From Bacteroidales bacterium (GTDB lineage Bacteria > Bacteroidota > Bacteroidia > Bacteroidales > UBA7960): DNA of 40,176 nucleotides. Location: NCBI GenBank assembly GCA_007129945.1, contig SKUN01000155.1, forward strand, positions 1 through 40,176. Reading direction: 5' to 3'. A program made the position numbers and the translations under genes. Under the pieces are notes generated by a model. It had not been told where the DNA came from. It saw nothing but the letters and a program-made list of their open reading frames with translations, and did no database searches. This document shows positions 1 to 40,176 of this stretch, one piece after another (within the stretch, counting starts at the first letter, position 1; the number at the start of each line of letters is the position of its first letter).

Positions 1-431
1 AACGACAGCCGGTAGTAGTTGCGAATGGTTTTTTTCTGGATGCGGTTATTGTCGATGGCCTCTTTGGCAGCACCTTTATGCGCATTGATCAGGCCCCTTA
101 CGCCCAGTTTGGTGCCGCCAAAATAGCGTACCACAATGATAAGAATATTGGTCAGCCCTGCGGAAAGAATCTGCCCGTAAATCGGCTTTCCCGCAGTGCC
201 CGACGGTTCTCCGTCGTCATTGATCCGCCAGTTTTCCTGTTGGTAGCCGAAAACCCAGGCATAACAATGGTGCCGGGCGTCGTGATAGGTGTTTTTTACT
301 TCAGCAAGACGTTCCCTTGCTTCTTCCTCGTTGCTGACAGGGCAGGCAAGCGCAATAAATTTGCTCCCTTTGTCTTTGTACAACCCTTCTGAGCGTGTCT
401 TTATGGTTTTGTAAGTGTCTTTCTCCTGCAT
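1..431 (-). CDS. YigZ/IMPACT (UPF0029) family protein, partial (3' end outside the window)
   Basis: Reverse-complement reading gives MQEKDTYKTIKTRSEGLYKDKGSKFIALACPV...YHDARHHCYAWVFG...NDDGEPSGTAGKPIYGQI...LTNILIIVVRYFGGTKLGVRGLINAHKGAAKEAI, with the hallmark DDGEPSGTAG and RYFGGxKLG motifs. Confidence 0.88.
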   Translation of the reverse strand, partial: MQEKDTYKTIKTRSEGLYKDKGSKFIALACPVSNEEEARERLAEVKNTYHDARHHCYAWVFGYQQENWRINDDGEPSGTAGKPIYGQILSAGLTNILIIVVRYFGGTKLGVRGLINAHKGAAKEAIDNNRIQKKTIRNYYRLS

Positions 432-443
432 ACCGGATGATGC

Positions 444-1517
444 TTACACGTTGTAAATCAGGTACAGGCTCTCTGTGCCTACGGGTATGTAAGAAACAGG
501 TCGCGAAGGATTGATCTCCGGAGCCCGCACCCCGTTTCCAAAAAACTGCTTCCCGGTAAAAATTCTTGCTTCATCCCACATTCCGTCGTCAATAAAACTC
601 TGGAGCAATTGACGGCCCCCTTCAACAAGCAGTGACTGGATCCCTTCCGCGTAAAGGTATTGCATGATCTGACCGGTAAGTTTTTCACGGTTCCTGATTT
701 TGACATAATTGAGCTGTCCTTCCTGCTCCTCTTTTATTTCATTAAAAATGACGGTAGGCTGACTTTTGTCCATTAAATGGAGCGTACCGGGTAACTTCAA
801 CGATCTGTCTATAACCAGGCGAATGGGGGAAGTACCGTGCCAGTCACGGATATTCAGCATGGGATTGTCCTTCAGTGCTGTTTGGGTGCCGACCATGATG
901 GACGCTTCCTCAGTGCGCCATTTGTGAACCAGCATACGCAGTTTTTCACTGGTAATCCAGGTGGGGCGGTTTACAGCACCCGGCGACCTTACCGTGTCAA
1001 TGTAACCGTCTGCTGTTTCTGCCCATTTCAGGACTACGTAAGGGCGTTTTTTTTCATGAAAAGTGAAAAACCGCTTATTAAGGGTCCTGCATTTGTCCTT
1101 CAGGACGCCTACTTTGACATCACACCCGTTGCTGCGCAGCTTGGCAATCCCTTTGCCGGCCACTTCATCAAAAGGGTCGGTTGTGCCGATCACCACCCTG
1201 GGAATGCCCGATTCCAGGATCAGGTCGGTACAGGGCGGCGTTTTTCCATGATGGCAGCAGGGTTCCAGGCTGACATACAATGTGGAATCCTTCAGCAGTT
1301 CCCTGTTCCGGACAGTGGAAATGGCACGGACTTCGGCATGGTGGTCACCATAGCGGTGATGATAGCCCTCACCGATGATCCGGTTGTTGTGAACGATCAC
1401 CGATCCGACCAGTGGATTTGGTGCTGTTTTCCCCAGCCCGTTTCTGGCCAGCTCAATGCATCGTTCCATATAAATTGAATCGTATTCCATAGCCGGGAAA
1501 GCTTCGTTGTAAGGCAA
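444..1517 (-). CDS. ribD: Bifunctional diaminohydroxyphosphoribosylaminopyrimidine deaminase / 5-amino-6-(5-phosphoribosylamino)uracil reductase RibD
   Basis: 357 aa; deaminase zinc motif HAEVRAI...VSLEPCCHHGKTPPCTDLI, then a RibD-type reductase domain (WITSEKLRMLVHKWRTEEASIMVGTQTALKDNPMLNIR; LLVEGG). Confidence 0.95.
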   Translation of the reverse strand: MPYNEAFPAMEYDSIYMERCIELARNGLGKTAPNPLVGSVIVHNNRIIGEGYHHRYGDHHAEVRAISTVRNRELLKDSTLYVSLEPCCHHGKTPPCTDLILESGIPRVVIGTTDPFDEVAGKGIAKLRSNGCDVKVGVLKDKCRTLNKRFFTFHEKKRPYVVLKWAETADGYIDTVRSPGAVNRPTWITSEKLRMLVHKWRTEEASIMVGTQTALKDNPMLNIRDWHGTSPIRLVIDRSLKLPGTLHLMDKSQPTVIFNEIKEEQEGQLNYVKIRNREKLTGQIMQYLYAEGIQSLLVEGGRQLLQSFIDDGMWDEARIFTGKQFFGNGVRAPEINPSRPVSYIPVGTESLYLIYNV

Positions 1518-1539
1518 AGATACTGTTTTGGGATTACTG

Positions 1540-2742
1540 TCAGATGTACCTCAGGCTTACTTCTTTCAGAAATTTTTCCTCCAGAATGCGCGCAATCTTT
1601 TTCATTACCGAACGTCTGATCTCCAGTTCTACCGGGAGGTTGGGGTCCTGGTGGGCCACATTGATGGCGGTACCGGCAAGCATGTGGATTTCGTCACTTT
1701 CCAGGATCTCCCGGACGATCTTATCTGCCGGTCCCTTACCCAGTTCGGTCCGGGCACTGTAATTCTCCAGGATGCCTGCGGTCTTACTCAGGGTGAGAAT
1801 TCCCTCTGTAACCAGGTCTATCCCGTCCATGTAAGATATGGGTGGCAGATCGGGATCATCAAACTCCAGGGTGTCTTCGATGGGGATGTTGAGTTCCCGC
1901 GACACTATATCTGCAGTGGTACCACCGCAAATGATCTTCCTCCCGTTGAATTTTTCTACGACTGTCGCCAGTTCTTTGTCTTTTTTCTTTTCGAAAGGAG
2001 GACCGGAAGACAATAACAGGCGACGTGGTTCACGGCAGTATACCACCACTACACTGCTGTCGTCCTTGGCCTGGTATCCGTCGTTGGCGTGCGCCCTGTT
2101 GGTGATAACCGATGCCAGCTTCACCGCAGAAATATGGGGTTGTTCGTTGACCTGTTCGTACACGGCATTTTCCACGTTTTCCTGTCCCCATCCCAGCAGA
2201 TATTTTCCCCTGCCAAGGCCTGACTGGGTGATGCCGTCGCTCATCAGCAATATACGGTCTTCTTTCCGGGCTTTGAATGTACAGGCCCTGATCTCCTTGT
2301 CCTTGTGCTGCTGTGCCTCCAGTGTGATGTTCTGCCATTCCGGATGAAAATGTTCCTTTTCACGCATGATAATGGCATCCGGATTATCGTAGTTCAGGAT
2401 GGTCGTCTGGCCGTCTTCCTCAATGTCCACAATGGTAAAAGTCGCATAACTGATTTTACGTTCACTGCACACAGGAAGGGTATTCATGATGATTTCGGCG
2501 ATTTTGTGCGCATCCTTGTGCTCTTTGGTGAAATTCAAGGCCATGGTGGCGGTCAGGGTGGCCAGCAGGTTGGCTTTTACGCCGTGGCCCATCCCGTCTG
2601 AAAGTACTATCACTGTACGTCCTTCTTCTTTGATCTTCTCAGAGAGAAATGTGTCCCCGCATATTCTTTCTCCCACATGGTTTCTCTGGGCAGAGCCTAC
2701 TTCTATGTAAAAGCCGTCTTTCATCGGTTTTCCGGGGTTCAA
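1540..2742 (-). CDS. SpoIIE/PP2C-type serine phosphatase with an additional C-terminal domain, hydrogenase-sensor linked
   Basis: 400 aa; VLSDGMGHG, LMSDGITQSG and DDSSVVVVY match SpoIIE/PP2C metal-site motifs; about 160 aa follow the phosphatase domain. Seven bp downstream of the sensory hydrogenase-like gene on the same strand. Confidence 0.85.
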   Translation of the reverse strand: MNPGKPMKDGFYIEVGSAQRNHVGERICGDTFLSEKIKEEGRTVIVLSDGMGHGVKANLLATLTATMALNFTKEHKDAHKIAEIIMNTLPVCSERKISYATFTIVDIEEDGQTTILNYDNPDAIIMREKEHFHPEWQNITLEAQQHKDKEIRACTFKARKEDRILLMSDGITQSGLGRGKYLLGWGQENVENAVYEQVNEQPHISAVKLASVITNRAHANDGYQAKDDSSVVVVYCREPRRLLLSSGPPFEKKKDKELATVVEKFNGRKIICGGTTADIVSRELNIPIEDTLEFDDPDLPPISYMDGIDLVTEGILTLSKTAGILENYSARTELGKGPADKIVREILESDEIHMLAGTAINVAHQDPNLPVELEIRRSVMKKIARILEEKFLKEVSLRYI

Positions 2743-2748
2743 AAAATA

Positions 2749-4605
2749 TTATTCTTCTTTTTTGGTTTTCCTGAAGGTCTCAATGATGGAGTTCAGCATT
2801 TTCTCTGTGGTGCTGGCTCCTTCGCCAAGAGAAAAAGCAATTTGCTGCACCATTTTCAGGTTTTCGTCAATTACCTCGCTTACCCGGTTGATAATCTCTT
2901 CCTGCCTGACCTCCGCCACATACATATCACGGAAAACTGCTCCGACAACTTTATTGGGTTTCAGGGAATAAATGCTGATATTCAGTAACCTGTCATCATG
3001 ATATACGTCTTTGCCCACAATATTTTCATCATGTTCCAGTACGTAATCAAATAAATGATAAATATTGTAAGGAAGGAGGGTCTTCAGGTCTGCTCCCGAT
3101 AACCCCGGGATCACCTCATTGATCATCTGGGCGTCTTCTCCCAATACCTTGATGAAACTCTGGTTTGATTCGATCACCTTCAGCTTGTCGTCTACAATCA
3201 CCGAAGCGGAGGGCAGGTTTTGCATCAGGGCGGAAGTGGTATCTGAACGTTGCCGGATTTTTACGTTCTCTTCCTGCAGTTTTTTTTCTGTCTCCAGCAG
3301 GTTTTCCTGTTTCTTCTTCAGTGTTTCATTATTGGTCTTCAGTGTTTTGATGTATTCCTGTTTTTTCTTCAGGGAGTAATTCAGGCAGGTTTCGGGTCCG
3401 GAAAGACCCTGGCTGACGGATGCTGCAAAATCTTTACAGCTCCTGAAGCCGCAGGCACTGCATGAAGCGGTTTCCTCCATGCTTTTTCCCAGGCTTTTCA
3501 GAATCTCCTCCAATTGGTCCTGCCCGGGTTCAGGCAGTCGCTGATCATCTTTGGTGAAGCCTCTGTCCAGATCCAGGTTTTCGAATTGATCCATTGCTTC
3601 TTCCCATTGCTTGCTGTCGAAATTCTTCAGGCGTTTGTGCACATAATCCACGACCATTGTGCGGCGAAGATATTTATTGGAGCGATCGGTGGTTCCCGGA
3701 CCCATCAGGCATCCTGCATGATAAAAAATATTGAAGTTCTTTTTAAGCGACTCGGGATGGTCATTGAATTCGTCCACCACATCCAGCATATTGGTTTTTT
3801 CCTCCACGGTGATTACAGATCCCGTAAGCGGGGAAGTGTCCAGCCCTGCAGCATGGATGATTCCCTGGCTGATGGGATAGAGTGAACCGAGGTTGCCGAT
3901 GGGTTTGTCAAAATCTGAATACTCCACCTTCGCTTCCTTGATTTTATACTTCTCAAATAGCTCTCTTAGCTCTTTGAAGGTGAGTACCGCATCCACGGCA
4001 CCGTCTCCCTTGTGAAGGCGGGCTTCATGTTTGGCGGATAAACAGGGTCCAATAAACACGATTTTAAGCCTTTCCCCGAAGGCTTGCCTGACAACTTTTG
4101 CAGTGGCGGTCATCGGGGTGACAATGGGAGCCAGGTTATCTGTGAGTTCTGGCACAAATTTTTCCACGTAGGAAACCAGTGAAGGGCAGTTGGCCAGCAA
4201 ATAATATTTTCCCCTGAAGTCAGACAACAATTTTTTGTATTGTCTGGCCACCAGGTCTACACCAAAGGACACTTCATTCACGTAATCGAACCCAAGGGTG
4301 CGGATCATTTCCACAAATTTCCGGTAGTCGGTGATGTCGGGAAATTCCCCGCTTATGGTCGGATCCACAATGGCGGCCACTTTGTCATCGGAGTCCAGGA
4401 GCTCAATGGTGGCCTCGATCTCACTGAAGTGAGAAACCGCGTTGGAGGCACAAACCGACAGGCAGCTGCCGCATCCTATGCAGCGATTGTGATTCACCAC
4501 CGGCATACCATCCTGGCTTCGGGCGGTAATGGCCTTGACCGGACAGGCCCTGATGCAGGCATATGACTTTGTACAGCGCTTATGGTCAATTTGAATGATT
4601 TTCAT
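2749..4605 (-). CDS. Sensory [FeFe]-hydrogenase-like protein (HydS-like, phosphatase-linked): ferredoxin domain, hydrogenase large-subunit domain, 4Fe-4S domain, PAS domain
   Basis: 618 aa; N-terminal CTKSYACIRACP / CIGCGSCLSVC, hydrogenase-like LANCPSLVSYVEK and IGPCLSAKHEA, then CSACGFRSCKDFA..CLNY and a PAS-like C-terminus. Co-directional with the SpoIIE phosphatase. Confidence 0.88.
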   Translation of the reverse strand: MKIIQIDHKRCTKSYACIRACPVKAITARSQDGMPVVNHNRCIGCGSCLSVCASNAVSHFSEIEATIELLDSDDKVAAIVDPTISGEFPDITDYRKFVEMIRTLGFDYVNEVSFGVDLVARQYKKLLSDFRGKYYLLANCPSLVSYVEKFVPELTDNLAPIVTPMTATAKVVRQAFGERLKIVFIGPCLSAKHEARLHKGDGAVDAVLTFKELRELFEKYKIKEAKVEYSDFDKPIGNLGSLYPISQGIIHAAGLDTSPLTGSVITVEEKTNMLDVVDEFNDHPESLKKNFNIFYHAGCLMGPGTTDRSNKYLRRTMVVDYVHKRLKNFDSKQWEEAMDQFENLDLDRGFTKDDQRLPEPGQDQLEEILKSLGKSMEETASCSACGFRSCKDFAASVSQGLSGPETCLNYSLKKKQEYIKTLKTNNETLKKKQENLLETEKKLQEENVKIRQRSDTTSALMQNLPSASVIVDDKLKVIESNQSFIKVLGEDAQMINEVIPGLSGADLKTLLPYNIYHLFDYVLEHDENIVGKDVYHDDRLLNISIYSLKPNKVVGAVFRDMYVAEVRQEEIINRVSEVIDENLKMVQQIAFSLGEGASTTEKMLNSIIETFRKTKKEE

Positions 4606-4620
4606 GTCTGTCCGTTTTGA

Positions 4621-4884
4621 TTACTCAACGGGGTTGTTGAAATAGCGATCCAGCAAGTCGGTTACATGATCGGAACTGACCTGGATATGTTTTTCAGACC
4701 CGATAATAATCACCGGGCCGTTTTCGCATTCACCGAAACAGTGTGAACCCCGGAAAACAATTTTACCCGCGAGTTCCTTTTCTTTGAGGTATTGTTTGAT
4801 GAGTCCGAGGGTTTTCTTATTGCCCCTGGAAAAACAGCTGCTTCCCATACAAATTACAATCTCTTCAGGGATTTGCCGACCCAT
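4621..4884 (-). CDS. Thioredoxin-like [2Fe-2S] ferredoxin domain protein
   Basis: ORF extends to 4926, but the internal Met (MGRQIPEEIVICMGSSCFSRGN...GSHCFGECENGP) at 4884 is the preferred start; four Cys in a TRX-like [2Fe-2S] arrangement. A -7-like box (TATTTTTG on the minus strand, 4931-4924) lies just upstream. Confidence 0.82.
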   Translation of the reverse strand: MGRQIPEEIVICMGSSCFSRGNKKTLGLIKQYLKEKELAGKIVFRGSHCFGECENGPVIIIGSEKHIQVSSDHVTDLLDRYFNNPVE

Positions 4885-4923
4885 AGCCTGCGCGTTTTGT
4901 GTGAACAAAAAATTGCTGAATAA

Positions 4924-4931
4924 CAAAAATA
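4924..4931 (-). promoter_or_regulatory. Candidate Bacteroidota -7 element (TATTTTTG) for the [2Fe-2S]/HydS/SpoIIE operon
   Basis: Minus strand reads TATTTTTG, matching TAnnTTTG; the -33 TTG is not well conserved. Confidence 0.4.
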
Positions 4932-4951
4932 CAGAAACCTTTTCAGATATA

Positions 4952-4969
4952 CAGTTAATTCCTTCACAA
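4952..4969. promoter_or_regulatory. Candidate Rex operator 1
   Basis: CAGTTAATTCCTTCACAA; reverse complement TTGTGAAGGAATTAACTG, 11 of 14 conserved positions against TTGTTAA-N4-TTAACAA. A rex gene is at 11780-12430. Confidence 0.4.
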
Positions 4970-4985
4970 CTTGCTGAATAAATCC

Positions 4986-5013
4986 TTGGCTTACATTTTT
5001 TTATTTATCTTTG
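4986..5013 (+). promoter_or_regulatory. Candidate Bacteroidota-type promoter for the hydCBA operon (TTG-N17-TATCTTTG)
   Basis: TTG at 4986-4988 and TATCTTTG at 5006-5013, about 100 bp upstream of the hydC start; fits TTG-N(17-20)-TAnnTTTG. Confidence 0.6.
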
Positions 5014-5086
5014 TTATGGATGAATTCTGGCAAAATTCTCCCTGCATATGATTATATTTTATACTTTTAACCTGTTTGTTCAAGGG

Positions 5087-5104
5087 TTGTGAATAAAATA
5101 TCAA
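5087..5104. promoter_or_regulatory. Candidate Rex operator 2
   Basis: TTGTGAATAAAATATCAA, 11 of 14 positions against TTGTTAA-N4-TTAACAA; between the predicted promoter and the hydC start codon. Confidence 0.4.
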
Positions 5105-5114
5105 CATTGAGTTT

Positions 5115-5588
5115 ATGGAAGAAGATCTGGGTCATTTTTTTGAGAAGTTTCCAAACAGAAAACGGGAAGATCTGATCCCCCTGTTGCAGGCCATTCAGGA
5201 TGAGGAGGGATATCTTTCCGAAAAGATCATTTCCGCTGTAGGTCGCTACCTTGATATCAGCACCAATAAAATATACGGGGTGGCCACTTTTTATGACAAT
5301 TTTCGTTTCACCGCATCCGGTAAGTATCATTTTCGTGTTTGTCACGGGTCTGCCTGTCATGTGACCGGTACCGGTATGCTGGTCAGGGAACTGGAGAAGC
5401 AGTTGAAAGTGAAAGACGGAGAAACTGATAAGGAAGGATTATTCAGCCTTGAACTTGTAAGCTGTATCGGAGCCTGTGGCCTGGCACCTGTGATTGCAGT
5501 GAATGATCAATACTATACGAATGTGACCCTGGATTCTTTGAAAAACCTCATTGAATCTTTCAGGGAAATAGAAAATTCCGCCATATGA
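5115..5588 (+). CDS. hydC: NuoE-like [2Fe-2S] subunit of trimeric [FeFe] hydrogenase (HydC)
   Basis: 157 aa; CHGSACHVTG...SCIGACGLAPVIAVND, typical NuoE/HydC [2Fe-2S] ligands; first gene of the HydC-B-A order. Confidence 0.92.
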   Translation: MEEDLGHFFEKFPNRKREDLIPLLQAIQDEEGYLSEKIISAVGRYLDISTNKIYGVATFYDNFRFTASGKYHFRVCHGSACHVTGTGMLVRELEKQLKVKDGETDKEGLFSLELVSCIGACGLAPVIAVNDQYYTNVTLDSLKNLIESFREIENSAI

Positions 5589-7534
5589 CCTGGAGTAATT
5601 TGGACGATACACGTGATTTTCTGATCAGTAAGGTTTTGTTGAATCCGGAGAGGGATGCAGACCCTGAGCTGAAAAAGCCCTTGTCGTATATAGCCGGGGA
5701 GCGGATAGACAAAGCTTTGATATATGTGGGAATGGCCACATGTGGCCGCATTGCCGGTGCTGATAAAACCTACCGGAGTATCCGGACATACCTTGAAGAA
5801 CGGGATATTGATGCGCAACTGATAGAAGGGGGATGCATGGGACTTTGCCAGGCAGAACCCGTGGTGGACATTCAGCTACCGGGTAAAACCCGGCTGTCTT
5901 TCGCGTCAGTGACGGAAGACAAAGTGCAGCTTTTACTGGATGATGTATTAAACCATACGTTGCCCGATCTTCCCGTTACCGGCCAGTATAAAAGCCCCAT
6001 CCTCCGGGAGAGGGAGCAGGTGCCTTACATGGAAGATCATCCGTTTTTTGCCGGGCAGCATAAACTGCTTACTTCAAACTGTGGCCGGATCGATCCGGTT
6101 TCCGTTTCCTCCTGCATTGCCAAAGGAGGCTACCGGGCATTTGCAGATTCCATTTCCAGGTATACCCCTCTTCAGCTATGTGAGATGGTCGAAGCAAGCG
6201 GACTGACCGGCAGGGGGGGCGGAGCCTTTTCAACAGGAAAGAAATGGCTTGCGGCATCCCGGACCACCAGCGACCAGAAATTCTTTGTCTGCAACGCTGT
6301 GGAAAGTGATCCCGGCAGTTACATGAACAGGGCCATTATCGAAAGCAATCCGCACAGGCTTATTGAAGCGGCCCTGATCGGTGCCTATGCAACGGGGGCC
6401 AACAAGGCCTACATTTTTCTGCGTAAAGAATCTGCGCTGGCCGGTGACCGGCTTGAAAAAGCCCTGGAGGAAGCCCGTACGTACGGACTGACTGGTCATG
6501 ATATACTGGGCTCCGGGGTAAATATTGAGATTATTCTTAAAAGAGGCGCCAGGGCATTTATCTGCGGCGAGGAGACGGCCCTGAACAAGAGCCTGGAGGG
6601 GAAAAGGGCCATTCCTGCTTTCAAACCCCCTTACCCGCCTGAGCGTGGATTGTGGAATAAACCAACCGTGGTCAATAATGTGGAAACCTTATTCAACATT
6701 CCGCTGATCATTCAGAACGGCCCGGACTGGTTCAGGGAAACCGGCTCAGAAAGCAGCAAAGGGACCAAGCTTTTCACCCTTTCCGGAAAAATTAACCGCT
6801 ACGGAACCATTGAGGTGCCCATGGGAACCTCTTTCGAGGATATTGTGCATCAAATAGGCGGGGGTGTAAAAAATGAAAAAGCATTCAAAGGAATTGTACT
6901 GGGTATAAACAGTGGCAGTTTCATCACTCAGGAAAACCTGGATACAAGGGTTGATTATGAGGACCTGAATCGTATTGGCGGAGTTTTGGGGAGTGGTGCC
7001 TGTGTCGTCCTGGATGAAACGGTCTGTATGGTTGACCTGGCCAAATTTTTTACCGCTTTTTTCAAAAAGGAAAGTTGCGGGCAATGTATTCCCTGCAGAG
7101 AGGGTACCGCCAGGATGCTGGAGGTGATGGAAAATGCCACCAGCCGCCCTTCAGAAAACAACTCTTTTCAGACACTTGAACGCTTTAAAGGGGTGATGCA
7201 GCTCAAAAGTCTTGCAGCTGTGATCAAGGACACATCCCTCTGTTCTCTTGGAAAATCTTCGCCCAATGCCGTATTGAACACCCTGAAATATTTTAAGAAA
7301 GAATTTGAGGCGCACATTTTTGAAAGGAAATGCCACGCCAATGTTTGTACGGATTTGCAGGTATATTACATTGATGTGGATGCCTGTACGGGTTGTACGG
7401 CTTGTTTTAAGAAATGCCCGATGGATGCCATCATCGGATCACCAAGATACCCGCATTTCATTGTGCAGGAAAAATGTATTGCCTGCGGTACTTGTTACGA
7501 CGTTTGCAAATTTAATGCCGTCGTTATTAAATAA
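5585..7534 (+). CDS. hydB: NuoF-like flavoprotein/Fe-S subunit of trimeric [FeFe] hydrogenase (HydB)
   Basis: 649 aa; TRX-like [2Fe-2S] N-terminus (GGCMGLCQAEP), NuoF core (ICGEETAL, KPTVVNNVETL, ESCGQCIPCREGT), C-terminal CTGCTACFKKCP / CIACGTCYDVC. Overlaps hydC by 4 nt (ATGA). Confidence 0.93.
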   Translation: MTWSNLDDTRDFLISKVLLNPERDADPELKKPLSYIAGERIDKALIYVGMATCGRIAGADKTYRSIRTYLEERDIDAQLIEGGCMGLCQAEPVVDIQLPGKTRLSFASVTEDKVQLLLDDVLNHTLPDLPVTGQYKSPILREREQVPYMEDHPFFAGQHKLLTSNCGRIDPVSVSSCIAKGGYRAFADSISRYTPLQLCEMVEASGLTGRGGGAFSTGKKWLAASRTTSDQKFFVCNAVESDPGSYMNRAIIESNPHRLIEAALIGAYATGANKAYIFLRKESALAGDRLEKALEEARTYGLTGHDILGSGVNIEIILKRGARAFICGEETALNKSLEGKRAIPAFKPPYPPERGLWNKPTVVNNVETLFNIPLIIQNGPDWFRETGSESSKGTKLFTLSGKINRYGTIEVPMGTSFEDIVHQIGGGVKNEKAFKGIVLGINSGSFITQENLDTRVDYEDLNRIGGVLGSGACVVLDETVCMVDLAKFFTAFFKKESCGQCIPCREGTARMLEVMENATSRPSENNSFQTLERFKGVMQLKSLAAVIKDTSLCSLGKSSPNAVLNTLKYFKKEFEAHIFERKCHANVCTDLQVYYIDVDACTGCTACFKKCPMDAIIGSPRYPHFIVQEKCIACGTCYDVCKFNAVVIK

Positions 7535-7552
7535 TGTCAGCGTTTTTTCATT

Positions 7553-9280
7553 ATGGATTTTCAAATAGAAGTCAATAGCAATCAACTTGATGTCAGGGAA
7601 GGGGAAAGCCTGCTGACGGCATTGACCAGGAACGGAATCAAGGTTCCCACCCTTTGTCATATGAACCGTTTTTCTCCGACGGGTGCCTGTCGGTTATGTG
7701 TGGTCGAAGTGGAAGGAAGGAAAGACCTGGTCACTTCCTGTTCTTCAAAGGTGGAAAAAGGGATGAAGGTCAGGACCAACTCCCAGCGGGTGCTGCGTGC
7801 AAGAAAGTCTCTCGTTGAACTTTTGCTCTCGAACCACCCTGATGATTGCCTTTATTGCGTGCGCAACGGACACTGTGAACTGCAGTCACTGGCAGAGGAT
7901 ATGAACATCAAGGAAAGAAAATATTACGGAGAGCAAAAGACCTTGTATCCGGATTATTCAAGTCCCAGTGTTGCACGTGATCCCGCCAAATGTGTGCTGT
8001 GCAGCCGCTGTGTCAGGATGTGTGAAGAGGTTCAGCTGGTCACTGCCCTGGATTTTATCTCCCGGGGTAACAAAACCACGGTAAACAGTGCTTTCAATAA
8101 AGGGCTGAATGTGTCTACCTGCATTCATTGCGGGCAGTGCATTCAGGTTTGCCCTACTGCGGCCCTGATCGATATTTCTCACCTGGAGAAGGTGCAAACC
8201 GCGCTGGGCAACAAGGACAAAATGGTGGTGTTTCATCTCAGTCCATCTGTCGGAGCTTCCGTGGCTGCGGAACTGAAAATGAAATCCCGCCATCTTGCCA
8301 TGGAACGCATTGCCTATGCGTTAAAAAGATGTGGGGCCTCCCGCATATTTAACCTGGGGTTTGCCAGTGATGTGAATGTCCTGGAAGAAGCCCGCATACT
8401 GAAAGAGCGGCTGGAAACGACAAGCGGGGACTTCCCTGTTATATCTTCCTGTTGTCCGGCATGGGTGCGTTATACGGAAGACCATCATCCGGAGATGCTG
8501 AACCGGCTGTCTCAGGTGAAATCCCCACAGCAGATCATGGGGGCCATGGTAAAAACAATCTATGCGGAACAGCATGAACTGGATAATGAAAACATCTTCA
8601 GTGTGTCGGTAATGCCTTGTGTAGGGAATAAATATGAATCCTCCAGAGAGGAAAACACCCATAAAGGTATCTCAGAGGTTGATGCCGTGCTGACGGTCCG
8701 GGAGCTGTTTCAACTGCTGCGCAGTTTTGGCCTGGATCTTGCGCAAATGAATGAAGAAAAGATGGATGAGCCTTATAACGAAGCTTCATCTGTTGCCTGG
8801 AAACATGGCTATTCGGGCGGTAAGGCTGAAGCTGTGGCTGAACAGCTCTTTTATATGATGGGCCACGGCAAGAAGGAAAGGTTCAAGTTCAATCCGCCCA
8901 AAAACATGACAGGCAGACGGGAAATAAAACTGACCGTTGGCGGAAAACAACTGGGTTTTGCCTGGGTGAGCAGCATAGCTGAAGCGGAGAATTACCTAAA
9001 GCATTTAAAACAGGAGGGCAGGGATGATATCCACTACGTGGAAGTGATGGCTTGCCTTGACGGATGTGTGGGCGGTGGCGGACAGCCGATCAGCCGGGGC
9101 TTTGAGATGGCCAGAACCAGGAAGAAAATGTGTCTGGAAATGGAAAAGTCTGCGGAGAAGAAGTATGCCAGGGAAAATTTAAAGGCCGGGAAGTTGTTCA
9201 GAGATGAAAAATTGAGTCCGGGCAATGAGCTGGCGGAAGAATGGCTGAAACCCGTTTTTGTTGACCGGACGTCCGAATAA
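7553..9280 (+). CDS. hydA: [FeFe] hydrogenase catalytic-type subunit (HydA), 575 aa
   Basis: N-terminal [2Fe-2S] (ACRLCVVEVEGRKDLVTSC), HPDDCLYCVRNGHC, two 4Fe-4S motifs, then H-cluster motifs SSCCPAW, MPCVGNKYE and VMACLDGCVGGGGQP. Confidence 0.94.
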   Translation: MDFQIEVNSNQLDVREGESLLTALTRNGIKVPTLCHMNRFSPTGACRLCVVEVEGRKDLVTSCSSKVEKGMKVRTNSQRVLRARKSLVELLLSNHPDDCLYCVRNGHCELQSLAEDMNIKERKYYGEQKTLYPDYSSPSVARDPAKCVLCSRCVRMCEEVQLVTALDFISRGNKTTVNSAFNKGLNVSTCIHCGQCIQVCPTAALIDISHLEKVQTALGNKDKMVVFHLSPSVGASVAAELKMKSRHLAMERIAYALKRCGASRIFNLGFASDVNVLEEARILKERLETTSGDFPVISSCCPAWVRYTEDHHPEMLNRLSQVKSPQQIMGAMVKTIYAEQHELDNENIFSVSVMPCVGNKYESSREENTHKGISEVDAVLTVRELFQLLRSFGLDLAQMNEEKMDEPYNEASSVAWKHGYSGGKAEAVAEQLFYMMGHGKKERFKFNPPKNMTGRREIKLTVGGKQLGFAWVSSIAEAENYLKHLKQEGRDDIHYVEVMACLDGCVGGGGQPISRGFEMARTRKKMCLEMEKSAEKKYARENLKAGKLFRDEKLSPGNELAEEWLKPVFVDRTSE

Positions 9281-9296
9281 AAGAAAAGGAGGGCTT

Positions 9297-11363
9297 ATGC
9301 CTGAAAAAGAAACATCGAATATTATTTATACGGTCAAGGATCGTTGCAAGGTATGCTATACCTGTGTGCGTGAATGCCCGGCCAAAGCCATTAAGATCGA
9401 GGGCGGGCAGGCTGAGATCATTCCCGGACGGTGTATTGCCTGCGGTAATTGCATTCGTGTTTGCAGCCGCGATGCGAAAATGTTCGTGTTTTCCATTGAC
9501 AAGGTGAAGAAACTGCTGAGTGGGGATCAACCTGTGGCAGCCATTGTGGCCCCGAGCATATCGGGAGAGTTTACGGATATTAAGTCTCATCAGAATTTTG
9601 TGGGCATGGTCAAAGCCCTCGGTTTCTCTTATGTGAATGAGGTAGCTTTCGGGGCAGAATTGATTGCCAGCAAATACAAAGATATGTTGCAGGCCGGGCC
9701 CAATCGTCCGTTGATTTCAACCAGTTGTCCGGCCATTGTGAGTTACGTGGAAAAACACCATCCCCAGATCATCGACTCACTGATTCAGGTGGTTTCCCCC
9801 ATGGTAGCTACCGCAAAAGTGCTCAAGGAGAAGTACGGGAATGATCTCAGGATTGTTTTTATTGGCCCCTGCATTGCCAAAAAAGTAGAAGCCGCAGAGA
9901 AACAATTTGACGGACTGATCGATGAGGTTATTTCTTTTGTGGAGCTTCGCCGGATGTTTGCTGAAAAAGGGGTGAAGGCAGAGGATGTGGAACCGATAGA
10001 TTTCGATCCGCCTGTAGCCGGTAAAGGCGCTATCTTTCCCATCAGCGGCGGAATGCTTCAAACCGTTGACCTGGATGAGGATTTCGTAAAAGGGGATATT
10101 GTGGTGGCGGAAGGACGACACGACATCATTGAGGTACTTCGTGAATTTGAAGAGGGGTACCTGGATGCCAAAATGTTTGACTTGCTTTGCTGTAACGGTT
10201 GCATCAACGGCCCCGGAATGAGCAACACCAGCAAATTCTTTTTTAAACGTAAAAGCATTTCCAACTTTGCCAAGCGACGATTTGACAAAATAGATATAGA
10301 GAACTGGCAAAATAACCTGTCCACTTACCTGAAGCTGGACCTGAGCCGGAATTTTGAGGCAGATGATCAGCGCTTCCCTACTTTGCCTGATGAAAAAGAA
10401 ATTCGTAAAGTTTTGCAGAAGATCGGTAAGAATGAGCCGGCTGATGAATTGAACTGCGGTGCCTGCGGTTATGACACCTGTTATGAGCACGCCATTTCCA
10501 TCATTCAGGGACTTGCTGAAACCGAGATGTGTCTGCCCCATACCATTGAGCAGCTGCATGAGTATATCCGTGAGCTGGATGTATCCAACAACAAACTGGC
10601 CTCGACCCAGGCGGCCCTGAAGCAAAGCGAAAAGCTTGCCAATATGGGGCAGATGGCAGCAGGAATTGCCCATGAAGTGAATAATCCGCTTGGTGTAGTG
10701 ATCATGTACAGCCACATCCTTCTGGATGAAATGGACCCCGAATCTCCGTTTTACACTGACCTGAAAATGATTGTAGAGCAGGCAGACCGGTGCAAAAATA
10801 TCGTGGGCGGCCTGCTGAATTTCGCCAGAAAAACCAAGGTCGTGATTGACCAGGTAAACATTAAAAAACTCATCGACAATGGGCTGAAAGCCTTTGTTCT
10901 TCCAAAGAACATCGATCTGGATGTGCGGATCAACGCACAGAATCCGGTGATCGAATGCGACCAGAGCCAAATGGTTCAGGTGTTTGCCAACTTGTTTAAA
11001 AATGCGGTGGATGCCATGCCCATGGGCGGTGAGTTGACGGTGAAAGTGGATGACAAAGAGGGTGAGGATGCGTTCTATATCCGCATACAGGACACAGGAA
11101 CAGGCATATCAAAACAAAATATGGACAAGATGTTTGAGCCTTTTTTCACCACCAAGGAGAAGGGGCAGGGCACCGGACTCGGGTTGCCCATCATTTACGG
11201 AATTGTGAAAATGCATCGCGGGACCATGAAAGTGGACTCCAATGCAGACCCCAAAGCCGGGCCCACAGGAACCACCTTTTATCTTACGCTGCCCCGGAAA
11301 GCAGAAAATATTAACCGACATACAGAGGATGTATCGGAAAAGGATGTAAATACCATTAAATAA
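9297..11363 (+). CDS. Hydrogenase-like-domain/histidine kinase fusion (group C1-like putative sensory [FeFe] hydrogenase)
   Basis: ORF track starts at 9258, but AAAGGAGG followed by ATG at 9297 is the better start. CKVCYTCVRECP / CIACGNCIRVC, STSCPAIVSYVEK, GPCIAKKVE, LLCCNGCINGPG, 4Fe-4S CGACGYDTC...C, then HisKA (GIAHEVNNPLG) and HATPase (GTGISKQNMDKMFEPFFTTKEKGQGTGLGL). Confidence 0.93.
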   Translation: MPEKETSNIIYTVKDRCKVCYTCVRECPAKAIKIEGGQAEIIPGRCIACGNCIRVCSRDAKMFVFSIDKVKKLLSGDQPVAAIVAPSISGEFTDIKSHQNFVGMVKALGFSYVNEVAFGAELIASKYKDMLQAGPNRPLISTSCPAIVSYVEKHHPQIIDSLIQVVSPMVATAKVLKEKYGNDLRIVFIGPCIAKKVEAAEKQFDGLIDEVISFVELRRMFAEKGVKAEDVEPIDFDPPVAGKGAIFPISGGMLQTVDLDEDFVKGDIVVAEGRHDIIEVLREFEEGYLDAKMFDLLCCNGCINGPGMSNTSKFFFKRKSISNFAKRRFDKIDIENWQNNLSTYLKLDLSRNFEADDQRFPTLPDEKEIRKVLQKIGKNEPADELNCGACGYDTCYEHAISIIQGLAETEMCLPHTIEQLHEYIRELDVSNNKLASTQAALKQSEKLANMGQMAAGIAHEVNNPLGVVIMYSHILLDEMDPESPFYTDLKMIVEQADRCKNIVGGLLNFARKTKVVIDQVNIKKLIDNGLKAFVLPKNIDLDVRINAQNPVIECDQSQMVQVFANLFKNAVDAMPMGGELTVKVDDKEGEDAFYIRIQDTGTGISKQNMDKMFEPFFTTKEKGQGTGLGLPIIYGIVKMHRGTMKVDSNADPKAGPTGTTFYLTLPRKAENINRHTEDVSEKDVNTIK

Positions 11364-11371
11364 AGACCGTC

Positions 11372-11770
11372 ATGTTAACAAAGGAAAAAAAGACCATTCT
11401 GATTGTTGATGATGACCCCGATTTTCTGTTCCAGATGAAAATGACCATTCAGGATCTCGGGTTCGAAGTAATATCGGCAGAAACACAGAAAGAAGCGGAG
11501 GATATCATTGAAAAAGAACGCCCCGACCTGGCCATTCTCGATTTAATGATGGAAAATCAGGATACCGGTTTTATCCTCTGTCACAAAATCAAGCAAAAAT
11601 ACCCTGATCTCCCCATTATCATTGCTTCTGCGGTTACCGCAGAAACCGGAATGCTGTTTGATGTGGATACGGAAGAAGGCCAGGAATGGATCAAAGCAGA
11701 TCTGTTTATGGACAAAGGGATCCGAAAAGATCAGCTCCAGAAAGAGATCAACAAATTGCTCAAAATCTGA
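11372..11770 (+). CDS. Stand-alone CheY-like response regulator receiver
   Basis: 132 aa; ILIVDDDPDF, LAILDLMMEN (phospho-acceptor Asp), FMDKGI (conserved Lys); no output domain. Directly after the kinase. Confidence 0.92.
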   Translation: MLTKEKKTILIVDDDPDFLFQMKMTIQDLGFEVISAETQKEAEDIIEKERPDLAILDLMMENQDTGFILCHKIKQKYPDLPIIIASAVTAETGMLFDVDTEEGQEWIKADLFMDKGIRKDQLQKEINKLLKI

Positions 11771-11779
11771 AACACATTA

Positions 11780-12430
11780 TTGAACCCATTCATGTCACCC
11801 ATCCAACATACTGATTTACCAGGCAAAACGATTGAGCGATTGAGCCAGTACAGGCGGATCCTCTATAACAGCATCCAGGAAGGAAAGACAAACATTTATT
11901 CCCATGAGCTGGCCAAAATGATGAACCTTACCTCAGTGCAGGTCAGGAGGGATCTCATGCTGATCGGTTATTCCGGGAGCCAGAGCAAAGGCTATGTCAT
12001 CAAGGATCTTGTAGCCCTGATCGGCAATATTATTGACAGTTCCGGAGGGCAGAACATCATTATCGTGGGAATGGGTAACCTGGGGCGGGCCATAACCAGT
12101 TATTTTGCGGGGAAGCGGGAGAAACTGGCCATTGTGGCTGCTTTCGATAATGATTTGCAGAAAACAGACCGGATGATGGCCGGCATTCCGTGCCATCATA
12201 TCAATAAGTTGACAAGGGAGTTCATCGAAGAATCAGAAGTGAGTATTGCTGTACTGACGGTGGCCCCGGAAGCGACCCACGATGTTGCAAAAAAGCTGAT
12301 GGACGTCGGCATCAAAGGGATCCTGAACTATACCTCTGTTCCCCTGACGGTTCCGCCGGATGTGTACCTGGAAGAATACGACATTGTTACCTCACTGGAA
12401 AAACTGGCTTACCTGGTCAAAACACATTAA
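11780..12430 (+). CDS. rex: Redox-sensing transcriptional repressor Rex
   Basis: 216 aa; winged-helix LPGKTIERLSQYRRIL..SHELAKMMNLTSVQVRRDLMLIGYSG, then Rossmann GMGNLGRAITSYFAG...AAFDNDLQKTDRMMAGIPCHHINKL. Confidence 0.95.
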   Translation: MNPFMSPIQHTDLPGKTIERLSQYRRILYNSIQEGKTNIYSHELAKMMNLTSVQVRRDLMLIGYSGSQSKGYVIKDLVALIGNIIDSSGGQNIIIVGMGNLGRAITSYFAGKREKLAIVAAFDNDLQKTDRMMAGIPCHHINKLTREFIEESEVSIAVLTVAPEATHDVAKKLMDVGIKGILNYTSVPLTVPPDVYLEEYDIVTSLEKLAYLVKTH

Positions 12431-12479
12431 AGTTGCAGGATCCGGGTTTTTCGCGATTTATTGATATTTTTGTGCTGTC

Positions 12480-13400
12480 ATGAACGTGTATTACCATACA
12501 TCGGAAGCGAGCGGGAAGATCAAAAACCCGGTGGTCACCACGGGTTCTTTTGACGGTGTCCACAGCGGACACCAGTCAATTATTAACCGACTCAACAAAA
12601 GTGCACGAAAAATAGGGGGGGAGTCCGTGCTGATCACCTTTTATCCCCATCCCCGAAAGGTTTTGTATCCGGAACAGTCTGACCTGAAAATGATCAATTC
12701 ACAGGAAGAAAAAATCTCCCTGTTGCGTCACGCCGGGCTCGATAACCTGATCATTATGCCGTTTTCCGTGGAGTTTTCCAAAACCTCCCCCCATGAATTC
12801 GTTACAAAATACCTGGTTGAGCAGCTTGGGGCCCGGGTGATTGTTTTCGGGCACAATCACCATTTTGGCCATGAAAGGAAAGGGGATTACTCCTATCTTC
12901 ATGAACTGAGCCGGGAAATGGGCTTTATGGTAGAGGAAATGCCGCTTAAGGTCATTGAAGATGAGACTGTAAGCTCTGCCAAAATCAGGAAAGCGCTCGG
13001 CAGTGGCGATATTCAAAAAGTCAATGCATATCTCAATCACCAGTATACCATCAAGGGCTTGTTTGAGAAAGGTCGTCCCATACAAGTTTTTTCAGAAAAC
13101 CCCACCATCGTTATTGACTTTGATAAAAAGGAAAAGCTGATTCCCCCGCCGGGTATCTATGCCACCAAGCTGATGGCCAGAAAACAATGCCTGAAATCCA
13201 TGACGTGGATCTCAGGGAAGGATGGTGAAGACCCTGCTGTCGAAACCCTGCCTGTTGAAACGCAATACAATCCGGAAGGCGAAAAAGGCTTATTGCTTTT
13301 CTATAAGCAGGTATATGCAGGCCATATTGAAAGCATTGACCCAGGAAAGGAAAAGCTTCTGAAAAATGCCCGCGCAGATGTGGAGGATTTAATTTATTAG
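12480..13400 (+). CDS. ribF: RibF-like FAD synthetase with a degenerate riboflavin-kinase domain
   Basis: 306 aa; FMN adenylyltransferase motifs TTGSFDGVHSGHQS, ITFYPHPRKVL, FGHNHHFGHERKGD and VSSAKIRKAL; the C-terminal kinase-like region lacks the PTAN motif. Confidence 0.85.
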   Translation: MNVYYHTSEASGKIKNPVVTTGSFDGVHSGHQSIINRLNKSARKIGGESVLITFYPHPRKVLYPEQSDLKMINSQEEKISLLRHAGLDNLIIMPFSVEFSKTSPHEFVTKYLVEQLGARVIVFGHNHHFGHERKGDYSYLHELSREMGFMVEEMPLKVIEDETVSSAKIRKALGSGDIQKVNAYLNHQYTIKGLFEKGRPIQVFSENPTIVIDFDKKEKLIPPPGIYATKLMARKQCLKSMTWISGKDGEDPAVETLPVETQYNPEGEKGLLLFYKQVYAGHIESIDPGKEKLLKNARADVEDLIY

Positions 13401-13434
13401 TCTGCCCGGGAAAACCCTTTTTAAGTCATAATTC

Positions 13435-13476
13435 GGCTAAATTATGCATTTAATTATTTGAATGCATAATTTGGCT
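13435..13476. promoter_or_regulatory. Long AT-rich inverted repeat upstream of hydG
   Basis: Perfect 12-bp arms AAATTATGCATT (13439-13450) and AATGCATAATTT (13461-13472) with a 10-nt loop, extendable with G:U pairs to 13435/13476; between ribF and hydG. Confidence 0.6.
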
Positions 13477-13539
13477 TTTGCATGCCGTTTCCTTCTGAAA
13501 CTTTGCGTAAATTTGTGCGGTAAAAAGAACATTCTATCT

Positions 13540-14967
13540 ATGATATATCATCCTGAAAAATACAGCATTGAGGATAAAAGGATGGCCCCCTTTATTGATC
13601 CGGATGAGATCTCGGATATACTCAGAAATACCAATGCAGATCGGTCCCGGGTAAGAGAAGTGATCAAGTCATCACTTGACAAAAAAAGACTCTCCCTGGA
13701 AGAAACAGCTGTTCTGATCAATGCAAAGGATCCTGACCTGATTGAGGAGATCAAAGAAGGTGCCCGTATGCTCAAAGAAAAAGTATACGGTGAACGCATC
13801 GTTTTATTTGCCCCCCTTTATGTGGGCGATCTGTGTACCAATAATTGTCAGTATTGCGGATTCAGGGCTTCCAATAAGGAGATGCAACGAATTACACTTT
13901 CCGCAAAAGAGCTTGAGAAAGAAACCAGGGCATTGGTCGACCAGGGGCATAAACGCCTTATTCTGGTCTATGGGGAGCATCCCAGATATTCACCTGAGTT
14001 TATTGCTTCCACGGTTGAAACCGTTTATGGAATCAAGCACGGCAACGGTGAGATTCGCCGGGTAAATATCAATGCGGCTCCATTTGATATTCCGGGATTC
14101 CGGGTAATCAAGGATTCAGGCATAGGTACTTTTCAGATTTTTCAGGAGACCTATCACCAGCCGACATATAAGCAAGTGCACCCCAGTGGAGTTAAACGCG
14201 ATTACGACTGGCGACTTACTTCCCTTGACCGTGCTCAGGAAGCCGGAATTGATGATGTGGGTATTGGTGCGTTGTTCGGGCTTTACGACTGGCGCTTTGA
14301 GGTGATGGGGCTGGTTCGGCACGTAAACCATTTTGAAGCGGTATACAATGTCGGCCCCCATACCATTTCATTTCCCCGATTGCAGAATGCGCACTCACTG
14401 GATATTCCCCAGGACCATATGGTTAGTGATGAGGAGTTTACACGCCTGGTTTCCATCCTGAGGCTGGCTGTTCCCTACACCGGTATGATACTCACCGCCA
14501 GGGAGCCTGCCCATATAAGGGATGAAATCCTGCGTTTTGGTGTATCTCAGATAGACGGGGGGACCAACCTGGAGCTGGGGGGCTACTCTGCAGGGCTTCA
14601 GGAAACCCAGGATCTGAGCAGGGAGCAGTTTCAGATCAATGACAACCGGTCTCTGGCGGATATCATGGACGAACTGATCCGTGCTGAGTATATCCCTTCT
14701 TTTTGCACTGCTTGTTACCGGCTCGGGCGAACCGGGGAGCATTTTATGGAGTTTTCCGTTCCCGGCTTCATCAAAAGATATTGCTCTCCCAATGCCCTGC
14801 TGACCATGGCCGAATACCTTGAGGATTATGCCAGGGAGGATACCAAAAGAGCCGGCTATGCACTGATTGAAAAAAAAGTCAATGAGTTGTCCGGCTCCGT
14901 TCCGGTGGACAAACTGAGAGAGAAGCTTCGCCTGATCAGTCAGGGGAAACGGGATTTGTATTTTTAA
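13540..14967 (+). CDS. hydG: [FeFe] hydrogenase H-cluster radical SAM maturase HydG
   Basis: Start at MIYHPEKYS (13540) preferred over 13462. Radical-SAM CTNNCQYCGF, HydG-specific C-terminal motif SFCTACYRLGRTGEHFMEF...YCSPNALLT. Confidence 0.95.
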   Translation: MIYHPEKYSIEDKRMAPFIDPDEISDILRNTNADRSRVREVIKSSLDKKRLSLEETAVLINAKDPDLIEEIKEGARMLKEKVYGERIVLFAPLYVGDLCTNNCQYCGFRASNKEMQRITLSAKELEKETRALVDQGHKRLILVYGEHPRYSPEFIASTVETVYGIKHGNGEIRRVNINAAPFDIPGFRVIKDSGIGTFQIFQETYHQPTYKQVHPSGVKRDYDWRLTSLDRAQEAGIDDVGIGALFGLYDWRFEVMGLVRHVNHFEAVYNVGPHTISFPRLQNAHSLDIPQDHMVSDEEFTRLVSILRLAVPYTGMILTAREPAHIRDEILRFGVSQIDGGTNLELGGYSAGLQETQDLSREQFQINDNRSLADIMDELIRAEYIPSFCTACYRLGRTGEHFMEFSVPGFIKRYCSPNALLTMAEYLEDYAREDTKRAGYALIEKKVNELSGSVPVDKLREKLRLISQGKRDLYF

Positions 14968-14978
14968 ATGAATGAACC

Positions 14979-15245
14979 ATGCAACAGACAATGATTTTGG
15001 GTATTCTGGTATTTGACCGGATCAAGGAAGCAGGAATGACGCAGAAGATCCTTTCAAGGCATGCGGATGTGATACGTACCCGGCTCGGATTCCATGAACT
15101 CTCTGACAAAGTTTGCAGCCGGGTAGGAACCATTGTGCTGGTGCTTCAGGGTGATCCGCAACAATGGCAGGAGCTGGAGGAGGATTTATCCGTCATCGGA
15201 GGGGTTGAAATCAAGAAAATGACCTTTGATTATTTATTCAAATAA
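14979..15245 (+). CDS. TM1266-type iron-only hydrogenase system regulator, copy 1
   Basis: 88 aa; MILGILVFDR...ILSRHADVIRTRLGFHEL...GTIVLVLQGDPQQWQELEEDL..IGGVEIKKMTFDY; immediately 3' of hydG. Confidence 0.82.
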   Translation: MQQTMILGILVFDRIKEAGMTQKILSRHADVIRTRLGFHELSDKVCSRVGTIVLVLQGDPQQWQELEEDLSVIGGVEIKKMTFDYLFK

Positions 15246-15256
15246 AGTATAATAAG

Positions 15257-15514
15257 ATGTCAGTAATCAAGATTTTAGGCATTCTTGTCAAAATGCGAAG
15301 TGAGGCCGCAATAAAGGTACAGGATGTGCTTACCAAATATGGCTGTTCTGTCAGGACCCGGCTGGGTTTGAATATCCCGGATGATTCCGGTTCCGGAGAG
15401 CAGGGCCTGATCATTCTGGATTTATTCGGAGACCCGGATGAAAGCATTCGTCTTGAGAATGAACTTCGTGGCCTGGATAAGGTGAAAGTACAGCGGATGG
15501 AATTTGATAATTGA
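15257..15514 (+). CDS. TM1266-type iron-only hydrogenase system regulator, copy 2
   Basis: 85 aa; KILGILVKMR...VLTKYGCSVRTRLGLN..GEQGLIILDLFGDPDESIRLENELRGLDKVKVQRMEFD; same fold pattern as copy 1. Confidence 0.82.
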   Translation: MSVIKILGILVKMRSEAAIKVQDVLTKYGCSVRTRLGLNIPDDSGSGEQGLIILDLFGDPDESIRLENELRGLDKVKVQRMEFDN

Positions 15515-15531
15515 TATAAAGCAAATCAGAT

Positions 15532-15939
15532 ATGGCAAAATTGGTTCATTTTTCCGAAGCAGCTTCCCTTGCATTGCATGCAATGGTGCTCATCGCCAAG
15601 GCTGACAACCATGTAAATGTCAGTAGCCTGGCCAGTGAGATGGGTGCCTCCCGCAATCACCTGGCCAAGGTATTGCAACAGCTGGTGAAATACAATTTCC
15701 TGAAGTCTGTACGTGGTCCTTCCGGCGGTTTTGTATTGAATAAAGCCCCGGATCAGATCAGCGTACTGGAGATTTACGAAGCCATTGAGGGATCCATTGA
15801 TCTTCCGGAATGCCCCCTCGACAGAAAGATCTGTCCCTTTGACAAATGCCTGATGAATGGTCTTGTGACTGACGTTACCATGCAATTCAAAAAGTATTTC
15901 CAGGAACAGACACTCGAGGATTTTGTCACACGCTCCTGA
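15532..15939 (+). CDS. Rrf2 family transcriptional regulator (three-Cys, probably Fe-S binding)
   Basis: 135 aa; winged helix SSLASEMGASRNHLAKVLQQLVKYNFLKSVRGPSGGFVL and C-x6-C-x4-C (CPLDRKICPFDKC). Confidence 0.9.
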   Translation: MAKLVHFSEAASLALHAMVLIAKADNHVNVSSLASEMGASRNHLAKVLQQLVKYNFLKSVRGPSGGFVLNKAPDQISVLEIYEAIEGSIDLPECPLDRKICPFDKCLMNGLVTDVTMQFKKYFQEQTLEDFVTRS

Positions 15940-15947
15940 CATCTTAT

Positions 15948-17918
15948 ATGGCATTACAGGCAGGTAAATTACTATCAAGCATTCAATCTCCCGGCGACCT
16001 GAAAACGTTGTCGCAAGAGGAGCTGGAGATGCTATGCGAAGAATTGCGGCAATTCATCATTGATGCGGTCAGTCTGAATCCCGGGCATTTTGGTGCCAGC
16101 CTCGGGGTTGTGGAGCTGACCGTGGCCCTTCACAAGGTTTTTGAGACTCCCAGGGACCAGTTGATATGGGATGTAGGGCACCAGGCCTATGCCCACAAAA
16201 TCCTCACTGGCCGTCGTGATCTTTTTCACACCAACCGGCATTATGGGGGCATCAGCGGTTTTCCGCGAATGGCTGAAAGCCCTTATGATGCATTCGGTAC
16301 GGGGCATGCTTCCACCAGTGTTTCTGCGGCCCTGGGGATGGCCGTCGCCTCCGGCCTGAAAGGGGATGACCGGCATCATATTGCTGTGATCGGCGATGGG
16401 AGTATGACGGGCGGACTGGCATTTGAGGGACTGAATCATGCCGGGGTGTCCAATGCCAATCTGCTGGTAATCCTCAATGACAATGGAATTTCGATCGACA
16501 ACGGCGTCGGTGCCCTGAAAGAGTACCTGACGGATATTACCACTTCCAGGACCTATAATCGGCTGAAAGATGATATCTGGCGCCTGCTTGGCAATGCAGG
16601 CAGCCTTGGTCCGGGGGCCCGGCGTTCCATACAGAAACTTGAAAATGCCATCAAATCGCTCCTGTTCCGGCAGAGCAATTTTTTCGAGTCGCTGGGTTTC
16701 CGGTATTTTGGACCGGTTGATGGCCATGATGTCGGATATCTGCAACGAATACTCAGCGACCTGAAACAAATTAAGGGGCCCAAGCTTCTCCACGTAGTAA
16801 CGGTCAAAGGAAAAGGATACCCGTTTGCCGAGAAAGACCAGACCCGTTTTCATGCACCCGGCTTTTTTGACAAAAAAACCGGAAAAATACAAGTTCCGGA
16901 AGATAATACCGGTCATCCGCCAAAATATCAGCGGGTATTTGGTGAAACCATCCTTGAACTGGCTGAAAAGAATGCACGGATTGTGGGGATTACCCCTGCA
17001 ATGCCTACGGGCTGCTCGTTAAATATCATGATGGCGGCCATGCCCGGCAGAACATTTGATGTAGGGATTGCCGAGCAACATGCAGTCACTTTCAGTGCAG
17101 GACTGGCTGCACAGGGTATGATCCCTTTTTGCAATGTGTATTCTTCCTTTTTTCAACGGGCTTATGACCAGGTGATCCATGATGTGGCACTTCAGAACCT
17201 GCCTGTGGTTTTTTGCCTGGACAGGGCCGGTCTGGTGGGAGAGGACGGGGCAACACATCATGGAATGTTTGATCTTTCTTCACTGCGATGCATCCCTAAT
17301 TTGGTTATTGCAGCTCCCATGAATGAGGAAGAGCTTCGCAATATGATGTACACAGCCCAGCTGAATCCTGTTTCACCATACGTGATAAGGTACCCGCGCG
17401 GGGAAGGGGTAATGAGGGAGTGGAAAACGCCTTTCCGGAAAATAGAGACCGGCCGGGGCAGAAGACTCAGAAAAGGCAGCGATATTGCAGTGGTATCTGC
17501 AGGGCACGTTGGCAATGTGGCGCTGAAAGCATGCAGTATGTTTGAGGAACAGAGCGGGTTTTCTGTTTCCTGCTATGACCTCCGTTTCCTTAAACCAATG
17601 GATGAAAATCTGCTGCACGAGATCTTTTCCGGGCATCAGGCTGTCATTACAGTTGAAGACAACGCACTGGCCGGCGGAATGGGAAGCGCACTGCTGGAGT
17701 TTATGGCAGATCACCATTATCGTATCTTTGTTAAAAGACTGGGAATCCCGGATTATTTTCCGGGACATGGCACCATCCCGGAGTTGCACCGGGAGTGCGG
17801 TATTGACCCGGATGCTGTTATCCGGGGCCTGAAAGATGTCGCAGCGCAACTTAAGCTGAATCAGCAACCAAAGAAAAAACAAAAAACCGGATTGTATGTC
17901 GGAAACCATCGCCAATAG
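15948..17918 (+). CDS. dxs: 1-deoxy-D-xylulose-5-phosphate synthase
   Basis: 656 aa; GHFGASLGVVELTVALH, IWDVGHQAYAHKILTGR, VIGDGSMTGGLAFEGLN, DRAGLVGEDGATHHGMFDL. Confidence 0.97.
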   Translation: MALQAGKLLSSIQSPGDLKTLSQEELEMLCEELRQFIIDAVSLNPGHFGASLGVVELTVALHKVFETPRDQLIWDVGHQAYAHKILTGRRDLFHTNRHYGGISGFPRMAESPYDAFGTGHASTSVSAALGMAVASGLKGDDRHHIAVIGDGSMTGGLAFEGLNHAGVSNANLLVILNDNGISIDNGVGALKEYLTDITTSRTYNRLKDDIWRLLGNAGSLGPGARRSIQKLENAIKSLLFRQSNFFESLGFRYFGPVDGHDVGYLQRILSDLKQIKGPKLLHVVTVKGKGYPFAEKDQTRFHAPGFFDKKTGKIQVPEDNTGHPPKYQRVFGETILELAEKNARIVGITPAMPTGCSLNIMMAAMPGRTFDVGIAEQHAVTFSAGLAAQGMIPFCNVYSSFFQRAYDQVIHDVALQNLPVVFCLDRAGLVGEDGATHHGMFDLSSLRCIPNLVIAAPMNEEELRNMMYTAQLNPVSPYVIRYPRGEGVMREWKTPFRKIETGRGRRLRKGSDIAVVSAGHVGNVALKACSMFEEQSGFSVSCYDLRFLKPMDENLLHEIFSGHQAVITVEDNALAGGMGSALLEFMADHHYRIFVKRLGIPDYFPGHGTIPELHRECGIDPDAVIRGLKDVAAQLKLNQQPKKKQKTGLYVGNHRQ

Positions 17919-18720
17919 TGATCAAATACTTATTGCTTTTCTGCTTACTTTGTTTGCAGGTCTGGCCACAGGTATCGGCAGTGCCATTGCTTTTTTTGCA
18001 AAAAGAACCAATACCCGGTTCTTGTCGGTGGCACTGGGTTTTTCAGGCGGGGTCATGATTTACCTTTCCTTTGTGGAGATCTTCCCGAAATCCATTGAGA
18101 TCCTGGAAGCGGAAATGAACGTTCAGTCAGCCTACCTGTTGACTGTGGTGGCCTTTTTTACCGGGATGGTAGTCATTGCAATCATTGACCGGCTGGTGCC
18201 GGATTTTGAGAACCCCCACGAACCCAAGCGTGTTGAGCAAATGGGGACGGAAGAGGCTGCAAAAAACAAGAAACTCTACCGCATGGGAATGTTGTCGGCA
18301 CTGGCCATTGCCATTCATAACTTCCCGGAAGGGCTGGCCACTTTTCTGGCCGCATTGCAGGATATCAGGCTGGGGCTTCCGATTGCCATTGCCATTGCCA
18401 TTCATAACATCCCGGAGGGCATCGCCATTTCGGTCCCGATTCATCATGCCACCGGAAGCAAGCGAAAGGCATTTCTGTATTCATTCCTTTCAGGGTTGGC
18501 AGAGCCCGTGGGGGCAGTTGTGGGGTTTTTCATTCTGATGCCATTTATCAACGAAGTGGTTTTTGGATTCCTGTTTGCATCTGTTGCGGGCATCATGGTG
18601 TTTATCTCCATTGACCACCTGTTACCTACTGCCAGGGAATACGGAACCGGCCACCTCCCGCTTTACGGATTGATGGCCGGGATGGCTGTAATGGCCGTGA
18701 GCCTGGTCTTTTTTATGTAA
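17896..18720 (+). CDS. ZIP family metal transporter (ZupT-like)
   Basis: 274 aa; HNFPEGLATF and HNIPEGIAI motifs, multiple TM segments. Overlaps the dxs 3' end by 23 nt. Confidence 0.93.
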   Translation: MSETIANSDQILIAFLLTLFAGLATGIGSAIAFFAKRTNTRFLSVALGFSGGVMIYLSFVEIFPKSIEILEAEMNVQSAYLLTVVAFFTGMVVIAIIDRLVPDFENPHEPKRVEQMGTEEAAKNKKLYRMGMLSALAIAIHNFPEGLATFLAALQDIRLGLPIAIAIAIHNIPEGIAISVPIHHATGSKRKAFLYSFLSGLAEPVGAVVGFFILMPFINEVVFGFLFASVAGIMVFISIDHLLPTAREYGTGHLPLYGLMAGMAVMAVSLVFFM

Positions 18721-18761
18721 TGGGTTATCCTCAGCGTAATGACATTCCCTCTGTGCTTAAC

Positions 18762-19817
18762 TTAAGGATAGCGGATCAAAAAGCTGTCCATGAAACCATG
18801 GTCACGCAATTCACTGCGCACCCGCAGGGCTTCCTCCCGGTTTGAAAATTCTCCCACAATCAGTTTATACAGGTTTCTGCCTTCTTCATGGGTGATATGG
18901 AGAAAAACGGGATGGCCGAAGCTTTGCTGATGGCCTGAAGCAATGCCTGAAAGCTGGTCAGGGTTTACGAATGAGGCGATCTGTATACCGATTCCGGAAG
19001 GGGAGACCTCCTCCAGCATGGTATCATAGAAACCCTCATCCATTGCTGCCAGATCCCGCGGCGATATCCTTTCACTGTGCATACGGGTCTCCTGCTCAAA
19101 GTCGCTCTCTTCACCTGCTATATAGGAAGGTTTTTCGGAGAGGGAGAGATGCTCTGTGGCTTTGTCCTCATTCCCCAGCATCTGGTAGGTATGCCCGAGG
19201 TAGTAGTGCAATGCAGGATCTTTCGCATAATGGTCACTGGCATAAAGCAGGTCTTCCAGGGCATCCCGGTACAGTCCGGTCTGATAGCGGGCCCTGCCCC
19301 TGAAAAAATGGACTTCTCCAAATCCGGGGTTGAGGTTGAGCGCCACATCAAAATCCTGCAGGGCCCGTCCGAACTCCCCGGTTGCATAGTACGCTTTACC
19401 ACGCTGGAAGAAAGAATAATAATCAGGACTGATCCTGAGTGCTTCGCTGTAATGGTGAATGGCTTCATTGTATTCACCCTTTGAAGCGTAAGCCAGTCCG
19501 GTAAAATAATGTACCTGGTCGGCATATCTGTGGTTGAAACCGATTACTGTCCGGAAATCGTCCAGCGCTTTTTCATACTGCCTGAGCTCAATATGTGCAA
19601 GCCCCCTGTACAGATAGGCATCAGCAAGATACGGATCCAGAGAGATGGCCTCATCAAAGGAAATCAGGGCCTGATGGTATTCACCCTCAACCCCTTTTCT
19701 GACACCCTGTGAAAACAACTCCCGGGCCCGCCTGATATCTCTATCTGAAGGCTGGCTCAAGCTTATTGAGTGCCAAAAAATTCCGGACAGAAGGATGATC
19801 AAACAAAGGATTCTCAT
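18762..19817 (-). CDS. Tetratricopeptide repeat protein with C-terminal SPOR-like domain, exported
   Basis: 351 aa; signal peptide, repeated TPR units (AYLYRGLAHIELRQYEKALDDF; EAIHHYSEALRISPDYYSFFQRGKAYYATGEFGRALQDFDVAL), C-terminus GIQIASFVNPDQL...LYKLIVGEFSNREEALRVRSELRDHGFMDSFLIRY. Confidence 0.85.
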   Translation of the reverse strand: MRILCLIILLSGIFWHSISLSQPSDRDIRRARELFSQGVRKGVEGEYHQALISFDEAISLDPYLADAYLYRGLAHIELRQYEKALDDFRTVIGFNHRYADQVHYFTGLAYASKGEYNEAIHHYSEALRISPDYYSFFQRGKAYYATGEFGRALQDFDVALNLNPGFGEVHFFRGRARYQTGLYRDALEDLLYASDHYAKDPALHYYLGHTYQMLGNEDKATEHLSLSEKPSYIAGEESDFEQETRMHSERISPRDLAAMDEGFYDTMLEEVSPSGIGIQIASFVNPDQLSGIASGHQQSFGHPVFLHITHEEGRNLYKLIVGEFSNREEALRVRSELRDHGFMDSFLIRYP

Positions 19818-19862
19818 ATACGCATCAATGAGGAATGGGTGTTACAGGACAAATATAATGAA

Positions 19863-20708
19863 TTATCGCCGGGCTTTGGCGTTCAGCTGCGTAATGAGTT
19901 TTCTGGACAGGGCATTATAAAACCGCTTGTTATTGTAAAGGCTTACCCAGCGAATTCCCTGTATGCTATTGGTCAGAAAACATTCATCAGCATTTTCCAG
20001 TTCAACGGAATTCAGGGGCTTTTCAGTTACTTTCCAACCGTTTTCCGCGGCTATTTCCATGACAACACGTCGCATGATCCCCTCTACACATCCCTGGTCA
20101 AGTGGCGGCGTATAAAGATGATCTTCGCGAACGATGAATATGTTGGAGCTGGTGGCTTCAATAATGTTTCCTTCTTCATTAAGGATCAGGCAGTCACCGA
20201 GTCCAAACTCTCTTTTGTAAAGACTGGCCATCACATATAACTGGGCATTGATTGATTTGATGGAAGAAAATTTGTTGACCCCTTTGCGAATTCCGGCATA
20301 TTCTTTTACATGAACTCCTTTGTTGTTCAGTACGAAACTTCCCTGATCCAGCATCTCAGAATCTATCAGCCACGATGCGCTGTTACCAAGTGGCATATAC
20401 AGGCCGCCGTCTTCGCGGAACGCAGAGAAACGGACCCTGGCACTTCCGGTTTCATGATGGTTGGCGGCAACAAGCTCCTCTATTGCAGCGGTAAAGAGAT
20501 CTTCAGACCAGTCATCACCCGGATTGATCTGAAGGAGATGAAGTCCACGGGTCAGGCGGTCAAAATGTTTGTCTGCCCATAAAGGACTTCCCTGCGATAC
20601 ACGAATGGTTTCAAATAACCCGTCACCATAACGAAAAGCCCGGTTGGAGGGTAGCAGGCTGAAGTCATCTTCAGGGATCAGGCGGCCGTTCCAGGATAAC
20701 ATGTTCAT
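19863..20708 (-). CDS. Class IV aminotransferase (branched-chain aminotransferase / aminodeoxychorismate lyase-like)
   Basis: 281 aa; RYGDGLFETIRV, DCLILNEEGNIIEATSSNIFIV, GCVEGIMRRVV, ECFLTNSIQGI. Confidence 0.88.
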   Translation of the reverse strand: MNMLSWNGRLIPEDDFSLLPSNRAFRYGDGLFETIRVSQGSPLWADKHFDRLTRGLHLLQINPGDDWSEDLFTAAIEELVAANHHETGSARVRFSAFREDGGLYMPLGNSASWLIDSEMLDQGSFVLNNKGVHVKEYAGIRKGVNKFSSIKSINAQLYVMASLYKREFGLGDCLILNEEGNIIEATSSNIFIVREDHLYTPPLDQGCVEGIMRRVVMEIAAENGWKVTEKPLNSVELENADECFLTNSIQGIRWVSLYNNKRFYNALSRKLITQLNAKARR

Positions 20709-20719
20709 GCGCAGGAGGT

Positions 20720-21328
20720 TTAAAAAACATAGTGAATAAACCGGGAGACGAATCCGGGATTCAGTAAGGTGGTAAATAACACCCCGAATATGGCCCCCCA
20801 GAAATGCACATCATGTCCCACATTGTCGCTGCCTCTTTTGGCCATATAGGCGGAATAAACCAGGTATAGTATGCCAAAAATAAAGGCAGGAATGGGTACC
20901 GGGAAAAAGATAAACATGACGGATCCCTGGGGGTACACAAGAATGCTGGCGAAGAGAACGGCTGAAACCGCCCCGCTGGCTCCGACTGCATTATAATAAG
21001 GGTCTTTTGAATGTTTGAAATACCCGGGAATTACACTTCCCACCAACCCCACCAGGTACAGCAGCAAAAAGAACAGCGAACCGTGGTTGCCGAAATGGGC
21101 GGAGAACTCATGTTCCACATTACGGCCAAAAGAAAACAGCACGATCATGTTCACCAACAGGTGCATGTAGTCCACATGCAGCAGCCCATAGGTGAAAAAC
21201 CGGTGAATTTGCCTATGCTCTTTGATGGCATATGCATTGAATTTCATTCGTTCGAACATCCGGCCGCTGCCAAATGCGGAGATACTTGCCAGAACGGTTG
21301 CAATGATGATAAATATGGTGGCAGACAT
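20720..21328 (-). CDS. Rhomboid family intramembrane serine protease (1)
   Basis: 202 aa; multiple TM, HLLVNM, GASGAVSAVLF (catalytic Ser), HDVHFWGAIFG (catalytic His). Confidence 0.9.
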   Translation of the reverse strand: MSATIFIIIATVLASISAFGSGRMFERMKFNAYAIKEHRQIHRFFTYGLLHVDYMHLLVNMIVLFSFGRNVEHEFSAHFGNHGSLFFLLLYLVGLVGSVIPGYFKHSKDPYYNAVGASGAVSAVLFASILVYPQGSVMFIFFPVPIPAFIFGILYLVYSAYMAKRGSDNVGHDVHFWGAIFGVLFTTLLNPGFVSRFIHYVF

Positions 21329-21360
21329 TTCTATTCAGGATAAAAAATGTGTGTTGTTCA

Positions 21361-22968
21361 CTAATACCTGATCTGCAACCGGTCGAAAGTATCATCCTCA
21401 ATGATGCGTACCGCTTCCCGGAAATAATCCTCATGCTGCATCACCACCTGAATATAAGCGGAAAAATCAAAAAGGTTTCGGGCAATCTGGGCTTTTAGTT
21501 GTTGCTTCATAAATTCAACAGATTTTTCATCCCCTTCCTCTTCATTCACCAGGTCGTGCTGATCTGCGGCATATTCACGGAGGGAGGCTATCAGTGCTTC
21601 ATCCACATGGAAATTTTCAATGTAATCAGTCACATTGTCAAACCGCTCAGATAACTCCGCTCGGTTACGGTTGGTATATTCGATCCCGAAAGTATTCAAT
21701 ATGCCGCGCCTGAGAATCCTTGAATAATAATCCGAAACCCCGGCAGTATCCAGTGGGGTAAAAAAGTCGGGCATGATACCGCCTCCGCCGTAAACAACCC
21801 GTTGGTTGACCTTGGTGTGATACTTCAGTGAATCCGGGAATGTAATGCTCTCGGGACTCACCAGCTCGCCCGATGAAAGCCGGTTTGACAGGTCTGCATA
21901 ATATCGATCCGTGCCTTCATCATAGGGCTTCTGGATGCTGCGCCCTGTGGGTGTATGGTATTGGGCAGTCGTCAGCCTGATGGCCGACTCATCGGGAAGC
22001 TCAAAAGGACGCTGAACCAGGCCTTTGCCGAATGACCGTCTTCCCACGACCAGCCCCCTGTCCCAGTCCTGTATTGCCCCGGCGAAAATTTCACTGGCTG
22101 AAGCAGAACCTTCGTTTATCAGTACAACAACTTTCCCTTCTTTGAAGTTACCCCTCGAAGTACTCCTGAATTCCTGCTTGGGGGCTGCATGTCCTTCCGT
22201 GTAGACAATCAGGTGATTGCGTTCCAGGAATTCATCGGCCAGGTCGATGGCCACATCCAGGTAACCTCCTGAATTGTAGTTTAAATCCACGATCAGGCTG
22301 GTCATTCCTTCCGATTTTAAATCCCGGATGGCCTCGCGCACTTCTCTTAATGTGGTACGGGCAAACCTGTTAATCTTGATATACCCGATTTCGGGGGTGG
22401 CCATAAAAGCTGCATCAACGGAATGGATCGGGATCTGGTCACGGGTAATTGTAAAATCCAGCAAATCAGCGGCGCCTGTCCGAAAAATGGAGACTTCTAC
22501 TTCCGTCCCACGCTCACCGCGCAATTTTTGCTGTACATATTCATTGGTTACTTTGCTCCCGTAGGCTTCTTCGCCATTGATATATACAATTTTGTCACCC
22601 GGCATCAGACCGACTTTTTCTGAGGGCCCCCCAGGTATGGGGCTCACAACAATAATGGTGTCCTGTATCAGGTCAAACTGGATACCGATCCCTTCAAAAC
22701 TGCCCTCCAGTGGTTCATTGGCCCTGCGGAGTTCATCGGCAGAAAGATAACGACTGTGCGGGTCCAGTTCGCGGAGCATGCCACGGATTGCATCTTCCAC
22801 CAGCTTCTCGTCGTCCATTTCTTCAATATAGGCAAATTCTATAAACTGCAGTGCCCGCTGAAGCTTCTCCATCTGTTGCTGGCTGACTTGCGAAAAAGAT
22901 GTGGCAGACAGTGAAACAAGAATTATTGTGAGCGTCAGGAGGCTGATAATGCGCTTGGGTGTTTTCAT
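21361..22968 (-). CDS. S41 family C-terminal processing peptidase (CtpA-like)
   Basis: 535 aa; signal peptide, PDZ (GIGIQFDLIQDTIIVVSPIPGGPSEKVGLMPGDKIVYING), S41 core (INEGSASASEIFAGAIQD; RSFGKGLVQ). Confidence 0.95.
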   Translation of the reverse strand: MKTPKRIISLLTLTIILVSLSATSFSQVSQQQMEKLQRALQFIEFAYIEEMDDEKLVEDAIRGMLRELDPHSRYLSADELRRANEPLEGSFEGIGIQFDLIQDTIIVVSPIPGGPSEKVGLMPGDKIVYINGEEAYGSKVTNEYVQQKLRGERGTEVEVSIFRTGAADLLDFTITRDQIPIHSVDAAFMATPEIGYIKINRFARTTLREVREAIRDLKSEGMTSLIVDLNYNSGGYLDVAIDLADEFLERNHLIVYTEGHAAPKQEFRSTSRGNFKEGKVVVLINEGSASASEIFAGAIQDWDRGLVVGRRSFGKGLVQRPFELPDESAIRLTTAQYHTPTGRSIQKPYDEGTDRYYADLSNRLSSGELVSPESITFPDSLKYHTKVNQRVVYGGGGIMPDFFTPLDTAGVSDYYSRILRRGILNTFGIEYTNRNRAELSERFDNVTDYIENFHVDEALIASLREYAADQHDLVNEEEGDEKSVEFMKQQLKAQIARNLFDFSAYIQVVMQHEDYFREAVRIIEDDTFDRLQIRY

Positions 22969-23028
22969 TCTATATTATTTTCTGTGTGTTCTTAAAAAAC
23001 CGGGGCAGGATTGATTGCAGCCCGGGTT

Positions 23029-23808
23029 ATGAAATATATTAAACTATGCGTACTTTTGAGTAAACAAAAACAAAGCCAAAAAGTCTTTTCACAAAAAAGA
23101 ATTCCTATTACGGCTCCTGGCAATCCATACAAAATTAATAAAAAGGAGGAAAAACAGCGGTTTCTGAACAGCCTGATTTTTCCGCTGGTATTTGTATTGA
23201 TTCTCTGGCTGGTGAAATCTCTGGAAATGGCATTTGATCTTTCGTTTTCGGAATTTGGCATCTACCCCAATACGGCTGGCGGATTGAAGGGAATTGTGTT
23301 GTCTCCTTTCGTTCATGGAAGTATTTCTCACCTGGCTTCCAATAGTATCCCTTTGCTGGTGCTGGGCACCGCCCTGTTGTATTTTTACCGGGAGGTGGCT
23401 TTGCCGGTTTTTCTCTGGGGCCTGCTCATTACCGGATTCTGGGTTTGGGTCATAGGCCGTCCTTCCTTTCATATCGGTGCTTCGGGAGTTATTTACTGTT
23501 TGGCTGCCTTCCTTTTTGTCAGTGGGATTATTCGCAGACATCCGCGGCTGATGGCACTTTCATTGCTGGTGGCCTTTCTTTACGGGGGGCTCATCTGGGG
23601 GATCTTTCCTGTGCGTGAACACATTTCCTGGGAGGGGCATTTAATGGGAATGTTATCGGGTGCGCTGCTTGCCTGGTTCTACAGGGAGCATGGTCCGCAG
23701 CGCCCGCTTTATTCATGGGAACTTGAGGAAGAGGATGACGATAGGGTTGATGAAATGGAAGATGATGAGGGGGAGAATATTCGCATTAAGTACGACCAGA
23801 CAGATTGA
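23029..23808 (+). CDS. Rhomboid family intramembrane serine protease (2)
   Basis: ORF track starts at a non-ATG codon (23011); first ATG at 23029. HGSISHLASNSIPLL, HIGASGVIYCLAAF, SWEGHLMGMLSGALLAW; acidic C-terminal tail. A TACTTTTG box at 23051-23058 leaves the exact start uncertain. Confidence 0.85.
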   Translation: MKYIKLCVLLSKQKQSQKVFSQKRIPITAPGNPYKINKKEEKQRFLNSLIFPLVFVLILWLVKSLEMAFDLSFSEFGIYPNTAGGLKGIVLSPFVHGSISHLASNSIPLLVLGTALLYFYREVALPVFLWGLLITGFWVWVIGRPSFHIGASGVIYCLAAFLFVSGIIRRHPRLMALSLLVAFLYGGLIWGIFPVREHISWEGHLMGMLSGALLAWFYREHGPQRPLYSWELEEEDDDRVDEMEDDEGENIRIKYDQTD

Positions 23809-23828
23809 GTTAGACCAGACTGACTGAA

Positions 23829-24275
23829 TTACATGTTGCCGCGATCTATCTCGCGTTGTATGTCCTTTTTCTTGATGGTTTCCCTTTTATCAAACAGTTT
23901 CTTGCCTTTGGCCAATGCGATCTCAAGCTTTGCCAGTCCTTTATTGTTGATATATAACCTGGTGGGCACTAAGGTCAGCCCCTTTTCTTCCAGTTTGGAT
24001 TTGAGTTTTTTCAACTCCCGGCCGGTGAGCAGTAACTTCCGTTCGCGCTTGGGTTCATGGTTGTTGTATGTTCCGTGAGAATAGGGAGCAATGTGCATAT
24101 TTCTCACATAGAGTTCATGACCGCTGAAGGCGCAATAACTTTCGGTCAGGCTGGCCTTTCCTGCCCGTATGGATTTGATCTCTGTGCCGGTAAGAACCAG
24201 GCCTGCCTCGAACTTTTCCAGTAAAAAGTATTCAAAGTTGGCTTTTTTATTTTTGATATTGATTTTACCAGACAT
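23829..24275 (-). CDS. smpB: SsrA-binding protein SmpB
   Basis: Start at MSGKINIKNKKANFEYFLLEKFEAGLVLTGTEIKSIRAGKASL (24275) preferred over 24356; ends KGKKLFDKRETIKKKDIQREIDR. Confidence 0.96.
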   Translation of the reverse strand: MSGKINIKNKKANFEYFLLEKFEAGLVLTGTEIKSIRAGKASLTESYCAFSGHELYVRNMHIAPYSHGTYNNHEPKRERKLLLTGRELKKLKSKLEEKGLTLVPTRLYINNKGLAKLEIALAKGKKLFDKRETIKKKDIQREIDRGNM

Positions 24276-24365
24276 TTTTACCTTGTGTTTGACCCGCGAA
24301 TATAGGAAAAAATAAGGGATCCGGGATTTTTTAGAATATGTTAAACCAAAAAGCATAATTTATTG

Positions 24366-24395
24366 TTGCCCTATTCATAAAAAAATATACTTTTG
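24366..24395 (+). promoter_or_regulatory. Bacteroidota-type promoter TTG-N19-TACTTTTG upstream of the DUF2795 gene
   Basis: TTG 24366-24368, TACTTTTG 24388-24395, spacing 19; start codon at 24418. Confidence 0.65.
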
Positions 24396-24417
24396 CAAAA
24401 AATAAAACCCATTACAT

Positions 24418-24639
24418 ATGTATTGGACTTTGGAACTGGCATCTAAACTCGAAGATGCTCCCTGGCCCGCCACCAAGGAGGAGTTAATAGATTACGCCCT
24501 GAGATCGGGAGCCCCGATGGAAGTTATTGAAAATCTTCAGGAAATTGAAGACGAAGGCGACGTATACGAAAGTATTGAAGATATCTGGCCGGATTATCCC
24601 ACAAAAGATGATTTTTTCTTTCATGAGGATGAATACTGA
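24418..24639 (+). CDS. DUF2795 domain-containing small acidic protein
   Basis: 73 aa MYWTLELASKLEDAPWPATKEELIDYALRSGAPMEVIENLQEIEDEGDVYESIEDIWPDYPTKDDFFFHEDEY; conserved small Bacteroidota protein. Confidence 0.88.
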   Translation: MYWTLELASKLEDAPWPATKEELIDYALRSGAPMEVIENLQEIEDEGDVYESIEDIWPDYPTKDDFFFHEDEY

Positions 24640-24667
24640 TGGTCCTGCCATCCATTAATGATTGAAG

Positions 24668-24700
24668 GCAAAAACCGGCTGATGCCGGTTTTTTGCGTTT
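24668..24700 (+). terminator. Rho-independent terminator after the DUF2795 gene
   Basis: GCAAAAACCGGC-TGAT-GCCGGTTTTTTGC followed by GTTT. Confidence 0.75.
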
Positions 24701-24761
24701 TGACCCTTTGCTGTATTGTGTACGGATTTAATTAACTTTGTTTTTCTTAAAAGACCCATCT

Positions 24762-27700
24762 ATGCTCAATCTTGTAAAGAAATTATTTGGCAGTAAAGCC
24801 GACAGGGATTTCCGGGAAATCAGGGAAACGCTCGAAGCCACCAAACAAGCCTATGAGACCATCAAGACCCTGGACAATGACCAGCTCAGGACCAAAACCC
24901 TGGAACTGAAAAAAAGAATTGAAGAGAATATTCAGGAGGAACAAAAGCAGATCGACACGCTGAGGGAACACCTTGAAAACAACTATGAGATTGATATCGA
25001 GGAAAAGGAGCGGATCTACCAGCAAATCGATGCCCTGGATGACAAACAGAATGACAATACAGAAACCCTGCTGGGTGATCTGATCCCGGAGGCCTTTTCT
25101 GTGGTCAAGGAAACCGCGCGGCGTTTCAAGGAAAATGAAGAGGTGATTGTTACCGCCAATGATTTCGACCGGGAACTGGCAGCGATCAACCCCAGCATAG
25201 AGATCAGAGGTGATAAAGCCTGCTATAAAAACCAGTGGATGGCAGGCGGGAATATGATCACCTGGGATATGGTGCACTATGATGTCCAGCTCATCGGTGG
25301 AATTCATCTTCATAAAGGTAAAATCGCTGAGATGGCGACCGGGGAGGGTAAAACACTGGTTGCAACCCTTCCGGTTTACCTGAATGCCATTACAGGCAAG
25401 GGAGTGCATATTGTGACGGTAAATGATTACCTGGCCAAGCGTGACTCCGAATGGATGGGAATGCTTTTTCAGTTTCACGGGCTGAGGGTCGATTGCGTTG
25501 ACAAACATCAACCGCATTCACCGGAAAGAAGGAAGGCCTACCATGCGGATATTACCTACGGCACCAACAATGAGTTCGGATTTGATTACCTGCGTGACAA
25601 TATGTCGCGCAACCCCGGCGAACTGGTTCAGCGGAAACTGAACTATACCATTGTGGATGAGGTGGATTCTGTGTTGATTGACGATGCGCGTACGCCGCTG
25701 ATCATATCCGGTCCGACGCCACAGGGGGAGAAGCATGAGTTTCACGAGATGAAGCCCAAGGTGGAGAAACTTTATAATGCTCAGCGTATGCTGGTGACCA
25801 ACCTGCTGGCTGAAGCCAGAAGGCTCCTGATGCCAAAGGAAGGGGAACCTGACGAGAAAAAAGGGGGTGAACTGCTGCTGCGCTGCCACCGAGGACTTCC
25901 CAAGAATAAGGCCCTGATCAAGTTTTTGTCCGAGCCGGGCATGAAAAGTATTTTGCAGAAGACCGAGAACCTGTATATGCAGGAACAGGGCAAACACATG
26001 CATGTGATCGATGATGAGCTGCATTTTGTGATTGAAGAAAAGAACAACTCCATCGAACTTACCGAGAAAGGTATTGACCTGATCACCAGCCAGACGGAAG
26101 ACCCTGACTTTTTTATTCTTCCTGATATTGGCTCGGAAATGGCTGAGCTGGAAAAGGCGGATATACCGGCGGAGAAGAAAATGGAGCGGAAAAATGAGGT
26201 GATCAACGATTTTTCCGTAAAGAGTGCCCGTGTGCATACCATCAACCAGCTGCTGAAGGCCTATACCTTGTTTGAAAAGGACACGGAATATGTGATCATG
26301 GATAACAAGGTGAAGATCGTGGATGAGCAGACAGGCCGGGTTATGGAAGGACGGCGTTATTCAGACGGACTGCACCAGGCCATTGAGGCCAAGGAAAATG
26401 TAAAGGTTGAAGCAGCCACCCAGACCTACGCCACAGTGACCCTTCAGAATTATTTCAGGATGTACCGTAAGCTCGCTGGTATGACAGGTACGGCCGAAAC
26501 GGAGGCCGGAGAGTTCTGGAATATTTACAAACTGGACGTCGTGGTTATTCCCACCCATCGCCCGGTGGTCCGGGAAGACAGGGAAGATCTGATCTACAAG
26601 ACAAAAAGGGAAAAATACAATGCCATTATTGATGAGGTGAGTGAACTCATCAATGCCGGGAGGCCTGTGCTTGTGGGGACCACTTCCGTGGAAACCTCTG
26701 AGCTGCTGAGCCGGATGCTCAAGCTGCGGTCAGTTCATCATAATATTCTCAATGCGAAGCACCATGAAAGGGAGGCGCAGATCGTGAAAGAGGCCGGGCA
26801 GGCCGGTACGGTGACCATTGCCACCAACATGGCCGGACGTGGTACCGACATCAAGCTCGGAACCGGAGTGGTAAAGGCAGGCGGACTGGCCATTCTTGGT
26901 ACGGAAAGGCATGAATCACGGCGTGTAGACCGTCAGCTTCGCGGACGTGCAGGCCGCCAGGGCGACCCCGGGTCATCCCAGTTTTTTGTTTCCCTGGAGG
27001 ATGACCTTATGCGGGTATTTGGTTCCGGCAGGATATCTTCGCTCATGGACAGGATGGGATTGAAAGAAGGGGAGGTGATCCAGCATTCCATGATCACCAA
27101 GTCGATTGAAAGGGCGCAGAAAAAAGTGGAGGAAAATAACTTTGGTATCCGGAAGCGGTTGCTGGAGTACGATGACGTGATGAATGCGCAGCGTGAGGTG
27201 ATCTATAAAAAACGCCGCAATGCGCTGTTCGGGGAACGGCTGGCGGTGGATATCGCCAACATGATGTTCGATACCTGTGAGCAGATGATTTTGGAATACC
27301 AGGAAACAGGTGATTTTGAAGGATTTACCTTTGAACTGCTCAGAACTTTTGGAACCGAGGCCCCTTTCAGCCAGCAGGAATTCATTGAGGGAAAGCCCGA
27401 TAAGCTGAATGACACATTGTATGCCGTCGTCCTGCAATCTTACAAAAAAAAGAATGAGCAGATCGCTGAATCTGCATTCCCCGTAATCAGGGAGGTGTAT
27501 GAAAAAGCATCTCAGAAATATGAGAACATCGCCATTCCGATTACTGACGGGATGAAGACCATGAATGTGATCGCCAACCTGAAAAAAGCCTACGATACCA
27601 ACGGAAGAGAAGTTTCGCTTTCCATTGAGAAAGGGATTACCCTCACCATCATCGACAATGCGTGGAAAGATCATTTAAGGGAGATGGATGACCTGAAACA

Positions 27701-28046
27701 GTCTGTACAGGGAGCCGCCTATGAGCAGAAAGATCCGCTGCTGATCTACAAATTTGAGTCATTTGAACTGTTTAAGCGGATGATTCAGCAGGTCAATAAA
27801 GACATCATTTCCTTCCTTGGCAAGGCACGGTTGCCCGTACGTGACCCTGACCAGATTCAGCGCGGCACCGAGCAGGAAAAGATGGATATGAGTAAGCTGC
27901 AGGCCGGTCGCAGTGACCTGCCCGGAGGCAAGGGGGGGAAGCAAAAGGCACAACCCGTCAGGGTGGAGAAGAAAGTGGGCCGGAATGAGCCCTGCCCTTG
28001 CGGAAGTGGTAAGAAGTACAAACAATGCCATGGAAAAGGAAGTTGA
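24762..28046 (+). CDS. secA: Preprotein translocase subunit SecA
   Basis: ATG at 24762 ([12 protein letters not shown]) preferred over 24738; [57 protein letters not shown]-terminal zinc motif [14 protein letters not shown]. Confidence 0.97.
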
Positions 28047-28068
28047 TTAACCTTAAATCTGTTACCAT

Positions 28069-28470
28069 ATGTTTTCTTTTGAAACCAGGCTGAGGGTACG
28101 TTATGCAGAAACCGACCAGATGGGTTTTGTATACTACGGCAATTACCCCCAGTACTATGAAGTGGCCAGGGCCGAGGCCATGCGCCGGATGGGAATGGCC
28201 TACAAAGAAATGGAAGAGAAAGGGGTGGTGATGCCCATAGCCGATATGCGTATTAAATATATCCGGCCTGCCCATTACGATGACCTGCTCACCATTAAAG
28301 TCTTTGTGCCGGAATTACCCGGATCAAGAATGCATTTTGATTATGAGATTTTCAATGAGGCCGGAAAGCTGATCAATAAGGGCTTTACGGTACTGGCATT
28401 CATCAGAAAAGAGACCGGAAAGCCTTGTGCAGCCCCTGAATGGTTTATAAACAAATTAAAAGAAGCATAG
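28069..28470 (+). CDS. Acyl-CoA thioesterase, hotdog fold (YbgC/FadM-like)
   Basis: 133 aa; RVRYAETDQMGFVYYGNYPQYYEVARAEAMRRMG...PIADMRIKYIRPAHYDDLL. Confidence 0.92.
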   Translation: MFSFETRLRVRYAETDQMGFVYYGNYPQYYEVARAEAMRRMGMAYKEMEEKGVVMPIADMRIKYIRPAHYDDLLTIKVFVPELPGSRMHFDYEIFNEAGKLINKGFTVLAFIRKETGKPCAAPEWFINKLKEA

Positions 28471-28550
28471 TTGTGATAAATGAATCCCGGGGCGGCAGGC
28501 CTTCGGGGTGAGATTGAATTGAATGCATTTTATTAAAAAAATGAAGGATT

Positions 28551-28943
28551 ATGAAAGAAATGAAGATTGTGCTGGGTGAAAACAAAAAAGTAGAAGCCCA
28601 TTACAAGGGTTTCTCCATTTATACGGATCAGCCTGAAAAAGCGGGGGGAGACGAAAGTGCACCGGCTCCCTTTGACCTTTTCCTGGCTTCTATAGGCACC
28701 TGTGCGGGGTTTTATGTACAGGCTTTCTGTAACCAGCGGGGGATTTCAACCGACCAGGTTGAATTGGTTCAGAAGATGCATTATGACAAGGAAACAAAAA
28801 TGATCGGTAAAATCGAGATTGATATTCTGCTGCCTCCCGATTTTCCCGAACAGTACAAAAATTCTGTGGTTCGTGCAGCTGAATCCTGCTCGGTGAAAAA
28901 ACATATTGCCAGCGCCCCTGAATTTGTACTGAATGTGAAATAA
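28551..28943 (+). CDS. OsmC family protein
   Basis: 130 aa; SAPAPFDLFLASIGTCAGFYVQAFCNQRGI...AAESCSVKKHI, with the two OsmC cysteines. Confidence 0.92.
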   Translation: MKEMKIVLGENKKVEAHYKGFSIYTDQPEKAGGDESAPAPFDLFLASIGTCAGFYVQAFCNQRGISTDQVELVQKMHYDKETKMIGKIEIDILLPPDFPEQYKNSVVRAAESCSVKKHIASAPEFVLNVK

Positions 28944-28956
28944 TCATTTTCTTAAT

Positions 28957-29316
28957 ATGAAGAAAACGCTTGTGATCGGCGCCAGTCCGAATCCGTTGCG
29001 GTATGCCACCAAAGCGGTTAAAAGACTGAGAGAGCATGACATTGAAGTGGTTGCGATCGGAAAACGGGAAACGACCATTGGCGATGTGGAAGTGAAAACA
29101 GGTACACCACCTATGGACAACATTCACACGGTAACCCTGTATGTTGGTCCTGACAACCAGGGGTCTTACATAGATTATATCCTATCCCTGAAACCCAAAA
29201 GAATTATATTTAACCCGGGCACCTATAACCGCAATTTAGAAAAAATGGCTGAAGAAGCCGGCATTGAAACCGTGGAGGACTGTACGCTGGTTATGCTAAG
29301 TATGGATGAATATTGA
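28957..29316 (+). CDS. CoA-binding domain protein (YccU-like)
   Basis: 119 aa; TLVIGASPNPLRYATKAVKRLREHDIEVVAIGKRE...IIFNPGTYNRNLEKMAEEAGIETVEDCTLVML. Confidence 0.88.
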   Translation: MKKTLVIGASPNPLRYATKAVKRLREHDIEVVAIGKRETTIGDVEVKTGTPPMDNIHTVTLYVGPDNQGSYIDYILSLKPKRIIFNPGTYNRNLEKMAEEAGIETVEDCTLVMLSMDEY

Positions 29317-29352
29317 TTCAGGCAAAATTTAAAACATAAATTATTTTTTATC

Positions 29353-30537
29353 ATGGCGAAAAAAGACATTGGATTTGACTCAAAACTGATTCATGCCGGG
29401 ATGTTTGATGACCAGTTTGGCAGTGCGACGGTTCCGATTTACCAGACGAGTACCTTTAAGTTCAAAAGTGCGGATCACGGGGCTGCCTGCTTTGCGGGAG
29501 AGGATGACGGTTACATTTATACGCGTCTGAACAATCCGACCATCGATTCTCTTGAAAAATTGGTGGCGGAACTTGAAAACGGTTACCGCGCGATTGCCAC
29601 CAGTTCCGGTATGGGTGCGGTCAATACCATTTACAGCGGGCTATTGAACCAGGGAGATCATATCATCAGCACCGATGCGGTATATGGCCCTTCCAGGTTG
29701 GTGATGGAAAAACATTACAGCAAGTTCGGGGTGGAATCAACCTACCTCGACACCACCGATCCGGAAAATATCCGAAAAGCCATTCGTCCCAATACCAAAA
29801 TGTTGTATGTGGAGACTCCCGCCAATCCGACCATGGCCATTACCGATCTGGAAGAAGCAGTAAAAATTGCCAGGGAACACAACCTGATCACGGTGGCTGA
29901 TAACACATTTTGCAGCCCCTACCTGCAAAGACCCATTGACTTCGGGTTTGATGTGGTTTTCCATTCCATCACCAAGTTTTTGAACGGTCACGCTGACATT
30001 GTGGGAGGTGTTGTTATAAGCCGGGATAAGTCATTCGATGACATACTCCGCCCCATGATGATCAACCTGGGATGCAATATGGATCCGCATCAGGCGTATA
30101 TGGTGATCAGGGGGCTCAAAACCCTTTCCATTCGAATGGACCGATCTCAGGAGAATGCCATGAAAGTAGCGCATTTCCTTGAGGATCATCCGAAAGTGGA
30201 ATGGGTGAACTATCCCGGCCTGCAATCTCATAAGCAATATGAGCTGGCGAAAAAGCAGATGAAGGGACCCGGTTCGATGATCAGTTTCGGGCTTAAGGGG
30301 GGATTGCCGGCAGGTAAATCCCTGATGAATAACGTGCAGTTATCGGTCCTGGCGGTTTCTCTTGGCGGGGTGGAAAGTCTGATCCAGCATCCGGCTTCTA
30401 TGACCCATTCAAAAATGGACCGGGAAGCCAGGGAACGGTCTGGTATTTCTGACGGGTTGGTCAGATTTTCTGTGGGTATCGAGAATGCAGAGGACATCAT
30501 TGCAGATCTTTCCCAGGCCCTGGAGAAGGTAAATTAA
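29353..30537 (+). CDS. Trans-sulfuration PLP enzyme (methionine gamma-lyase / cystathionine gamma-lyase family)
   Basis: 394 aa; YTRLNNPTIDSLEKLVAELE, SSGMGAVNTI, VADNTFCSPYLQRPIDFG, SITKFLNGHADIVGG (PLP Lys), SLGGVESLIQHPASMTHS. Confidence 0.92.
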   Translation: MAKKDIGFDSKLIHAGMFDDQFGSATVPIYQTSTFKFKSADHGAACFAGEDDGYIYTRLNNPTIDSLEKLVAELENGYRAIATSSGMGAVNTIYSGLLNQGDHIISTDAVYGPSRLVMEKHYSKFGVESTYLDTTDPENIRKAIRPNTKMLYVETPANPTMAITDLEEAVKIAREHNLITVADNTFCSPYLQRPIDFGFDVVFHSITKFLNGHADIVGGVVISRDKSFDDILRPMMINLGCNMDPHQAYMVIRGLKTLSIRMDRSQENAMKVAHFLEDHPKVEWVNYPGLQSHKQYELAKKQMKGPGSMISFGLKGGLPAGKSLMNNVQLSVLAVSLGGVESLIQHPASMTHSKMDREARERSGISDGLVRFSVGIENAEDIIADLSQALEKVN

Positions 30538-30704
30538 TGACTTTCGGGGCGGTCAGCTGCCTGCAAAATATTTTTATTTTTGTAACGTATTTAATGAGGT
30601 GATCAGAGACCAATTGCCGCTCCGGCGGCTGCCACACTTTTTTCAAGTGTAATTAACGAAGACAAGCTGCTATAACTTTAATTAGTAACGAGAAATCTTT
30701 TCTT

Positions 30705-32822
30705 TTGATGGAAAACAAGGAAAACTTAGATCCCCGTAACTCCCGGACAGAAGCACCGGAAGGGGAGGAGCCCCGGGCCAGTGATAAAAGGGCCGACCTC
30801 ACTCAGTCAGAAATAACAGAATCCGCTGAATCTCCGGAAAAGTCTACCGAAGAACCCGCCACCGTGGCAAAGCCACTAGAAGACCCCGAACCAGCCACTG
30901 ATGAGAAACCACAGGAAGTGCAGGAACCCGCCGCCGGGGAAAAGCCGCAATCAGCCGAAGAACCCGCCGCTGAGGAGAAACCACGAACAGACCCTGATCA
31001 GCCTGCTGAGGAGAACCCAACTGAAGCAAAGTCAGAATCTGTGGAAACCCCTGCTGGAGAAAAGTCAGCAACCGGTGAAACAGAGGATGACAATGATACC
31101 TTGGCTGCAAGGTACAATGCCATGGATCGTTCCGCCCTGGTGGACGTGATTGAAGAACTGGTACAGTCTGAAGATATCATTCATATACGTCGCCACATCG
31201 GGTTTGTAAAAGCGGCCTATCGGAAACAACTCCGTGAAGAGAATATTGCTGCCTACGAGCAGGAAATGGATAAGGACGTGGCGGAAGAGGGTGCGACAGA
31301 AAAACAGACTGACCCGCTGACTGAACGTTTTGATGCAGCTTTTTCTGTCTATAAGGAAAAGAAAGCAGTTCACGATCAGGAACTGGAAAAGGACATGCAG
31401 AAGAATCTCCAGGTCAAGGAGAACATTCTTGATGAATTGCGTACTTTAATCGATTCAGAAGAAGAGTTGAAAAAAACCTATGACCAGTTTCATGCATTGC
31501 AGGACAGATGGCGAAGCGTGGGCCAGGTGCCCAGAAGTGCAAAAGGCACTCTTTGGAATAATTATCACTTTTTGGTTGAGAAGTTTTTTGACAAGGTCAA
31601 TATCAATAAGGAGCTCAAGGACCTGGACCTGAAAAAGAACCTTGAGGTAAAAACCGGTCTCTGTGAAAAAGCGGAAGAACTGTTGCTGGAATCAAGTATT
31701 ACCAGGTCATTTCAGCAGTTGCAGAAGTTGCATGATGCCTGGAAGGAAACCGGACCGGTTCCAAAGGATAAAAAAGATGAGATTTGGGAGCGTTTCAAGG
31801 CAGCCACGGACAAGCTGAACAAAAGGCGACAGGAGCATTATGAGAAGCTCAAAGAGGAGCAGAACAAGAACTACGCAGCCAAAATGGTATTGTGTGAAAA
31901 AGCGGAGCAATTGACTGTCCGTTTACCTGAAACACCCCGTCAGTGGCAGGAGAAAACCGATGAGATCAACGAACTGTTCAAAGTGTGGAAAACCATCGGG
32001 TTTGCCCCGAAGAAGGTGAATAATGAAATATGGAATCGTTTTCGTAAGGCTCTTGACACCTTCTTTTCTGCCAAAAAGGATTTTTTCCGGAGATTTAAGG
32101 ATCAGCAAAAAGAGAATTACAATCAAAAGCTGAACCTTTGTTTACAGGCCGAGGCCTTAAAAGACAGTGAAGACTGGAAGGCCACCACCGAGGAGTTGAT
32201 CCGGTTACAGAAAGAGTGGAAGAAAGTAGGGCCGGTTCCTGCCAAATTTTCCGATAAAATATGGAAACGATTCCGGAAAGCGTGCGACCATTTTTTCAAC
32301 AGGAAATCGGAGCATTTTGCCAATATTGGGGAGAAACAGGAGGAGAACCTGAAAAAGAAACAGGAACTGATCGAAAAGGTAAAAAGCCATGCTTATTCCG
32401 ATGATAACAAAGAAAATCTTGAAACACTGAAAGATTTTCAGCGTCAGTGGATGGCCATCGGACATGTTCCTATCAAGCAGAAAGATAAAATCCAGACCGA
32501 ATTCCGAAAAACCATTGACAATCAGTTTGATGTGTTGAACATCAGCAATAAGGTGAAAAGCACCCTGAACTTCCGGACGAAGATAGAAAACCTGAAAGAC
32601 GCTCCCAACGCTGATAATATCATCTATAAAGAGCGTAATTACATCGCAGGTAAAATCAAGAGTCTTGAATCCGACATCCAGGTGCTGGAAAACAACATTG
32701 GATTTTTTGCTTCTTCTAAAAAGGCTGATGTACTCAAAGCGGAGTTTGAGGAGAAAATTGAAACAGCCCGCAACGAGATCAGTGTGCTGAAAGAGAAGAT
32801 GAAAATCCTTAGAAATGCCTGA
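30705..32822 (+). CDS. DUF349 domain-containing protein with an acidic, repetitive N-terminus
   Basis: 705 aa; repeated DUF349 units (W-x-x-x-G-x-V-P-x-x-x-x-x-x-I/L-W-x-x-F) preceded by an E/P/A-rich segment. Confidence 0.88.
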   Translation: MMENKENLDPRNSRTEAPEGEEPRASDKRADLTQSEITESAESPEKSTEEPATVAKPLEDPEPATDEKPQEVQEPAAGEKPQSAEEPAAEEKPRTDPDQPAEENPTEAKSESVETPAGEKSATGETEDDNDTLAARYNAMDRSALVDVIEELVQSEDIIHIRRHIGFVKAAYRKQLREENIAAYEQEMDKDVAEEGATEKQTDPLTERFDAAFSVYKEKKAVHDQELEKDMQKNLQVKENILDELRTLIDSEEELKKTYDQFHALQDRWRSVGQVPRSAKGTLWNNYHFLVEKFFDKVNINKELKDLDLKKNLEVKTGLCEKAEELLLESSITRSFQQLQKLHDAWKETGPVPKDKKDEIWERFKAATDKLNKRRQEHYEKLKEEQNKNYAAKMVLCEKAEQLTVRLPETPRQWQEKTDEINELFKVWKTIGFAPKKVNNEIWNRFRKALDTFFSAKKDFFRRFKDQQKENYNQKLNLCLQAEALKDSEDWKATTEELIRLQKEWKKVGPVPAKFSDKIWKRFRKACDHFFNRKSEHFANIGEKQEENLKKKQELIEKVKSHAYSDDNKENLETLKDFQRQWMAIGHVPIKQKDKIQTEFRKTIDNQFDVLNISNKVKSTLNFRTKIENLKDAPNADNIIYKERNYIAGKIKSLESDIQVLENNIGFFASSKKADVLKAEFEEKIETARNEISVLKEKMKILRNA
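30850..31090 (+). repeat. Degenerate in-frame repeats encoding (E)EPAA-x-EKP-type units
   Basis: EEPATVAKP / PEPATDEKP / QEPAAGEKP / EEPAAEEKP / ETPAGEKS at the N-terminus of the DUF349 protein. Confidence 0.6.
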
Positions 32823-32876
32823 TTTTTTGTAACTTGATGGTTCGTAGTCAGTGTCATTCATTTAAAAACCAAGCAT

Positions 32877-33545
32877 ATGAAGAAGTATGTGAGATTCTTT
32901 TTGCTGGGCACAATGCTGCTTGTTTCAGTCAGCGGCGTGCAGGCTTCCGGGCTGGGAATACGTGGGGGTTTTAACTTTTCTTCTCTCCCATCCTCACAAG
33001 AGGTGCAGCTCGGAGCAGACGGCTGGGGAAACCGCACAATTGAAGCGCTTTCCGATTCGTATACCGGATACCATTTCGGCGTGGTTGGATATGCTTCTTT
33101 TCTGGGTATTTTTATTCAGCCAGAGTTTCTATTTACCCAGACCGGGCAGGAAATGGCCTTGCAGGTACAGAATGATCTTCCTGACGGGGAGTTTGCCCGT
33201 CGCCAGTATTTTACCCAGGAATTCAATCACCTGAGTTTACCTGTAGTGGCCGGTCTCACAATCGGACCTTTGCGGGTGGGCATAGGCCCGGTGGCATCCT
33301 ATATGATCGACCGCACCAGTGGGTATATTCCTGAAATGGACAATGATATTTATTTCGGATACAATGACTGGACCATTGGTTACCAGGCCATGGCCGGATT
33401 GAAAGTCGGTAATTTTCTGCTTGATCTGAAATATGAAGGCAATTTATCCAACCTGGGTCAGCGTATTGAGGTTGGAGGAAGGGAATTTGATTTTGACACC
33501 CGCCCGAGGCAGTTTATTGTGAGCATCGGATTGCTGATCCTCTAG
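32877..33545 (+). CDS. Outer-membrane beta-barrel (porin/PorT-like) family protein
   Basis: 222 aa; signal peptide, alternating amphipathic strands, GIRGGFNFSSL, aromatic C-terminal strand. Confidence 0.8.
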   Translation: MKKYVRFFLLGTMLLVSVSGVQASGLGIRGGFNFSSLPSSQEVQLGADGWGNRTIEALSDSYTGYHFGVVGYASFLGIFIQPEFLFTQTGQEMALQVQNDLPDGEFARRQYFTQEFNHLSLPVVAGLTIGPLRVGIGPVASYMIDRTSGYIPEMDNDIYFGYNDWTIGYQAMAGLKVGNFLLDLKYEGNLSNLGQRIEVGGREFDFDTRPRQFIVSIGLLIL

Positions 33546-33564
33546 TTAGCCGGTGACCTCGTTA

Positions 33565-34785
33565 TTACCTGAAAATTATTGCTTTTACGGGGGATATTCT
33601 TGCAATGATGTAGGATGGGATGATCAGCATGGTCATGGAAATGACAAAAGTCCCTGCGTTGAGCAGTAGAATATGGCTCAATCGCATATTGACCGGTACT
33701 TCTGATACAAAATAAGACTCAGGCGACAGGGTGAGCAGTCCGAACTGCCCCTGGATAAGGCAGATCAGTATTCCGGCCACATTGCCCCACAAAAGTCCCC
33801 GGGCAATAAGCATTCCAGCATGGTAAAGGAAAATTCTGCGCACCAGCAGGTTGGATGCACCGACCGCTTTCAGGATTCCGATGGCATTGGTTTTCTCCAG
33901 GACTGATATCAGTAAAGTGGTGATCATATTGATGCCGGCCACCAGGATCATCAGGGTGATGATCACGTACACGTTCATATCCAGCAGCGACAGCCAGTCA
34001 AATATCTGCGGATATAGATCCCGGATGGATTGGACATCCAGGCTGTAGGGAACCATGTCAAGCAATTTGTCACTGATATGTGGAATGTTCCCAAAATGAT
34101 CCACCAGGACCTCAAAGCCCCCGATCTGGTCTTCTTCCCAGTTATTCAGTTGCTGAATATGCCGGATATCTCCCAGCGTAAATACCTTATCCAGCTCTTC
34201 CAGTCCGGTATCGTAAATTCCGGTAATGGTTAACCGTCTGATGCGGGGCGGGTCCTGAATAAAATACAGGAAAAGGTCGTCATTCACCTCCAGGCGCATG
34301 TTCCGGGCGATGTGCGCAGAAATGATCACTTCATCGGTGCGGATCGAATCCTGAATTTCCGGTACACGCCCTTCCACCATCCTTTCCCTGAAAAAATCCC
34401 ACTCAAAATCGGGGCCTGTTCCTTTAAAGATCACCCCGTGAATGTCATCGTCTGTTTTGATGATCCCCGGTTTGGTGGCGAATACCTGTACATGCCTCAC
34501 CCCGTCAAGGTTGCTGATATCAGGTAAAAAATCCTGTTGCGAACTGACGGGCTGAGGCTCATAGGATATGTTGAAGTCGTAATTGGTGATCTGTATGTGC
34601 GCCCCGAATCCGATCACCTTATCGCGGATCTCTTCCTGGAACCCGGTTACTACGGCCATGGAGATGATCATCACCGCCAGACCCAGGGAAATGCTCAAAA
34701 TCGCAATCTTCCTGATCAGTGAGGTGAAACCCTTTCCGTTTCCGGATCCGCCAATTCTGCCGGCTATGAAGAGAGGAAAGTTCAA
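33565..34785 (-). CDS. FtsX/LolE-like ABC transporter permease
   Basis: 406 aa; IAGRIGGSGNGKGFTSLIRKIAILSISLGLAVMIISMAVVTGFQEEIRDKV, central periplasmic domain, three C-terminal TM segments (ISVLEKTNAIGILKAVGAS). Confidence 0.9.
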   Translation of the reverse strand: MNFPLFIAGRIGGSGNGKGFTSLIRKIAILSISLGLAVMIISMAVVTGFQEEIRDKVIGFGAHIQITNYDFNISYEPQPVSSQQDFLPDISNLDGVRHVQVFATKPGIIKTDDDIHGVIFKGTGPDFEWDFFRERMVEGRVPEIQDSIRTDEVIISAHIARNMRLEVNDDLFLYFIQDPPRIRRLTITGIYDTGLEELDKVFTLGDIRHIQQLNNWEEDQIGGFEVLVDHFGNIPHISDKLLDMVPYSLDVQSIRDLYPQIFDWLSLLDMNVYVIITLMILVAGINMITTLLISVLEKTNAIGILKAVGASNLLVRRIFLYHAGMLIARGLLWGNVAGILICLIQGQFGLLTLSPESYFVSEVPVNMRLSHILLLNAGTFVISMTMLIIPSYIIARISPVKAIIFR

Positions 34786-34809
34786 AAGCTTTAATTTTTA
34801 ACAAAAGTA

Positions 34810-37410
34810 CTATTTTTGACGAACTTTGAAACTGAGTTCGTCACCCTCTTTATCAACCAGGACAGTCGATTCAGCAGGTACGCGACCTGCCAGCATCTCA
34901 ACAGACAATTTATTCAGTATACTTCGTTGTATCACACGTTTCAGCGGGCGGGCGCCGAACTGGGGATCAAAACCGGCAGCCGCGATCCATTCAATGGCTG
35001 ATTCACTGACCTCAATGTCCAGGTTTTTATCCGCCACAAGGCCATGCATGTATTCCAGCTGCAGCCGGACAATGTCCTTAATCTCTTCCCTGGTGAGGGG
35101 GTTGAACATGATGATTTCATCAATACGGTTCAGAAACTCGGGTCGTATGCTTTTCTTCAGCAATGACATGACCTGTCCCTTGGTATCTTTGATCACCTCC
35201 TCCCGGTTTTCATCACTCAATTGCGCCATCCGCTCCTGTATCAGGTTTGAACCGATGTTGGAAGTCATGATGATAATGGTGTTTTTAAAGTCGGCTGTAC
35301 GGCCTTTATTGTCGGTCAGCCTGCCGTCTTCCAGTACCTGGAGCAAAATATTGAATACGTCGGCGTGGGCTTTTTCAATCTCGTCCAGCAGGACAACCGA
35401 ATAGGGTTTCCTGCGTACGGATTCGGTGAGCTGGCCGCTTTCTTCGTAACCTACATATCCCGGAGGCGCTCCGATCAGACGACTGACAGCATGTCTTTCC
35501 TGATACTCAGACATGTCTATTCTCACCATGGCATTTTCGTCATTGAAAAGGAAGGAAGCCAGCGCCCTGGCCAGCTCAGTTTTACCGACACCCGTGGTTC
35601 CCAGAAAAATGAATGACCCCACGGGTCTTTTCGGATCCTGAAGCCCTGCCCGGCTGCGCCGGATGGCATCCGAAACCGCAGTAATGGCTTCATCCTGTCC
35701 GACTACCCGCTTGTGTAACTCATCCTCAAGTTTCAGCAGCTTTTCTCTTTCGCTTTGCAGCATGCGGCTGACAGGAATTCCTGTCCACCTGGAGACCACA
35801 TCCGCAATATCCTCTGCGGTGACCTCCTCCTTGATCAGGGCTGCTTCTGCCTGCATTTCCTGTAGTTTCTGATGCAGCTTCTGCAATTGTTCTTCAGCTT
35901 CCTTGATCCGTCCATAGCGGATCTCGGCGACTTTGCCGAAATCACCGCTGCGCTCTGCCTGTTCTGCCTCAAAACGATACTTTTCAATGGCTGCTTTGTT
36001 TTCCTGGATTTCGTCCACCACAGCTTTTTCGCTTTCCCATCTGGACTTGATCTTGTTTCTTTCCTCCTGTAAGTTGGCAAGCTCCTCATTCAGTATTTTC
36101 AGTTTGGCCTCATCCTTTTCCCGTTTAATAGCCTCTCTTTCGATCTCCAGCTGCCGGATCCTGCGATCTGCCTCGTCCAGTTCCTCCGGAACCGAATTCA
36201 TTTCCAGCCGCAACTTGGAGGCTGCTTCATCAATAAGGTCAATGGCCTTGTCTGGAAGGAAACGGTCGGTGATGTAACGATGGGAAAGGTCTACGGCTGA
36301 AATGATGGCTTCGTCCATAATCCTGACCTGGTGGTGGGTTTCGTACCTTTCCTTCAAACCCCTGAGTATGCTGATGGCATCAGGTTTTGATGGCTCATCC
36401 ACCATCACTGTCTGAAAGCGTCTTTCCAGTGCTTTGTCTTTTTCAAAATACCGTTGATATTCCTTCAGGGTGGTGGCACCAATGGCCCTCAATTCACCCC
36501 TTGCCAGTGCAGGTTTCAGAATGTTTGCCGCATCCATGGCTCCTTCTCCTGCCGCCCCTGCACCAACCAGGGTATGGATCTCGTCTATGAAAAGCACGTA
36601 TTCGCCATCGGAAGCAACTACCTCTTTTATAACTGCCTTGATTCGCTCTTCAAACTCTCCTTTGTACTTGGCTCCTGCAATGAGAGAGCCCATATCGAGA
36701 GAGAAAATTTTTTTGCTTTTCAGGTTTTCCGGCACATCCCCGTTGATGATGCGATGTGCCAGGCCTTCTGCAATGGCTGTTTTCCCGACCCCGGGGTCAC
36801 CCAGCAGGATCGGGTTGTTTTTTGTGCGCCTTGATAATATCTGCAATATTCTCCGGATTTCCTCGTCACGGCCGATCACCGGATCAAGTTTCCCCGAAGC
36901 GGCCATATCGTTCAGATTATTGGCATATTTGCTCAATGCATTGAAGCGCTCTTCAGCCGACTGGCTGTCCACCTTTGAGCCCTGCCTGAGATCTTTAATG
37001 GCTTCTTTCAGGCTCTTTTCGGTCAGGCCGCTGTCTTTTAAGAGCTGAGACACATCATCAGATCCTGAAATGAGTCCCAGCAGCATATGTTCAACAGAGA
37101 CGAATTCATCTCCCATGTCTTTGGCTTTTCCCATGGCGGTCTGCAATGTGTGCTTTCCTGAACGGGCAAGATAGGGTTCTCCCCCGGCAACTTTCGGATA
37201 ACGGCCAATGATTCTGTCAAGGGCCTGCTGCAGGGTGGTAAGACGTATACTGTTCTTCCGCAGCAGGTAGGGTGCCACATTTTCATCCACCATCAAAATT
37301 CCTTTTAGGAGATGTCCGTTCTCAATGGCCTGATGCTGGTAGCCTGCAGCCACTTCCTGCGCTTTCTGTATGGCTTCCTGTGATTTAATGGTTAACTGGT
37401 CAAAGTTCAT
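34810..37410 (-). CDS. clpB: ATP-dependent chaperone ClpB
   Basis: 866 aa; Clp_[19 protein letters not shown], middle coiled coil, [36 protein letters not shown]. Confidence 0.98.
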
Positions 37411-37645
37411 ATGTATGATTTCATTTATTAAAAAAATATTAGCTTTTATCCAGATGTAATCAAAAGCTACACCAATCCCTGATAAGCCCTTTTTTCAGAC
37501 AAAATGGCATTTTGCCCGGATCATCAACTGCCAGTGTTTCAGCAAGACCAGCCTCTCCGGTAAATATTTTTGGTATTTCTGAACGGAGTTTTGTATTATT
37601 GCGGCTCCTAACGCTAATCAATACTAATTCGTAACATTTGTCTGG

Positions 37646-38860
37646 ATGAAAAAAATTGCACTTCACTGGCAGATTTTAGCCGCACTGATCCTGAGTGTAC
37701 TGTTCGGTTACTTTTTTACAGAACAGGTTGAATATGTTACCTGGATGGGCGACCTGTTCTTGCGGGCCCTTCAGATGATCATCGCCCCCCTGATCTTCGC
37801 ATCAATAGTTTCCGGGGTTCTCGGTCTGGGAAGTGCCCAGAATCTGGGACGAATGAGTGCCAAAACTTTTGGTTACTACCTGGCCACCAGTTTGATTGCT
37901 GCGGTAATCGGGCTTACTGTGGTAAATATATTCAAGCCTGGGGTGGGGGCAGATCTGGGTCTTACCGCTGATGCGGTGGAAATGGAGGCAGGTGCCTCCA
38001 CGTTCGGGGATACCCTGATGAATATCATCCCCACCAATATTTTTCAGGCGCTGGCAGAGACCGACATGTTATCAATAATTTTCTTTGCCATCCTCTTCGG
38101 CTTCTTTGCCACACAAATTGCCCCACGCTACAAGGAGCCGCTGGAAAAGGGCTTTAACGGGATATTCGAGGTGATGATGCGCATCACCATGTTTATCATC
38201 CGCTTTGCCCCATTAGGTATTTTTGGTATTGTGTCTGGTATCGTGGCAGAACAGGCGCACGATCTGATCAATATATTCAGCCGGATGGGGGTATATATGC
38301 TGGCTGTTATTCTTGCATTGCTTTTCCATTCTTTCGTTGTTTTACCCTTGTTGCTCAAATATCTCGGACGCGTCAATCCCCGGCTGCACATTAAGGCCAT
38401 GTCTGTACCTCTGCTGACAGCTTTTACCACTTCAAGCAGCAGTGCCACCCTTCCCCTGGCAATGGAGGCCGTAGAGCAAAAAAGCGGTGTATCAAAGAAG
38501 GTCACCAGTTTTGTGCTGCCGCTAGGCGCTACTGTAAACATGAACGGGACGGCTCTTTACGAGTGTGTATCCGTTTTGTTTATTGCCCAGGCTTATGGCA
38601 TTGACCTCAGCCTTATTCAGCAGGTTATTGTTGTCATGACGGCATTGCTGGCGTCCATCGGAGCTGCAGGAATTCCAATGGCAGGTCTGGTGGTTATTAC
38701 AATTATATTGTCGGTACTTGGCCTTCCGCTGGAAGGTGTGGGACTGATCCTTGCCGTTGAGCGTATCCTGGATATGTTCAGAACAGCCGTGAACGTTTGG
38801 AGTGATACATGCGGGGCGGTAATTATTGCCAAGTCAGAAGGGGAAGAGCTCAAAGTCTGA
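37646..38860 (+). CDS. Dicarboxylate/amino acid:cation (Na+ or H+) symporter (DAACS family)
   Basis: 404 aa; FLRALQMIIAPLIFASIVSG, TAFTTSSSSATLPLAME, FVLPLGATVNMNGTALYECV, ERILDMFRTAVNVWSDTCGAVIIAKSEGE. Confidence 0.95.
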   Translation: MKKIALHWQILAALILSVLFGYFFTEQVEYVTWMGDLFLRALQMIIAPLIFASIVSGVLGLGSAQNLGRMSAKTFGYYLATSLIAAVIGLTVVNIFKPGVGADLGLTADAVEMEAGASTFGDTLMNIIPTNIFQALAETDMLSIIFFAILFGFFATQIAPRYKEPLEKGFNGIFEVMMRITMFIIRFAPLGIFGIVSGIVAEQAHDLINIFSRMGVYMLAVILALLFHSFVVLPLLLKYLGRVNPRLHIKAMSVPLLTAFTTSSSSATLPLAMEAVEQKSGVSKKVTSFVLPLGATVNMNGTALYECVSVLFIAQAYGIDLSLIQQVIVVMTALLASIGAAGIPMAGLVVITIILSVLGLPLEGVGLILAVERILDMFRTAVNVWSDTCGAVIIAKSEGEELKV

Positions 38861-38861
38861 C

Positions 38862-38884
38862 CCCGGATCTTTTTGGAGTCCGGG
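38862..38884. terminator. Possible hairpin between convergent symporter and rimM genes
   Basis: CCCGGA ... TCCGGG arms with an 11-nt loop; no clear U tract, so low confidence as a terminator. Confidence 0.3.
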
Positions 38885-38905
38885 ACCTGTGTATTAATGC
38901 CTGAT

Positions 38906-39436
38906 TTACCGGTTCAGGTCCAGTAAGCCCTCCGGGGGATGCAGAAAAACCTTGCGTCCCCCGTGGTCTATATGGCGGATAAATTCATCCGCCACAGGGA
39001 AAAGAATCTCTTCCTGTTCGTTTTTTCTGATTGAAAAAAGGGGATTTCCCGGGTAGTCAAGAAACTCTTTTATTACACCCAGAAGGCAGTCTTCATCATC
39101 ATAGGCCTCATAGCCGACCAGGTCGTGAAAATAGAATGCCTCGGCAGGTAACTCAGGAAGCCGGGAAAGCGGAAGGTATATGTCGCGTTTACAAAGATGG
39201 CGGGCTTTCCCGATACTGTCAATGTCCTCAAAACGGATTACGACCTCTCCTTTGGGAGCGCGCACAGAAATATGTTCCACAAAAAAAGGAACCAGTTTCC
39301 CATCCATCATGATGAAAACCGACTCCAGCTTACGATAGGACGAGGGGTCATCCACATCCAGAAATGCGATCAATGACCCCTCGTAACCAACTGTTTTAGA
39401 AATATAACCCAGATAATAACAATTACTTGTTTTCAT
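38906..39436 (-). CDS. rimM: Ribosome maturation factor RimM
   Basis: Start [30 protein letters not shown] at 39436; PRC-like end [52 protein letters not shown]. Overlaps rpsP by about 14 nt. Confidence 0.93.
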
Positions 39437-40121
39437 CTTTTTTGGCCTCATCTTCTTTTTTCTCTTCGGCCTTGGGTGCTTCTGCTTCTTCTTCCTTGTT
39501 TTTAGCTTCCTCTTTTTCCGGAGCCTCTTCGGCCTTTTCCGGAGCCTTTTCGGCTTTTTCAGGAGCTTCTTCGGCTTTTTCCGGCGTTTCCTCTGCAGTT
39601 TCTTCTGCAACGGCTTCCTCAGTGGTTTCTTCTTTGGCCTCTTCTTCAGCTTTCAGGTTCTCTTTGGCCAGTTTCTTTGCCAACTCTTCCGCCCGCTCAT
39701 CGCTGATCTTTTTCTCTTCCTCTTTCCGTTTTTTGGCCTTCTCTTTCTTGGTAAGTTCAGTTTCTTTACGAACCTGCTCCCGTTTCTCTTCTTTCTCTTC
39801 TACCCAGGCCTGAAATTTTTCCTCTGCCTGATCTTCTGTCAGAGCTCCTTTAGTAACTCCTTTCAGTAAATGATGTTTCAGCATCACACCTTTGACCGAC
39901 AAAATACTGCGTGCAGTATCTGTAGGTTGCGCACCCACCTGTACCCAGTGCAGTGCACGGTCAAAATCAATATCAATAGTAGCCGGGTGGGTCATGGGAT
40001 TATAACTGCCAAGTCTCTCAATGAATTTTCCGTCTCGGGGTGCACGACCATCCGCAACTACCAGGTGATAAAAAGGTTGTCCCTTTTTACCTTTTCTCTG
40101 TAGTCTTATTTTTGCTGGCAT
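39423..40121 (-). CDS. rpsP: 30S ribosomal protein S16 with a long charged C-terminal extension
   Basis: 232 aa; [74 protein letters not shown], followed by a Lys/Glu/Ala-rich tail. Confidence 0.96.
39523..39585 (-). repeat. Three tandem 21-bp repeats in the rpsP tail, encoding (A)PEKAEE/K
   Basis: GCCTCTTCGGCCTTTTCCGGA / GCCTTTTCGGCTTTTTCAGGA / GCTTCTTCGGCTTTTTCCGGC. Confidence 0.75.
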
Positions 40122-40176
40122 TGATAAAAAGTTTAATGATAATTAAATATAGATTTTAACAAGGCTGCAAATATCC

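Follow-up and report, generated by a model that had tools for sequence, protein, structure and literature searches.

The window (the whole stretch of DNA analysed, 40,176 nucleotides) encodes a 618-aa hydrogenase-like sensor which, judged from its sequence and those of its relatives, is probably a pseudo-hydrogenase that arose from the phosphatase-linked sensors of HydDB group C3 and would now act as an H2-blind redox receptor controlling a phosphatase. Its ligand substitutions are clade-wide and recurrent, and no peculiarity of the window protein. The ligand loss is maintained under selection.

Domain layout and gene neighbourhood of the sensor

The open reading frame lies at 2749-4605, where the sequence-only reading had placed it, on the minus strand. 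From N- to C-terminus the protein contains two 4Fe-4S motifs, an H-domain, a C-terminal 4-Cys cluster, a coiled coil, a PAS-like domain and a C-terminal helix. Its features are the following:

2749..4605, minus strand: phosphatase-linked HydS-type protein, 618 aa (ORF list, fold search, PAS matches)
4564..4566, minus strand: Ser14 (TCA), second ligand position of the first ferredoxin cluster (Fd1); the order mostly has Cys here, and Ser/Thr occurs in the window family and several other lineages
4450..4482, minus strand: second ferredoxin cluster (Fd2), Cys42/45/48/52; invariant in all orthologues covering the region
4186..4188, minus strand: Cys140, L1 ligand at the CpI C300 position, kept (alignment)
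4033..4044, minus strand: retained Cys188 at the CpI C355 position, and Ala191 in place of CpI Lys358, a lysine lost clade-wide (alignment)
3709..3723, minus strand: L3, with Tyr295, His296 (lost cubane ligand, CpI C499 position), Ala297, Gly298 and Cys299 (bridging Cys, CpI C503 position, kept) (homologue alignment)
3385..3462, minus strand: C-terminal Cx2Cx4Cx16C cluster, Cys382/385/390/407; invariant with one exception
2926..3207, minus strand: PAS-like domain, residues ~467-560 (model, and alignment with the PAS domain of locus L045)

The AlphaFold2 model of the sensor (pLDDT 78.5) has a hydrogenase fold, with the PAS-like domain behind a long helix. When this model was used in Foldseek, [FeFe]-hydrogenases were returned with a probability of 1.00, the best matches being CbA5H, HydABC and CpI. 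With Pfam PAS models, matches were obtained in 26 of 58 orthologues and none in the window sensor itself. The source genome is a MAG of 209 contigs, and the closest named record is a protein 95% identical to the sensor in a Bacteroidales MAG from sediment.

The sensor gene forms a conserved trio with the genes for a 2Fe-2S ferredoxin and a SpoIIE/PP2C phosphatase, and RibD is also encoded downstream. Divergent from the trio are the genes for HydC, HydB, HydA, a HydS-histidine kinase, a response regulator, Rex and HydG:

1540..2742, minus strand: SpoIIE/PP2C-type Ser/Thr phosphatase, 400 aa, downstream of the sensor (PF07228; metal-site motifs conserved in 89 orthologues)
4621..4926, minus strand: thioredoxin-like 2Fe-2S ferredoxin, upstream of the sensor (all four Cys invariant in 114 sequences)
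5115..5588, plus strand: HydC-type subunit, first gene of the divergent operon (ORF list, locus comparison)
5585..7534, plus strand: HydB-type subunit (ORF list, locus comparison)
7553..9280, plus strand: HydA-type subunit; four H-cluster Cys kept, Asn at the Lys358 position
9258..11363, plus strand: HydS linked to a histidine kinase; complete set of H-cluster ligands and Lys, with C-C-x2-C in L3
11372..11770, plus strand: response regulator receiver protein (domain search)
13462..14967, plus strand: HydG maturase (domain search)

The divergent arrangement was found again in most of 80 named loci, and the SpoIIE phosphatase gene lies downstream of the sensor in nearly every locus long enough to include it.

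Group C3 of HydDB holds the phosphatase-linked (putative) [FeFe]-hydrogenases (PMC5037454). The window sensor is like the C3, T. saccharolyticum HfsB/HfsC and R. albus HydS type in its M2f layout, with two 4Fe-4S ferredoxin clusters, H-domain, C-terminal cluster (Cx2Cx4Cx16C, Cys382-385-390-407) and PAS domain, and also in the adjacent PP2C-type phosphatase gene (SpoIIE PF07228, 1540-2742) and the HydABC genes nearby. Among the loci, the nearest to a classical PP2C-linked HydS are L045 and L155-L157. Unlike this type, the window sensor has lost Lys358 and the fourth cubane ligand, its Fd1 carries a Cys to Ser change, and the H-site has been repeatedly eroded. By layout and gene neighbourhood the sensor is thus classed as a derived relative of C3, and it is filed as no hydrogenase because the full set of four cysteines and Lys358 is lacking.

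Residues of the metal sites in the window sensor

The strings quoted in the sequence-only reading proved exact for the sensor (CTKSYACIRACP, ANCPS, GPCLSAKHE and FYHAGCLMGPG) as well as for the kinase paralogue at 9258-11363 (CKVCYTCVRECP, TSCPA, GPCIAKKVE and CCNGC). Its replacement of the second cysteine of the first ferredoxin motif by serine (Ser14, codon TCA) was confirmed, and the conserved L2 lysine is indeed replaced by alanine (Ala191, codon GCC) at the CpI Lys358 position. This lysine of the PCxxK motif contacts cyanide of [2Fe]H and is essential, as known from CpI mutants.

The assignment in L3 had to be corrected. The codons in the window sensor are TAT for Tyr295, CAT for His296 and TGC for Cys299, and Tyr295 had been taken for the replacement of the first L3 cysteine. 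In HydS kinases across the phylum L3 reads LFCEGC and in most phosphatase-linked orthologues FYCEGC, which makes it one residue shorter (C-x2-C) than C-x3-C. A few orthologues keep C-x3-C (LDLFYCDGNC, FYCDGGC, FHCDGSC), and there Tyr or His still precedes the cysteine. Homologues with Y-C-x3-C therefore rule out Tyr295 as the lost ligand; this Tyr directly precedes the ligand, which corresponds to column 296. Of the four cysteines that an H-cluster requires (CpI C300, C355, C499 and C503), C140, C188 and C299 are present, whereas 296 is His, the state found in its genus. The earlier count of three remaining cubane cysteines thus stands, the residue lost being His296 and not Tyr.

An asparagine is found at the proton-transfer cysteine position, as had been pointed out. 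However, this residue is not a ligand, and its state is unremarkable since cysteine occurs there in only 17% of sensory [FeFe] sequences (PMC10055695). The shortened L3 of the HydS kinases of the phylum (C-x2-C, often C-C-x2-C) differs from the C-x3-C of catalytic enzymes. The C-x3-C orthologues L245, L224, L225, L229, L230 and L236 are nested among C-x2-C members, where the insertion may have been regained or may be ancestral.

Ligand loss is recurrent among phosphatase-linked orthologues

In 393 genomes of the order that were scanned, more than 110 phosphatase-linked orthologues were found. Residue states were counted in 184 aligned orthologues, and the tree comprised 185 rows, outgroup included. 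Position 296 is Cys in 110 of the tree rows, and otherwise Asn (31), His (20), Asp (13), Lys (5), Gly (5) or Arg (1), so that this ligand is lost in 75/185 aligned rows. When the other three cysteines are present, only Cys, Asn, His and Asp occur (110/31/19/13). The position shows at least eight parsimony changes on the tree, with four independent pairs on well-supported branches.

Position 14 in Fd1 is Cys in 119, Ser in 60 and Thr in 3 of the 184 orthologues, nothing but these three residues being found, and changes six to seven times on the trees. A correlated loss of Cys14 and Cys296 found no support from independent pairs on the tree. Lysine at the Lys358 position (191) is present in 3/184 orthologues and absent in 181/184. 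The other H-site cysteines are kept in 176 (L1), 173 (L2) and 174 (second Cys of L3), the Fd2 cysteines in all and the C-terminal cysteines in all but one. Judged from these alignments, Lys358 loss is the basal change and the cysteine losses came later.

Cys140, Cys188 and Cys299 are invariant in the window family. Outside this family most orthologues still have four H-site cysteines. The bridging Cys is hardly ever lost, which leaves room for a modified H-cluster. Families f97 and f8, on the other hand, have lost all or most H-site cysteines (L237, L243, L246, L247, L252, L040 and L223), while Fd2, the C-terminal cluster and the ferredoxin and phosphatase genes remain. The substitutions are not unique to this genome: the same states occur in same-genus genomes and in sister genera, and chance, sequencing error and uniqueness are therefore excluded.

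The paralogues are intact at the cysteines and the sensor is under purifying selection

The kinase-linked paralogue was said to be intact, and this was borne out in the window and in all neighbouring HydS kinases, 83/83 of which have the Fd1 cysteines, all four ligands and the lysine. HydA likewise has all four H-cluster cysteines in 86/86 cases. At the Lys358 position the window HydA has Asn (VMPCVGNKYE), and the second HydA of the genome (G000:C188) is canonical. Partner HydA proteins without Lys358 occur in several lineages that also lost sensor ligands, the window included, and erosion is therefore not confined to the sensor. A residue other than Lys/Arg was counted at this position in 16/34 HydA beside a ligand-lost sensor and in 0/30 others (Fisher p 5e-6 for the raw count), a link that is not significant once relatedness is respected.

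The sensor as a whole has a dN/dS of 0.03-0.06, and its H-domain gives about 0.02-0.05, which means that the sensor is no pseudogene.

Proposed function and alternative explanations

We propose that the sensor descends from a phosphatase-linked, PAS-containing C3 sensory [FeFe]-hydrogenase in which the usual constraint on the H-cluster site was lifted. A canonical H-cluster is most likely absent. In the window lineage the H-site, with three cysteines and His296, would probably hold a single iron-sulfur cluster of altered type that lacks the [2Fe] subsite. Asn, Asp or His at 296 could be cluster ligands or merely suit the loop conformation. For the electron route, signal and coupling to the phosphatase we infer the following: electrons or the redox state of the ferredoxin pool, perhaps via the co-encoded 2Fe-2S ferredoxin, would set the state of Fd2 and the C-terminal 4-Cys cluster. 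From there the signal would run through the coiled coil and PAS domain to the SpoIIE/PP2C phosphatase, which would dephosphorylate a Ser/Thr-phosphorylated target. Fd2, the C-terminal cluster, PAS and the phosphatase are likely the signalling core, because they are kept everywhere while the H-site is lost stepwise.

We suggest more tentatively, at somewhat under even chances, that such receptors are widespread in Bacteroidales. Repeated stepwise loss of Lys358, of one cubane ligand and in some lineages of all four would then have produced H2-blind iron-sulfur redox receptors of a Ser/Thr phosphatase, with Asn/Asp/His marking a new type of H-domain cluster.

The main rival explanation, which we regard as unlikely, is a genuine H2 (or CO) sensor whose H-cluster has an unusual cubane (three Cys and His/Asn/Asp) with shifted affinity or potential. 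The three invariant cysteines of the window family speak for it, as do the residues allowed at 296, which are able to bind iron or shape the loop, and the adjoining HydABC genes. Moreover, HydG, HydF and a HydE-like gene are present in the window genome. However, Lys358 is gone at the base of the clade, L3 is one residue shorter, and sister lineages retain the operon without the whole site. Maturases were also considered as evidence on the cofactor. HydF and HydG were not found in five f23 genomes (G557, G708, G765, G816 and G643), G480 and G039. Missing maturases were rejected as proof that there is no H-cluster; the argument is insecure because the f23 genomes and G039 still carry a canonical HydA, only G480 being consistent with it. 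Besides the trio, each of the 52 trio-bearing genomes inspected for this has one or more other [FeFe]-hydrogenase domains. Most of these domains are clearly catalytic-type HydA, and HydF occurs in most of the genomes, so the tie to H2 metabolism is unbroken.

It is improbable that the H-domain holds no H-site cluster and is an empty scaffold, serving only as a fold for dimerisation or docking while Fd2, the C-terminal cluster and PAS do the signalling. Families f97 and f8, which kept everything but all or most of the ligands, would fit such a scaffold, whereas in the window family the three remaining H-site cysteines are invariant, which favours a bound cluster there.

The sequence-only reading considered an inactive receptor beside an intact sensor. 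The kinase of the window is intact, but such a pairing is not the general rule. In the f97 trio (L280-L284, five genomes) the HydABC and kinase genes are not adjacent and the sensor has no H-cluster cysteine, and its function is therefore independent of kinase pairing. The five f97 genomes have HydA elsewhere, and no kinase-sized match was found in them. An antagonist of the kinase-type HydS, acting as a decoy in mixed complexes or opposing the kinase through the phosphatase in one circuit, is suggested by the side-by-side divergent operons of most loci. It is very improbable given this persistence of the f97 trio and the action of PP2C enzymes on Ser/Thr-P, not on His/Asp-P. A decaying pseudogene or assembly error, which the lost ligand residues might suggest, has practically no chance, being ruled out by the low dN/dS, the full length and the conservation of the same states in same-genus genomes.

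Comparison with other sensory and hydrogenase-like proteins

The pseudo-hydrogenase that we favour was compared with known proteins. T. maritima HydS (group C, M2f) has the domain order of the window sensor, PAS included, but keeps all H-cluster cysteines and binds the H-cluster, unlike the window sensor with its three (PMC10055695). T. mathranii HydS (group D) shares the two N-terminal clusters and the C-terminal 4-Cys cluster, whereas it has no PAS and a full H-cluster. Its C20A variant, affecting one N-terminal cluster, could not become holoenzyme (PMC13104023); in the family of the window sensor an Fd1 ligand was replaced naturally. H2 failed to reduce the C-terminal cluster of TamHydS (PMC13104023). 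Among the sensory enzymes of groups C and D examined to date the H-cluster cysteines are retained, and the differences lie at C299, M353 and M497 (PMC10055695). By sequence, the loss of a cubane ligand and Lys358 exceeds these differences.

Nar1 is [FeFe]-hydrogenase-like without [2Fe]H, is oxygen-sensitive and has a proposed redox role (PMC12621388). This eukaryotic CIA protein (Nar1/IOP1) demonstrates, by analogy, that absence of [2Fe]H need not leave an H-domain without function. For the window sensor the absence of [2Fe]H is suggested by the lost ligand residues, although maturases are present in its genome. Nar1, in contrast, keeps four site-1 cysteines and has no PAS, C-terminal 4-Cys cluster or phosphatase. 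In group C1 proteins of Hydrogenedentota the H-cluster motifs are hard to recognise and H2 sensing has been doubted (PMC11406978). These are kinase-type proteins of another phylum.

In sensory [FeFe]-hydrogenases the signal may be carried by the H-cluster, by the N-terminal relay or by the C-terminal cluster. Here the H-cluster site was removed stepwise in nature while Fd2, the C-terminal cluster, PAS and phosphatase stayed fixed, which points to these as the signalling core. Variants with four Cys, with three Cys and His/Asn/Asp, and with no Cys offer natural material for testing the signal route. When MAGs are annotated, hydrogen sensing should not be concluded from homology with a hydrogen sensor.

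Search for a phosphatase target, and other loci

A search for a STAS target of the phosphatase gave only two STAS matches, both inside larger open frames, and no clear anti-anti-sigma partner. Locus L278 (G000:C202:1357-2869) encodes a 457-aa hydrogenase-like protein, group D-like and with C-x3-C, and adjoins a gene for a 146-aa RsbW-like ATPase and a PHP-domain gene. In L062, L063, L069-L072 and L074 an open frame of ~900-1050 aa with weak kinase similarity lies between the phosphatase gene and ribD.
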